Assembly (NCBI GenBank): GCA_030037995.1
Contig: JASHPQ010000187.1
Coordinates: forward strand, 1 to 51,262
Length of the DNA: 51,262 nucleotides
Source: Nitrososphaerales archaeon
GTDB lineage: Archaea; Thermoproteota; Nitrososphaeria; Nitrososphaerales; CADDZS01
Reading direction: 5' to 3'
In this document: piece by piece, positions 1 to 51,262 of the stretch
Layout of the letters: each line of letters begins with the position of its first letter
How positions within the stretch are numbered: position 1 is the stretch's first letter
The notes under the pieces: model-generated
Told to the model about the DNA's origin: nothing
Database searches by the model: none
Seen by the model: only the letters and a program-made list of their open reading frames with translations
Program-made: the position numbers and the translations under genes

Positions 1-477
1 TTTTCGGGACTCAACTCTCATGAAAGAGATAGTACTTTACGAGAAGTGGACGAGCTGACATGTCAGCTTCACCCCGGACTCGACCTTTCTAGCGAGATAG
101 AGCTCGTTCGCGAGTTGAAGCTGGGAGATACTCTCCTCCTCAGAGACGATTCTTCGAGTCTCGCGGGCTTTGCAATCTGCCAAGCTGGTGCAAAAACCGA
201 GGCAGGTCTAGGCAGATGTTACGTTAAATTTGGGGCAACATTAACGGGGGACGGGACGAAGAGTCACTTTGACAGACTCCTCTCGGCGTGCGAATCGTTT
301 GCTGCGCGGCAGGGAGTTGAAGTTCTGGAAGCCGGGATGAACCTCGCACACGATCAGGCCTTCGACATCATGCTGAGGCATGAATTTCGGATAGCGTTCA
401 TCGGGGTCGCTATGCAAAAGCCAAACGAACCGGCTCACAACCGCGGAGGGACTTTCGTTATAGATGACTGGCGGTAG
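1..477 (+). CDS. GNAT-family N-acetyltransferase, 5' end outside the window
   Basis: The frame is open from base 1 to the TAG at 475-477. The first GTG (46) lies inside what looks like continuous coding sequence, so the true start is upstream of the window. The visible part resembles the C-terminal half of a GNAT acetyltransferase: a strand with LGDTLLL, then LAGFAICQAG, a CYVKFGA segment, an amphipathic helix (FDRLLSACESFAARQGV) and a strand-turn with NLAHDQAFDIMLRHEFR. This matches the typical 'become a better-placed neighbour' end of the acetyl-CoA fold. Such enzymes transfer acetyl groups from acetyl-CoA to amines; the substrate cannot be read here. The family assignment is fairly sure, the function unknown. 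Confidence 0.7.
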   Translation, partial: FSGLNSHERDSTLREVDELTCQLHPGLDLSSEIELVRELKLGDTLLLRDDSSSLAGFAICQAGAKTEAGLGRCYVKFGATLTGDGTKSHFDRLLSACESFAARQGVEVLEAGMNLAHDQAFDIMLRHEFRIAFIGVAMQKPNEPAHNRGGTFVIDDWR

Positions 478-601
478 TGCTTCACAGAGCCGTGAGCTAG
501 GCCCTGAAGCCGAGCGCGTGGTACGACGGGAATCATTTGCGGCAAACTGATCCGTAGAGTGGATCGAGCTATTTTAGGTATTCGCGGAAATTGGATAAAG
601 C

Positions 602-898
602 TTAGGAAGCCTGAACTACCCGCGTCCAGTTGACCCCCGCGCAGTCAACCCTGAGGTGCCTTCCAACTCCTCCGCAAGTAATACACTTTGGCGAGTACAG
701 CTCCGCCTGCGACTCGAGTCTCCGCCCGATCGATCTAGTTTCCCGATCGATAAAATCGTCCAACTCTGTCTTGACTGTCTTCGCATTCTCCAGCTTTTGC
801 CATTCAAGAAGCAATTTGCGCTTTCTTCTTTCGCGCTCTTCTTCTGTGATGGTACTTTGGGGTGGTAGCTTGGAGTCTTTGGAGTGAGACTCGGTCAT
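602..898 (-). CDS. Small charged hypothetical protein with a CxxC motif
   Basis: An ATG-started reading frame of 98 codons. The N-terminal two thirds are highly charged and probably helical (a run of Glu/Arg/Lys from about residue 18 to 50). The C-terminal part carries CITCGG near residue 73 and a third Cys in HLRVDCAG, which could be half of a metal site. An A/T-rich stretch 20-50 nt upstream on the minus strand could serve as promoter. I do not recognise the family. Plus-strand frames across it look like shadows. It is kept because of its ATG start, cysteine motif and lack of a competing gene. Confidence 0.45.
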   Translation of the reverse strand: MTESHSKDSKLPPQSTITEEERERRKRKLLLEWQKLENAKTVKTELDDFIDRETRSIGRRLESQAELYSPKCITCGGVGRHLRVDCAGVNWTRVVQAS

Positions 899-999
899 TC
901 TATGCCTTATTCCATTGATCTTGTCAAAATTGAATATTTATTTTATGGAGGGTCAATTCTATCTAGTCTTTAGGTGTGGCTTTTCGACGCCCGGAGAAA

Positions 1000-2460
1000 C
1001 TACGTCGCTGGCGCTTTGGCACGGGCATCCTCGGAAGCAATTGAGACGGATCTTTTCGCGCTCGTCATCGCCACGAACACTAGCGCTATAACGAGCAGTA
1101 CAGCGGAGATTTCAAAGGCAAAGCTCTCGCCGGAGAGGTACGCGGTCGCGAGAGTCGCAGAGAGCTTCCCGGTCAGATTTCCGATGAACAGGCTGTAGAC
1201 GACTGCTGGCGGGATGACCGCTGTCGTCGCAGTCAAGGAAAGAGCGAGGCTCAGGATCATTCCGGTGTTTCTGAAGGTGTTCATTATTCCAGAGGCCACA
1301 CCGTACTTGGCGGGTGGAGCTGAAGACATAATGGCACTGGTATTGGAAGGCCAGAAGAACGCGAGGCCCGTGCCGGAGATCGTTTCTATGGCTCCGATTT
1401 CCAGCAATGTGGTATTCGTAGTAAGTCTACTGAAGAGTACTAACGCGAAGATGGTTAGGGCAAGACCGAAGATCGATATTCTCCTGAAGCCAAATCGATC
1501 CGAAAGGATTCCGCCCACCGGACCGATCACTGCGGAAGCTACCGCGAAGGGAATGATGAGATACGAAGACGCCAGGGCGGTCAAGCCGTCGATCCCCTCC
1601 AGATAGAAAATCAAAAGAAAGTTAACGCTGAAAACGCCCAAGAACTGGAGCAGGGCGGCCGCGATAGAGAATGCAAACGTCCGGTTTTTGAAGAAATCAA
1701 AGTTTAGGATCGGATCCTTGCTGAACCGCGCCTCCCAGAGGACGAAGAGGGCGAAGATTACAGGAGATAGCCCGAGAGCAGTTATTGTGACCGGATCGTG
1801 CCAAGAATAGAGCAACCCCCAGGAGATGCCTAAAAGCAGCGACAGGAGACCAGCAGTGAAGGATACGGCGGCCGGAAGATCAAAGGATCCTCTTTGTCCT
1901 TGCGGCTTTATCGTCTTGAGGGTCCTGTAAGCCCAGGCAGTTGCGAAGATACCTATGGGCACGTTGATCAGGAAGATCAGGCGCCACGTTGTGTACGTGA
2001 TTATGACCCCGCCCAAGATGATACCAAGCACCGAGCCGATGCCCCAAACGATAGACATCAGTCCAAACGCGCGTCCAGTTTCCCCGCGGGGGAAGGCCTC
2101 CGAGAGGATCGCGAAAGAGTTCGACGTGAGTAGAGCCGCCCCGAATCCCTGGATCACCCGAAAAGCGACCAGCGAGAGGCCATTCGGGGCGAACCCACAG
2201 AGAGCCGATCCGATCGTGAAGACCACGAACCCCACGTTATACATTAGCTTCCGGCCGTACATATCCGCGAGCCGTCCGAAGCTGAGCACCAGAGCGGTAT
2301 TTACCAGAAGGTAAGCGATGATCACCCAGATCATGGTCACAAAGTTGGAATGAAGGTCCTCGGCCATAGGAAAGAGTGCGAGCAGTACTACCGTGCTGTC
2401 CACTGCGGACATCAAGGCTCCAATCGAGGTGACTGAGAGCGCCTTCCATTTGTACTCCAA
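1000..2460 (-). CDS. MFS transporter, DHA2 (14-TM drug:H+ antiporter) family
   Basis: 486 residues with about 14 hydrophobic segments. DHA2 hallmarks are visible: an Asp in the first helix (residue 21, GALMSAVDSTVVLLAL), motif A GRLADMYGRK at 62-71, RVIQGFGAAL at 101-110, motif C-like GSVLGIILGG at 142-151, and WRLIFLINVPIG at 159-170. Family members export drugs, dyes or metabolites in exchange for protons across the cytoplasmic membrane; the substrate cannot be predicted. The ATG start sits about 40 nt below a clear TATA box (see 2500-2506). The length is normal for the family and the frame is intact. It stands alone, with no adjoining regulator. Confidence 0.9.
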   Translation of the reverse strand: MEYKWKALSVTSIGALMSAVDSTVVLLALFPMAEDLHSNFVTMIWVIIAYLLVNTALVLSFGRLADMYGRKLMYNVGFVVFTIGSALCGFAPNGLSLVAFRVIQGFGAALLTSNSFAILSEAFPRGETGRAFGLMSIVWGIGSVLGIILGGVIITYTTWRLIFLINVPIGIFATAWAYRTLKTIKPQGQRGSFDLPAAVSFTAGLLSLLLGISWGLLYSWHDPVTITALGLSPVIFALFVLWEARFSKDPILNFDFFKNRTFAFSIAAALLQFLGVFSVNFLLIFYLEGIDGLTALASSYLIIPFAVASAVIGPVGGILSDRFGFRRISIFGLALTIFALVLFSRLTTNTTLLEIGAIETISGTGLAFFWPSNTSAIMSSAPPAKYGVASGIMNTFRNTGMILSLALSLTATTAVIPPAVVYSLFIGNLTGKLSATLATAYLSGESFAFEISAVLLVIALVFVAMTSAKRSVSIASEDARAKAPAT

Positions 2461-2771
2461 ATTCTATCGTGTCCCCTTTTTTCCTTCCTAAAAACCGTCT
2501 TTATATCGAAGCTCGGTGATTAATCTGAACATGCTTTCAGACTTTGAGACCGACTCTCGTTGAAAGATCATAGGAGATATTCACTTGATGTTACCGCATT
2601 GTCGTCATTACGGTGTTATTACAAACCGATACTCCGACAGAGTCTTTCCTCACGGGAATGTCGCCAAAAAAGCATTTTCGTTCAAAGAAGTTTTCAGCCA
2701 AACTTAACAAAATCATATGAGTTCTACGCAGCACTCAAATATATTAAAGCGGTATTTTCACGGAAAACGTA
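2461..2771. other. Intergenic stretch: MFS promoter and A/T-rich DNA
   Basis: About 310 bp between two minus-strand genes. The right-hand part is the 3' side of the DUF72 gene and the left part holds the MFS promoter. A plus-strand frame (2560-2856) crosses it but has no family-like sequence and overlaps the DUF72 gene, so I do not call it. I see no RNA-like structure. Confidence 0.5.
2500..2506 (-). promoter_or_regulatory. TATA box of the MFS gene
   Basis: On the minus strand the sequence reads ATATAAA, flanked by an A-rich tail, 40-46 nt upstream of the ATG at 2460. This is the usual archaeal spacing for a transcript with a leader of roughly 15 nt. Confidence 0.55.
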
Positions 2772-3638
2772 TCACACTAGCTTGGCTTGCTTCTCTTTAG
2801 ATCGTTCGCCCTCCCCCTTCTCGAGCATGCCGTCGAGCGTTTTCTTCTGTATCTGATTCGCGAGGCCGAGTTTCATCAGCATCTCCAGAGAGTTTAGAAC
2901 CGCGGATCCGTGAAAGTGATTGTTGAAGTACCCGTAGACCCGCTTGACATCCTTCGATACCTTCTCTACTCGATCCACCCAAGGGCTCAGCTCCTCCGCC
3001 GAGTATTCGTAGTTATACCAAACTCTCTTTCCCTTCCCGTGCCACCTCACAAAAGCGTGATCGGCCGTCGTCGTGAGATCCACGGGGAGGAGCGGCTCAT
3101 CGACGATCGTGGTTGAGACATGATATTTTCTCAGCAGAGAATACACGCTATCCAGATCTTCAAGCCACGAAAGGTGCCGGAACTCCACCGCAAACATGTA
3201 CTCTCGCGGGAGTATCTCAAAGAAATTCTGGAGCTTGTCGACCTCCTCTCGGGAAAAGCTAGGCGGCAGCTGAATAAGAAAGGGCCCGAGTTTTTTCGAG
3301 TCCTTGAGGGGCGAAAGAAGATCGATGAACTTTACGAGATCCACCTCTACCCCTTGTTCCAGGTCCAGCTTCTTGTCGTGCGTGATCAACTTCGGAATCT
3401 TGGCCGAAAACTGAAAACTCGGTGGGGTGTTCCGGGCCCAGCCGATCACGAGCCCCCTGTTCGGATAGGCGTAAAATGTAGAATCGATCTCCGCCGTTGA
3501 AAAAATGCTGGAATAGTAGGAAAGCTTCGGAGTCTTAGAGTTGGGATAGAAGACTTTTTCCCATTCCTTGTAAGACCAGCCGGAAGTGCCTAATCGAATG
3601 CTATCCCTCGCTGATTCTTTTGAATCGCTCAAAGCCAT
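2772..3638 (-). CDS. DUF72 (YecE-like) family protein
   Basis: 288 residues from an ATG. The family signature is plain: GTSGW at residues 17-21, an EIDSTFYAYP segment near residue 50, FLIQLPPSF near 120, FAVEFRH near 148 and VYGYFNNHFHGSA near 235. DUF72 proteins have a TIM-barrel-like fold and occur in bacteria and archaea; their reaction is not established. The length is typical. The C-terminus ends in a lysine/glutamate-rich tail (about residues 268-288) that is not part of the core. No neighbour gives a functional clue. Confidence 0.9.
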   Translation of the reverse strand: MALSDSKESARDSIRLGTSGWSYKEWEKVFYPNSKTPKLSYYSSIFSTAEIDSTFYAYPNRGLVIGWARNTPPSFQFSAKIPKLITHDKKLDLEQGVEVDLVKFIDLLSPLKDSKKLGPFLIQLPPSFSREEVDKLQNFFEILPREYMFAVEFRHLSWLEDLDSVYSLLRKYHVSTTIVDEPLLPVDLTTTADHAFVRWHGKGKRVWYNYEYSAEELSPWVDRVEKVSKDVKRVYGYFNNHFHGSAVLNSLEMLMKLGLANQIQKKTLDGMLEKGEGERSKEKQAKLV

Positions 3639-3891
3639 CTAACAACCACTCATGCAGGCCAAACCAAAGGAGCAATGGGGATCAATCCCTTTCAGCTAAA
3701 AAACGATCTCGTTCTCCGAAAACAGTTCTTTTCGAAACAGTTAGCCAAATTCCGCTTAAGGCAAAAAGAAAAATCTTCTAGATCCAAAGTACCATGTGCC
3801 AAATTATTCGCTAGAGCGCTATATAGACGATGGATAATTAATAGTAAAGACATTAATCGTTTTTACGCTCTCAAACTCAAATCACAAGCTT

Positions 3892-4044
3892 ATGACTCCT
3901 CTGAATCATTGCATTCGCTGCGGGCGAGAAATCAGCCGGTCTGAAATAGGCTACTTCCGCCTAAACGAACACACTGATCGATTCGACTTGCAGTGTATAA
4001 CCTGCTTCGAGTTCGAAGAGCTCGGACAGAGTGAGTACGTCTAG
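3892..4044 (+). CDS. 50-residue zinc-ribbon protein
   Basis: An ATG-started frame of 50 codons ending in TAG at 4042-4044. It contains two CxxC pairs, CIRCG at residues 7-11 and CITC at residues 35-38, about 24 residues apart, which is the layout of a small zinc ribbon. The rest is acidic (FEFEELGQSE). A TATA-like CTATATAG lies at 3819-3826 and a second A/T-rich box at 3834-3843, so a short leader is possible. An overlapping 89-codon frame (3675-3944) has no recognisable sequence, so I prefer this one. The gene is shorter than common length cut-offs and easily missed. The function is unknown; protein or nucleic-acid binding is the usual role of such ribbons. Confidence 0.55.
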   Translation: MTPLNHCIRCGREISRSEIGYFRLNEHTDRFDLQCITCFEFEELGQSEYV

Positions 4045-4132
4045 ATACGTACTAGTTTAGTGCGCGCGTACTATTTTCCGCCCTGGCTTTGAAATTTCTC
4101 AGATATTTCGTTCCGTTAGCCAGTAGTCTCGT

Positions 4133-5365
4133 CTAGAACTGGTTACCGCAATTCGGACAGAACTTCATCGACGCCTTGACGGTCGCTCCACACTTTGGAC
4201 AAGTCTTTTCGTCCTGAGCCTGCGCCACCGGAGTTCCGCAGTTAGGGCAGAACTTTTGCCCTGGAGAGAGTGGCGTGCCGCACTGCGCGCAGAAAGTCTG
4301 TTTTGTTTGAGATTGCTGCGACTGCTGCGATTGTTGCTGTTGCTGCGGGGGCTGTTTCTGAGCCGGTGCCTGAGTTTGACTCGCTCCGCAGTTAGGACAG
4401 AACTGGTTCGCTGCGGGTATGAGCGCACCGCAGTTTATGCAGCTCTTCGTGGGTTGTTGTTGGCCACCCATCATTCCCTGCGCAAACTGACCGCCTACCG
4501 CGTATCCCAAGCCGACTCCGGCGCCGAGACCGACCCCCGCGGACGCCACTCCACCGCTAGGATTGCTCGCAGCTTCGGTCATGGCCTGACCTGCCTGGTA
4601 CTGCATGTAGTTAACGCCGAGGACAGACATCTGTGATCTTGTGTCAATGGCCTTTTGCACCTCTTCGGGCAGACTGATGGTCAGACCGGACACTTTGTTG
4701 ATCTCGACGCCGTACTGGCCGAAATTGTCGGGGGCGGTCGCGAGAATCACCTGCTCCAAGTTCGTGAGATTGCCGGCGAGGTCGGTCACTTTCATTCCCT
4801 GGGCCTTCATCTTTCCCAGCGCATTGTAGACAAGGATAAGCATCTGCTCCCGGAGTCTCGACTCTACGTCCGCGGAAGTCTCTGCGCTGAACGTCCCCAC
4901 GAATTGGTTTATGAAATTCTCAGGGCCCGATACGCGCCACCTGTACTCCCCAAAGACGCGCAGATTCACGATTCCAAAAGCGACGTCTGTAAACTGGTAC
5001 GGCTGGGTGGATCCGAACTTGCCGTCCATGAAACGTTTCTGCAGGTAATAGACTTCGGCCTGTTGCTGGACACCCGTGAAGAACTTTAGGAGGCTGCCGA
5101 CCACAGGGGCATTGAAGTCGGTTAGGGCGTACCTGTTGGGTTGATCAAAGTACGTGAGGACTTTTCCGTCCCTATAAAAGACCGCGATCTCGTCCTCCCT
5201 CACGACGATGTTGTCGTTCAATCTGATCAGGCGCGGCACCTTCCACATTACGTTATTCACTTTCTGGGCGTCGTCCCAAGCAATCGTAGTGGAACCAAGG
5301 ACGCTTCCGCCCGAGCCCGGGTTTGCCGTGTTAGTAGTATCGCCGCTTTTCTTTCCAAATACCAT
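4133..5365 (-). CDS. SPFH-domain protein with three C-terminal zinc ribbons
   Basis: 410 residues, ATG start. Residues about 25-240 form an SPFH/Band-7-like domain of the 'virion core protein-like' type (YRDGKVLTYFDQPNRYALTDFN, EYRWRVSGPENFINQFVG, an alpha-helical part ending in EVQKAIDTRSQMSVLG). A Gly/Ala-rich segment (about 265-300) follows, then three double-CxxC ribbons (CINCG...CPNCG near 310-330, CAQCG...CPNCG near 358-378, CPKCG...CPNCG at about 389-407) separated by Gln-rich linkers. SPFH proteins assemble on membranes as scaffolds; the ribbons suggest protein docking. It lies 31 nt downstream of the 5397-6017 gene, so the two are probably one transcript. Confidence 0.85.
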   Translation of the reverse strand: MVFGKKSGDTTNTANPGSGGSVLGSTTIAWDDAQKVNNVMWKVPRLIRLNDNIVVREDEIAVFYRDGKVLTYFDQPNRYALTDFNAPVVGSLLKFFTGVQQQAEVYYLQKRFMDGKFGSTQPYQFTDVAFGIVNLRVFGEYRWRVSGPENFINQFVGTFSAETSADVESRLREQMLILVYNALGKMKAQGMKVTDLAGNLTNLEQVILATAPDNFGQYGVEINKVSGLTISLPEEVQKAIDTRSQMSVLGVNYMQYQAGQAMTEAASNPSGGVASAGVGLGAGVGLGYAVGGQFAQGMMGGQQQPTKSCINCGALIPAANQFCPNCGASQTQAPAQKQPPQQQQQSQQSQQSQTKQTFCAQCGTPLSPGQKFCPNCGTPVAQAQDEKTCPKCGATVKASMKFCPNCGNQF

Positions 5366-5396
5366 TTACTTTTTCACCGTAACCATAATTTTGATT

Positions 5397-6017
5397 TCAT
5401 TTCTGTGGCGCTTGGAGAATGTTCTCCACCGCTTCGATCCTCTGGGACCACTTTATCTTAAAGTCTGAGAGCAGACCCTGCAAACGCTGAAGTTGCGGTT
5501 GCACAGATGCAGTGTTCGTTGGATCATACGCGAGATTGGGGGGCATCGTATTGTTGAGGAGAGCCATCCCGGCATTGACAAAGTCGTAATCGTATTCGTA
5601 CAACTTGTTCAACCGCGCATCGTCAAATGAGAAAGTTGCCGCAAAACCCGAGTACCCCTGCTGGGAGTGCCTTATCTCTCCGCTGAACTGTTGAAACTGG
5701 GAGATCAAAGAACCAACCGTAGAGAGGTTGTTGAAATCGGCGGCGAGCACCATCTGCTTTCTAATGCCTTCAAGATTAGCCTTCGCAAGGTCGATCTTGT
5801 CGGAGATTTGATTTCTCAGCAAATCATCGGAGACCCGGATGTCTTCCTTCGACCTGTATCCACGCAATCCAGGAATCATCAATTGCAGTTTCTTTAGCGT
5901 TCCCCGACCCTGGTCCACCTGCTGGCGGATATCCGGGTTGTCACTGGTGCTGCTATTGCCGTCATCCTGATCTGGAGGAGGCGGCGGTGGTGGAGTTGCA
6001 GGTTGCGACGAAGACAT
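5397..6017 (-). CDS. Hypothetical partner of the SPFH/zinc-ribbon protein
   Basis: 206 residues from the ATG at 6017. A TTG two codons earlier is possible, but the ATG is followed by the natural MSSSQPATPPP start. The N-terminus has an eight-residue or longer proline run and a Ser/Asp-rich linker. The rest (about 35-206) is predicted to be mostly helical with long amphipathic segments, for example IDLAKANLEGIRKQMVLAADF and SVQPQLQRLQGLLSDFKIKW. No signal peptide or membrane segment is visible. It is the first gene of a two-gene unit with the SPFH protein, so a structural or adaptor role in that assembly is likely. That is inference; I do not recognise a named family. Confidence 0.75.
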   Translation of the reverse strand: MSSSQPATPPPPPPPDQDDGNSSTSDNPDIRQQVDQGRGTLKKLQLMIPGLRGYRSKEDIRVSDDLLRNQISDKIDLAKANLEGIRKQMVLAADFNNLSTVGSLISQFQQFSGEIRHSQQGYSGFAATFSFDDARLNKLYEYDYDFVNAGMALLNNTMPPNLAYDPTNTASVQPQLQRLQGLLSDFKIKWSQRIEAVENILQAPQK

Positions 6018-6057
6018 TACCAAAACCTACCTTCTAACTGAAAAATGATACAGAAAT

Positions 6058-6070
6058 ATTGTATATACTT
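6058..6070 (-). promoter_or_regulatory. TATA box of the SPFH operon
   Basis: The minus strand reads AGTATATACAAT about 45 nt upstream of the ATG at 6017, which predicts a leader of about 20 nt. That leader contains an AGGTAGG tract that could act as a ribosome-binding site. Confidence 0.55.
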
Positions 6071-6190
6071 ATTCAATCGAATTACCGTAAAATAGAGATG
6101 GAGCGAAGAAGGGAATAGATGTATTCTTTACGCAATCCTCCGGTTCTGGAGCAAACAGCGCGCTCTGCCTTTTTTTCGCGGGGAAGGGGA

Positions 6191-6490
6191 TTAGATCTTG
6201 GCTGCGCGGAAAAGACTATTCGCAAGTCTCGAAAACGACAGCGAGAGAATCGATAAACCAAGAACTGTTAAGAAAGCGAACTGGAGTGCTGCGAATTGGA
6301 ACGCCAGCGGGACAAGAAACAGAATAAGGGAAAGACTCCAAAGTTGGCTGGAATCCCGAACGATGAAGGAAGATGCACTTGCCGAAGTAATCCAGAAAAC
6401 GCCGCTTTGAAACCTCACGTTTCGCCTCTGGATCGCCTCTTTGAGATTGTCAATGTATCTCCGGACCCCGGCGGTTCTGATTCTTAACAT
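6191..6490 (-). CDS. Small two-helix membrane protein (uncertain)
   Basis: 99 residues from the ATG at 6490, preceded by GGGTGA about 11 nt upstream, which supports this start over the TTG at 6580. The N-terminal half is basic and amphipathic (VRRYIDNLKEAIQRRNVRF). The C-terminal half has two hydrophobic spans (LWSLSLILFLVPLAFQFAAL and FAFLTVLGLSILSLSF). It lies downstream of thrC on the same strand, 138 nt from the thrC stop. I recognise no family. Two plus-strand frames overlap it and look less protein-like. Treat as a possible gene. Confidence 0.4.
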   Translation of the reverse strand: MLRIRTAGVRRYIDNLKEAIQRRNVRFQSGVFWITSASASSFIVRDSSQLWSLSLILFLVPLAFQFAALQFAFLTVLGLSILSLSFSRLANSLFRAAKI

Positions 6491-6628
6491 CGGTCGAATT
6501 TCACCCTGTCTTCTGAAGGTCTTTTCACCTTTTCGGCGCTCAAGCCGAAAAAGGATCGCAGAAAACTTTTCCCGGAGCAAATTCTATTTGGTACAAGATT
6601 GCAGCTAAACTAATGGCTTGCATCTTTT

Positions 6629-7867
6629 TCAGAGGTTGAAACTGAACCTCAAAGCTGAAGGTATGTTCTCGATCGTTTCTGCGAGTGGCACAAGAGAAAT
6701 GTCCTTGAAGGGTGGAGTAAAATCCTTGAATCCCGACCCCGTCAGTATTGCCAGCACTTTTTCGTCCTTCTGAATTCTTCCCATTGCAATGGATTTTGCA
6801 ACTCCTGCAAGCGCTGTGGCAGACGACACCTCAGTAAACACGCCGTCCAAAGAGGCAATCTCCTTCTGGGTTTTCAGAATCTCTGCGTCAGACACTGCGA
6901 CCCCGAATCCGCCAGAGTCCCTTACAGCGATCAGGGAATGTTCTGCTCCAAAGTTCACTCTTAGTGCCCCAGCTACCGTCTCTGACCTATCCGTTGGAGG
7001 AACTGTTTTGGAGCCGGATTCAATGGCCGCAACGGTAGGGCTCGCATTCAGTCCCTGGGCGACGACTAGCTTGGGAATGCGATCGATTGCTGCCGCAGTT
7101 TTTAGCTCTTGGAATCCCTTGTATATTCCGTAAAGGAGATCTCCTCCAGCCGTGGGAACAAAGACATACTCGGGAAGCTCGGTATCCGAGCAGTCTGACG
7201 CGATCTCGTACGCCACGGTCTTGAGTCCGTCAATTAGCAGCGGGTTGTATGGTGCCCAGACGAAGTGATTCAACCAGCACGGAAGAGTAGACTGCACAGT
7301 TTCAAGAGCTTTCGCTAAGCTTTCCTGGCTTTGGAAGACGTCTCTGACTCTCAGGATTTTTGGACCGTACATGGCTATCTGTCCTAGCTTAGAGGGCGTC
7401 GAATCCTCCCTTACAAGCACGAGGCAATCCAACCCGGCCCTCGCAGTGTAAGCGGAGATCGCGGCTGCCGCGTTCCCGGACGACGCCGTAAAGGCTCCTG
7501 TCTTCCCCCAGCTGCGCGCGAGGGAAATCCCGAGGGACGCTGCCCGGTCCTTAAACGACCCAGTTGGGTTCTGACCCTCAACCTTACACCAGAGATTGAC
7601 TGTCCTTACTGAGCTTCCGAACCTTTTCGCGTTGATCAGAGGAGTGCCTCCTTCTCCCATGGAAACGATGTCGGCATCCCTGACTGGCGGCATCATGTCC
7701 CTGTACTGCCAAATCGAACGCCCCAGCTGAGGCAGGTCAAAGCTTTTTCCTTTCAGGTCGTATCTGGCGCTGAGTATACCGGTGCACTTCAAGCATCTGG
7801 AGTGAGTATCCGCCGAATACTCGGTGCCACAGGATATACATCGCAGCGAAAGAAACCGACTCTTCAT
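6629..7867 (-). CDS. thrC: Threonine synthase
   Basis: Converts O-phosphohomoserine to threonine with pyridoxal phosphate. 412 residues, ATG start. An N-terminal zinc ribbon is formed by C10, C13, C25 and C28, as in archaeal threonine synthases. The PLP lysine is K106 in NPTGSFKDRAA, followed by the phosphate-cup sequence FTASSGNAAAAISAY (127-140), FVPTAGGDLLYG and ILTGSGFKD near the end. The frame is intact and the length is normal. It is not grouped with other aspartate-family genes here. A small membrane-protein frame lies downstream; no operon partner is obvious upstream. Confidence 0.93.
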   Translation of the reverse strand: MKSRFLSLRCISCGTEYSADTHSRCLKCTGILSARYDLKGKSFDLPQLGRSIWQYRDMMPPVRDADIVSMGEGGTPLINAKRFGSSVRTVNLWCKVEGQNPTGSFKDRAASLGISLARSWGKTGAFTASSGNAAAAISAYTARAGLDCLVLVREDSTPSKLGQIAMYGPKILRVRDVFQSQESLAKALETVQSTLPCWLNHFVWAPYNPLLIDGLKTVAYEIASDCSDTELPEYVFVPTAGGDLLYGIYKGFQELKTAAAIDRIPKLVVAQGLNASPTVAAIESGSKTVPPTDRSETVAGALRVNFGAEHSLIAVRDSGGFGVAVSDAEILKTQKEIASLDGVFTEVSSATALAGVAKSIAMGRIQKDEKVLAILTGSGFKDFTPPFKDISLVPLAETIENIPSALRFSFNL

Positions 7868-7955
7868 TGATTCGGCGATTAAGGCAAACTACACCTCAAA
7901 GGATGTAAGATCCTCCCGGCCACTAGACGTTACCGCAGGAGGTTAGCCGATACTA

Positions 7956-8402
7956 TCAGATAATGATGTTTACGACAAAGGTCAGCAGATAGGCCGGCAG
8001 TATCGTGTACACCCATTCGTGGTGCCAGACGACATCCTTTCTGATCTTTGGCCAGTACTTGTCGCCGATAAAATCAATTGCCAGGGTAGCTGCGACGAGC
8101 ACTACCATGTAGGCAAGCTTGAACCATAGGTACGCCCAGATTGGCTGCACGTACCCAAGAAAGTAAAGGCCGACAAACATGCCGTATAGAGTGGGAACAA
8201 CGAAATAGATGCAATTATGATGTATCCGGTACCCTTTGATGTAGAATGGCTTTGCAAAACCTCTTTTGAACGCGGCCGTACCCAGCTTATCGACCACAAA
8301 GGTCGAGATCATCATGATCGCCAGGCCAACAAGAACCGTCAAGGCGGCCATGTGAGGATCGTGAATCTTCGGAGGAACTGCGACTCCGAACTTGAGACTC
8401 AT
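7956..8402 (-). CDS. Integral membrane protein, about four helices, unknown function
   Basis: 148 residues from the ATG at 8402; a TTG five codons earlier is an alternative. Hydrophobic spans lie roughly at residues 20-42, 62-88, 93-115 and 130-147. Between them are conserved-looking polar motifs with paired histidines: KGYRIHHNCIYF near residue 58 and KDVVWHHEWVY near residue 125. The two HH pairs at matching sides of the membrane could bind a metal or heme, which is only a suggestion from the pattern. I do not recognise the family. It stands between thrC and a GNAT gene on the same strand, with about 90-120 nt on each side. Confidence 0.7.
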   Translation of the reverse strand: MSLKFGVAVPPKIHDPHMAALTVLVGLAIMMISTFVVDKLGTAAFKRGFAKPFYIKGYRIHHNCIYFVVPTLYGMFVGLYFLGYVQPIWAYLWFKLAYMVVLVAATLAIDFIGDKYWPKIRKDVVWHHEWVYTILPAYLLTFVVNIII

Positions 8403-8522
8403 GGGAGTATCAACCAAAACCTATCCTATTTTTGCTTACCGGTGTTAGTTATAGCAACGCTATGAGACTTGCAGTTCTTTTAAATTCTTCATTTTTGAGC
8501 CTTATAGGCGCTGAAATCAGGA

Positions 8523-9071
8523 CTACGCCTTCGCATACACATTCGTCAGGGATCTAAAGCCAAGCTTCGTGTAGAACCTCTTGGCTATCTCGTTTTGGCT
8601 CGGGAATTCTGCAGTAATGAGCTCCGCGCCCTTCTTTTTCAGCATCTCACTCATTGTGGAAAGCAAATCCCTGCCGAGACTGCCCCGTCTGTATTCGGGC
8701 AGTATGTAAAATTCGTCAATTGCTCCTTCTTTGCGCGGTTCGTAGAATGTCCGGTCCTTGATGTCGGCTTTAACTATCCCCACAACTTTTGAACCGACCA
8801 AGGCAACCAAGACCAGAGAATCACTGCTGGAAGTAGCTCTTTCGACCACTTTTCGAGCTTCTTCGTCGAGGCTCGCGGTCGTTTTCAACAGCGGATCAAA
8901 CTCTCCGTTGAGGCGCTTTAGCCGGGCGATTAACTCTGAGGCTTTGGCGGTTTCATCCTTCTTTATCTCGCGAATGAGAATCTCCGATTTTGACGAGTAG
9001 TCCACTTGTTGTAGATTTCTAGGTGCTTCCGACTCGTTGCTTGCAGACGTTTTTGTATTTCTCTTAGGCAT
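8523..9071 (-). CDS. GNAT-family N-acetyltransferase
   Basis: 182 residues, ATG start. After a Ser/Asn-rich leader of about 30 residues comes a complete GNAT fold: IREIKKDETAKASELIARL, VLVALVGSKVVGIVKADI, the acetyl-CoA motif A region EFYILPEYRRGSLGRDLLS (about residues 119-137), and the closing FYTKLGFRS. The arginine-rich loop (PEYRRGSLGRDL) is the pyrophosphate-binding turn. The substrate cannot be read. It begins 11 nt after the malic enzyme stop, so the two are probably one transcript. Confidence 0.85.
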   Translation of the reverse strand: MPKRNTKTSASNESEAPRNLQQVDYSSKSEILIREIKKDETAKASELIARLKRLNGEFDPLLKTTASLDEEARKVVERATSSSDSLVLVALVGSKVVGIVKADIKDRTFYEPRKEGAIDEFYILPEYRRGSLGRDLLSTMSEMLKKKGAELITAEFPSQNEIAKRFYTKLGFRSLTNVYAKA

Positions 9072-9082
9072 ATGTCGCCGAT

Positions 9083-10441
9083 CTAACTCCTTTTTCTCTG
9101 CTTGGAAGCTTTTGTAACCGGCTCAATCAAATTAGATTTTTGCAATGAGTCTATCATCTTTTGGGTCTTTTGTATTATCTCCTGTGCCCTGTGGCGAGCT
9201 TGCTCCCTAGAGAGCTTGATCCTTGAGATGCCTAGCTTTACGCAAGACTCTCCGACAGCAGAAGCCACCAGTGGATAGATTTCCCAGTCCATCATGGTGG
9301 GGAGGATATGCTCATCTGTAAGTGACCTATTTCTCTCGGCATAACCCGCCAGCTCCTTAGCGGCTTCGATGATCACCTCGTCGGGGATTGCTTTTGACCT
9401 CACGTCCAGTACTCCCCTGATTATGGATGGAAAAATCAGACTGTTGTTAACCTGGTTCGGAAAGTCCGACCTCCCCGTTGCCACGATACGCACCCCAGCC
9501 TCCTTTGCTTCCTTCGGCCAGATCTCCGGGACCGGATTGGAAAGGGCGAAGAGAATGGCATCCTTGTTCATTCTTGTCAGAGTGCTTTTAGAAAGAGTGT
9601 GCGGGCCGGGCTTGGACGCTGCGATCAACGCATCCGCGCCTCTGGCGGCCTCGTCGATATCTCCCTGCCTCCTCTCCGAGTTCGTAATCAAAGCTAATTC
9701 GTACTTCCATTTGTTTTGCAACAACATTCTGTCCATGTCCTCCCGCTCGGGATGCAGAATTCCCTTAGAGTCTACGAGTATAATATTTCCGGGCTTTGCG
9801 CCTGCAGAAATCAAAAGTCTCGCGGCTGCGATGTTGGCAGCCCCGGCTCCCATGAGTACGATCTTTGCATCGTTCAATTTTCTATTGGTCAAGATCAACG
9901 AGTTGTAAAGGCCCGCGAGGATCACCCCGGCGGTTCCTTGCTGGTCATCGTGCCAGACAGGAATGTGCAGCCTCGTTTTCAGTTCGTCGAGAATCTGGAA
10001 GCACTTTGGAGAGGCAATGTCCTCCAGATGGATCGCGCCAAAAGCCGGTTCTATGGTGGCGCCGAATTCAATCATCTTCTCAGGTTCGTGCGCGCTGATA
10101 GGAACCGGAATAGCGTCCACGCCGCCCAAGTACTTGTAGATCAGGGCTTTGCCCTCCATTACAGGGAGACTTCCTTCAGGGCCGATATCACCCAGTCCCA
10201 GCACACGGGAACCGTCGGTTAGAATGCAAAGCATGTTCCATCTGTTTGTGTATTCAAAAGACAAACTCGGGTCCTTTGCCACAGCTAAGCTAACTGCCGC
10301 AACTCCCGGTGTATACCAGACAGAAAAATCGTCAAGACTGGTCACCGGCACTTTGGGAATCGTCTGCATTTTTCCCTGATAGTAGCGGGAGTACTCAAGT
10401 GCGAGTTTGGACGCATCCACGGCTTTCTTGATTTGGGGCAT
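9083..10441 (-). CDS. Malic enzyme (NAD(P)-dependent, decarboxylating)
   Basis: Oxidatively decarboxylates malate to pyruvate and CO2, linking the citrate cycle to pyruvate. 452 residues from the ATG at 10441 (a TTG four codons upstream is less likely). Motifs: VWYTPGVAAVS near residue 43, GLGDIGPEGSLPVMEGKALI near 83, AIHLEDIASPKCF near 137 (metal-binding acids), VWHDDQQGTAGV near 162, the nucleotide fold IVLMGAGAANIAAARLL near 195, and FALSNPVPEIWPKEA near 300. It matches the short archaeal/bacterial type without a phosphotransacetylase domain. Cofactor preference (NAD or NADP) cannot be fixed by eye. A GNAT gene follows after 11 nt. Confidence 0.93.
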   Translation of the reverse strand: MPQIKKAVDASKLALEYSRYYQGKMQTIPKVPVTSLDDFSVWYTPGVAAVSLAVAKDPSLSFEYTNRWNMLCILTDGSRVLGLGDIGPEGSLPVMEGKALIYKYLGGVDAIPVPISAHEPEKMIEFGATIEPAFGAIHLEDIASPKCFQILDELKTRLHIPVWHDDQQGTAGVILAGLYNSLILTNRKLNDAKIVLMGAGAANIAAARLLISAGAKPGNIILVDSKGILHPEREDMDRMLLQNKWKYELALITNSERRQGDIDEAARGADALIAASKPGPHTLSKSTLTRMNKDAILFALSNPVPEIWPKEAKEAGVRIVATGRSDFPNQVNNSLIFPSIIRGVLDVRSKAIPDEVIIEAAKELAGYAERNRSLTDEHILPTMMDWEIYPLVASAVGESCVKLGISRIKLSREQARHRAQEIIQKTQKMIDSLQKSNLIEPVTKASKQRKRS

Positions 10442-10588
10442 TTTAACTCTCAATTTTTTTCTTAGGAAAAACGGAAGCAGGTTGGAAGATATCTGAATCT
10501 CTTAACTTCTCGGCCTTTTCAGAAACTCTATACGGGCAAATAATTTTGTTATTTAACAAGTATCATTTTTCAGTCAATTGTCGAATGC

Positions 10589-10602
10589 CAGACTCGAGTC
10601 TG
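10589..10602. repeat. 14-bp perfect palindrome in a divergent promoter region
   Basis: CAGACTCGAGTCTG is its own reverse complement. It lies between the divergently transcribed malic enzyme and the 10729 gene, upstream of the TATA box of the latter. A second, gapped dyad (TTGTTA-2-TAACAA) sits at 10546-10559. Either could be an operator, but a palindrome this long is expected a few times by chance in 51 kb. Confidence 0.35.
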
Positions 10603-10681
10603 AAATCCGCGTCTAACCAAATCATTCGGGAGAAATATGAACCTCAATCAATTGGCACTCCCCATTTTTCTGCATAAAATC

Positions 10682-10695
10682 ATTATAAGTATAAA
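10682..10695 (+). promoter_or_regulatory. TATA box of the 10729 operon
   Basis: A/T-rich ATTATAAGTATAAA, ending 33 nt before the TTG start at 10729, so the leader would be about 10-20 nt. Confidence 0.55.
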
Positions 10696-10728
10696 CCCTC
10701 CATAGTGTGTTACAGAAGGCATTGAATT

Positions 10729-10971
10729 TTGGTCTCATTCAGATTCAAAAAGGGAGATTTGGTGATAATAGATGACGGCGGAACTCCGATTGAATTTGAA
10801 ATCATTGCGCCGCTACAAACTGGCAAAGTGCGGCGCGCTGCTGGGGAGCTTTTCTACGACGCAAAGGAAGTCGTCTCCGGGGAAAAGCGAACCATTTCCG
10901 AAGACGATATTTTGAGGCTGGCGACTCCGGTGGACAACTCGGCCCAGCTCTTCAGGAAGAAAGATAACTAG
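10729..10971 (+). CDS. Conserved-looking 80-residue hypothetical protein
   Basis: 80 codons from a TTG; no ATG exists in frame nearby, and a GTG nine codons in is the only alternative. The TATA box at 10682-10695 fits the TTG. The protein looks like a small beta-barrel: FRFKKGDLVIIDDGG, IEFEIIAPLQTGKVRRAAGELFYDA, EKRTISEDDILRLAT. The KKGDLV opening recalls short SH3-like or KOW-like folds, which is only a resemblance. A DUF393 gene begins 21 nt downstream, so they are likely co-transcribed. Confidence 0.6.
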   Translation: MVSFRFKKGDLVIIDDGGTPIEFEIIAPLQTGKVRRAAGELFYDAKEVVSGEKRTISEDDILRLATPVDNSAQLFRKKDN

Positions 10972-10992
10972 GATTCAAACCGGGGGAAAAAG

Positions 10993-11415
10993 TTGCCTGG
11001 AGTCCTGGGGAATCCAGATATTCGCCTCTCCCATGCCTATCTCCTGTACGATTCCCGGTGTGGGCCCTGTACCCGCTTCATGAGGATTGCAAAAGTGCTG
11101 GATCTTCAGGGAAAGCTTATTCCAGTCTCGATTCACGGAAAACAAGCGGAAGGTCTGGTGAGAGGGTCTCTATCTTCAAGGAGGTTGAAGAGCTCCTTCC
11201 ACATTGTGGAAGTGTCGAACTCTGGTGCCGAAATTTATAGTGCGGGAGACGGGTTGGTTCGGCTTACCCGTTACGCCCCCGCCGGTAAACTCACTTTTGC
11301 CGTCGTTTCGCGGATCAAGCTTTTCCGACAGGTTCTGAGGTGGTCGTACTATCAAGTTTCTAGATTGAGAACCGCGTCAAAATCCTGTTCGATGCCGGGA
11401 ACCGATTCAGCTTGA
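10993..11415 (+). CDS. DUF393 thiol-disulfide oxidoreductase-like protein
   Basis: 140 residues from a TTG that follows a GGGGGAAAAA tract, a plausible ribosome-binding site. The N-terminus is thioredoxin-like, with LLYDSRCGPCTRFMR carrying the redox pair C23/C26. The later part (GDGLVRLTRYAPAGKLTF) matches the DUF393 (YuxK/DCC) pattern in which a short DxxCxxC protein has a C-terminal helix pair. The last 20 residues are Ser/Thr/Cys-rich and may be divergent. The physiological substrate is unknown. It follows the 10729 gene closely. Confidence 0.75.
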   Translation: MPGVLGNPDIRLSHAYLLYDSRCGPCTRFMRIAKVLDLQGKLIPVSIHGKQAEGLVRGSLSSRRLKSSFHIVEVSNSGAEIYSAGDGLVRLTRYAPAGKLTFAVVSRIKLFRQVLRWSYYQVSRLRTASKSCSMPGTDSA

Positions 11416-11430
11416 CGGTAGGAAACCGGT

Positions 11431-11856
11431 CTATCCGTACGGCGACTGCGTTTGCTTCTCTGAATTCGTTGGAAGCGTCCTCCTAAGGACTATTTCAAAT
11501 CGCCACTCGTTGTTCGCTTCATCGCTGGGGCTCTCTTCGGCCTGTTTTTCCGAAAGCACTTCTCCAGATTTCATTTGCCGACCATGGTCTCCGGCTGAAG
11601 GGGCACCTTTCGGCGGCAGCTTCCGGAAAGTTTCAATCTCCGTCTTTGCTGCAATTAACGCACTGGGCACTCTAAGATCGATAAACTTTGGAGCGCCATC
11701 CATGAATCGGCCGAGATCCACGGCCAGACGTTTATCTTGGGTTTTGATCTTTATCCAGTAAATGATCTCTTTACCCTTCAGGTCCGGGGTAGGCATCGTT
11801 CTCGTTTCGAACTTTTCCGCCTCAAACTCGAAGTTATTCAACTTGACCCATACCAT
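11431..11856 (-). CDS. Hypothetical protein, 141 residues
   Basis: ATG start. The N-terminal 70 residues look like a compact beta-rich domain (VWVKLNNFEFEAEKFETRTM, EIIYWIKIKTQDKRLAVDLGRF, FIDLRVPSALIAA). The C-terminal part is a low-complexity Ser/Glu/Lys linker followed by a short strand-like segment (EWRFEIVLRRTL). No cysteine motif, signal peptide or membrane span. It ends 16 nt from the DUF393 stop, convergently. I do not recognise a family. Confidence 0.55.
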   Translation of the reverse strand: MVWVKLNNFEFEAEKFETRTMPTPDLKGKEIIYWIKIKTQDKRLAVDLGRFMDGAPKFIDLRVPSALIAAKTEIETFRKLPPKGAPSAGDHGRQMKSGEVLSEKQAEESPSDEANNEWRFEIVLRRTLPTNSEKQTQSPYG

Positions 11857-11914
11857 TCGCTAATTTCACGCTCTGATTGTGTTGAGGAAGCGGAGCCCGC
11901 GGGGGACAATGTGC

Positions 11915-11920
11915 AAAAAA
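11915..11920 (-). terminator. T6 tract after the GT39-like gene
   Basis: On the minus strand a run of six T lies 32-37 nt below the stop of the GT39-like gene, the usual form of an archaeal intrinsic terminator. A CATTATAGC box just before it (about 11923-11932) may be the promoter of the 11431-11856 gene. Confidence 0.4.
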
Positions 11921-11951
11921 GGCGCTATAATGTCTTTTTCCATCCGCAGTG

Positions 11952-13433
11952 TCATCCTTGAAGCGAAGCAGAGGGATGAATCGGAAAGAACAGAATAAAA
12001 AATGCTATTGCTGCGCCAAGCCATACCGCTGCGAGTATTCTCTGGAGGTTGACCGAATCCGGAGAAATGTAAGTGATGACCATAGGAATCCCCAGGGCGA
12101 GGGCAGGATCGGTGTTCACGAAGTAAAACGAATACACGACCCGATCGTAAATAGCGGATAGTACCAAATTCGGTCCGTAGGTTCCGATGATCAAAGTCGC
12201 GATAAGCGCATCTAAGTGAGTTGCAGCCTTTCTGATCGCCTTGAATATGATCACGGGAACGATGATCCAGAAAGACAACCAGATAACCAAGTTTCCGATG
12301 CCGAGCCAATCTATCGGGTGCTCGTAGACCGTACTGATTACGGTGCCATTGCTCGATTTGGTAGTGATCGTCACCGTAGTCACGTAGTACGGAGCGGGAT
12401 TTACGTCAAGAGGCAGTACCCAATACCATGCGAGATGCTGCCATGGATCAGCATAGTCGGAATTAGTCATTTTTAGGGCGGTGTGGTAGCTATAATAGTA
12501 TTCAAAATTCTGCCAAAAGTAGTTGACGAAATCATAGCCAGAAAGGGACGTCGACTGTGTGGTTGTCGTCGTTCCGTTCTGTTGATAGACAACCGTGCTT
12601 ACCGTGGACAGCGTGCCCTCGGCCGGGTGGTAGAGCTGGTCGTAGGCAGTCAGTGGGATTCCGACTACGGCTATCAAGATAATGCAAAATACGATTAACG
12701 TTTTTAATGAGCTTGACGAAACCAGTTTCTGCCAAGGTACGCTTCGCGTCGCCCAAACGTGGTAGAGGAAAAGGGCGACGAGGAAATAGGTTCCCCACTC
12801 CTTGCTGATCACTGACAGCCCCAGCGCTGCCGCTGCCACATAGTAGTGCTTCTTGAAGTAGGCGAGAAATCCTAACAGCGCAAAGAGTATGGGCGGCCCT
12901 TCGAGCAAGGCTAGAGACGTGTGGATAAAAAAAAGCGTCTCAAAACCCAGGAAGCTCGCTGCGAGTAGAGCCTTCTCTCTGGAAAAGAAAAGAAGTGCCA
13001 GCTCGTACAATACGCCGACGGCTGCCGTGCCTATCAGGACGTAGAAAATCCTCCAGCCGAAGAAGTCATTTCCGAAAAGGTAGATCCCCAAGGCGGCCCA
13101 GATTTTGCCAAAGAAGGGGTGTTCGAGGTTGCTCGCCGTGAGATTCAAAAGATCCTGAGCGGCAGGAACGTAGTAAGACTCGTCGAACACGTACTGCGGA
13201 GAAGGACTGTTCTGATTTGGAAACGACATGGCAAAGAGGTGCAGAGCGAGAAGGATCAAGAGAAGGTGGCCAATGTTGAAACTCTCAAGCAGTCTCATGA
13301 GGGCGCCGATGGGGCCGCTTCGAACCTTTTCGGAAGGGGTGGCTGGGGGTGCGTGGAGGTTCATCTCCGGGGGAGTTTCCGGAGGGCCAGCTGGAGGACT
13401 GGGAACCTCGTCTGGCTCGCCTGAATCGATCAA
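11952..13433 (-). CDS. PMT/GT39-like membrane glycosyltransferase
   Basis: 493 residues. A proline-rich cytoplasmic N-terminus (1-50) precedes about ten hydrophobic spans. The PMT-type signature is present: YVFDESYYVPAA with D84/E85 in the first external loop, then LEHPFFGKIWAALGIYLFGND (HPxxGK at 105-110) and GWRIF. A Thr/Ser-rich external loop lies near 260-300. Family members use a lipid-linked sugar (for example dolichyl-phosphate mannose) as donor on the outer face of the membrane, usually for protein or lipid glycosylation. The start is a TTG; Met24 is an alternative. It begins 12 nt after the GT87-like gene, so both form one operon. Confidence 0.8.
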   Translation of the reverse strand: MIDSGEPDEVPSPPAGPPETPPEMNLHAPPATPSEKVRSGPIGALMRLLESFNIGHLLLILLALHLFAMSFPNQNSPSPQYVFDESYYVPAAQDLLNLTASNLEHPFFGKIWAALGIYLFGNDFFGWRIFYVLIGTAAVGVLYELALLFFSREKALLAASFLGFETLFFIHTSLALLEGPPILFALLGFLAYFKKHYYVAAAALGLSVISKEWGTYFLVALFLYHVWATRSVPWQKLVSSSSLKTLIVFCIILIAVVGIPLTAYDQLYHPAEGTLSTVSTVVYQQNGTTTTTQSTSLSGYDFVNYFWQNFEYYYSYHTALKMTNSDYADPWQHLAWYWVLPLDVNPAPYYVTTVTITTKSSNGTVISTVYEHPIDWLGIGNLVIWLSFWIIVPVIIFKAIRKAATHLDALIATLIIGTYGPNLVLSAIYDRVVYSFYFVNTDPALALGIPMVITYISPDSVNLQRILAAVWLGAAIAFFILFFPIHPSASLQG

Positions 13434-13445
13434 TGTGGTTCGTTC

Positions 13446-14615
13446 TCAGATCTTCGTAAGTTTCTTTGAGAAACAGAGTATCCCTAAAATTACGCCTAAG
13501 TAAATCTGTCGCAACAACGCAAACGCTTGGGGAACGCTCGGAACGGTGTTGTTGGGCTGGAAGGCAAACCAGAAGAGTATGATCCCAATATCTGAGAGCT
13601 CGAAGAGGTAGAAAAGCGAAAGGGGAATCATTGGAACCAGGGCAAACAACGGAAGGAGATCCAAATTCATCTGGGGCGTCGCGATGTAGGAGAAGAGTAT
13701 GAAGGAACCTAGGACCAAGAAGGATCTGACCAGCAGGGGCTTTCCCCTGAAGAAGATGTAAATGCACAGGGCGGAGGATGCGATCAGAGCATAGCTGATT
13801 AACTTGGCTACTTCCCAAGCGCTTTGGTTATTAAAAATCCACACAAGGAAGCTGTCCTCCAGCCCCCAGTTTTTCAGAAAAGTGTAGCCCGCAAGCCAAG
13901 TGTTGAAATTCAAAATCATAAACGGAACATTGAGAGCGGCCACCACCGCTCCTATGATGATGGAATACGAGATTCTCTCTCGTTGCGTTCGAATCTCCTG
14001 CCAAAAGAGCGGGACTAAAAGGACGGGAGACAACTTGGTGGCGACGGCCAATCCGAGGAACCCGGCGCTGAGCTTCGACTGTTTTCTCGCCAAGAAGAAG
14101 TACAAGGACATCACCACGAAAAGCGTCTGAACGATGTCAAAGTTGTAGGCTCCATAGAAGAGCAGCGAGGGCGTGAACACCGAGTAAAGGAGCTGCCTGT
14201 TCCTGTTGAGGCCGAGATAGCCGATGAATTGGTAGACAAAATGGGACATGAAAAGGGCGATGAGAAGGAGGATCCCAAACTCGACGATTGAAAATATGTA
14301 CACATTACCTCCGCTAGTCCAGCCTCCGAGCCATAGAATCAGCCCACAGATCGGCGGGTACTCGAACATGTAAGTAACGTATGGAATCCCGACTACCACC
14401 TCTCGCAGGCCTGCTGGGGTGGTTCTACCCCAGAAGGAGCCGAGAAAGTCACTGTAAAACTCTGGAGAGTTGTTAATGGGAAAGTGAATCAGGATGCTGA
14501 CAAGAAAGAATACCCCGGTCGCGAGCATGAGCGAAGTATACTGTGGATCGTTCAGCAAGTCCTTGAGCCGGGCCGGAATCCAGCCGGTGTTCGTGCTTTC
14601 GAATTCGCTTCGCAT
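13446..14615 (-). CDS. GT87-like (DUF2029) membrane glycosyltransferase
   Basis: 389 residues, ATG start. About ten membrane spans. The first external loop carries SPEFYSDFLGSFWGR (residues about 50-64), the acidic catalytic-loop position of GT-C enzymes, and VTYMFEYPPICGLILW follows, which is the 'Y/F-x-YPP' motif of GT87 mannosyltransferases. LAVATKLSPVLLVPLF is another typical segment. GT-C enzymes transfer sugars from polyprenyl-phosphate donors. With the next gene (PMT-like) it probably acts in building or attaching cell-surface glycans. Donor and acceptor cannot be inferred. Confidence 0.75.
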   Translation of the reverse strand: MRSEFESTNTGWIPARLKDLLNDPQYTSLMLATGVFFLVSILIHFPINNSPEFYSDFLGSFWGRTTPAGLREVVVGIPYVTYMFEYPPICGLILWLGGWTSGGNVYIFSIVEFGILLLIALFMSHFVYQFIGYLGLNRNRQLLYSVFTPSLLFYGAYNFDIVQTLFVVMSLYFFLARKQSKLSAGFLGLAVATKLSPVLLVPLFWQEIRTQRERISYSIIIGAVVAALNVPFMILNFNTWLAGYTFLKNWGLEDSFLVWIFNNQSAWEVAKLISYALIASSALCIYIFFRGKPLLVRSFLVLGSFILFSYIATPQMNLDLLPLFALVPMIPLSLFYLFELSDIGIILFWFAFQPNNTVPSVPQAFALLRQIYLGVILGILCFSKKLTKI

Positions 14616-15033
14616 TTCAAAAAATGATCTCTCATTCGGGGGAGAAGTTCGGGACTTTGCCTTCTTCTCTTCCCAGCCGACACTTTCTCAAAGCGATTCC
14701 ATCTATGCCATATTAAATTCTAAAGCACAGAACAGCGGGGTAGCACAAAAACCCTCTGAAGAGTCTGCAGCGCGCGTCATTAGGCAAATCTTCAGTGGTT
14801 CTGCAATAAAGGATTGTGATTTTGGTTGACACTACTAGGCAAATCTACTCATTGAATAGTTGAATGACTGATCTGAATCTTGCGGTGTGCCGTTCAAAGT
14901 GCATACGAGCTAAATTCCTGAATGTCGCTCAGTCAGGGCATTATCGCCGAATTTTCAGTTATAAAATCAAAAGATCGGCCATCCTCTGCCAAGGAACCCC
15001 GACTGTTTGGTGCCACACATGGTCTGACAGAGA
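14616..15033. other. 418-bp gene-free stretch with a short direct repeat
   Basis: The left end must hold the promoter of the GT87-like operon on the minus strand. An 11-bp direct repeat TAGGCAAATCT occurs at 14781-14791 and 14836-14846. A plus-strand TATA-like GTTATAAAATC lies near 14958 without a gene behind it. I see no convincing coding frame or RNA structure. Confidence 0.45.
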
Positions 15034-15759
15034 CTAGCTGACAAAGAGCAGGAACTGGACGATTGATCCCACAGTCAATCCAAGAAGCAGGTAAAAAGTA
15101 AGAGTCTCCGTGAACTTACTAGATTTGCTCAATCCCATGTAGTCGCCCAGCTTTGGCTTGAGATTCCGGTATAGGAGAGGCCCCGCAATGAAGCCTCCGA
15201 TCGCACCCCCCAAGTGTGCGACGTAGTTCACATTGGCCTCCAGAAAGCTACTGCTTAGAAAAATCGCGAGAAAGAAGATGAGTGTCGTGACTTCTATTTT
15301 GTTTTCCTTCGCCCACGAGTACGAGAAAAGAGCAGCGATCAACCCGAAGATCCCTCCCGAAGCACCCGCACTTGAATACTGTGGACCTTGAAGTAACGTC
15401 AAAAGGTTCCCCAGAATGGCCGTGCTGAAGAAAACTAGAAAGTATCTGGTCATGTTGAAAGCCTCGTCCCCCAACAGCTCGAAGATGAGAACCGCGACTG
15501 CATTGAATCCGGCGTCCAGGGGGGAATCGGTCACGAAGATCGAGGTAAACAACTGATAGTACTGGTGTAGATAGACCACGATTCCGTTGGTCTGCGCGAG
15601 AAGATCAGTCGCGGTGGCGGGACAAAACGATGGTATGGATTTCGGGCAAACTGAAAAAAGGTCCCCGACGAGACCGATAAAATAGCCGAGGACGATTAAT
15701 CCGGCTAAGACCCAGCCGGGTCGCAGGTTTCGCAAGCGCAAAAATCGATCATTTTCCAA
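15034..15759 (-). CDS. Rhomboid-family intramembrane serine protease
   Basis: 241 residues from a TTG (no in-frame ATG nearby). Seven or so hydrophobic spans. The catalytic Ser is S134 in SAGASGGIFGLIAALFSY (GxSG motif) and the catalytic His is H182 in NYVAHLGGAIGGFIAGPLL (HxxGxxxG). The dyad is intact. Rhomboids cut single-pass membrane proteins near the outer end of their transmembrane helix. A good local candidate substrate is the Ser/Thr-rich single-pass protein encoded 1.2 kb away (16933-17661); that link is inference. Confidence 0.9.
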   Translation of the reverse strand: MENDRFLRLRNLRPGWVLAGLIVLGYFIGLVGDLFSVCPKSIPSFCPATATDLLAQTNGIVVYLHQYYQLFTSIFVTDSPLDAGFNAVAVLIFELLGDEAFNMTRYFLVFFSTAILGNLLTLLQGPQYSSAGASGGIFGLIAALFSYSWAKENKIEVTTLIFFLAIFLSSSFLEANVNYVAHLGGAIGGFIAGPLLYRNLKPKLGDYMGLSKSSKFTETLTFYLLLGLTVGSIVQFLLFVS

Positions 15760-15858
15760 AGAAGAACAACCGGAACCTTGAATCCAGAGGACAGAGCAAA
15801 TTTTCTAACGATAAAAAGCAGGAGATTTCGGAAAGGCTATTTCTGCCTTATCCTGCAG

Positions 15859-16239
15859 CTACTGCTGCGCCTGCTTCTTGGGCTTGCTCGTGAAAGGAGT
15901 TTCGGCAAGCAGCTCCAGTATGGAATCTCCCAGATTAGACGTTCCAACAGGATCGGTAGAAACGAGTAACACGTGATCTTGGTCGAGATTGAAAGTATAG
16001 ATGTGAACGAGCTCTCGTTTATCTAAGATGTAGCGCCTCCTCCCGAGATACTTGTTCCAGTCGTTACCCGACCTGTGCATGATTGTCCATTGGAGATAGA
16101 GCTGTTCAGCCTTGGATGCCGGCTCCAGAGATTTGGTTTCCGATCTCATACCGCCCTTGATCATCTTGCCGTCCGGGCCGATGATGGCGGCAAACCTGAC
16201 CGAGGGATTTTCCCTCAGTACGTCCTCAATGTTGGGCAT
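15859..16239 (-). CDS. Archaeal hypothetical protein, roadblock/LC7-like
   Basis: The frame is open upstream to a TTG at 16356, but a TATA box (GTATAAAAAA on the plus strand, 16265-16274) lies inside that extension. The ATG at 16239, about 30 nt below the TATA box, is therefore the likely leaderless start (126 residues). The sequence MPNIEDVL, VRFAAIIGPDGKMIKGG, ELVHIYTFNLDQDHVLLVSTDP, LGDSILELL has the strand-turn-strand and closing helix pattern of small roadblock/LC7 regulators of GTPases or of related archaeal families. The C-terminus is Lys/Gln-rich. The role is unknown; the fold assignment is tentative. Confidence 0.6.
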   Translation of the reverse strand: MPNIEDVLRENPSVRFAAIIGPDGKMIKGGMRSETKSLEPASKAEQLYLQWTIMHRSGNDWNKYLGRRRYILDKRELVHIYTFNLDQDHVLLVSTDPVGTSNLGDSILELLAETPFTSKPKKQAQQ

Positions 16240-16264
16240 CCAAACCAAAAAAGCCATTTTTGGG

Positions 16265-16274
16265 GTATAAAAAA
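16265..16274 (-). promoter_or_regulatory. TATA box that decides the start of the LC7-like gene
   Basis: The minus strand reads TTTTTTATAC, centred about 30 nt upstream of the ATG at 16239. This is the spacing of a leaderless archaeal transcript. Confidence 0.5.
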
Positions 16275-16356
16275 TTGCCACAGAGCTCCTGACATCCCAT
16301 GAGTTTGTGAGTTTTTTGCGCACAGACTTTTTCATGTTTTTCGACGCGATTTGCAA

Positions 16357-16932
16357 TTTCTACATAGCCTCAGTACTCTGTAGACGGAAACCTTCTCTGT
16401 CATCCCAACCGTGCGATGAGTCCTCCCAAATTGCAAAGACCGATAGTGCACTTCTCATGGACATTTTCTTTTCCGGAGATTCAACTGCCTCAATGATCTT
16501 AAAGATAAGAAGAGCTCGATCCCAAAAAAGAGATTCGGAAACCAAGGAATGCTCTAAAAATGCAGTTCGAAATATTTTGCACGAAAAGTAGAAATGTCTT
16601 CGGACCGGGATTGAAGACACTATCAAGACCTCTTGGAGTGTTGTCTATAGGGCCTCTAGGAGGCCTTTCACGTGGGAGCTTGCTTTAGTAATTGGATCAA
16701 GGCCCTCTCGGAGCTAACGTAAGCGCGGGCGAGCCATAGTAATTTGATGGATCCATTGAACTTCCCTTGGTTATTGTTTGCGAAGCGCGCGCGACTGATT
16801 TTTAGGATCTCTTTTGACTGAATCTTTTTCTGTCGTAGATTTTAGAGTGGAAAAAGAGAAATCGGTCCTGCAGAAGGAGAAAGCCGTCGCGAGTCCTTGT
16901 GCGAAAAAAGTTAGTTTATACGAGGACGATAC
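16357..16932. other. About 570-bp gene-free stretch
   Basis: No credible coding frame on either strand; two frames (16307-16591 plus, 16360-16626 minus) have no protein-like pattern. At 16651-16665 there is a GC-rich perfect inverted repeat GGCCTC-TAG-GAGGCC. The right end carries the T6 terminator of the surface-protein gene. The rest is unassigned. Confidence 0.45.
16904..16909 (-). terminator. T6 terminator of the Ser/Thr-rich protein gene
   Basis: Six T on the minus strand, 24-29 nt beyond the stop codon at 16933. Confidence 0.4.
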
Positions 16933-17661
16933 TTAACGTTCAGAATCTTCTTTTGCATCTTCCCGGTCTACCCGTCTGTGGACAAACAGCATTGACCCGA
17001 CAGCGATGATCACGGCGCTTATTGAGAGAATTCCTAGAGTTGAAAAATCCGTACTGGCTTTCGCCGCCAGAGGGTGAGACTGGGAGGAAACGAATTCTGT
17101 AGGAGCCGTGGTTGAGGACTGCGAGCTCGTAGTAGCCAAGATGGTTGTCGCGACGGCAGAAACCGTGGAGACTGTAGTGACCACAGAGCTCACTGTGGTA
17201 TTTGTCTCGGATTCGGCAACAACCGCCGTGGTGTTCGTCCTTTCGGCGGTCGATGATGAGGAGACAGAAGACGAGGATGACGAGGGGAGAACACTGCTAC
17301 TTTCGGTCATCGTAAAGGTTGGCACGGGGGAATTGCTCGACCCAGACACCGATGTCGAGATCTTGGTTACGTTGGGAGCAGCTGACTGAGATACAGGCGC
17401 GACGGTTGAACTAGTAGGAGTTGACGACGAAACCGAGGAAACCGAAGCTTCCCCAGCAAAACCAGCTGCCGAAGTACTCAAGCTGTTTAGAGTAGTGCCG
17501 GTGCTAGAAGAGCTTACTGAGGGGATCTCACTTTTTTGCAGAAATAGCGGGGATGCCCGAGAAGGCCCCACGAATCCTGGCCATGAGAGCAGTCCAAGGA
17601 CAATCAGGGCGCACACTACACCCAGAATGCCGTTCAGGACCGGCCTGTTAGGAAGCCTCAA
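16933..17661 (-). CDS. Mucin-like Ser/Thr-rich surface protein with C-terminal membrane anchor
   Basis: 242 residues from a TTG, preceded by GGTGAGG at about 9 nt, a good ribosome-binding site. Residues 1-38 form a signal peptide or signal anchor (basic RLPNRPVLNG then a hydrophobic span ending in GPSRASP). Residues about 45-205 are almost all Ser, Thr, Ala and Val with many NT(T/V) glycosylation-type sequons. A single span LGILSISAVIIAVGSMLFV (about 208-227) is followed by a charged tail (HRRVDREDAKEDSER). It is a type I, heavily glycosylatable stalk protein. Function unknown. Its neighbours include a rhomboid protease, a membrane-bound regulator and GT-C glycosyltransferases. Confidence 0.8.
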   Translation of the reverse strand: MRLPNRPVLNGILGVVCALIVLGLLSWPGFVGPSRASPLFLQKSEIPSVSSSSTGTTLNSLSTSAAGFAGEASVSSVSSSTPTSSTVAPVSQSAAPNVTKISTSVSGSSNSPVPTFTMTESSSVLPSSSSSSVSSSSTAERTNTTAVVAESETNTTVSSVVTTVSTVSAVATTILATTSSQSSTTAPTEFVSSQSHPLAAKASTDFSTLGILSISAVIIAVGSMLFVHRRVDREDAKEDSER

Positions 17662-17746
17662 TTGTTACTGCCTCACCCGGACCATAAAGGGTTGAGCTGG
17701 CACCTTCATAGTTCTAGTCATCAGAACACCTGTTTTGAGTGTGGCC

Positions 17747-18262
17747 TCAGAATGGCCTCCTCTTCCAAGTTCTGTACGCTTCGTACCAAGCAAAGACCGA
17801 AGCAAAGACTCCAAAGGCGATGGCAAAGAAGTTTACGCTCTGCTGAAAAACCAGGATGTATCCAATCAGGAGTGTTGTAAAAAAGACAGCGTAAAAGATG
17901 AACCGCGGAACCAACAGACGGCCTACCTGAGTGAAAGCCTGCAGGACGTTCACATTGGCATTTTTCACTATGGTGTATTCTCCGTACTGGTCTTTCTCAA
18001 TGAATCCAAGACGGGTCAACTTGTCCAGGTGATGGTAGGCAACACTAGGACTGGACAGGCCCAGAGCTCGCTGGAGCTCGCGAACTCCCACTGCTTTTGG
18101 ACTCTTCAGTATGAAGAGATACGCGCGGAGGGTACGCCCTCTCAGCTCCGAGTCTGGATCCTGACCGGCAGGCGGGACTGCTGGCCTCTCCGGACTCTTC
18201 GGTTTCTTAGAACCTGCGCGCGACGAGTCATCCGGAGAAGGAGGGGATTCCGTGTCTTTCAA
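17747..18262 (-). CDS. Membrane-anchored winged-helix transcriptional regulator
   Basis: 171 residues from a TTG. Residues 1-42 are a Pro/Ser-rich linker. Residues about 43-105 form a winged helix of the ArsR/MarR-like type: LRAYLFILKSPKAVGVRELQRALG, LSSPSVAYHHLDKLTRLGFIEKD, and the wing YGEYTIVK. Two hydrophobic spans follow (about 115-133 and 138-158) and a short basic end. Such membrane-tethered regulators usually respond to envelope signals. It ends 85 nt before the mucin-like gene on the same strand and could be its first operon gene. A TATA-like CATAATATTATC lies about 60-70 nt upstream. Confidence 0.85.
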   Translation of the reverse strand: MKDTESPPSPDDSSRAGSKKPKSPERPAVPPAGQDPDSELRGRTLRAYLFILKSPKAVGVRELQRALGLSSPSVAYHHLDKLTRLGFIEKDQYGEYTIVKNANVNVLQAFTQVGRLLVPRFIFYAVFFTTLLIGYILVFQQSVNFFAIAFGVFASVFAWYEAYRTWKRRPF

Positions 18263-18319
18263 ACTTTGCTCGCGATTCTCACGTTGTTGCGAAGCTTTAG
18301 GCGCGACTATTACCGATCT

Positions 18320-18331
18320 GATAATATTATG
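18320..18331 (-). promoter_or_regulatory. TATA-like palindrome before the membrane regulator
   Basis: The 10-bp palindrome ATAATATTAT (18321-18330) lies in the divergent region 18263-18425. Read on the minus strand it is placed as the TATA box of the winged-helix gene; being symmetric, it could in principle work in both directions. Confidence 0.4.
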
Positions 18332-18379
18332 AGTTTAGTATTTGCGAGATGAATTTCAAATCTGCTAAAGCCGTGCAAA

Positions 18380-18389
18380 GCATAAATAG
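18380..18389 (+). promoter_or_regulatory. TATA box of the 18426 gene
   Basis: GCATAAATAGC-type box about 40 nt before the ATG at 18426. This spacing excludes the TTG at 18405 as main start, because it would fall at the transcription start itself. Confidence 0.5.
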
Positions 18390-18425
18390 CAAAAGACGAT
18401 TCGGTTGTATCACGAATCCTTCAAA

Positions 18426-18704
18426 ATGGCAAGAGACAGAGCCATAGGTAGTGCCCTTGTAGTGGGCGCGATAGTAGGTGTTTTTGTTTACGGCTTTCTC
18501 CTCTTTGGATTGGGGAGGACGGTCGCGGTGTACACGCTCGAAGTTACCGCGTTCGTTGCCGTAATCGCGATCCTCGCGATTCTTGGATGGATCGGGTACG
18601 TAATGGCGACGACTCCTCCGCCGGTCCCACTGGAGCCCGAGCCTGCGCCCGCCGCGGCCGCGACTCCTGAGGGATCCTCTAGTACTCCCGAGAAAAAATC
18701 ATGA
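18426..18704 (+). CDS. Small two-helix membrane protein, conserved-looking
   Basis: 92 residues from the ATG at 18426. MARDRAIGSALVVGAIVGV begins the first span; two helices cover about residues 10-32 and 37-60 and end in ILGWIGYVMATTPPP. A Pro/Ala/Glu-rich tail follows (VPLEPEPAPAAAATPEGSS). The ATTPPP motif after the second helix and the ARDRAIGSA start look like a conserved archaeal family as I remember it, but I cannot name it. Diverges from the membrane-bound regulator gene. Role unknown. Confidence 0.65.
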   Translation: MARDRAIGSALVVGAIVGVFVYGFLLFGLGRTVAVYTLEVTAFVAVIAILAILGWIGYVMATTPPPVPLEPEPAPAAAATPEGSSSTPEKKS

Positions 18705-18830
18705 GCGATTTTTCTCTATCTCTCTTTATGCGTCCGGACTGTTGCTGTTAAGTTCTTCCCGATTCCTTCTGTGAATTTTTTATACCGCGTTCACAGCTTT
18801 TTGCAGGTGCCGGCGCAGACTGGAAAGCTT

Positions 18831-19889
18831 TTGGCTCGTTGTATTTGGATTGACGCACTTACTCCGAAGCAGGCACTTTTCGCGAGTGCAATGGTTGAAG
18901 GTGCTACCTCAGAATTTGAGATCAATGTTACAACGAGAGACTACTCCGAGCTGAACAAATTTCTCTCGCGACTCGGTCTAAAGTCCACTTCGATCGGCAA
19001 GCACGGCGGCGGAGATCTTCTGGAAAAACTGAAGGCGAGCGTCTCCAGAGAAAGTGAACTAATTTCTTTTGCAAAGGAACGCGATTTTGAATATTCTTTT
19101 TCCTTCATCTCACCAGAGGCGGCGCGCGTCAGTTTTGGGCTGGGGCTACCTCACTTTATATGCAGCGATTCACCTCACGCGCAAGCTCCCGCCAGACTCG
19201 CGGTTCCCCTATCGACGCTTCTGTTCTCGCCGTTTCCCATTTCACCGAAGAAGTGGACTCAGTATGGTTTGCGAGGAAAGCAGATTTTGAAGTATCATGC
19301 GTTAGATCCGTGGGCCTGGCTCCGAAACTCCAAGTTTCGGCCGTCCGCCAAGATCTCTGGCAGGGTGCTGATTCGGCTGGAAGAGTGGTTTGCCTCATAT
19401 TTCAAACAGGGTCACGGCGTGTCTTCGGTTCTAAACAAGCTGTTAGATGGCATTCATGAGGTGAGCGATTTTGAGGTGACTCTTGTCCCACGCTACGACG
19501 ACCAAAGGGAATGGGCAAGAAAGGAGTTTTCCGAAAGAGCGACGGTTCCGGCGGGTGCCATTGATGGAGTCGAGGAGATAAGTCGGACAGATCTTTTGAT
19601 TGGTGGTGGCGCCACCATGACGCAGGAAGCTGCGTTGTTGGGAGTGCCAAACATCTCGTATTTCCCTTCTACGGGACTGGATGTTTTCAAGCAATACTAC
19701 TTCCCGAAGGAATTATCCGTGAAAGCCTCCACCCCTGCGGGTTTGCTCAGAGAGACGTTCAGACTTCTGAAAAGCATCGATCACGAAAAAAAATCCTTTA
19801 TTCAACGGGCAAAAAGCGAGACCTCTACCTTTGAGGATCCCGTGAAATTCATTTACACGAGGCTCTCAGAATTCCAGCTGAGATCGTAA
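18831..19889 (+). CDS. DUF354 family protein (glycosyltransferase-B-like fold)
   Basis: The frame opens with a GTG at 18771, but a TATA box (TTTTTTATACC, about 18776-18785) lies inside it, and family members begin directly at the WIDALTPKQ motif. The TTG at 18831 (start of MARCIWIDALTPKQ) is therefore preferred, giving 352 residues. Other family features: ISPEAARVSFGLGLPHFICSDSPHAQA, KYHALDPWAWL, and the C-terminal nucleotide-binding-like part DLLIGGGATMTQEAALLGVPNISYFP. DUF354 proteins resemble UDP-sugar-using GT-B enzymes and are often next to surface-polysaccharide genes. A GT2 gene follows closely. The reaction is unknown. Confidence 0.8.
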   Translation: MARCIWIDALTPKQALFASAMVEGATSEFEINVTTRDYSELNKFLSRLGLKSTSIGKHGGGDLLEKLKASVSRESELISFAKERDFEYSFSFISPEAARVSFGLGLPHFICSDSPHAQAPARLAVPLSTLLFSPFPISPKKWTQYGLRGKQILKYHALDPWAWLRNSKFRPSAKISGRVLIRLEEWFASYFKQGHGVSSVLNKLLDGIHEVSDFEVTLVPRYDDQREWARKEFSERATVPAGAIDGVEEISRTDLLIGGGATMTQEAALLGVPNISYFPSTGLDVFKQYYFPKELSVKASTPAGLLRETFRLLKSIDHEKKSFIQRAKSETSTFEDPVKFIYTRLSEFQLRS

Positions 19890-19987
19890 CGAGCTATTCC
19901 GCTTGGGGGAAATAAAAGCTGAATCCCGTAGATTATATTTTTTCCCTTTTCGCTCTCCTCTCTCTTGCCGGCTCTCTGACAATCTTA

Positions 19988-21124
19988 TTGTACCTTTTCG
20001 TTACGGAAAGAGAAGCCCCCAGATTCAATTATTATCCTGAGAAGCGACTGGAAAACAAAATCAGCAGACCGAAAATCTCGGTCGTGGTCACTGCGAGAAA
20101 CGAGGAACAGACGATCGGAACTTGCCTCGACTCTCTGGCAAGTCAGACGTATGGGAATATGGAGATCATCGTTGTCGATGATTCTTCGACGGATCGCACG
20201 GCAGAGATAGTCGCCAGGTCCCTCGTCAGCAATCCAAAGCTTCGGCTCGTCAAGGCGGGAGCAAAACCGGACGGATGGGTCGGCAAGAGCTGGCCGTGCT
20301 GGAGGGGTTACGAGGAAGCTCTCAATAGCGATTATCTGCTCTTCGTGGACGCGGATTCTACCTTTGACCGAACAGTGATAGAGCTATCAGTACTATATTC
20401 CGAAGAGAATTCAATCGACGCTTTTTCGCTATCTCCGCGCGTGAAGCTTCACACCATCTGGGCGAACGCGGTCCTCCCACTAATCTCCGGAGCGATCAAT
20501 CTACTGTATCCGATGAGGCAAGTAAACGACAGGAAGAACGAGAGGGCGTACGTTTTCGGAACCTACGTGCTAGTGCGGAAAAACGTGTACGAAAGAGTGG
20601 GAGGTCACATGAAGGTCAGAGATCAGCTCGTAGAGGATGCGGCTCTCGCTCGACTAATCAAGTCTGCCGGCTATAATCTTCGAATTGAGAGGGGGCCGGA
20701 TCTGCTGACGACGCAGTGGGAGAGCGATCTCAGGGCGATCTTCCACGGTCTGGAACGAATTGCGTCTTCCTCAATCAAGACCTACGGGTTGCTGGCAATT
20801 CTAAATGCGGTCTTGCTCTTCTTTCTGATTATTTACCCAGTGATCTTTATTCTTTCCGTAACCTTGTTCCATGCATTCTCGACCACCTTTTTGGTGGGCA
20901 CGGTTGCTTGCGTCCTGAACGTACTCGTCTTCCTTTCTCTAAGTGCTAACGAGCTGTATGGGATCTCTGGAAAAAGGGGCCCCGGAATTTTACTTTACGT
21001 TCTTGGAGGCATTATATTCATAGTTGCCATCGTAACAACTTCGATCAAAGTCGCGAAGGGAAAAAACCTATACTGGAAGGGCCAGGGATACAAGCAGGCT
21101 GTTGAGAGACCGCTCAAAACCTAA
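19988..21124 (+). CDS. Glycosyltransferase family 2, membrane-bound
   Basis: 378 residues from the TTG at 19988. GT2 motifs: ISVVVTARNEEQTIGTCLDSL (broken here by one residue list), the nucleotide-sugar loop VVDDSSTDRT, the metal-binding LFVDADSTF and the base-providing LVEDAALARL. Three or four C-terminal spans lie from about residue 265 to 355. Upstream in frame, codons 19919-19987 encode a further hydrophobic segment (NPVDYIFSLFALLSLAGSLT) with no ATG, GTG or TTG before the stop at 19913. The natural protein may start at a CTG at 19919 with this extra helix. It transfers a sugar from a nucleotide donor; the acceptor is unknown. It lies about 30-100 nt after the DUF354 gene and is likely co-transcribed with it. 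Confidence 0.85.
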   Translation: MYLFVTEREAPRFNYYPEKRLENKISRPKISVVVTARNEEQTIGTCLDSLASQTYGNMEIIVVDDSSTDRTAEIVARSLVSNPKLRLVKAGAKPDGWVGKSWPCWRGYEEALNSDYLLFVDADSTFDRTVIELSVLYSEENSIDAFSLSPRVKLHTIWANAVLPLISGAINLLYPMRQVNDRKNERAYVFGTYVLVRKNVYERVGGHMKVRDQLVEDAALARLIKSAGYNLRIERGPDLLTTQWESDLRAIFHGLERIASSSIKTYGLLAILNAVLLFFLIIYPVIFILSVTLFHAFSTTFLVGTVACVLNVLVFLSLSANELYGISGKRGPGILLYVLGGIIFIVAIVTTSIKVAKGKNLYWKGQGYKQAVERPLKT

Positions 21125-21181
21125 TGGTGACGGACCGCATTGGAATTGCTCTTAAGCAACTCGCGAGCTGTTTGAGCTAAA

Positions 21182-21403
21182 ATGGTGGGCAGAAGAATCC
21201 CTGTTACAGATACTGATCTTACGGCCGGTGAGTGCGAAATAGTCTTGAAGGCTCTGGGTTCGTACCAGGTTCACCTGTACGACCAAATGAAGGAAACTCC
21301 TTTGGATATTTCTTCATCGCTCAAGGTAGAATCGGACTTGGCCACGAGCGCGATCAAAAAAATCCACCGTGTGTTGGAAGATTTGAGTAAACGGAAGACT
21401 TGA
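21182..21403 (+). CDS. Small hypothetical protein, 73 residues
   Basis: ATG start. Predicted mostly helical: LTAGECEIVLKALGSYQVHLYDQM then SDLATSAIKKIHRVLEDLSKR. No cysteine, signal or membrane span. It follows the GT2 gene by 57 nt and ends 25 nt before the convergent phosphorylase gene. The family is not recognised. Confidence 0.55.
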   Translation: MVGRRIPVTDTDLTAGECEIVLKALGSYQVHLYDQMKETPLDISSSLKVESDLATSAIKKIHRVLEDLSKRKT

Positions 21404-21428
21404 TCTTGCTTGTATTTTAGAGGGGTGA

Positions 21429-23630
21429 TCACTCGTTTTGCCTAGGTGGCCTCGCTGCCTCCGGCTTTTTCTCTTCGTCGGCTTCCAGTTTTCCCACATT
21501 CCTGAAATAGAAGTTTTGAGCATACTCAATAACCATCCTGCTGGAGCTGAATCGGGGTGTCAGGGTCGACATTGACCGCTTCATCCTCTCGATCCATTTG
21601 GAAGAGAGACCATTAGTTCTCTCATAAAACTCCGGGATGACGTGATTTTGAAGTAAATCGTAGAGCGACTCAGCATCTTGCCGGTCTTGCAGCGCGTGAC
21701 TTGATTCGGCGCTTCCCTTTCCGATAGCCCAACCGTTGGAAGGAGTGTAAGCCTCATCCCACCATCCATCTAGGATGCTCAGGTTCAACCCGCCATTACA
21801 CAGAACCTTCATTCCGCTCGTGCCCGAAGCTTCGAGGGGCCGTCTGGGGGTGTTGAGCCAGACGTCAACTCCTTGTACCATGTTCCTTGCTACCTCTATG
21901 TCATAGTCCTGAAGGAACACCACTTTGCCCCCTGACGATTCCCTTTTCAAAAAGGAAGCGATTTCTTGGATGAGCTTTTTCCCTTCGTAATCTCTGGGAT
22001 GAGCCTTTCCGGCGAAGATAAACTGAACCGGCTTTTCGGAATCCAGTAGCAGTCGTTCCAATCTCGAGTGATCCGAAAAAAGCAGAGTGGCTCTCTTGTA
22101 CGTCGCAAACCTCCGCGCAAATCCCACAGTCAGGGCATCGCAATCTAAGGCAGAATTAACGTCCTCCGATCTGCCTCGGACAAACTCCATCAAACCGGCG
22201 CGTGATTTCTGTCTCACCTGCCACAATCGTTCCGAAGGAATTTTGGAGATCGCTCGCCAGGGTTCAGGTTTCCAGCTGTTAGACATCCACTCGCGTCCTA
22301 GGTATTCGTCTAGGAGATCCGCCATCGAATCTGAAATCCACGAAGGGATATGCACACCGTTTGTGACGGCACGCATTCGCCTGCCGGTTTTTTTATCGCC
22401 GAGTTTGTCAGCAATATCGAATTCCTCTTCCTGCAACACCTTTTCCCACAGCTTTCGTGCCACGTGTCTGTGCAAGTTGGAGACGCCGTTTACCATAGAT
22501 GATGTCCTTATGGCAAATACCGCCATATTGAATCCTGCCGATTCTGTGGTCTCTTGCCCTAGAGAAAACAGGTCGTCAACTCCAATGCCCAGTCTCTCAG
22601 GCATCCGCGAAAGGTAGTGTTCTATTTGTCCCCTCGTGAAGATATCGATCCCGGCAGGAACCGGCGTGTGAGTCGTGAAAACGGTGGACGCCTTGACGGA
22701 TTCTAGAGCCTCATGGAAGGAATTTTTTCCACCCCCATCCTCCACTATCTGGGAGATCCTTTCCAGAGAAATGAGGCTGGAGTGGCCCTCGTTCATATGA
22801 AAAATGGAGGGATTCAGTCCCAGCAGTCGCAGGAGTCTCGCACCGCCGAAACCCAAAATAATTTCCTGTTTGATCCTCGTGTCGGAATCCCCCCCATAGA
22901 GTTCGCCGGTGATCTCGCAGTCTTCGACAGAGTTCTGCCCCGGGATATTGGTATCCAAGAGATAAAGCGAAACTCTGCCGACTAACGCCTTCCACGCCCT
23001 GACCTGCACCTCTCGATCAGCAAGCGGGACTGAAAACACCAGAGGGATTCCGGGCTCAGTGGTAACAAGCTCGATCGGGAGATCCTCCGGCCGATTCATG
23101 GGATATCGCTCTACCTGCCACCCGTCGGGATTCAATCCTTGGGAAAAATATCCGCGAGTGTAAAACAGTCCGATCCCCACGAGCGGAACCCCCAGATCGG
23201 AAGCGGACTTCAGGTGGTCGCCGGATAGCACTCCGAGTCCTCCGGAATAGACCTTAAGGTATGAGGCGACTCCGAATTCCATCGAGAAATATGCGACTAA
23301 GGCGCCTTCCATTTCGGAATTTTCATACATCTGACGAAACCACCTGTTCTGATCATCCTCCAAGTAGTTTCTCTGTACTTCGATTGACTTGCTGAGCTTC
23401 GAGAGAAAATCTCCGTCTAATTTTAATTCTTCAATTCTTTCGGGCGGGAGTTTTTTCAGAAATGCAAGGGGATTGTGGCCGGATTGCTCCCATAATTCCG
23501 CATCCAGCGTCGGAAAAACTTCTCGGATGTGCCTATCCCAGCAATAGTAGAAGTTTGACGCCAGAAAGGAGAGTCCTTCAAGCTCCTTGGGGAGGGCTGG
23601 AAGGTCGATGATTTTCTTTGAGGGAGTCAA
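21429..23630 (-). CDS. glgP: Alpha-glucan (glycogen/maltodextrin) phosphorylase
   Basis: Cleaves alpha-1,4-glucan with phosphate to give glucose 1-phosphate, with pyridoxal phosphate. 733 residues from a TTG; a TATA box (CTATATTATC on the minus strand, 23671-23680) lies about 45 nt upstream. It is the shorter archaeal/bacterial type with an N-terminal DUF3417-like part (LPALPKELEGLSFLASNFYYCWD). Landmarks: VAYFSMEFGVASYLKVYSGG, FHMNEGHSSL, FTTHTPVPAGIDIF, VTNGVHIPSWIS, FARRFATYKRATLLF, FIFAGKAHPRD, and the PLP lysine K608 in LEASGTSGMKVLCNGG. The C-terminal tail is charged. It implies storage or use of a glucan; no glycogen synthase is in the window. Confidence 0.93.
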   Translation of the reverse strand: MTPSKKIIDLPALPKELEGLSFLASNFYYCWDRHIREVFPTLDAELWEQSGHNPLAFLKKLPPERIEELKLDGDFLSKLSKSIEVQRNYLEDDQNRWFRQMYENSEMEGALVAYFSMEFGVASYLKVYSGGLGVLSGDHLKSASDLGVPLVGIGLFYTRGYFSQGLNPDGWQVERYPMNRPEDLPIELVTTEPGIPLVFSVPLADREVQVRAWKALVGRVSLYLLDTNIPGQNSVEDCEITGELYGGDSDTRIKQEIILGFGGARLLRLLGLNPSIFHMNEGHSSLISLERISQIVEDGGGKNSFHEALESVKASTVFTTHTPVPAGIDIFTRGQIEHYLSRMPERLGIGVDDLFSLGQETTESAGFNMAVFAIRTSSMVNGVSNLHRHVARKLWEKVLQEEEFDIADKLGDKKTGRRMRAVTNGVHIPSWISDSMADLLDEYLGREWMSNSWKPEPWRAISKIPSERLWQVRQKSRAGLMEFVRGRSEDVNSALDCDALTVGFARRFATYKRATLLFSDHSRLERLLLDSEKPVQFIFAGKAHPRDYEGKKLIQEIASFLKRESSGGKVVFLQDYDIEVARNMVQGVDVWLNTPRRPLEASGTSGMKVLCNGGLNLSILDGWWDEAYTPSNGWAIGKGSAESSHALQDRQDAESLYDLLQNHVIPEFYERTNGLSSKWIERMKRSMSTLTPRFSSSRMVIEYAQNFYFRNVGKLEADEEKKPEAARPPRQNE

Positions 23631-23885
23631 TGGTTGGACGTAGGCACTTTCGAAAAAGGTCTCGAGAATCGATAATATAGTTTATCGAGGATGTATTCTA
23701 TTCTGAATTCAGAAATCTGAGATTTCGTTGAGCTGTAAATTACCAATTTGAAGAATTTACAAAATAAAATGATGGACGATTCATGGAAGATTACACTCTT
23801 ACTTACGAAGAAATAAGAGGAAATCTTCGCTGACTCGACGAACACTCGATCTACGGTTTTTCAAAATCTCATGGCGGTGACTCTT

Positions 23886-24782
23886 TCAAAGAAGGGCGCT
23901 GATTATCATACCGCCGAAGAGAATGAAAAGGTAAGGCAAGGAGATCAGGAAGGCGTTGAATCCATTTTCCACGGTCGGATTCCTAAGCATACGGTAATCT
24001 ACAACAACGAAGGCAGCCCCCATGACCACTGCGATAATGTAGTAGAAGATATCGAACGATCCCAAAGCGTGCACCACAAGTGGAAGCAAGGAAAATATCA
24101 GCAAGGGGATTGTGGACCATACGATCCACTTTATTACTTCTGTCTGATTTTTCACGACGGATAACATCGGAAATCCCGATCTCGCATAGTCATCCTTGAA
24201 TTTCAATGAAAGGCCCCAGAAGTGGGGAGGGGTCCATAAGAAAACCAACATGCCGATGAAGACCGACGGCCATCCGATCCTGTCAACAACTGCCGTCCAA
24301 CCGGCGAGAGCGGGGAAAACACCTGCGATTCCTCCGACGACTATATTCCAGTACGTTCTAGGTTTGAGGTAAAGGGTGTAGAGGAAAATGTATGAAACGC
24401 TCCCCAGCAAGATCATCGTTGCCGTTAGAAGGTTGAACACCAAGTCAGCCACTATCAATCCCAGAGCTATAGCAAAGATGCCAAAGAGTAATGCATTTCT
24501 CGGAGCGATCCTGTTGGTGGCAACCGGCCTGCTATCAGTCCTTGTCATGAGCACGTCTTTGTTTCTTTCCAGATAGTGGTTAAGCGCCGCAGAACCTCCG
24601 GAAGAAAGTATCCCCGCTATCGCGATTCCTGCCAATGCGCTTATCTGTGTGGATCTCCCGGCGGCCACGATCATTGCGGTGATTGCTTCTAGCACCAAAA
24701 GTACCATGATCCCTGGTTTTGTAAGCTGCGCATAGTTTGAGAGAGTTTGAGTGCTCGTCAAGGGAAAGACCAATTTTTTCAT
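23886..24782 (-). CDS. ctaB: Heme O synthase (protoheme IX farnesyltransferase)
   Basis: Attaches a farnesyl group to protoheme, the first step to heme O/A for terminal oxidases, in the cytoplasmic membrane. The ATG at 24782 forms an ATGA overlap with the stop of the upstream gene, so I prefer it to the GTG at 24827 (298 residues). The UbiA-family site is intact: NHYLERNKDVLMTRTDSRP (the first Asp-rich motif, about residues 65-84 of the short form), LYTLYLKPRTYWNIVVGG, and FLWTPPHFWGLSLKFKDDYARSGFPM shortened here to its sense (second motif). Eight to nine spans. Translationally coupled to the 24779-25690 membrane protein. Confidence 0.93.
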   Translation of the reverse strand: MKKLVFPLTSTQTLSNYAQLTKPGIMVLLVLEAITAMIVAAGRSTQISALAGIAIAGILSSGGSAALNHYLERNKDVLMTRTDSRPVATNRIAPRNALLFGIFAIALGLIVADLVFNLLTATMILLGSVSYIFLYTLYLKPRTYWNIVVGGIAGVFPALAGWTAVVDRIGWPSVFIGMLVFLWTPPHFWGLSLKFKDDYARSGFPMLSVVKNQTEVIKWIVWSTIPLLIFSLLPLVVHALGSFDIFYYIIAVVMGAAFVVVDYRMLRNPTVENGFNAFLISLPYLFILFGGMIISALL

Positions 24783-25690
24783 ATCTGGCATCCGAGAAGT
24801 ATAATCCTGATGCTTCTTGCCTGCCACAAGATCGAAGCAAAAAGGAGTGGAATGGAAAACAGAATTATTACTGGCTGAAACTGGGATATTGCGAGCGAAA
24901 ATGCCGTAGCTCCGCTACCCGCGATCATTGAAAGAAAAAAAGCCGCCGCACAGGTAGGGCAACCAGCAAACACTCCAAAGGCAGCGCCGACGGCACCGCT
25001 CAGGAAAGAACTCCTTCCGGCGCCTAAGGGATTCTTACCTTTTTGCTGTTTCATTGGCCTCGTTTTCTTGACAGAAACAAAAAGCAGTGCAACATTTATT
25101 GCAACGAGAGCAGACACCACGATCATGATTAGAATCGTGATCGGGATCAGCTGAATTCCAAAGTGCTGAGCGGGAAGGTAAAGCAGGCCGACCGGGATGT
25201 ATCCTACCGGACCGCAGCAAGTCTCTACAAAAGCTGCCGGAGCAACAACGCCATACGCGGAGGCAAAATTGACTGTGGGCTGGTAAATTAGTATCCCGTC
25301 CAGAAATGCAAAGATCGTACCGTAGATTAGGGCAACTAGGACAATTACTCGTTTATTCTGAAAAATCGTATCGGCTATGATCGCTCCGACACTCTTGCCT
25401 ACTCTTGAACTGGCATCTACAGTAAGAGGTCTCCTCCTCTCCGTCAAAAGGAAGCTCACGATGCTGATGGAGACGAAAAGGACTCCACAGAGCAACATAC
25501 CCAGTGTAACTTCTGGGTAAAATGGAGATGCGGTGGAAATTTGGAAATCGGATTGGTTTTCCGCGTAGAGTAGGTTCGCTCCGGTGAAAAAGAGAAGCGC
25601 CAGCAGAATTGAAATTTCGGAGCGCAGATAACTGGGGCGGCCCTCCTTAAAACCTGCATTCTTCTTGTCACTCGACAGATTTCTATCCAA
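24779..25690 (-). CDS. Seven-span membrane protein with conserved cysteine pairs, coupled to ctaB
   Basis: 303 residues from a TTG with a GGTGGGCGGAG tract directly before it. Spans lie at about 25-42, 62-83, 113-135, 140-160, 170-203, 230-258 and 265-295. Two cysteine motifs stand at membrane edges: FVETCCGPVGYIP (about residues 154-166) and FAGCPTCAAAFF (about 240-251). The stop overlaps the ctaB start (ATGA), so synthesis of the two is linked. The pairs suggest metal (copper) or thiol chemistry or heme handling in oxidase maturation, which is inference from context. I cannot name the family. Confidence 0.75.
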   Translation of the reverse strand: MDRNLSSDKKNAGFKEGRPSYLRSEISILLALLFFTGANLLYAENQSDFQISTASPFYPEVTLGMLLCGVLFVSISIVSFLLTERRRPLTVDASSRVGKSVGAIIADTIFQNKRVIVLVALIYGTIFAFLDGILIYQPTVNFASAYGVVAPAAFVETCCGPVGYIPVGLLYLPAQHFGIQLIPITILIMIVVSALVAINVALLFVSVKKTRPMKQQKGKNPLGAGRSSFLSGAVGAAFGVFAGCPTCAAAFFLSMIAGSGATAFSLAISQFQPVIILFSIPLLFASILWQARSIRIILLGCQI

Positions 25691-25742
25691 CTCCGCCCAC
25701 CGCGCTCCACCAAAAAAAGTGACAGGAATAAAATCCAGTTTT

Positions 25743-26249
25743 CTAGACGGGTTTGTTCACGTCAAATTTGGTATCCACTTTGATCAGACCAGTCGCCAGG
25801 TGAACTTCGGCCTCTCTGACTCCCGGGATGGATTTTATTTTCTGGGAAGCTTCGTTCATCGATGTCATGCTCTCGTAATGGGCCACGACGATCAGATCAT
25901 GCTTCCCTGTCGCTTGGAGGATGTGCTTTGTTTCCTCAAGGACGGCCAGTTTTTCAAAAACTTCCTTGAGCTGGTTCGGTTCTGTAGTTATCATCATAAT
26001 TGCCGCAAAGGGAAGACCGATTAGCCGAGGATTTAAGAGCGCGGTAAATTCTTTGATAACGCCACTTTTTTTCAAACGCTCTATTCTGTATCTAATAGTG
26101 TTCTCGTTGTAGCCAGTCTTTCTCGAAATCTCTGACGCGGATTCCCTTGCATTGTCCTGGAGTATTGTGAGCAGCTTTCTATCTAGATCGTCTAGACTAG
26201 GCTGCTTAGCTTTTTCTTCCGCTACTACTTCATTCATGGATGCGGGCAC
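25743..26249 (-). CDS. Lrp/AsnC-family transcriptional regulator
   Basis: 168 residues from a GTG, or 164 from the ATG at 26237. The N-terminal helix-turn-helix is LDDLDRKLLTILQDNARESAS followed by EISRKTGYNENTIRYRIERLKKSGVIKEF. The C-terminal RAM/ACT-like domain contains AAIMMITTEPNQLKEVFEKL, GKHDLIVVAHYES and IPGVREAEVHLATGLIKVD. Family members are small-molecule-responsive dimers or octamers, often sensing amino acids. It begins 11 nt after tmk and is followed after 52 nt by the ctaB pair, so a single transcript is possible. The target is unknown. Confidence 0.92.
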   Translation of the reverse strand: MPASMNEVVAEEKAKQPSLDDLDRKLLTILQDNARESASEISRKTGYNENTIRYRIERLKKSGVIKEFTALLNPRLIGLPFAAIMMITTEPNQLKEVFEKLAVLEETKHILQATGKHDLIVVAHYESMTSMNEASQKIKSIPGVREAEVHLATGLIKVDTKFDVNKPV

Positions 26250-26260
26250 TGCTCCAGAAC

Positions 26261-26938
26261 TCAGGTCGTTTCACCCTCTTTCACAGCGATTTTTGGATCG
26301 TTTGAAGCAAGTTTGATTCCGAAAATCTTTCTTTCTCCATCCAACAAGGCCGTAAGGGTTTTCATAATTTCGTAGTGGATAATCTCTACATCCCGCTCGG
26401 CGTTCATCGTTATCCATCTGGTCGAGGAGGCCATAGCATCGTACATCTGAGACACTCTGCTCAGAAACTTGGGATCTGCCTCGAGGCGGTCCCTGGAGGC
26501 CTTTCTTATCAACGATAGTTCGGGAGTGATCCTGAGGTAAAAAACATAATCCGACTGCGGCATACGACTTTCCAGCTGCTCCAACCACAACCGTGGCAAC
26601 CCATCGGCCACTCCATACGCGATGTTTGACTCGCAATATCTGTTCAGTATGACGAATTTCTTTTCCGAGATCCATCGGTCAATCGACGGTTTGAATTCGT
26701 ACCTATTTGCGGAATAAAGCAAGTGCATAGTTTCCGGGTTGTATTCGTGCCGTCGAATCAAATAATTTCGGATCTCCTGACCGATCGGGGTCGAATATTC
26801 TGGAAAGCTTAAGAATTCAAAAGCGACGCCACTTTTCCTGAGACTATCGCAAAGCAACCTCGATTGGGTATTTTTTCCCGAAGCGTCTATACCCTCGAAA
26901 CTTATCAAGACGCCGCGGTTGCTAGAAAGCGCGCTCAA
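26261..26938 (-). CDS. tmk: Thymidylate kinase
   Basis: Phosphorylates dTMP to dTDP with ATP. 225 residues from a TTG. P-loop GIDASGKNT at 16-24, then FLSFPEYSTPIGQEIRNYL (substrate side), ANRYEFKP, FVILNRYCESNIAYGVADG with the DR(Y)-type motif replaced by NRY, and the lid region ASRDRLEADPKFLSRV. Longer than bacterial Tmk by a C-terminal tail of about 25 residues. It diverges from hef with only 39 nt between the start codons. On the minus strand a TATA-like CCTTTTATG lies about 30-35 nt upstream. Confidence 0.85.
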   Translation of the reverse strand: MSALSSNRGVLISFEGIDASGKNTQSRLLCDSLRKSGVAFEFLSFPEYSTPIGQEIRNYLIRRHEYNPETMHLLYSANRYEFKPSIDRWISEKKFVILNRYCESNIAYGVADGLPRLWLEQLESRMPQSDYVFYLRITPELSLIRKASRDRLEADPKFLSRVSQMYDAMASSTRWITMNAERDVEIIHYEIMKTLTALLDGERKIFGIKLASNDPKIAVKEGETT

Positions 26939-26977
26939 CCGACAACCGCCTTTTGAGGCTCTTGACTCATAAAAGGA

Positions 26978-29371
26978 TTGAATTATCTATTTAATACTTG
27001 GATTTCGCAATTTCTTGGCTGGGAATTGGAGCAGCAGCAGAAAGCGTACGGAGGGCCAAAGTTTGTTGAACTTCCACTGATAAAGCCGCAACTTCTGGAG
27101 GAGCGCGCTTACCAGCTGGAGGTAGCAAGATCATGCTCCGTAGAAAATACTCTGATTATGCTCCCCACGGGTCTTGGAAAGACTGCGATTGCGGTGTTGA
27201 TAGCCGCAGATTTTCTTTCGAGGGGCCCTGACTCGAGAGCCCTCGTGCTAGCTCCTACGAGAGTTCTAGTAAACCAGCACCATTCTTTCTTCTCGAAGTA
27301 TTTGGACATTCCGGCTGGGGAAATCGCGATCCTGACAGGCGAAGACTCTATTGAGGTTAGGGATTCTGCCTGGTCCAAGAAGCTCGTCTGTGCCACCCCC
27401 CAGGTTGCAGTGGTGGAGTTGCAGAAACGAAGATTCAAAGTGGAAGATTTTTCGCTAATAATATTCGACGAAGTGCACAGGGCCGTCGGCAATTATGCCT
27501 ACAGCCTGATCGCCTCCGCGTACAGCGAGTTCAGGCCAAGCGGCCGCATCGTCGGTATGACTGCTTCGCTGCCTTCTGATAAGACCAAAATTGAAGAGAT
27601 TATCTCGAAGCTTAAGATCACGAAAATAGAAACACGTGACGAAAAGAGCGTTGATGTAAAGCCATTCGTGTTCAAAACTGACGTAGACTGGATCGAGGTC
27701 GAGCTCCCCCCGCCCTTGAAATCCGTTCAAGAGCTCCTTCGGTCATCGCTGAACTCCAGATTGAAAATGATAGAGGACGCATCGCTGATTCACAGAAATA
27801 ACTACGGTTCAATCACTCTCAAAGATCTTCTTAAGCTCCGGACGAAGATAGACCATATCCAGAGCTCGCAGCTGAGAAACGCACTTTTCAGCAGCATCCG
27901 ACTACATCATGCCCTAAATCTGATCGAAACTCAGAGCCTTTCTGTATTCACGAAATTCATGGACAGACTAAATGAAAGGAAGCGAGGATTTGGAATGTCC
28001 GAACTTCTGAGCGATCAGCGGGTCAGGGAGGCCTACGAACAAGCGAAGGCAATTCTGATCAATGGAGGCGAGCATCCGAAGATTGGTAAGACCCTTGAGC
28101 TCGCAAATTCGATCAAAAACGGCGAAAGAGGAATAATCTTTGCAAGCTACCGCGACACCGTGGAGCAGATCTGCTCGGAGCTCATGAAGAATGGTTTCAA
28201 AGCCGGCTATCTGATAGGTAAAAGTGGAGAAAGTGGCCAGAGTCAGAAAAGCCAAGTTCGTTCGTTGCAGCAGTTGAGGGACGGAGTCTATGACATTCTG
28301 GTAGCCACTCAGGTGGGCGAGGAGGGCCTCGACGTTGCCGATTGCAACGTGGTGATCTTCTACGACAACGTGCCCAGTGCAGTGAGATTCGTGCAGCGGA
28401 AGGGGAGAACGGGAAGACAGAAGGAGGGACATCTGTACGTGTTGATTACGAAGGGGACCCGCGATGAAGCGTACTATTGGCTGAGTAAAAAGAGGCTCGG
28501 AGAAACGAGAAAATTCGCTACAACGCTGGTTCAAGCAAAGACTGGGAAGACAGGTCCCCTTGATCAATTTGTAGCCCCCTCGATAGAGAATATGCCCCTT
28601 GTCTATGCGGATACGAGAGAAGCATCCGAATTGATTGAGAAAATAAGACAGCGGGGAGCCAGGCTGGAGGTAAAGCAACTCGACTTTGGCGACTTTGTGG
28701 TTTCAAGCGAGATTGTTATTGAAAGAAAAACTCTGGACGATTTCGTAAAATCCATTTACGACGGGAGGCTGTTCAAGCAAATGGCTAGCATGAACGAGAA
28801 ATATTCCAGACCTATACTGGTAATTCAGGGAGACAAAAAACATTTGTCCGGCATCGGCGAGCCAGCCTTCTACGGGGCGCTCGCAAGCATACTGGCTGAT
28901 TTCAAGGTGCCTGTCTTTTTCGCCCTAAACGAAAGAGAGGTGGCAGAAATAATTTATCACATTGCAAGGAGGGAACAGATGGAGAAAAAGAAAGAGACGA
29001 GGATCAGGGAAGGACGAAAGCCGGCGACCCTGGCTGAAAACCAGAGGTACATCGTCTCCGGAATTCCGGGAGTCAGTGGGGTACTTGCCGACAGGTTGCT
29101 TTCAAGTGTGAAGACTATCGAGAAATTATTTTCCTCCAACGAGCTCGACCTCCTGAAGATCAACGGGATTGGAGAGGTAATGGCAAGGAGAATCCGAGAT
29201 CTTTCCACCGCAAAATACGAGTCAGCAACACCTGCCGAGATCCAGAAAATTGCTGACAAAGATTCACTAGAGCAATACTCTGTCCACGACAACAGGACTC
29301 TGCTTGGTCTCGAAGTAAAAAATAATGATGATGAGGAAAATCTGGACATTCCTCCTCCCAAAGAAGAATAG
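26978..29371 (+). CDS. hef: Hef: fork-specific helicase fused to XPF-type nuclease
   Basis: Acts at stalled replication forks and flap or Holliday-type structures. 797 residues from a TTG at 26978; a TATA-like TATTTAATA at about 26987-26995 makes the TTG at 27026 (781 residues) an alternative. N-terminal SF2 helicase: Walker A LPTGLGKTA (GLGKT at 65-69), DEVH box IIFDEVHRAVG near 160-170, MTASLPSD, and motif VI region FVQRKGRTGRQ near 470. The C-terminal ERCC4 nuclease has GDFVVSSEIVIERKTLDDF near 570-590 with all catalytic acids, then a tandem helix-hairpin-helix (IPGVSGVLADRLLSS; INGIGEVMARRIRDL). Both halves look active. Confidence 0.93.
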   Translation: MNYLFNTWISQFLGWELEQQQKAYGGPKFVELPLIKPQLLEERAYQLEVARSCSVENTLIMLPTGLGKTAIAVLIAADFLSRGPDSRALVLAPTRVLVNQHHSFFSKYLDIPAGEIAILTGEDSIEVRDSAWSKKLVCATPQVAVVELQKRRFKVEDFSLIIFDEVHRAVGNYAYSLIASAYSEFRPSGRIVGMTASLPSDKTKIEEIISKLKITKIETRDEKSVDVKPFVFKTDVDWIEVELPPPLKSVQELLRSSLNSRLKMIEDASLIHRNNYGSITLKDLLKLRTKIDHIQSSQLRNALFSSIRLHHALNLIETQSLSVFTKFMDRLNERKRGFGMSELLSDQRVREAYEQAKAILINGGEHPKIGKTLELANSIKNGERGIIFASYRDTVEQICSELMKNGFKAGYLIGKSGESGQSQKSQVRSLQQLRDGVYDILVATQVGEEGLDVADCNVVIFYDNVPSAVRFVQRKGRTGRQKEGHLYVLITKGTRDEAYYWLSKKRLGETRKFATTLVQAKTGKTGPLDQFVAPSIENMPLVYADTREASELIEKIRQRGARLEVKQLDFGDFVVSSEIVIERKTLDDFVKSIYDGRLFKQMASMNEKYSRPILVIQGDKKHLSGIGEPAFYGALASILADFKVPVFFALNEREVAEIIYHIARREQMEKKKETRIREGRKPATLAENQRYIVSGIPGVSGVLADRLLSSVKTIEKLFSSNELDLLKINGIGEVMARRIRDLSTAKYESATPAEIQKIADKDSLEQYSVHDNRTLLGLEVKNNDDEENLDIPPPKEE

Positions 29372-29499
29372 AGCGCTGGGATTTATCAGAAAAGAAGCTT
29401 ATCTGCGCGTAGTTATTTACAGAGTAAGTTAGTAAAAAAAGGCCAGTCACATTTTTAACTTAAATTTGGAAACGAGATTTCTGGACTTCTGAATCGGTT

Positions 29500-30414
29500 T
29501 TGAAAAAGACTGACAAAATTTGGATCGACGGAGAATTAGTTCCGTGGGAGAAGGCAACGGTCCATGTTATGACTCATTCTCTCCACTACGGCAGCGCGAT
29601 TTTTGAAGGAATCAGGTGTTATGACACAGACAAGGGAACCATGATCTTCCGTCTCGACGAGCACCTCAAGAGATTTTACAACAGCTCGAGAATCTATGGA
29701 ATGCAGATTCCATTTGCTCCGGACGAAGTAGCCAGCGCGATCAAGAGAACGATTCGGGAAAATAATATCAAGGAGTGCTACATTCGGCCAATCGCATTCT
29801 ACGGGTGGGACGAGGTTGGAGTGAATCCTCGCGGAAACCGAGTCCACCTCGCCATTGCGCTTTGGCCCTGGTTACCATACCTCGGCGAAGAGGGATTGAA
29901 GAACGGTGTTAGGTGCAAGATTTCATCCTGGGCAAGAATTGATCCTAGATCTATGCCAATGATGGCGAAGGCTGCTGCAAATTATGCAAACAGTATCCTG
30001 GCTCGGCTGGAGGCTCAGAGCGAGGGGTATCACGAGGCGATCCTGTTGAACAGCAGTGGAATGGTCACGGAGGGAACCGGGGAAAATATCTTCCTAGTAA
30101 GCGGCGGTGTGGTGATGACTCCGCCGCTCAGCGCAGGAATCCTTCCTGGAATAACGCGGCAGTCCATAATTGAGTTGGGGCGAAAGATGGGGTTGAGAGT
30201 AAAGGAAATCAGTCTCAGTCGAAGCGAGCTTCTTCTGTCGGACGAGCTGTTCTTTTCGGGTACCGCCGCCGAGGTCACTCCCATCAGGGAAGTGGACAAT
30301 CAAAAGATTGGGAACGGAGTAAGAGGTCCCGTTACGGAGAAAATCCAGTCGAAGTTCTTCGACATAGTCCGGGGCAAGGATTCCACTTTTTCGACTTGGC
30401 TGGAATCAATTTAG
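29500..30414 (+). CDS. ilvE: Branched-chain amino acid aminotransferase
   Basis: Transfers the amino group between branched-chain 2-oxo acids and glutamate, with pyridoxal phosphate. 304 residues from a TTG (MKKTDKIWIDGELVPWEKA). Fold-type IV features: HSLHYGSAIFEGIRCY near 28-43, YIRPIAFYG near 92, the PLP lysine in SMPMMAKAAANYANS near 155, EAILLNSSGMVTEGTGENIF near 180 and ELFFSGTAAEVTPI near 250. Length and motifs are normal. It is transcribed away from hef in the same direction, with an A/T-rich gap of 128 nt containing TTTTTAACTTAAATTT as a possible promoter. Confidence 0.93.
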   Translation: MKKTDKIWIDGELVPWEKATVHVMTHSLHYGSAIFEGIRCYDTDKGTMIFRLDEHLKRFYNSSRIYGMQIPFAPDEVASAIKRTIRENNIKECYIRPIAFYGWDEVGVNPRGNRVHLAIALWPWLPYLGEEGLKNGVRCKISSWARIDPRSMPMMAKAAANYANSILARLEAQSEGYHEAILLNSSGMVTEGTGENIFLVSGGVVMTPPLSAGILPGITRQSIIELGRKMGLRVKEISLSRSELLLSDELFFSGTAAEVTPIREVDNQKIGNGVRGPVTEKIQSKFFDIVRGKDSTFSTWLESI

Positions 30415-30448
30415 GCCACAATCGCCCAGAATTGTCCAGCATGAAGCT

Positions 30449-30463
30449 ATTGCTATAAGCAAT
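30449..30463 (+). terminator. Hairpin after ilvE
   Basis: Perfect inverted repeat ATTGCT-ATA-AGCAAT 35 nt beyond the ilvE stop. No T-tract follows, so it may be a processing or stability hairpin rather than a true terminator, or an operator for the next gene. Confidence 0.3.
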
Positions 30464-30627
30464 GCGCTTAAAGATGACAAGAGTAATAAGGTTGACTCGC
30501 GTATACTATTAGTAATGAGTTCTAGTGAGTCTATTTTCAAACAAATTGCTTTCGCTTTTGTTGAATTCGTGACAGATTTTGCAATTACGACCAGAATTGT
30601 TCGTCTGGGGAAGCTTCGGATGGTTTC

Positions 30628-31206
30628 TTGGTGACAGCTTTGTCCGAACATATTGGTACGCGGCAGCTCTACCCGATCAAAGGCGGATATTACGTCCCAG
30701 CAGAAACGTTCGTACTTTTGCAGGATTACGAAGAGAAGGATTGGCCGGAAATAGTGTCGATCGTCGCTGGCTACACGAATGGCTACAGTGCAAAGGTTTG
30801 TCTTTCGCAAGAGGAGTCAGATGTGCTTCTCAGCAAGTTTCAGAAAAAGGAAAGGATTGAGCTCGAACTGGACGAGAGAATGCAGAAGATACTGATTGCC
30901 CTGGTCGAGAGATCGCCAAGGCGAATCTGGGAAATTGCCGAGATCGTAGAACCACCGCTCCAGCGCGGCAGGAAAATAATTCCGAGCCCGTTCCTTCGAG
31001 CCGCAATTAAGCGGATGAATGGCACGCTCGTGATGAGTACGAAGAGCGAGGTGGAGATTACTGACTCGGGCCTGAAGGCCATCTCCAAAGCCGTGGGGAC
31101 AACACGCGTTGCAAAGGCGAAGAAAGATGGAGCTGTCGCCAAAGCTGCAAGAGATCAAGACTTGCAGATGAGACGAGAGCAAAACCTTTCGCAAAGCTTG
31201 CTCTAA
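30628..31206 (+). CDS. Hypothetical protein with a winged-helix-like C-terminal part
   Basis: 192 residues from a TTG; a second TTG four codons later fits equally (SEHIGTRQLYPIKGGYYVP). The N-terminal 80 residues contain YPIKGGYYVPAETFVLLQDYEEKDWPEI split over a beta-rich domain. Residues about 85-150 look like a winged helix: LDERMQKILIALVERSPRRIWEI, FLRAAIKRMNGTLVM, EITDSGLKAI. The C-terminus is Lys/Ala/Arg-rich and probably disordered or nucleic-acid-binding. No family recognised. hflX follows on the same strand after 107 nt. Confidence 0.65.
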   Translation: MVTALSEHIGTRQLYPIKGGYYVPAETFVLLQDYEEKDWPEIVSIVAGYTNGYSAKVCLSQEESDVLLSKFQKKERIELELDERMQKILIALVERSPRRIWEIAEIVEPPLQRGRKIIPSPFLRAAIKRMNGTLVMSTKSEVEITDSGLKAISKAVGTTRVAKAKKDGAVAKAARDQDLQMRREQNLSQSLL

Positions 31207-31313
31207 AGGTTCAGCTGATGTAAAGGTTCTAGTTTTTCGGGGACCTGGCCTTCTTCTAAGAACGTAAGACGTGTCATAGACAGAGATCATCGAATGCGGT
31301 ACCTCCCTAGGAA

Positions 31314-32549
31314 ATGAATTGCGAGATGGCCAAGTCAATGAACGAACAGCAACCCGAAAGTCCTACGGAGGACGACTCTCACCACTCCACTATTGGAAAG
31401 AAGGTCATTCTCGTTACTTACCCGGACGAGTTTACGAAAAATGAGGCAATAGGTTTGGTAGAGGCTGCTGGCTATCGCATCTCGAATATTTTGGTCCAGA
31501 AAAAACTCAATCACCAACAGTACGGCGTGGGAACTGGCAAAGCTGAAGAAATTCGCGACCTAGCCGCAAACGAAAAAACGGAGATGATAATTGTTGACGA
31601 AAGACTTTCTTCTGGGCAGGCTCACAACCTTGCGAAATTCTGTCATCAGGAGGTAATTGATAGGGAAAGGCTCATTCTTGACATTTTCAACTCCCGGGCA
31701 ACCACAACGGAGGCAAAGCTGCAGGTAAAACTCGCGGAGCTGAAGTACGAGATCCCCAGAGCGAGGGAAGCGGTGAGAATCTCTTTGAAGGGGGAACAGG
31801 CGGGCTTTATGGGAATGGGAGAGTACGCCGTAGACATCAAGTTCAGAGCCCTCAAGAAACAAATGGTGCTGATTCAGAAAAAGCTGGAGGATGCCCGCAG
31901 GAGACGGCAGCTGTTCAAGACCTCGCGAGAAAGACTAAAACTGCCATTTGTATCGCTGGCGGGATACACTAGCAGTGGCAAGACCACTCTGTTCAACAGG
32001 TTCGTTTCGGAAAATAAGGAAGAATCGCCCAATCTCTTCACCACTCTGACGACTACAACTAGAAGTTTTGAACCTGTAACCGGAAAGAAGGTCCTCTTGT
32101 CAGACACCGTGGGTTTCATCAGCAGGCTCCCAACTTACATGGTTGAAGCTTTCAAATCCACTCTTGAGGAACTAACGTATGCTGATCTTATCTTGCTAAT
32201 TCTGGATTCTAGCGAGCCGCTAGGCGACGTAGAGATCAAGTACCGAAGCTGCAGGGAAGTCTTGGATCAACTCCACATTAACCCGGTAAAGATCTTGTGC
32301 GTAATGAACAAGATCGACTTAATTTCGAACGAGACGGTCGCCGAGAAGTCGTCGATAGTTGGAGACCTTCCAACCGTCTCCATCTCGGCCAAGACAGGTG
32401 AAGGCACGAAGAAGCTACGGAGCAGAATCGTCCAGTATGTTTACGATGAGGGAGTTTATCCTAGCCTTGATCTGACGGGTCGGAAAATCGTGTCAGACGT
32501 TCCTGTCCAGACGCTCGATCAGGCAAAGAGCGCGGCAAGCCTCGATTAA
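31314..32549 (+). CDS. hflX: HflX-type ribosome-associated GTPase
   Basis: Binds the large ribosomal subunit and splits or rescues stalled ribosomes. 411 residues, ATG start. The N-terminal HflX domain (VILVTYPDEFTKNEAIGLVEAAG, QYGVGTGKAEEIRDL, DERLSSGQAHNLAKF, FNSRATTTEAKLQVKLAEL) is followed by a coiled-coil arm (ALKKQMVLIQKKLEDARRRR). The G domain has G1 GYTSSGKTTLFN near 217, G3 DTVGFI near 263 and G4 MNKID near 330. The C-terminal extension after the G domain is short. Downstream is a small membrane-protein gene. Confidence 0.93.
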   Translation: MNCEMAKSMNEQQPESPTEDDSHHSTIGKKVILVTYPDEFTKNEAIGLVEAAGYRISNILVQKKLNHQQYGVGTGKAEEIRDLAANEKTEMIIVDERLSSGQAHNLAKFCHQEVIDRERLILDIFNSRATTTEAKLQVKLAELKYEIPRAREAVRISLKGEQAGFMGMGEYAVDIKFRALKKQMVLIQKKLEDARRRRQLFKTSRERLKLPFVSLAGYTSSGKTTLFNRFVSENKEESPNLFTTLTTTTRSFEPVTGKKVLLSDTVGFISRLPTYMVEAFKSTLEELTYADLILLILDSSEPLGDVEIKYRSCREVLDQLHINPVKILCVMNKIDLISNETVAEKSSIVGDLPTVSISAKTGEGTKKLRSRIVQYVYDEGVYPSLDLTGRKIVSDVPVQTLDQAKSAASLD

Positions 32550-32618
32550 ACTTGAGCATTCGGAGCGCTACTAATTTAATCAAGATCCATCGGAAGCATC
32601 GCGAGGCCATTCTTGAGA

Positions 32619-32867
32619 ATGGGAACGAGGTTTTACCTTGAACTAGCAGGAGGCGTACTTCTGATTATTTTCGGCATTCTTTTTCTCCGGTACCTCCCAA
32701 TTACGATTTCAGAGATAACTACGGATTCCATTTTCATCGGAGCAGGTGTTTTGATCATCCGGAGAGCAATCCTTAGTCGAAGAGTCGGGAAGATCGAACA
32801 GCCTCTCGGCAAGAAGAATCACAAGAGTCCGAGTACAAAAACTGGCGCGAAGAAAATTCGGCAGTAG
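32619..32867 (+). CDS. Small membrane protein, 82 residues
   Basis: ATG at 32619, with a TTG two codons earlier. Two hydrophobic spans: YLELAGGVLLIIFGILFLRYL and TTDSIFIGAGVLIIRRAIL (about 6-25 and 33-50). A strongly basic tail follows (GKKNHKSPSTKTGAKKIRQ). No family recognised. It follows hflX by about 70 nt and ends just before a hairpin with a T6 run. Confidence 0.5.
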   Translation: MGTRFYLELAGGVLLIIFGILFLRYLPITISEITTDSIFIGAGVLIIRRAILSRRVGKIEQPLGKKNHKSPSTKTGAKKIRQ

Positions 32868-32898
32868 GATCCTCTTGGAATAATAGGGAGGGGTTCAT

Positions 32899-32914
32899 GA
32901 TTTTTTGAAAAATC
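32899..32914 (+). terminator. A/T hairpin with T6 tract
   Basis: GATTTTT-TG-AAAAATC, a 7-bp stem whose left arm includes a T6 run, 32 nt beyond the stop of the 82-residue membrane protein. Confidence 0.4.
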
Positions 32915-32990
32915 GAGAAGTGGATCATGTCTCTGAATCCTTATTTCACGACTATCTTTACATTCAAGAAAAGGACATGCTCGAGTTCTA

Positions 32991-33233
32991 TTGAGGCCTC
33001 TTGAACTGGGCGAGAAAAAAGCCCTGTATAGATTTACGAAGACTGTTCTAGTTATAGCCGGAGCTTTTCTGCTCGTACTTGGTGGGTGGTACTTGATCGG
33101 CGGTCTGCTAGGAACCGAACCTGCCCCGCAATTCTGGTTTGGCATCTTCCCAGCGTACATTGGCATGATGATGATTCTGATTTCTTTGGCAATGCGGGTC
33201 GAGTGGTTCACCGATGCGAGAAGGTTTTGGTGA
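32991..33233 (+). CDS. Small membrane protein, 80 residues
   Basis: Starts at a TTG. Two spans (VLVIAGAFLLVLGGWYLIGGL at about 19-39 and FGIFPAYIGMMMILISLAM at about 50-68), a basic N-terminus and an aromatic C-terminus (EWFTDARRFW). The stop (33231-33233) is in the same frame as the following LLM gene, and a second TGA stands at 33237, so it is not a fusion. No family recognised. Confidence 0.5.
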   Translation: MRPLELGEKKALYRFTKTVLVIAGAFLLVLGGWYLIGGLLGTEPAPQFWFGIFPAYIGMMMILISLAMRVEWFTDARRFW

Positions 33234-33299
33234 ATCTGACTCACGACAAGGAAAACTTTTGGCATTTCAATCGAGCCCACGTGGCCGATAAAACTTGCA

Positions 33300-34283
33300 A
33301 TGGAATTATCCGCGTTAGCAGAGCGCGTGAAATTTTCCAATATCTGGGTCCCCGACGCAGGACCGGCTCCTCCTTACAGTGACACGATTGTAACACTCTC
33401 CGCGATCGCCTCGGCCACGTCCAAAATAAAATTCGGAAGCGCCATACTGAATTTTTACACCAGAAATCCGGCGTGGATCGCATCCAGCTTTCTTGCACTG
33501 TCTGACCTTGGAGGCTTTAAAATACAAAGGAAGGCCAGGAGCTCCTCCAGGCAAAGGGCGGTTCTTGGAATCGGCGTAGGATCCGATTGGAACGTGGCAA
33601 AGTTTGGCATAAGAAAGAGAACTGGAACGATAATTCAGCTTCGAGAAGCGATCGAGTCGATACGTGAGCTCTTTAGCGGGGAGCAGGTCACGGTCAGAAC
33701 GGACGCGTTTGCGATTGAGACAGTCAGTTTATCCAAGGCCCGCAGGAAAATCCCGATCTACGTCGGGACTGGTTCTCCGAAAGGACTGGAAATGGCCGGC
33801 GAGGTCGCTGACGGACTGATTCTAACTGACCGAATTCCGGCAGATACCGAGGAAACCATGAAACACGTGACCTTGGGTCTCAATCTCTCTTCGAGGCAGA
33901 GGAGAGACATTGACGTTGTAAATTCGGTTGTTGTTTCGGTGGACGAGGATCGAGAAAGGGCAAAACGAGCGGTCAAGCCCACTTGTGCTTATCTTGTGTC
34001 GTGGCTTAGTGATGAAAAGGCTGAATCGCATCTAATCGATTTGAAAAAGAAGAACAAGATCTCCCAGCTTATTCAGAGAGGAGATGAGCACTCTGCTGCA
34101 CAGCTCGTGGACGAGAAAATGATCGAGCTACTCACAGCTGCCGGAAATGTGGGTGACTGCATCAAAAAGTGCGAAGAGTACCTTTCCCAGGATGTAAATC
34201 AGCTCGTTTTCTGCGAGCCCTTTGGACCCAAGCCGCAAGAGGGCATTGCAACACTAGCCAACAAGGTGATTCCCAAGCTCTAG
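33300..34283 (+). CDS. LLM-class (F420-dependent-type) oxidoreductase, start uncertain
   Basis: 327 residues from the ATG at 33300, but this start leaves out the first strand of the TIM barrel. In-frame codons 33240-33299 encode TTRKTFGISIEPTWPIKLA, which matches the usual luciferase-like opening, yet no ATG, GTG or TTG lies between the stop at 33237 and 33300. Other family features: SNIWVPDAGPAPP, KIKFGSAILNFYTRNPAWIA, VLGIGVGSDWNVAKFG, IPIYVGTGSPKGLEMAGEVADGLIL. Such enzymes use F420 (or FMN) on diverse substrates. Either the start is non-standard, or there is a mutation or sequence error. Confidence 0.75.
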   Translation: MELSALAERVKFSNIWVPDAGPAPPYSDTIVTLSAIASATSKIKFGSAILNFYTRNPAWIASSFLALSDLGGFKIQRKARSSSRQRAVLGIGVGSDWNVAKFGIRKRTGTIIQLREAIESIRELFSGEQVTVRTDAFAIETVSLSKARRKIPIYVGTGSPKGLEMAGEVADGLILTDRIPADTEETMKHVTLGLNLSSRQRRDIDVVNSVVVSVDEDRERAKRAVKPTCAYLVSWLSDEKAESHLIDLKKKNKISQLIQRGDEHSAAQLVDEKMIELLTAAGNVGDCIKKCEEYLSQDVNQLVFCEPFGPKPQEGIATLANKVIPKL

Positions 34284-34552
34284 CCGAGCATCAACTTAAA
34301 ATACGATAAATCTTGAATCTTTGAACATCGGATAACGTCAAACCAAAAAGTGGTGTAAAGTGATCTCACTCCAATATCTTCAGCCCATGTCGGGCCTGTG
34401 AAACGGACTAGCGTAAGTGTTCCTCGTATCTTCCTGTTCTCTGGTTTCAGATATTCTAGAAGAAAAAGAAGTTGTTTTTTCTTCTGCGGCAACTTGCGGA
34501 CAATTTCGAAAGCAGTCGGACTTTTTTTGATCTGTGGAGCTAGAGTCATCCT
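34284..34552 (+). promoter_or_regulatory. 269-nt leader region of the aro operon with two inverted repeats
   Basis: Contains TATA-like stretches (near 34296, 34372 and 34450), a short dyad AGTGA-TC-TCACT at 34359-34370, and a 10-bp A/T-only-type hairpin at 34458-34485 (AGAAGAAAAA, 8-nt loop, TTTTTCTTCT) whose right arm follows a T-run, 68 nt before the aroF ATG. The hairpin could end the upstream transcript or act in the aro leader. Which TATA box is used cannot be told. Confidence 0.4.
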
Positions 34553-35623
34553 ATGAGCATAGTGATGAAACCTGGCGCGACAAAAGACGAGATTAGCGCC
34601 GTCATTGGGAAGATAAAGTCCGCCGGACTCAAGGCGGACGTGTCCTCTGGTGAATATCAAACCGTAATTGGAATTATCGGCGATGAAAAGAAAGTAGATT
34701 TTGATCAAGTAAAATCCATGGGCGGGGTTTTTGACGCCATTCGAATCCAGGTTCCCTACAGGCTCATCAGCAGAAGCTACATTCCGGAGGATGTTGTCGT
34801 CAGGGTAGGGAAAATTGCCATCGGTAGGGACAACCCACCTGCATACATCGCAGGACCTTGCTCCATTGAAAGCTACGAACAGCTCTATAGAATTGGGAGA
34901 GCAGTCAAAGACGCCGGAGCCCATATCCTCAGAGGTGGAGCATTCAAACCGAGAACTTCGATCCATTCCTTCCAAGGCCTCGGATTGGAGGGCCTCGAAC
35001 ACTTAGAAAGCGTCGGGAAAGATCTCCACATGCCGACCGTAACCGAGATCAGGAGCGAAGTGGACGTCGAGCTGGTAACAAAGCATACTGATGTTTTGCA
35101 GATTGGAGCTAGGAACATGTTCAACCAGGATCTGATCGAGGCGGCCGCGAAAACCGGAAAGCCGATTTTTTTCAAACGAGGATTTTCCGCACAGATCGAC
35201 GAGTACCTGAGTTTCGCTGAAAGGATTGTTGCAAATGGCAATCGCAACGTTCTGCTCTGCGAAAGGGGCATAATGCCGCTGGGCGGTTCTTTCAAATCCC
35301 AAACGAGATTTACCCTGGACCTCAACGCGGTCCCCGTCTTGAGGAAAGAAACCCCGTTTCCTGTTATCGCAGACCCCAGCCACGGCACCGGTCGCAGAGA
35401 CCTCGTGCTCCCAATGAGCAGGGCTGCGATCGCCTCCGGGGCCCACGGGCTCATGATCGAGGTGCACGATCGGCCTCAGGAAGCGCTGAGTGATGGAGCG
35501 CAAGCCGTGCTCCCTCAAGATCTCAAAAAAATCATCAAGGTGTCAGATCTGATCTTCAAGACGATTCGCGAAAGTGATAGTCCTTTTTCCGGCGATATAA
35601 AAAATGGCACCGGCCGCGCTTGA
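34553..35623 (+). CDS. aroF: 3-deoxy-D-arabino-heptulosonate 7-phosphate (DAHP) synthase, type I beta
   Basis: First step of the shikimate pathway, from phosphoenolpyruvate and erythrose 4-phosphate. 356 residues, ATG start. Residues 1-70 are the ferredoxin-like regulatory domain of type I beta enzymes (MKPGATKDEISAVIGKIKSAG...). The catalytic barrel has YIAGPCSIES near 97-106, LRGGAFKPRTSIHSFQG, IGARNMFNQ, FFKRGF, CERGI and VIADPSHGTGRRD (metal and phosphate ligands). The canonical route is used, not the ketose-based archaeal AroA'/AroB' route. Overlaps aroB by 20 nt. Confidence 0.95.
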   Translation: MSIVMKPGATKDEISAVIGKIKSAGLKADVSSGEYQTVIGIIGDEKKVDFDQVKSMGGVFDAIRIQVPYRLISRSYIPEDVVVRVGKIAIGRDNPPAYIAGPCSIESYEQLYRIGRAVKDAGAHILRGGAFKPRTSIHSFQGLGLEGLEHLESVGKDLHMPTVTEIRSEVDVELVTKHTDVLQIGARNMFNQDLIEAAAKTGKPIFFKRGFSAQIDEYLSFAERIVANGNRNVLLCERGIMPLGGSFKSQTRFTLDLNAVPVLRKETPFPVIADPSHGTGRRDLVLPMSRAAIASGAHGLMIEVHDRPQEALSDGAQAVLPQDLKKIIKVSDLIFKTIRESDSPFSGDIKNGTGRA

Positions 35624-36725
35624 AATCGTCTTTCGCGAACGAAGCGAAAAATGCTCCATCCTTTTCGGCGACAATCTCTTAGATCGACTTCCTCTTGGAA
35701 TGTTCTCCGGAGCGAGCTCGTTGGCGATTGTGAGCGATGACGTTGTTGCAAAACTGTACGCCGATCGGCTGTGCGATCGTCTCTCGCGCCAATCAAATAC
35801 TCACGTCATAGTAATGCGACACGGAGAGAGACACAAGAATGTCGTGACTGTTTTGGAAGTTGCGAAGAGGATGAGCGACATCGGGCTCGATCGAAAGAGC
35901 GCGGTCATAGCGCTAGGCGGGGGAGTGGTCGGAGATCTGACGGGCTTTGTTGCGTCAATATTCAAGAGAGGGATCAAATACTTTCAAGCTCCCACGACCA
36001 TCCTTTCACAAGTTGATAGCAGCATCGGCGGAAAGTGCGGGGTTGACTCGGATTGGGGCAAGAACCAGATCGGAACCTTCTATCAACCTTCAGGGATCTT
36101 CATTGATGGTTCAGTCCTGGACACACTACCGGAAGGTGAGATCATCAACGGACTCGCAGAGATTGTAAAATCGAGCATAGTTGGCGATCGCTCTATGTTC
36201 GACGAAATTGATTCCGCACCCGAGGTTTACTTCTCAGTTCAGAAGTTGAAGAGTCTGATTCGGCGAACCTGCGAGATCAAGGCCAAAGTGGTCGAGGCCG
36301 ACGAGCGAGAGAAAAATCTGCGAAAGATCCTTAATTATGGGCACACCGTTGGTCATGCGATCGAATCATCTTCCGGCTACAGACTTTCGCATGGAAAGTC
36401 CATTATTCTCGGGATGATCTGCGAAGGATGGATTGCCAACAAACTGGGGATTTTTGATGATGGTGAGTTTTTCCGTCAGAAGAACTTGCTGTTGAAGATA
36501 AGGAACCATTACAGAATCAGTGCAACCCTGGATCGGAAGAGGATACTGTCGTTTGCTGTACTAGACAAGAAAAATGAGAAAGGAATGATTAAGATGAGCC
36601 TTCCTGAAAAATTAGGCAGGATGCATTCAGGAGACGATGGGGGCTTTTCGACTCCCGTTTCCGAGGAATTATTCCTGAGGTCGCTCAATTGTCTGAAGAA
36701 GGAGCTAGCTGATGCTTCGGACTAA
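35604..36725 (+). CDS. aroB: 3-dehydroquinate synthase
   Basis: Converts DAHP to 3-dehydroquinate with NAD+ and a divalent metal. 373 residues, ATG start. Motifs: VIALGGGVVGDLTGFVAS (NAD+ loop), APTTILSQVDSSIGGKCGVD, NQIGTFYQPSGIFID, GLAEIVKSSIVGD with the metal-binding Glu, and the metal-binding histidines in NYGHTVGHAIE and LSHGKSII. It overlaps aroF at its start and aroK at its end (14 nt), as expected for coupled translation. Confidence 0.95.
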   Translation: MAPAALEIVFRERSEKCSILFGDNLLDRLPLGMFSGASSLAIVSDDVVAKLYADRLCDRLSRQSNTHVIVMRHGERHKNVVTVLEVAKRMSDIGLDRKSAVIALGGGVVGDLTGFVASIFKRGIKYFQAPTTILSQVDSSIGGKCGVDSDWGKNQIGTFYQPSGIFIDGSVLDTLPEGEIINGLAEIVKSSIVGDRSMFDEIDSAPEVYFSVQKLKSLIRRTCEIKAKVVEADEREKNLRKILNYGHTVGHAIESSSGYRLSHGKSIILGMICEGWIANKLGIFDDGEFFRQKNLLLKIRNHYRISATLDRKRILSFAVLDKKNEKGMIKMSLPEKLGRMHSGDDGGFSTPVSEELFLRSLNCLKKELADASD

Positions 36726-37617
36726 ATCTACCGCGACTACTCACTCTGCGATAACTGTCGTTAGCGCCTTTGCCACGGGAAAGGGAGTTACAATTGGCAC
36801 AGACATCCCGTGCATCGCTAGCGCTGAGCTTCAACCGCGAGGCAAAGGAGTCTCGCCGCTCAATGTGCGTACTAAAGTTTCAGATACTCATCATCTCATT
36901 ACAACTTGCGCGAAAATTGCAATGAGATATCAGGGAGTTCAGCTTCCTGACGAGATATCAGTCTCCATCTTGGTAGATTCCAAGATTCCAATGGGAGTCG
37001 GCCTCAAGAGTTCAAGCGCGGTCTCGGTTGCCGTGACGAAAGCGATTTTTGAGCTATTTTCGCATGACAGTGTTAGGCCATCCAGCTTGCAGGAGATCTT
37101 GCGATCAAGCTGCGAGGCCTCGATCCGATCCGGCGCTTCATTGACTGGCGCTTTCGATGATGCAGCAGCCTGCCTCCTGGGAGGCCTGGTCTTTTCAGAT
37201 AATTTGAAGTTTAAGCTCCTGAGGCACCAAGAATTAGATGGTGACTATGGTACAATTGTAAAGATCCTCATACCCATGAAGAGAAAGAAGCTCACGAGCA
37301 GTGTGAGTCTTGCGATGTACCGCGGTTACAGGGAACAAAGCTTGGACGCCGTCCGATTCGCTCGGAGAGGCCTGATCGTTCAAGGGATGCTGTTGAACTC
37401 GATCATCCACTCTGTGATCCATCACTATTCGATGAAACCCGTAGTCTCCTCTATTGCGGAGGGAGCGTCTGCCTCGGGGATATCCGGGAAGGGTCCAGCT
37501 GTGGCTGCAATCTGCCCGAACGACAAAATTGCAAGGAGAATCGAGCGGCGCTGGATTGAAGAAAACCAAACCTGCAGAGTAATTTCTGCCTCGATCACCA
37601 AACCAAGTCCGAGCTGA
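36712..37617 (+). CDS. aroK: Shikimate kinase, archaeal GHMP type
   Basis: Phosphorylates shikimate with ATP. 301 residues, ATG start. It belongs to the GHMP-kinase superfamily (not the bacterial P-loop AroK): ATGKGVTIGTDIPCIASAEL near 21-40, the glycine-rich loop PMGVGLKSSSAVSVAV at 93-108, GAFDDAAACLLGG near 150 and the C-terminal GKGPAVAAICP. Its place between aroB and aroA supports the assignment. Start overlaps aroB by 14 nt. Confidence 0.93.
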   Translation: MLRTKSTATTHSAITVVSAFATGKGVTIGTDIPCIASAELQPRGKGVSPLNVRTKVSDTHHLITTCAKIAMRYQGVQLPDEISVSILVDSKIPMGVGLKSSSAVSVAVTKAIFELFSHDSVRPSSLQEILRSSCEASIRSGASLTGAFDDAAACLLGGLVFSDNLKFKLLRHQELDGDYGTIVKILIPMKRKKLTSSVSLAMYRGYREQSLDAVRFARRGLIVQGMLLNSIIHSVIHHYSMKPVVSSIAEGASASGISGKGPAVAAICPNDKIARRIERRWIEENQTCRVISASITKPSPS

Positions 37618-37628
37618 GAAAATCGGTC

Positions 37629-39023
37629 TTGCCCAGCAAAGTTCTAACAGTGTTAGGCCGTCCTCGCACTTTCTATGGGACTGTAAAATTGCCTCCAAGC
37701 AAGAGCTATCTTCACAGGGCACTCTTTGTCTCCGCCCTTGCAACCGGAGAATCCACACTAACAAACTGCGGAACCGAAAAGAATGACGACATTGGGGCTA
37801 CGATCCGAGCATTGATATCTCTCGGGGCAAGAATTAGATCTATCCGCTCCTACGGAGGGAACCTGAAAGTTTCCCCCGGAATTGCAGAAAGTAAGGATAT
37901 TTCTCTGGATGCTGGGGGTTCGGGTACGACAGCCAGATTCCTCATTCCCTTTTCCGCCCTTTCATCAAAGGGGACAATGGTGACCGTCGCTGGAAATGTG
38001 TCATTGTCTAAGAGGCCAATGCAGGCAATCTTTGAGCCCCTTTTTCAATTAGGAGTTAAAGTCAAGTCGCTATCCGAAGTCGGTAGGCTCCCGATCGCGA
38101 TCGAGGGCGGAGGGATTCCAGGAGGCAATTGTGAAGTAGATGGATCGATTTCCTCCCAGTTCGTCTCTTCGCTCTTGATCTCGTGCGTAAAAGCTGAGAG
38201 AGATTCGACCGTCTCAATAAAGAATCCCGAGGATCAGGTGTCCGCGCCCTACATCGACGCGACAATTCGAATTATGAGACAGTTCGGTTTCAAGATCAGC
38301 GTGAAGAGGTCCGGCTCGGGAAGATATGCTTCCTTCAACATTCCAGGAAGGCAGCACTCGACCGGCCGGAAATTTGCTGTCCCGGGTGACATGAGCAGCG
38401 GAGCGGCGCTCGTAGGAGCGGCGCTAGCGGCTCGAGGCGAGCTTCGGCTGACAAATGTCGGTCGGAAAGAATTTCCTCAACCAGATTCTGCAATAGTCCC
38501 GATAGCTCGAAGGTTTGGAGCAGAGGTAGCGGCAGAAAATGGTTCGCTTTCAGTAAGATTTCGAAATCGCAAAACCAAGAAAGAACTTTTCCTTGACCTG
38601 AGAAATTCTCCGGATCTAGTCCCAACGGTTGCGGGACTCGCCGCTGCGACCGGGACACAAGCTTCTATTAGCAACATAGGGCACCTCCGGTTCAAGGAGA
38701 GTGACCGGATTAGCGTGCTGTCTAGGGAACTCTCAAAAATAGGTGTCAGGATGCAAGAGACGAAATCAGATCTGCGAATCCTTGGCGTCGAATCGCGGCC
38801 ACGCGAAGGAGATACTCTGATTTGTCCGGAGGGAGATCACAGGATGGTGATGGCCTTGACGATCGCGGGTCTTTCTGGAAGGTTTGGATCGATCTCCATT
38901 GAAGATCCTGATTGTGTGGGAAAATCCTATCCTTCGTTCGTCGCTGATCTCCAAAAGCTGTGCCATGAAAAATCAACTTTGAAGATAATCGCCCCACGCA
39001 ACGCGAGGAGAGCTATAGTTTGA
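37629..39023 (+). CDS. aroA: 3-phosphoshikimate 1-carboxyvinyltransferase (EPSP synthase)
   Basis: Adds enolpyruvate from PEP to shikimate 3-phosphate. 464 residues from a TTG 11 nt after aroK. Motifs: LPPSKSYLHRALF (K25), DAGGSGTTARFL near 97, NVSLSKRPMQ, SISSQFVSSLL near 180, RLTNVG, NIGHLRFKESDRI near 350 and CPEGDHRMVMAL near 400. Somewhat longer than the 430-residue norm by insertions. The stop overlaps the aroC start (TTGA). Confidence 0.94.
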   Translation: MPSKVLTVLGRPRTFYGTVKLPPSKSYLHRALFVSALATGESTLTNCGTEKNDDIGATIRALISLGARIRSIRSYGGNLKVSPGIAESKDISLDAGGSGTTARFLIPFSALSSKGTMVTVAGNVSLSKRPMQAIFEPLFQLGVKVKSLSEVGRLPIAIEGGGIPGGNCEVDGSISSQFVSSLLISCVKAERDSTVSIKNPEDQVSAPYIDATIRIMRQFGFKISVKRSGSGRYASFNIPGRQHSTGRKFAVPGDMSSGAALVGAALAARGELRLTNVGRKEFPQPDSAIVPIARRFGAEVAAENGSLSVRFRNRKTKKELFLDLRNSPDLVPTVAGLAAATGTQASISNIGHLRFKESDRISVLSRELSKIGVRMQETKSDLRILGVESRPREGDTLICPEGDHRMVMALTIAGLSGRFGSISIEDPDCVGKSYPSFVADLQKLCHEKSTLKIIAPRNARRAIV

Positions 39024-40129
39024 GTCTGCCTAATACAATTGGGAGCGATTTCGCGTTCACTTGCTTCGGCGAAAGTCATGGCAGATGCGTGGGCGTCGTG
39101 ATTGACGGGTGCCCTGCGGGTTTGGAGATCGCCGAGCCCGATATTCAGAAGATTCTCGACCTGAGAAAACCAGGTCAGTCGATCGTCACTACACAGCGAT
39201 TTGAGGAGGACAGGGTGGAGATACTTTCCGGAGTTTTCAAGAAGAAAAGCACCGGCGCTCCCATTTGCTTGATTGTCTGGAATTCTGATCAAAGGAGTTC
39301 CGACTATGAAAAGTTTCTAAATACGCCGAGGCCTGGACATGCTGACTATCCTGCTTTCGTGAAGTATTCTAGGAACAACGACTACCGCGGAGGAGGAAGG
39401 TTCTCTGGCAGAATTACTGCAGGATTTGTCATGGCCGGCGCAGTGGCCCTTAAGCTGCTTATGGACTGTCTTGGAATGAAGTTTATCGCCTATACGGAGG
39501 AGCTCGGTGGAATTAAGGCAGACGTTTCAGATCTTTCCACGGAGCAGCTGGAGAGATTCAGATACTCAAACGAAGTTCGGTGCCCAGATTTGAGCACCGC
39601 GGAGAAAATGAAGGAGCTGGTTATTCGCGAGAGGGGATCAGGCGATTCTCTGGGCGGCATAGTGAAGTGCAGCGTCTTGAATGTCCCAGTGGGACTCGGG
39701 GAACCAGTCTTTTCATCAGTAGAGTCGGATCTATCAAAAGCGATATTCTCTATTCCCGCAGTGAAGGGCATCGAATTCGGTTCGGGCTTTTCCGGTTCGA
39801 ACCGGAGGGGTAGTGAGAATAACGATCTCTACGTTAAATCTTCCGAGGGGAAAGTGGCGACAAAGACAAATAATTCCGGAGGAATCCTGGGGGGCCTAAC
39901 GACCGGCATGCCAGTTGTTTTCAGGGTTGCTTTCAAGCCAGCTTCTTCCATTGCCACACTGCAACGAACCCTGAATCTTTCTACGATGGAGGAAAATGAT
40001 TTGATAGTACCCGGCCGGCACGATCCTACTGTAGTGCCCAGAGCAGTTCCCGTGGTCGAGTGCATGACAGCGTGCGTAATGGCCGATCTTGCGATAAGAG
40101 GCGGTTTTATTCGTAGAGTCCTCGCCTAG
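39020..40129 (+). CDS. aroC: Chorismate synthase
   Basis: Makes chorismate from EPSP with reduced FMN. 369 residues from a TTG that shares bases with the aroA stop (TTGA), typical of coupled translation. Motifs: FTCFGESHGRCVGVVIDG at the N-terminus, RPGHADYPAFVKY and RGGGRFSGRITAGFV near 115-140, NNSGGILGGLTTGMPVVFR near 280, and PGRHDPTVVPRAVPVVE near 335. All conserved flavin- and substrate-binding blocks are present. Confidence 0.95.
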   Translation: MSLPNTIGSDFAFTCFGESHGRCVGVVIDGCPAGLEIAEPDIQKILDLRKPGQSIVTTQRFEEDRVEILSGVFKKKSTGAPICLIVWNSDQRSSDYEKFLNTPRPGHADYPAFVKYSRNNDYRGGGRFSGRITAGFVMAGAVALKLLMDCLGMKFIAYTEELGGIKADVSDLSTEQLERFRYSNEVRCPDLSTAEKMKELVIRERGSGDSLGGIVKCSVLNVPVGLGEPVFSSVESDLSKAIFSIPAVKGIEFGSGFSGSNRRGSENNDLYVKSSEGKVATKTNNSGGILGGLTTGMPVVFRVAFKPASSIATLQRTLNLSTMEENDLIVPGRHDPTVVPRAVPVVECMTACVMADLAIRGGFIRRVLA

Positions 40130-40136
40130 CATTGGC

Positions 40137-41324
40137 ATGAAAAAGGTGATCTCGAGAACGTTGAGCGGGGGGGCGAGTGATCGTTCAGGAGAAATCTCTG
40201 CGGAAGCTTCTCTGACCAAATCGAGAGAGGAGATTTGGCGCATTACTAAGGAGATCCTCGATCTCGCGAATGCAAGGCAGAAGGTTTCGCTACAAATTTC
40301 AAGAGACAAAGTTTTGCTGGGGCACTCTATTGCCAATCCTGAGGTAGAAAAGAAGCTTCTTTTTGAATCAATCAACTACGCAAAATCAGTCGGTCTTGAC
40401 GAAAACCTTGCGCGGGCTCTTGCACTCGATTTGATCAAGTTTTCAAAGATTGCCCAGTCAACCGATGTCTACAAGGATCGGATCAAAGAATTTCTTGCGT
40501 CAAGAAAGATCATGAATGTTTCCATCGTAGGTGCCGGCAGGATGGGGGCCTGGTTTGCAAAGTACTTTCAAGAGCTTTCAGTGAAGGTCTTTTTCTATGA
40601 CGAAAGGCTAGAAAAAGCTAGAGATAAAGCTGAGGAGCTTGGAGTACAGTACTTTGAGACCCTGGAGAAAGTAGTGAAGTCAGATCTGGTTATTGTCTCA
40701 GTTCCGATTTCCACGACTCCAAAATTAATTCGCCAATTGTCCGAGTGGGCGAACGGATCCTCTGACGCCTTAAACATAATGGAGATCTCCTCCGTGAAAA
40801 ACGAAATGGGCCTCTCGGGACTGTTAGAGGAGCGAGCCATGAACGAAAAAATCGCGCTTTACTCTGTTCATCCACTTTTTGGAAGTTCGTCTCTTCCGTT
40901 CGAGATGAATTCAATCATTCAGTCTTTTCCAAAGGACACTGCATTCATAACGGGTTTGTTTCCTCATTTTACCATTGTTTTTCTAGATTGGAAGGAACAC
41001 GACAGACTCATGGGGGTATTTCTAACGCTCCCGCACACTCTCGCACTTGTATTCGCGGATGTCGCTCGTTCCGAAGGGAAGTTCTTCCAGAAAAGTTTAG
41101 GTCTAAACGCGCCCAGCTATCAGCACATGCTAGAACTTTCCAGAAAAGTGCTAAGCGAAGATCCCGAAATCTATTTCGAAATTCAGGCGTCGAACCCGAA
41201 TTCGAAAAGTGTTCTGTCAGATTTGAAGAACTCTCTCCTCAGGATGGAAAAAGTCCTCAAGAGTCGTTCCGAATATGTAGAATTCTTTGAAAAAGCGCGC
41301 CACGAGATTGACGGTAATGGATGA
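40137..41324 (+). CDS. tyrA: Chorismate mutase - prephenate dehydrogenase fusion
   Basis: Catalyses chorismate to prephenate and on to 4-hydroxyphenylpyruvate for tyrosine. 395 residues, ATG 7 nt after aroC. Residues about 28-112 are an AroQ-type mutase (SREEIWRITKEILDLANARQ, VSLQISRDKVLLGHSIANP, the last helix FSKIAQSTD with the active-site Gln). Residues 125-395 are the dehydrogenase with NVSIVGAGRMGAWFAKYF (GAGRMG at 132-137), SDLVIVSVPISTT and the catalytic His in LYSVHPLFG. The mutase-dehydrogenase order matches enteric TyrA. No prephenate dehydratase is in the window. Confidence 0.93.
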   Translation: MKKVISRTLSGGASDRSGEISAEASLTKSREEIWRITKEILDLANARQKVSLQISRDKVLLGHSIANPEVEKKLLFESINYAKSVGLDENLARALALDLIKFSKIAQSTDVYKDRIKEFLASRKIMNVSIVGAGRMGAWFAKYFQELSVKVFFYDERLEKARDKAEELGVQYFETLEKVVKSDLVIVSVPISTTPKLIRQLSEWANGSSDALNIMEISSVKNEMGLSGLLEERAMNEKIALYSVHPLFGSSSLPFEMNSIIQSFPKDTAFITGLFPHFTIVFLDWKEHDRLMGVFLTLPHTLALVFADVARSEGKFFQKSLGLNAPSYQHMLELSRKVLSEDPEIYFEIQASNPNSKSVLSDLKNSLLRMEKVLKSRSEYVEFFEKARHEIDGNG

Positions 41325-41372
41325 ATTTCCTGGAAATTAGCTGCCAGACTTAATAAATTTCGCATCTGGAAG

Positions 41373-42260
41373 CTAGCCTGCTTTTTGAGCAGCGAGCATC
41401 ATGGTCTTTCTGGGGGCGTTGATACCTGTCAGGATCTCAAAGGATCTGGCGGCTTGCTCCACTAGCATTAGCGATCCATCTATGGAAGGAATTGCTTCCC
41501 TCCTCGCTTCCCGAAGTAAAGGGGGATTCTTCCGATAATTTAGGTCAAGGTACCTCATTTTCTTGGGGGCATGGGTAAAGCTTACCTCGAACGGGATCTC
41601 CGCAGTAAAAGGGACTGTGTTGATCATTAGGTTGACGTCTCCCATCGCAAGTTCCAATTCCGGTGGTGCTAATCTTGCATGGACGACCTTTTTCTTCGGA
41701 AAATTATGCGAAAATTTCGAAGCAACTTCTTCAGCTCTTTTTTCCGTGCGATTGAGTATTGTGATAGTGTCGAACCCGTTGTTGAGCAAGGCGTAGATGC
41801 AAGCCCTAGAGGCTCCGCCAGAGCCGAGGATAAGAGCGCTTTGGCCTGAGCGGCCTAGGAGACCGAGCTTGGAGAGAGAGGCGACTACTCCATCCACGTC
41901 GGTGTTATAGCCGATCATCTTCTTCCGGTCGGCCGATATAACGACCAAGTTGATGGCTCCGACGCCGTGCGCAACTGGATCGAGATGGGTGATGCGGCCA
42001 ATAATTCTTTCCTTAAATGGAATCGTAACGTTGAACCCGATCACTCGTTCTTCTTCTACGAACTCGTCCAACTTCGAGTCTAGCGAGTCCTCCGGAATGT
42101 CACAGAGACTGTACTCAATGTCTAATCCGAGTTCCCGGAAAGCTTTGTTATGAATCGCAGGAGATATGGATTTTGAAATTCCTGACCCGAGCAGGAACAC
42201 CTGCCTTTTGCTCCTTTGCCTAAGGGTGGGGCTCCGCGTGGAAGTAGCGGTCGCAGCCAA
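41373..42260 (-). CDS. aroE: Shikimate dehydrogenase
   Basis: Reduces 3-dehydroshikimate to shikimate with NADPH. 295 residues from a TTG. The first 18 residues are an extra basic leader (TATSTRSPTLRQRSKR); the conserved part starts at VFLLGSGISKSISPAIHNKAF. Other motifs: FNVTIPFKE with the catalytic Lys, INLVV, YNTDVDGV with the catalytic Asp, and the nucleotide-binding ALILGSGGASRACIYAL. It lies 12 nt after aroD in a minus-strand pair that converges on tyrA, with 48 nt between the stops. Confidence 0.94.
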   Translation of the reverse strand: MAATATSTRSPTLRQRSKRQVFLLGSGISKSISPAIHNKAFRELGLDIEYSLCDIPEDSLDSKLDEFVEEERVIGFNVTIPFKERIIGRITHLDPVAHGVGAINLVVISADRKKMIGYNTDVDGVVASLSKLGLLGRSGQSALILGSGGASRACIYALLNNGFDTITILNRTEKRAEEVASKFSHNFPKKKVVHARLAPPELELAMGDVNLMINTVPFTAEIPFEVSFTHAPKKMRYLDLNYRKNPPLLREARREAIPSIDGSLMLVEQAARSFEILTGINAPRKTMMLAAQKAG

Positions 42261-42272
42261 GCTACTCTTTCC

Positions 42273-43022
42273 TCAGTCCCAGGAATCTAGAAGCACGATC
42301 ATAGAGGTGATGTCGAGCTGGCCCTTTGCTGTGCTTCTGTTCGGAAGGGATGCGAAAGTGAAGGGACTACCGTAACTTACACAAGAGATTCTGGAGAAGA
42401 TCCCCAGAGGGCCCGCACAGAAAGCGATCAACCCCGAGGGTTTTATCTTATCGCGAAGTCTGTAAAGCGAGAGCATTCTGAGATTGTCATCGAAGTCATT
42501 TGCCCACCTGACGACCTTCACAATGCTTGGAGTAAAGCGCTTAGCAGTACCAATGACAAGGTTCATCAGCTCTTCCTCGTCTTCGGTTTTCTCAAAATTG
42601 TGCGAAGATGCTATCAGTTTCATGGATCTGCGGGAGGGTTTCTGCAGCAAATCGTAGACTTCTGGAAAAGCTTCGAGCGTTCTTGCTTCAACGTCGATCA
42701 TGGGTGGCGAGATTTTGGAGATAATTTCCAGAAGAATTTGCCTTCTAGTGTCATCCGAAACTCGGGCTTCCCCACCTTCATCGCGCGCTCTGTATGTTAC
42801 AATCTCATTTCCCTCGAACCCAGTCGCTGGCAACGAAGGGATCTTTTCGAGAAGTGAATGAAGATAGTCCAACCTGAGCTCAATAAATCCCGGGTCGAAA
42901 CTACGTGCCAGGTTTAAGCTTTTTTTCAAATCTGGAATAGTTCGACCGTAAACCGAAACACAAACGGGTCTGAACGTCCCGGCTTGGACTTTCAGATTCG
43001 CGAAGCGAGAAAGGCAAGCCAT
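42273..43022 (-). CDS. aroD: 3-dehydroquinate dehydratase, type I
   Basis: Dehydrates 3-dehydroquinate through a Schiff base. 249 residues, ATG start. Type I landmarks: VCVSVYGRTIPDL, FIELRLDYLHSL with the substrate-binding Glu/Arg, MIDVEARTLEAF, the catalytic His in IASSHNFEKT near residue 140, the Schiff-base Lys in SIVKVVRWAND near 166, and the late loop SYGSPFTFASLPNRSTAKGQL with Arg and Gln. First gene of the aroD-aroE pair; a 24-bp dyad sits just upstream. Confidence 0.93.
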   Translation of the reverse strand: MACLSRFANLKVQAGTFRPVCVSVYGRTIPDLKKSLNLARSFDPGFIELRLDYLHSLLEKIPSLPATGFEGNEIVTYRARDEGGEARVSDDTRRQILLEIISKISPPMIDVEARTLEAFPEVYDLLQKPSRRSMKLIASSHNFEKTEDEEELMNLVIGTAKRFTPSIVKVVRWANDFDDNLRMLSLYRLRDKIKPSGLIAFCAGPLGIFSRISCVSYGSPFTFASLPNRSTAKGQLDITSMIVLLDSWD

Positions 43023-43031
43023 ACGTTTTTC

Positions 43032-43055
43032 CGCAATAGCTAGCTCTCTATTGCG
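43032..43055 (-). promoter_or_regulatory. Candidate operator of aroD-aroE
   Basis: 8-bp inverted repeat with an 8-bp spacer (CGCAATAG-8-CTATTGCG), 10 nt before the aroD ATG. A TATA-like GTTTATCTTT on the minus strand at about 43063-43072 puts the transcription start inside the dyad. A protein bound there would block initiation. Confidence 0.45.
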
Positions 43056-43091
43056 ATAGTACTAAAGATAAACGATGGGACTATAGGAGAC

Positions 43092-43418
43092 TTACTTTCG
43101 ATTAAGTTTCCAAGATAGCTCGGAAGCAATCTGCTCCTTGGTCTTGCCTTGAGTGTCGATTCCTTCCTTCTGCGCTGCAACTACAAGCGGATCATCTGCC
43201 GCAGGTGCGCCGGAAGTTGCGACTGGAACCGGGTGAGAGACATCGGCAGGATCGCCTTTGGAGCCCTTTTCGAATTCTCGTCTAGCTTGTCCAAGAGATC
43301 TAGCTAGCTGAGGAATCCTGCTTGCTCCGAAAAGCAGGACCACTACTGCCAGAATAAGGATTATTACAACCGGATCATCAAAGCCCAACTTCTTATTCAG
43401 ACCTTCCCATGGAGCCAT
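43092..43418 (-). CDS. tatA: Twin-arginine translocase subunit TatA/E
   Basis: Forms the pore part of the Tat system that exports folded proteins. 108 residues, ATG start. A single N-terminal span (DDPVVIILILAVVVLLFGASR) is followed by the typical FGASRIPQLARSLGQARREFEKG amphipathic helix (broken at the FG hinge). The tail is a long Ala/Pro/Asp-rich linker ending in a short Lys/Gln helix. The window holds no TatC. Upstream, 45 nt away, is a DEAD-box helicase gene on the same strand. Confidence 0.9.
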   Translation of the reverse strand: MAPWEGLNKKLGFDDPVVIILILAVVVLLFGASRIPQLARSLGQARREFEKGSKGDPADVSHPVPVATSGAPAADDPLVVAAQKEGIDTQGKTKEQIASELSWKLNRK

Positions 43419-43463
43419 GCTACCTGCCGATATTTAAGTACTAACACGGGATTCGAATTGCTT

Positions 43464-44915
43464 CTAGTTCCGATACGGTTGTCGACGTCTTGGGCTTCTG
43501 CTAAATCGACGATTCTCATCGGGCCTCTCACGATGGAATCCAGGCCTTGCTCCACCCTTGGAGAAATGACCACCACCTGCCGTGTTTTCAGTGAAACTGA
43601 ACGAGCCTCCATGGTGGACTTGGGGTCTTTCCATCACCTCTCCCTCTCTCCTGGATCCCTGAGCATTTCTGTTCCACTGGGGTCTGCTACTCCTCCTTTG
43701 CCCGAACGGTTGCTGCTGCGATTGATCTGCTGAAGGCGGCCTGTAACCCGGTGGCAGGATGTCAGTAACCCTCTTGATCTCGGCTTCCGTCATTCCCGCG
43801 ATCCGGCTAAAGTCAGGATATTCTGAATTTGACACTAATGTCATAGCTTTCCCGGGCCTACCGGCTCTAGCGGTGCGACCAATTCTGTGAAAGTAAGTAA
43901 GGGGATCCTGAGGCACGTCGTAGTTTATTACATGGCCGACGGCAGGGACATCAATCCCACGTGCCGCGACATCTGTAGCAACGAGGATCTCGATCCTGCC
44001 ACTTCTGAAGTTCTCCATCACGTGCTCCCGTCTATTCTGGGAGAGGTCTCCGTGAATCGGTGCTGCTCTAAATCCCTGCGCCTGCAGTCGCTCTCCAATC
44101 CTCTGGGTTTTGATCTTGGTAGCACAAAATATTATCCCCGAAGAAATCCCATTCTTTCTGACATATTCCACGAGGGCTTGGAATTTGCTCCGTTCATCGA
44201 CTATTGCGTAAAACTGATCGATCTCGTCGAGCGAGAGCTCGTCGCTGTCTATCAAGACCTCAACTGGATTGTTCATATATCGGTCTGCGAGTCTCACAAT
44301 TTCACGGGGCATAGTAGCCGAAAAAAGCGCGGCCTGGTTGTCGTTGGGAAGCTTTCGCATAATGTAATCTACATCTTCGATGAAACCCATATCCAGCATT
44401 CTATCGGCCTCGTCCAAAACCACGAATCGGACATCTCGAAGATCGATCGTCCCGCGTTCAAGGTGGTCAATTAAGCGACCCGGCGTCGCGACCACTATCT
44501 GCGGCGTCTTCTTTCGCAATCTCTCGATCTGCGGGGTAATAGCTTGCCCGCCATAAATGGGATACGCCTTGACATTTGTGTGCCGCGCGATCCTGTTGAA
44601 CTCGTCCGTTACCTGAAGAGCAAGCTCTCGTGTTGGAACTACTACCAGCGCTTGAACGTAAGCTTTGGTTCCGTCGACCTTTTCTATAATCGGTATGGCA
44701 TAAGTCGCCGTTTTCCCAGAGCCCGTATGCGCTTGTCCGATGACATCCTTGCCCTCCAAAAGCGGCGGGATTGCCTCTGCCTGTATTGGGAACATCCCTT
44801 TGTACCCAATTTCGTTAAGGCTCCTCAACACCTCAGGTTTTATCTTGAGGGTATCAAACCTAGAAACCGTTGGTTCCGGGACTATCTCACTTGCTTCAAC
44901 ATTTTTCGTCTGCAA
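43464..44915 (-). CDS. DEAD-box RNA helicase
   Basis: 483 residues from a TTG. All helicase motifs are present: Q motif FDTLKIKPEVLRSLNEIGYKGMFPIQAEAI (in pieces), Walker A AHTGSGKTA near 63-71, PTRELALQ, TPGRL, VLDEADRMLD near 167, SATMP, the C-domain FCATKIKTQ, VATDVAARGIDVP and HRIGRTARAG. The last 90 residues are Gln/Arg/Gly-rich with RG and FG patches, an RNA-binding tail like that of CsdA/DeaD-type proteins. Likely role: RNA unwinding in ribosome assembly or cold adaptation. Confidence 0.92.
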   Translation of the reverse strand: MQTKNVEASEIVPEPTVSRFDTLKIKPEVLRSLNEIGYKGMFPIQAEAIPPLLEGKDVIGQAHTGSGKTATYAIPIIEKVDGTKAYVQALVVVPTRELALQVTDEFNRIARHTNVKAYPIYGGQAITPQIERLRKKTPQIVVATPGRLIDHLERGTIDLRDVRFVVLDEADRMLDMGFIEDVDYIMRKLPNDNQAALFSATMPREIVRLADRYMNNPVEVLIDSDELSLDEIDQFYAIVDERSKFQALVEYVRKNGISSGIIFCATKIKTQRIGERLQAQGFRAAPIHGDLSQNRREHVMENFRSGRIEILVATDVAARGIDVPAVGHVINYDVPQDPLTYFHRIGRTARAGRPGKAMTLVSNSEYPDFSRIAGMTEAEIKRVTDILPPGYRPPSADQSQQQPFGQRRSSRPQWNRNAQGSRREGEVMERPQVHHGGSFSFTENTAGGGHFSKGGARPGFHRERPDENRRFSRSPRRRQPYRN

Positions 44916-45239
44916 TTCTAGCTCTTCACTTCTATTCCTACTATCTTTGGTTTTCTTTCTAAATTCAATTGAGCCATGGGAGTAGAGATCTCAAAAAAGA
45001 CTGAGTCGAACGTTTTTCGTAGCAAACCTGCTTTCGTTCTCCCCTGTTTCCTTTATCCGCCCAATTCATCACACGGCTGCTCTTGTCCCCGGTTTCCAAT
45101 TGTTAGAGCCTCTGATTGAGGCAAACCAAGATCTACGATTAACGAGCTAAAGTTTAAGCGTCAAAAATCGTCTTTATCGGTCTGTCAAGCGTCTTACAGG
45201 GGCTCTTAATTTAGTCTTATTTTCTATAACGTCTTTCAT
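44916..45239. other. Gene-free stretch upstream of the candidate RNA
   Basis: The left end holds the promoter side of the DEAD-box helicase. The minus-strand frame stays open some way upstream of the helicase TTG without another standard start. At 45091-45127 a hairpin can form (outer GGTTT/AAACC, inner GCCTC-TGATT-GAGGC at 45108-45122). I see no gene. Confidence 0.4.
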
Positions 45240-45247
45240 TATATTTA
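45240..45247 (+). promoter_or_regulatory. TATA box without a protein gene behind it
   Basis: TATATTTA in an A/T-rich context (continuing AAGGTTTAAAG) predicts transcription from about 45265. The only frame there has 20 codons, so an RNA gene is the better explanation. Confidence 0.45.
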
Positions 45248-45260
45248 AGGTTTAAAGTAT

Positions 45261-45371
45261 GGGGATTCATCGGTACGTGCTCCCCTCCAACCTCGAAAGA
45301 TTCGAAACGAGCTGCGACTGAAGGGGACGGAAGGATTCGTTCATGGAGTTAGGCGAAGAGGAGTCGTTTTT
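45261..45371 (+). ncRNA. Candidate small structured RNA, about 110 nt
   Basis: Begins about 20 nt below the TATA box. Stems visible by eye: GGGGA (45261-45265) with TCCCC (45281-45285), TCGAA/TTCGA near 45293-45305, and a closing CGACT (45315-45319) with AGTCG (45362-45366) directly followed by TTTTT (45367-45371), which is a natural terminator. I do not recognise it as SRP, RNase P, tRNA or box C/D RNA. The boundaries are estimates. Confidence 0.3.
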
Positions 45372-45513
45372 GCTTCACTGGATATTTAGGCATAGACCCA
45401 CTTCGGCGCCCCTTCCCTTAATATTTAGGCAATCTTGAAAAAATTGCGCAATCTAGTTCGAATTCTCGTTCCGAAACCCATTCAACAAATTTTTTTCGGA
45501 ATCAAGGATAAAC

Positions 45514-45522
45514 CATATATTG
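45514..45522 (+). promoter_or_regulatory. TATA box of the small zinc-ribbon gene
   Basis: CATATATTG centred about 34 nt before the ATG at 45552, leaving a leader of about 8 nt. Confidence 0.5.
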
Positions 45523-45551
45523 CAAAGACGCTCAACTAATCTTGCCCTAAA

Positions 45552-45770
45552 ATGGTAACAATATGCCCAAAATGCGGCAAGAAAGCATGGAAGCCGTACA
45601 AGTTTGTTATAAAAGGAAAGAGCGGAAAGAATTACACATATCTTGTATACCGTCACAATGAAAAGAAGAGACATACTCCGCGAAAGTGTTACGTTGCACA
45701 GAAGAAGGGCACGAGAGCGACTAGGAAGAGTCCCTCCTCGTCTAAACGAACAAGGCCACGTAAGCGCTAG
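45552..45770 (+). CDS. Small basic zinc-ribbon protein, translation-type
   Basis: 72 residues, ATG start. CPKCGKKAW at 5-13 provides one CxxC; a further Cys occurs in RKCYVAQKK near 46. The middle (KFVIKGKSGKNYTYLVYRHNEKKRHTPRK, in part) has the strand pattern of small archaeal ribosome- or RNA-associated zinc ribbons, and the C-terminus is a run of Arg/Lys/Ser (SSSKRTRPRKR). The strong promoter and very basic charge suggest an abundant RNA- or DNA-binding protein. No exact family name; function unproven. It is flanked on both sides by candidate structured RNAs. Confidence 0.7.
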   Translation: MVTICPKCGKKAWKPYKFVIKGKSGKNYTYLVYRHNEKKRHTPRKCYVAQKKGTRATRKSPSSSKRTRPRKR

Positions 45771-46254
45771 GAAGTTCCTAGTCATACCCGGAGAAAAAAG
45801 GGGTCCGGGGGGTCACGACTTCCGGCCCTCTGCTTTTGATGCGAGCACGAGCAACAGGGTGTTCTATCTGATCGCTTCGCTAGGTGGATCAAGCTCTGAA
45901 GCTGCTCCTCTTCAGGCGCTCACACCAATTTGGCGATCTCCTCGCCTGTGCGGACAGAGGATTCTCCTGTAAATTTTCGAACCCACTTCCGTTAATTCCA
46001 TTTTCACCAACCTTCTGCCTTTTGGATATCTCAATCTTCTTACGTACTGTAGCTTCTCCAGATTGTCGTAAGGTTTGCAAAGGTGACTGCCATCTATTTT
46101 CCGATCTCGCTCATAACGAGCTCCTTCGAAAGTGAGTTTCCTATTGCGCGCAGAACCCTATATTGTGATAGAGAAAGGCGCCGTGCTCCCCAAGTCAGCC
46201 ATAGTGCGCGCTAACGAAAGCGGATATTCCAAGTGCAAAGTTTTTCGTTGGCGG
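45771..46254. other. 484-bp gene-free stretch rich in hairpins
   Basis: Lies between the convergent zinc-ribbon and nreA genes. The left 200 bp hold a chain of hairpins (see 45794-45975). The right part, up to the nreA stop, has no recognisable signal apart from some A/T-rich boxes. Frames crossing it (45643-45972, 45884-46135 plus; 45889-46080 minus) do not look like proteins. Confidence 0.5.
45794..45975 (-). ncRNA. Candidate structured RNA with intrinsic-type terminator
   Basis: Three hairpins stand back to back: AGGA-TTC-TCCT (45958-45968), CTGT-4-ACAG (45946-45957) and GGCGA-TCTCC-TCGCC (45932-45946). A fourth, CTGAAG-8-CTTCAG, is at 45896-45915. The left end is a GC-rich hairpin (45800-45829, GGG-CCGG paired with CCGG-CCC, one bulge) that on the minus strand is followed directly by TTTTTT (45799-45794). 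It could be the 3' untranslated end of nreA, a separate minus-strand RNA, or a plus-strand element; the T6 favours minus. Limits are approximate. Confidence 0.3.
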
Positions 46255-47562
46255 TCAGTTGAAGTCTGTTATCTTCCTTTGCTGGATCGACTGTCTCAAG
46301 AGTTCTGAATTTTCTATCCAATGAGGGCGCGAAATTAGGAAATTGGAGCAGGCATAGTCCAAAGCCTGGCCTATGGTGTCAAACCGCCTGTACTCCCCAG
46401 CCAAAAGACTGCGGATGCTCTCCCTGACGTTCCACACGCCGACGGGGAGGATGTAGCCTGGATGAATTTCGCGAAGCATGATTGCACCCGATTGCCTGCG
46501 GATTCTCGAGAGATATTCTGAGATCGCAAATCTCGTCGAGTAGTAGCACCCGCCTGGTTTGGCATAGGTCTTTCTTCCCCAGTATCCTTCAAAGTCGCCG
46601 ATCATCTCCGGGCGAGAGCCAGATTTGTTCCAAGCGGTGCCGGAGTGCCAAGCCTCTATCCACTCGTACTTCCACTTTTCCGGGGTAAGAATAGCAACGT
46701 ATACGTTGTCGAGATTGGTGAATGCAAACACGCGGAATTCGTCAATGGTCTCGTAATCCTTGATTTCCTCGATGAGCCGAAGGGACAGCGTACTGTCCAA
46801 GGCCGTGATGCTCCATCTCGTGGGCACTAACTTTCTCTTTTTCTTCTCGCCGAACACCCCTACAGAAAACGCCTTTTCCAGTTTTGAAAATAGTACGCCT
46901 TCCCGGTACAGGGCAAACACGGCATCGGCAGCTTTCAGATCCCTGTCGTAGTAGGCCTTCTCGATCCTGTGGTCTACAGAGATATTTCCCGCAGGCTTGA
47001 ACCCTTTCATAGGGGCACTTGGTCCGAACGGTTGGCTGTTCTCGCTGAAGGAAATCCGGCTCACTGGTTTTCTTGCGAGAGAGAGTTCCGAGTCGGCAGG
47101 CTTTGTCGACATGGAGACCTCCTGTAGCGTCTCGACTAATTTGGTGCCTAACTGAGCGTCCGAGACATTTGCTCTAAAGCAACCTCGTACCAAACTGTAT
47201 CTGTAGTCTACGATCTCCTCGATCGACTTTCCCTTCCAAAGCTCAGGAGTATCGAGGAATTCTGTGTCCCCGTAAATCGCCGGGACCATCGGTCCGATGA
47301 ACACCTTTGGATAGCCGAATCGCCCCACAAACACCCCGGGCGGCGAGGATCCTTGAATGAAATCGGAGTCCAAAAGGGTGCGGGCATTTCTGGCGAATCC
47401 CTCAGCCTTGGTGAGGATCGGGCATTTTGGTTTCCCGCAGAGAAGCTTCGCACCCCGGCAGGCAAGGCACATTTCCGCGGTCGGTCTTTCGATGACGAGC
47501 TTCGTCCTCCAGTTGGGCTTTGAGAGTAAGGGATTGGGAGCAAACCAAGGAAGAGAGGACAT
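46255..47562 (-). CDS. nreA: Archaeal DNA-repair protein NreA
   Basis: 435 residues, ATG start. N-terminal zinc site C32, C35, C42, C47 (CLACRGAKLLCGKPKC), then the Nre core: GVFVGRFGYPKVFIGPMVP, WKGKSIEEIVDYRYSLVRG, KPAGNISVDHRIEKAYYDRDL, TRWSITALDSTLSL, FTNLDNVYVAIL, WIEAWHSGTAWNKSG, YSTRFAISEYLSRIRRQ and EIHPGYILPVGVWNVRES. It ends in QQRKITDFN, a PCNA-interacting (PIP-like) box. Nre proteins are known in archaea to take part in repair of DNA damage with PCNA. The protein is complete and of normal length. Confidence 0.93.
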   Translation of the reverse strand: MSSLPWFAPNPLLSKPNWRTKLVIERPTAEMCLACRGAKLLCGKPKCPILTKAEGFARNARTLLDSDFIQGSSPPGVFVGRFGYPKVFIGPMVPAIYGDTEFLDTPELWKGKSIEEIVDYRYSLVRGCFRANVSDAQLGTKLVETLQEVSMSTKPADSELSLARKPVSRISFSENSQPFGPSAPMKGFKPAGNISVDHRIEKAYYDRDLKAADAVFALYREGVLFSKLEKAFSVGVFGEKKKRKLVPTRWSITALDSTLSLRLIEEIKDYETIDEFRVFAFTNLDNVYVAILTPEKWKYEWIEAWHSGTAWNKSGSRPEMIGDFEGYWGRKTYAKPGGCYYSTRFAISEYLSRIRRQSGAIMLREIHPGYILPVGVWNVRESIRSLLAGEYRRFDTIGQALDYACSNFLISRPHWIENSELLRQSIQQRKITDFN

Positions 47563-47612
47563 TTACAGCGGTTTCATCTCGAAAAATACTATTCCCTTCC
47601 ACCGGCGTGTTT

Positions 47613-47783
47613 TCATTTGAGCTTGTCCTGGCTTTCCTTTCTATCCTCTGTCTTCGAGTTGTCTTTCTGGTCGAGTTCCTTAAGGAATTGTTTTTTCATT
47701 TGTGATTTCTGTACAGAGATGAGCGCCTCAGCGATAGCCAGGATCGCAACTGCGGCGCCGGCCAAGATTGCGTAGGCGTTCAT
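47613..47783 (-). CDS. 56-residue single-span membrane protein
   Basis: ATG at 47783, TGA at 47613-47615. The N-terminus is one hydrophobic helix (NAYAILAGAAVAILAIAEAL, residues 2-21). The remainder is a charged, probably helical cytoplasmic tail (SQMKKQFLKELDQKD, then KTEDRKESQDKLK). It starts 9 nt after the stop of the metallopeptidase-like gene, so the two are almost certainly co-transcribed. Too short for common gene-finding cut-offs. The family is not recognised; it could tether or regulate its neighbour. Confidence 0.6.
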   Translation of the reverse strand: MNAYAILAGAAVAILAIAEALISVQKSQMKKQFLKELDQKDNSKTEDRKESQDKLK

Positions 47784-47792
47784 TTCCCAGCT

Positions 47793-48227
47793 CTAGTCCA
47801 CGTTCGTCGGGATTGCGGAAAAGTCAAACCTGAACGTAGTCTCGATCCTACTATAGTTTTCAATATAATCCAGTGCAAACCTGTCAGCGTTTTTTTCAGT
47901 CCCCCGATGGTGACCCGACGAAGATCTGATGCAGTGGTACATCTCGTGAAGAACGACAAAGGGATCGAAGAAATAGTTTTGATCCGCAAACGAGATCGAA
48001 TTTGCTGATACGGAGTAAACCGCCAATGCTGTCTTCTTCCCCTTCGTGTGGCCGATCTCCAGCTTCGGAACTCTCAATCGGTATTTTCGGCTGAGAAGTT
48101 CTACCGCACTCTCCGTGTCCTTCGTCAAGATCAGCTTAACGATGGCCGCCTTGAATCGAGGCTGGTCAAGAAGAAGAAAATCCTCAAATGAGTCTGAATT
48201 CACAGAGGACCCGCTACCCTGCTCCAA
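47793..48227 (-). CDS. Small zinc-metallopeptidase-like protein (HExxH)
   Basis: 144 residues from a TTG; no in-frame ATG before the catalytic helix. The active-site helix is VVLHEMYHCIRS with H94, E95 and H98, and E111 in RGTEKNADRFALDYIENY is a suitable third zinc ligand (gluzincin-like ExxxAD pattern). Before it comes a strand-rich part (ALAVYSVSANSISFADQ) typical of small SprT/ImmA-type metallopeptidase domains. No signal peptide. Cytoplasmic protease or zinc protein; the substrate is unknown. It is followed by a tiny membrane protein gene. Confidence 0.75.
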   Translation of the reverse strand: MEQGSGSSVNSDSFEDFLLLDQPRFKAAIVKLILTKDTESAVELLSRKYRLRVPKLEIGHTKGKKTALAVYSVSANSISFADQNYFFDPFVVLHEMYHCIRSSSGHHRGTEKNADRFALDYIENYSRIETTFRFDFSAIPTNVD

Positions 48228-48307
48228 AAATTTTCCATTTCATTTCCCGAGAATTCGATGCCCGAATATCGGCATATGGAGGCACGTTGATTGCATTTTC
48301 CTCAAAG

Positions 48308-48751
48308 CTACTTCCACGCGACAATGAAGGGAGTATTTTCCTTATCCAGCAGTCTTCCTATAAAGTGCTTGAGGTAGCGGTCAATATTCAGCTTCAACGC
48401 ATCCTGTGGGGTGACCCAGATCGTACTCTGGATCTCGTTTGAATCCACTTTCGGCTCCTGATTTCCTTGGGCGCTACAAAGATAATCGAAAAAAATGAAG
48501 TGTGCCCGCTTCCAAAACTCTTTGGGATAAATTACCTGCTGAATGGAAATTAGCTCCAAGACCTTGATGTCAAGCCCTACCTCCTCTTTGATCTCACGGA
48601 CGAGAGCATCTTCACATGTTTCCCCCAGCTCTACATGACCCCCCGGAACCGTGTAGAGCCCCGGCCACTTGTGCGAGTCGCACAGTAGAACGCGTCCGTC
48701 TTCCCTCTGTATCAGACCACCTACGGTCGGCTCCGGGAATATTTGCTCCAA
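48308..48751 (-). CDS. Nudix hydrolase
   Basis: 147 residues from a TTG. A perfect Nudix box runs from G38 to L60 (G-x5-E-x7-REIKEEVGL). The preceding strands (TVGGLIQREDGRVLLCDSHKWPG) and the proline-glycine turn VPGGHVELGE fit the nucleotide-pyrophosphohydrolase subgroup. It hydrolyses a nucleoside diphosphate linked to some group; the substrate cannot be deduced. Divergent from the DUF5343 gene, with which it shares a 9-bp inverted element. Confidence 0.9.
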   Translation of the reverse strand: MEQIFPEPTVGGLIQREDGRVLLCDSHKWPGLYTVPGGHVELGETCEDALVREIKEEVGLDIKVLELISIQQVIYPKEFWKRAHFIFFDYLCSAQGNQEPKVDSNEIQSTIWVTPQDALKLNIDRYLKHFIGRLLDKENTPFIVAWK

Positions 48752-48768
48752 AAGATTCTGCTCTATTT

Positions 48769-48777
48769 CTTACTGCA
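48769..48777 (-). promoter_or_regulatory. TGCAGTAAG element before the Nudix gene
   Basis: Read on the minus strand TGCAGTAAG lies 17 nt upstream of the TTG start and about 10 nt below a weak TATA-like CATACATAC. An exact copy in the other orientation lies at 48859-48867. Confidence 0.45.
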
Positions 48778-48858
48778 TCCCGGTATGTATGTGTGCCCTT
48801 TTAGGTGGTGATCTTATCTCTCAAAGAGATCTGCGGAAAACATAAATTACTGTAATTG

Positions 48859-48867
48859 TGCAGTAAG
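48859..48867 (+). promoter_or_regulatory. TGCAGTAAG element before the DUF5343 gene
   Basis: Ends 10 nt before the ATG at 48878, directly below the TATA-like CATAAATTA (48841-48849). It is also the right arm of a local dyad TTACTG-8-CAGTAA (48847-48866). Together with the copy at 48769-48777 it places the same word at the same promoter position in both divergent genes. Confidence 0.45.
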
Positions 48868-48877
48868 GACTCCAAAA

Positions 48878-49795
48878 ATGACCGTAAGCCAATTTGAAGC
48901 GGAAGAACGATCTCACGAGAATTACGAGCAGGGCACTCTATCTGATGAAAATTCGAGGGCTAGCTCTGCTCGGGCAGGGGGTCTGCAAAGTAGAAGAAAT
49001 CCTCCCGCTCGAAATACCTCCAGATTCTGGTTTGAAAGATTCCTTACTGTTATTCAAAGGCAGAATCCCTCGGTCATAGATGTTTCCTTCCTGTCGCAGA
49101 TCGCGCCGAGCAACGAAGGAAAGCTTCTTGCGCAACTGAAGTTTCTGGGAGTCATCGACGAGCAGGGGAAACCGACCAAGCTCTTATCGCTGCTGAATAT
49201 GGTGGGGGAGGAGCAGAAAAAGGCCTTCCAGGAAATTGCGAGCGAAGCTTACAGAGAGCTCCAGACGGAGGTCAAGATGGACAAGGCGGTTCCAGAGGAT
49301 CTTGTAAATTTCTTCATCAGGAAATACGCTTTCACCAGGGATAAAGCAATCAACGCTGCAAGGTTCTACTTGTACCTCGTGGAAAAGAGCGGGTTTCCCG
49401 TATCCGGGGAGCTGGGGGCCTTTCTCACTGAAAAAGCCCAAAGCTCGGCTCAGTCCAATGGGGCAGCTTCGGTTGCAACGACCCGAGTTTCGGAGAGATC
49501 AGCCGTTCGGGTGCCAAACAGAGATTCCAGAAGCTCCGGACTCTCGTCAATTAGCCGGCAAAGTCAGCATAGAAAGAACCGCTCTTCTGAAATTGAGGAC
49601 CGGTCCCCCATTCAGGCGATCATCAAAATAAAGCTGGAGAAGGACACGCCGAAGGAGTACTGGGATAGGGTGCTTGCCCTGCTAGGCGAGAGACAGCACG
49701 CCGAGCTTTCCGCAGAGACGACGGGGGATCAGCCTAGCTCGGCATCAAGTGAAAATCTAGACCAAGAACTTTCGGGAGATTCCGCATTCACCTAG
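48878..49795 (+). CDS. DUF5343-like protein with long flexible ends
   Basis: 305 residues, ATG start. The N-terminal 45 residues are charged and disordered. Residues about 47-180 match the DUF5343 pattern: TSRFWFERFLTVIQRQNPSV, FLSQIAPSNEGKLLAQLKFLGVIDEQGKPT in two halves, EEQKKAFQEIASEAYRELQ, FFIRKYAFTRDKAINAARFYLYL. A Ser/Arg-rich linker (190-245) leads to a second short domain (IQAIIKIKLEKDTPKEYWDRVLALLG, in part). DUF5343 proteins are of unknown function and are often near regulatory or defence-like genes. Only this copy is present. Confidence 0.7.
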   Translation: MTVSQFEAEERSHENYEQGTLSDENSRASSARAGGLQSRRNPPARNTSRFWFERFLTVIQRQNPSVIDVSFLSQIAPSNEGKLLAQLKFLGVIDEQGKPTKLLSLLNMVGEEQKKAFQEIASEAYRELQTEVKMDKAVPEDLVNFFIRKYAFTRDKAINAARFYLYLVEKSGFPVSGELGAFLTEKAQSSAQSNGAASVATTRVSERSAVRVPNRDSRSSGLSSISRQSQHRKNRSSEIEDRSPIQAIIKIKLEKDTPKEYWDRVLALLGERQHAELSAETTGDQPSSASSENLDQELSGDSAFT

Positions 49796-49927
49796 ACATT
49801 GCATAAGTCTCGGATTCTTCGTTTCTAATCACGAAAAAGACCAAGCAGAGGAGAGCGGCAAAGCACGCGAGAGCTGAAACTCTACAAGATATTCAAGGAT
49901 AATGCTTGAATCAGCATAGGCCATTAA

Positions 49928-49947
49928 CAGTTTGATCTCTCAAACTG
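49928..49947. terminator. Strong hairpin between convergent genes
   Basis: CAGTTTGA-TCTC-TCAAACTG, an 8-bp perfect stem with a 4-nt loop. A second hairpin, TTCAGC-9-GCTGAA, lies about 90 nt further right. They stand in the 281-bp gap between the convergent DUF5343 and topoisomerase genes and may terminate both. Confidence 0.4.
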
Positions 49948-50076
49948 ATGGAATTTTGGGGTATTTCTGCCGTCTTCCTTGTCAACTGACGGAGTTTGCA
50001 CGGTGAAAATTCTTGTGGATCTTGCCGGTTTTTGTTCAGCTGACGACAGGCTGAAAGAAACAAGCTGGGCTCCTTT

Positions 50077-51262
50077 TTAGCTGTTTGTCTTTACAGAAAC
50101 GGTTACTTCCTGGACAATTGGCTCCGAAGGCGTGCTTTCGCCGATCGCATCAGTTCCATCGACCCAGGCCATCTTGCGGCGAAGAGTAGACGTGTATAGG
50201 AGCTTCCAATCTAATCCTACCCTATCCGCCCAGGACTTGTAGACCCGCGGGTCGATGTAGTTGCGAAGGGATGTGTTTAGGTTGTAATCGCGAGTCATCT
50301 TGGTTAGCTCTACTTGTCTTGTCAGCTTTTCCACACGCTGCGCGAGCCTCGCTTTCTGCTTGTCCGTCTTCCCGACCTCTTGCTGCAGGTCTTTTAGCTT
50401 GTCTTCCTTTTTCTGCAGGGACTGCTCAAAGGTCTTCGGCGGCGTCCTCTTGTGATTGCATCTGACTGCGGCTTCGAGGTTTGCCAGCTTCGCCTGGTAG
50501 AGCTTGTCAAACTCCGGGGTGCCTTTTTCGAACTTGCCGTGTTTTTTCAAGTACGACTTTACAACAGAGGTAGCGTGGTACGTCCTAAACACCTTGGCCG
50601 TGACGCCTGGAGCGGCTTCGCTAAGGAACTCATTCACGTGTCGCGAAGTCACTCCGTCAAAGATCAGCTCTTCGGGGTTCTTTCCCTTCGTAAACTGCTT
50701 TAGGTTTTCAATTGCCACCCGGTCTTTGGGGTCAACTTCCAGTGTCTTTTGCCATCGAACATAGTCCTTTCCGTAAAAGTCAAAATCCACCGCGTTATCG
50801 CGAAACTTCAGATGCTCGACTCGTAGAGTGGATGCGCCAACCGTGTCGGCCTCGTCCTCGTCTTTCTCATCTCCTACCCTCATCGTCAGCCTGTCGATCA
50901 GAAAGCAGGCCGTGGCGATTCTACGAATTTTCATGTCCTTGGAGCTCATCGACTTTGAAATGAAGTTCCTCACCGTATCAATCGTCTTTTCCAGATCCAC
51001 GGCTTTGTCGTATTTGCTCTTGTCCCTTGCCTGCCGTATGCTCGATGAATCGTGGAGCCAGACGTACTTCACCTTGTCAGAAAGTTTGTCCGTCCAGCAG
51101 GCGATCCACATGCAATCCGGCGAGTGAATGATTTTCCACTTTCCGCTAGGCGGCGAAGCAGATTCATCCATATTGAGAGTGATATCGTCCTCAAGGATCC
51201 GCGGCTTCCAGTGGCCTCGCATAGGGTGCTGGCCTCTCCCCATGAATAATCCCGGCGGCTCG
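50077..51262 (-). CDS. top1: DNA topoisomerase IB, eukaryotic type, N-terminus outside the window
   Basis: Relaxes supercoils by nicking one strand through a 3'-phosphotyrosine. The frame is open to the window edge: beyond the Met at 51243 the codons still read EPPGLF, which belongs to the conserved EPPGLFxGRGxHP block, so the gene is cut. Catalytic residues are intact: Arg in LTMRVGDE, Lys in FYGKDYVRW, Arg in KVFRTYHAT, His in RCNHKRTPPK and the nucleophile Tyr in SLRNYIDPRV. A coiled linker (QKKEDKLKDLQQEVGKTDK...) precedes the C-terminal domain. Topo IB of this kind marks Thaumarchaeota and relatives among archaea. Confidence 0.95.
   Translation of the reverse strand, partial: EPPGLFMGRGQHPMRGHWKPRILEDDITLNMDESASPPSGKWKIIHSPDCMWIACWTDKLSDKVKYVWLHDSSSIRQARDKSKYDKAVDLEKTIDTVRNFISKSMSSKDMKIRRIATACFLIDRLTMRVGDEKDEDEADTVGASTLRVEHLKFRDNAVDFDFYGKDYVRWQKTLEVDPKDRVAIENLKQFTKGKNPEELIFDGVTSRHVNEFLSEAAPGVTAKVFRTYHATSVVKSYLKKHGKFEKGTPEFDKLYQAKLANLEAAVRCNHKRTPPKTFEQSLQKKEDKLKDLQQEVGKTDKQKARLAQRVEKLTRQVELTKMTRDYNLNTSLRNYIDPRVYKSWADRVGLDWKLLYTSTLRRKMAWVDGTDAIGESTPSEPIVQEVTVSVKTNS

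Follow-up and report, generated by a model that had tools for sequence, protein, structure and literature searches.

A tandem palindromic operator at the DUF5343 promoter and a probable repair regulon in Nitrososphaerales, with an RHH-like protein as candidate repressor

Introduction

The bacterial SOS response works through the LexA box, CTGT-N8-ACAG. Arc, MetJ, CopG and NikR are RHH repressors with tandem operators, and Arc, whose RHH dimers occupy paired subsites, provides the comparison for palindrome pairs spaced at 10–11 bp. In the open-licence literature, the control of archaeal DNA-damage genes has been worked out mainly for Sulfolobales. The available part of one report describes Orc1-2 with its ANTTTC element in the damage response of these archaea (PMC9738581). 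According to the accessible portion of another, the PPB2-iRadA-PolB2 operon of Sulfolobales is induced by DNA damage, and orc1/cdc6 and lexA homologs are enriched near polB2 in archaea and bacteria (PMC11791011). The archaeal RHH regulators aCcr1, SegB and CdrS are described in the available text of a third source (PMC12284271). Judged by title or the start of the abstract, none of the open-licence matches listed dealt, for these archaea, with an RHH repair regulator or with an operator of the kind described below; those listed for the motif letters included none that was archaeal by title.

Here, we analyze a 51,262-nucleotide contig of a Nitrososphaerales archaeon (JASHPQ010000187.1), referred to throughout as the window, together with related genomes of the same phylum.

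Results

An operator upstream of the DUF5343 gene

The preliminary description of the window had reported a 9-bp word at both promoters of a divergent gene pair, encoding a Nudix hydrolase and a DUF5343 protein, and had considered a shared regulator likely. The relevant features are as follows.

48308–48751, − strand: Nudix hydrolase gene, 147 aa, TTG start, divergent neighbor of the DUF5343 gene (Pfam NUDIX, 7.3e-25)
48769–48777, − strand: reported word, Nudix side; a lone half-unit, probably non-functional (no 11-bp partner; absent in 5/5 relatives)
48840–48847, + strand: TATA-like box ACATAAAT, assigned by eye; overlaps the operator by one base
48847–48866, no strand assigned: operator, two 9-bp palindromes with an 11-bp period, TTACTGTAA (48847–48855), TT and GTGCAGTAA (48858–48866), identified by window scan, conservation and enrichment
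48859–48867, + strand: reported word, DUF5343 side, TGCAGTAAG; falls within the operator's second palindrome, extending one base past it
48878–49795, + strand: DUF5343 gene, 305 aa; in the window, the gene that the operator targets (Pfam PF17278)

The two copies of TGCAGTAAG are the sole exact matches in the window (48769–48777 on the − strand and 48859–48867 on the + strand). Their distances to the start codons (17 nt to the TTG at 48751 and 10 nt to the ATG at 48878) and the dyad TTACTG-8-CAGTAA at 48847–48866 are as originally described. Two matches compare with 0.15 expected, and two or more were obtained in 2 of 100 shuffles. In the assembly as a whole (3.3 Mb in 323 contigs, 88% complete), TGCAGTAAG matched 10 times versus 14 for the reversed control; thus, the word itself is not enriched. 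The 9-mer was therefore rejected as the functional unit, the correct unit being a 20-bp tandem palindrome.

This operator consists of two TTACNGTAA palindromes 11 bp apart, located between the TATA-like box and the DUF5343 start, and its 3′ end lies 11 bp before the ATG. When TTACNGTAANNTTACNGTAA was searched at up to three mismatches, 48847–48866 was the single site in the window (0.06 expected; one site in 6 of 100 shuffles). The partial match noted earlier near 17665 does exist, as GCAGTAAC at 17664–17671 on the − strand, but it is a lone fragment, the window containing no second operator at up to three mismatches. The tandem palindrome precedes the DUF5343 gene at all seven loci with upstream DNA in the window's family, f1 (1–3 mismatches, the window's locus included), and in the aligned promoters (34 of 35 rows usable) an A/T-rich box stands immediately before the operator. 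These observations strongly support a regulator site at the DUF5343 promoter, and 48847–48866 is almost certainly a real operator.

The Nudix side is different. There, the word is a single half-unit with no partner at 11 bp. The Nudix gene is divergent from the DUF5343 gene in five relatives (G001, G002, G003, G004 and G006): the two genes are adjacent in G001, on the same contig; roughly 1 kb separates them in G002 and G004, and 4–5 kb in G003 and G006. In all five, the 300 bp upstream of the Nudix gene contain neither the word nor an operator of its own; in G001, these 300 bp extend into the DUF5343 operator. Even in genomes with a distant Nudix gene, the operator still accompanies DUF5343. 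The copy at 48769–48777 is therefore best read as probably a chance occurrence, and co-regulation of the Nudix gene by the operator's regulator was rejected. The earlier proposal was half right: the regulator site is there, supported by the seven loci and the genome-wide promoter set, at one of the two genes, where it is an operator of a family-wide and very probably repair-related regulon.

The DUF5343 protein scored 27.5 bits against PF17278, marginally above the gathering cut-off of 27. A search of 101 genomes with this protein gave nine with a match, eight of them in f1 (the window's genome included) and one distant; the eighth f1 match is a fragment at a contig end and falls outside the seven-locus count. 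The distant homolog, in G029, has no operator (best 7 mismatches). Among named records, the gene is present in five (two designated Nitrososphaerales archaeon, one Thaumarchaeota archaeon and two archaeon). The full-length structural model was poor (pLDDT 48); that of the core, encoded by 48992–49438, was mostly helical (pLDDT 84), and a comparison with solved structures returned no PDB match at E ≤ 0.001 or Z ≥ 5 and no DNA-binding fold. A type IB DNA topoisomerase gene adjoins DUF5343 (50077–51243), and a 144-aa ORF containing HExxH, with no Pfam match, lies at 47793–48227.

Enrichment, spacing and placement of the operator

In nine f1 genomes, TTACWGTAANNNTGCAGTAA at up to two mismatches gave 119 strand-matches versus 7 for the control; outside f1, the corresponding counts in 22 genomes were 17 and 20. 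The symmetrical pattern TTACNGTAANNTTACNGTAA, also at up to two mismatches, gave 85 sites in the nine genomes versus 12 for the reversed control. When perfect pairs of TTACNGTAA were counted at gaps of 0–25, 22 of the 24 had a gap of 2, one a gap of 13 (two periods) and one a gap of 19; the control yielded no pairs. The palindromic subsites are thus about one helical turn apart, with a period of 11 bp in 22 of the 24 f1 pairs (10 bp in the second family, f9, described below). For placement, 82 of the 85 sites were fetched, and only 3 of the 76 merged arrays lay deep within an ORF of ≥150 aa, compared with 53% of the bases. A control with random windows was left out because, beyond the masked zone, it took in genuine sites.

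Arrays of three palindromes at the 11-bp period occur at G000:C315, G003:C81, G005:C43 and G004:C108, an arrangement that would fit the cooperative binding of three or more dimers. At many sites, the ORF that follows is unidentified. Copies of an IS605-like OrfB element, recognized by eye (L121, L123, L124 and L128, in G007), carry an operator before the transposase-like ORF, as if the element had joined the regulon in this genome. The Nre DNA-repair gene has an operator upstream in G001 and G005 (L010:161–180 and L099:2474–2493; 2–3 mismatches), and the Nre gene of the window (46255–47562) has none (best 7 mismatches), which suggests site turnover.

Genes preceded by the operator in family f1

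Proteins encoded downstream of the sites were clustered and the resulting families checked across the genomes, with sites counted at up to three mismatches. The recurrent targets are DNA-damage-tolerance genes: RadA, an operon of the PPB2-iRadA-PolB2 type, a stand-alone PolB2-type polymerase, PCNA, photoproduct-lyase-like enzymes and an RHH-like protein. In this family, a common operator thus stands before recombinase, translesion polymerase and presumed repressor genes. The RHH-like gene has the operator in its own promoter at 9 of 9 loci (8 genomes), RadA of the regulon type at 7 of 7 loci, and PPB2, recognized by its MGRT/LGRT start, at 7 of 7 loci in 6 genomes. Second RadA paralogs of f1 have no operator in the three fetched of nine (best 6–8 mismatches), and none of the 20 RadA loci of other families has a site closer than 4 mismatches. 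Eight further PolB loci taken as controls mostly start mid-protein, so that their upstream stretches are not promoters.

In three loci (L060, L076 and L112), the order is operator, small MGRT/LGRT ORF, Rad51-like gene, second small ORF and polymerase; in G004, the operator array precedes iRadA, and in G003, G006 and G007, the polymerase is on a contig other than that of the PPB2-type operon. PolB2-type genes outside the operon have an operator of their own in 4 of 4 cases (at most 2 mismatches) and those inside it in 0 of 5 (best 4–7 mismatches), as expected if the first gene of the operon carries the site. Operator sites and PolB2 gene order therefore move together. The iRadA-type protein matches Pfam Rad51 at 9.8e-7. 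The polymerase is of the B family by Pfam, and the NCBIfam polymerase models all score below cut-off, giving only "type B polymerase". The names PPB2, iRadA and PolB2 rest on the gene order, the MGRT start, the Rad51 match and the description in the accessible portion of PMC11791011. The PolB2-type polymerase of G006 (L100:1637–4099) contains an intein (Pfam 2.9e-16).

PCNA has the operator in two genomes, the two examined for this gene, and radical SAM enzymes resembling SPL form a target cluster in four, the one protein tested matching Pfam SPL at 6.7e-7. Some targets are not repair genes. They include a small membrane-protein family (four genomes), the IS605-like elements of G007 and, in f9, trpE. 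In G008 alone, a gene that appears FtsZ-like by eye has a 2-mismatch operator 110 bp upstream.

A second family with 10-bp phasing

Upstream of a distant RHH-like gene and of radA, G016 and G030 have a related dyad in common. The corresponding pattern, TACNGTA-N3-TACNGTA (TACNGTANNNTACNGTA), occurs exactly in 15 of the 16 genomes of family f9, with 58 sites versus 9 for the control, and outside this family at 7 sites in 5 of 85 genomes versus 11 for the control. The phasing of this operator is 10 bp. The sixteenth genome, G083, has no exact site; its two diverged copies of the RHH-like gene have sites with 3 and with 2 mismatches, the latter overlapping the start codon. The f9 genomes are 1.2–1.8 Mb in size and presumably belong to Nitrosopumilaceae.

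We fetched 40 regions, 36 of them from nine f9 genomes (in the ninth, G086, one of three sites was left unfetched). The f9 radA has a 10-bp-phased site in 9 of 9 fetched genomes, mostly overlapping the ATG, and a gene for a 115-aa protein with weak winged-helix matches has a site at its start in 8 of 9. The promoter of the RHH-like gene's f9 ortholog contains a site in 15 of 16 genomes (one mismatch in 14, two in the other); one half of this site is degenerate. Three further upstream rows (L281, L282 and L285) were excluded due to misplaced starts, and the other ten non-ortholog rows (L275, L277–L280, L284 and L286–L289) show 3–6 mismatches to the 10-bp pattern.

Two f9 targets were unexpected and unrelated to repair: trpE, assigned by eye, in six genomes and a divergent small Cys-containing ORF in seven (L221, L231, L236, L241, L245, L249 and L254). 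In f9, the 115-aa gene is followed by one for a PAC2-like protein, and a PAC2-like gene has a site in G001 (L072); this pairing was made by eye.

The candidate regulator

The RHH-like protein is 122–128 aa long. In an alignment of 21 of the 36 rows, its N-terminus has, by eye, a strand-helix-helix pattern, and its C-terminus a conserved Cys-x7-Cys-x-His. Searches returned no NCBIfam match for the one member tested and no Pfam match above cut-off for two. For the 21-member family, the best Pfam E-value was 0.0033, to an unrelated family, and a NikA-like (RHH) match at E = 0.0077 was obtained for one of the 21 members. Against PDB profiles, the best match, at E = 0.95, was TraM, an RHH protein. 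The RHH assignment is accordingly a predicted one, drawn from sequence pattern only.

Of 200 genomes of the phylum, 48 have a match to this protein family, including 29 of f9; none was detected in G001, a genome 70% complete. Families f1 and f9 differ in the predicted strand (FSVITIT versus FKSITVS) and in the core bases and phasing of the operator. Strand and operator thus appear to covary, as far as can be judged from two clades.

Discussion

Taken together, the sites are fairly likely to be the tandem operators through which an autoregulated RHH repressor would control an SOS-like regulon. Individual parts of this reading differ in strength. That the genes form a repair or damage-tolerance regulon is highly probable; that the RHH-like protein binds the operator is likely; and that it would be a repressor released upon damage is only slightly favored.

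In the proposed mechanism, one repressor dimer would occupy each palindrome, with two and sometimes three dimers bound next to each other at intervals of one helical turn; adjacent RHH dimers would block transcription initiation by occlusion. The repressor would be the 122–128-aa RHH-like protein, autoregulated through the operator in its own promoter. DNA damage would lead to its release, raising RadA, the PPB2-iRadA-PolB2-type polymerase, PCNA, the photoproduct-lyase-like enzymes and DUF5343, which would amount to an SOS-like response without LexA as the regulator.

Chance alone, with a short word happening to occur twice between the two genes, would agree with the lack of 9-mer enrichment in the assembly and with the absence of the Nudix copy from all five relatives. 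It nevertheless has next to no credibility for the locus, given that the 20-bp unit is enriched, regularly spaced, placed outside genes and conserved; already refuted for 48847–48866, it is the preferred explanation for the Nudix-side copy only. It is unlikely, if far less so, that the operator and its regulon are real and the regulator is another protein, such as DUF5343, the 115-aa winged-helix-like protein of f9 or some other, with the RHH-like gene simply one of the targets. DUF5343 invites this reading by having the operator at all seven f1 loci with upstream DNA, and the 115-aa protein by the sites at its start and its weak winged-helix matches. However, in 101 genomes DUF5343 is confined to f1 and one distant homolog devoid of a site, the cluster of 115-aa proteins came exclusively from f9 sites, in contrast to the RHH-like gene, which has sites in f1 and f9 alike, and palindrome pairs at 10–11 bp suit RHH dimers.

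Alternatively, the RHH-like protein might time RadA, PolB2 and PCNA expression in the cell cycle rather than respond to damage. The available text of PMC12284271 places the archaeal RHH regulators aCcr1 and CdrS in the cell cycle, and the FtsZ-like gene would fit. We regard this role as improbable: the FtsZ-like site is found in a single genome, a photolesion-repair-like gene is among the targets, and the core target resembles the translesion PolB2 system, reported as damage-inducible in Sulfolobales in the accessible part of PMC11791011. The reading we prefer remains a damage-responsive regulon under the RHH-like protein.

The regulon suggests that archaea possess a counterpart to the SOS response of bacteria. 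A broader version of this proposal stands evenly balanced between right and wrong. In this version, the counterpart would extend across at least two Nitrososphaerales families, from the uncultured family of the window up to probable marine ammonia oxidizers; an autoregulated RHH-like Cys/His repressor would sense damage and release radA and a PolB2-type mutasome; and the operator, in its core bases and its phasing (11 bp versus 10 bp), would have co-evolved with the DNA-contacting strand. A conserved operator, repair targets few in number and a single obvious candidate for the repressor make the damage response directly testable in Nitrososphaerales, including the culturable ammonia oxidizers of the order. 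If true, this would bring the PolB2-type mutasome under the control of a defined switch and assign a function to uncharacterized proteins such as DUF5343, which, as a member of a damage regulon, would be a damage-response protein.

Comparison with known systems

As in the bacterial SOS response with LexA and its SOS box, one operator precedes recombinase and translesion polymerase genes and the gene of the presumed repressor itself, and it adjoins the core promoter. In contrast, the operator described here is a tandem pair of complete palindromes, not of the LexA type, and the presumed repressor is RHH-like and too short to contain a LexA-type protease domain. The short palindromic units about one turn apart, the small RHH-like protein and the sites in its own promoter are instead shared with tandem-operator RHH repressors, from which the candidate differs by its C-terminal Cys/His cluster and by belonging, in the members tested, to no Pfam or NCBIfam family at cut-off. 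Its operator is also unlike the SegB site, given as TCTAGA-S-TCTAGA in the available text of PMC12284271.

The Sulfolobales damage response, with Orc1-2/ANTTTC and TFB3, is likewise archaeal, and PolB2 (Dpo2) is induced after damage there, according to the accessible parts of PMC9738581 and PMC11791011. Both motif and protein class differ, Orc1-2 being an AAA+ winged-helix protein that acts on a 6-bp element. The PolB2 mutasome operon described in the available portion of PMC11791011 has a small MGRT/LGRT protein, a Rad51-like protein, a second small protein and a B-family polymerase in the same order as here. Unlike the polB2 neighborhoods reported there, the operon of these Nitrososphaerales is tied by a common operator to radA and to the RHH-like gene.
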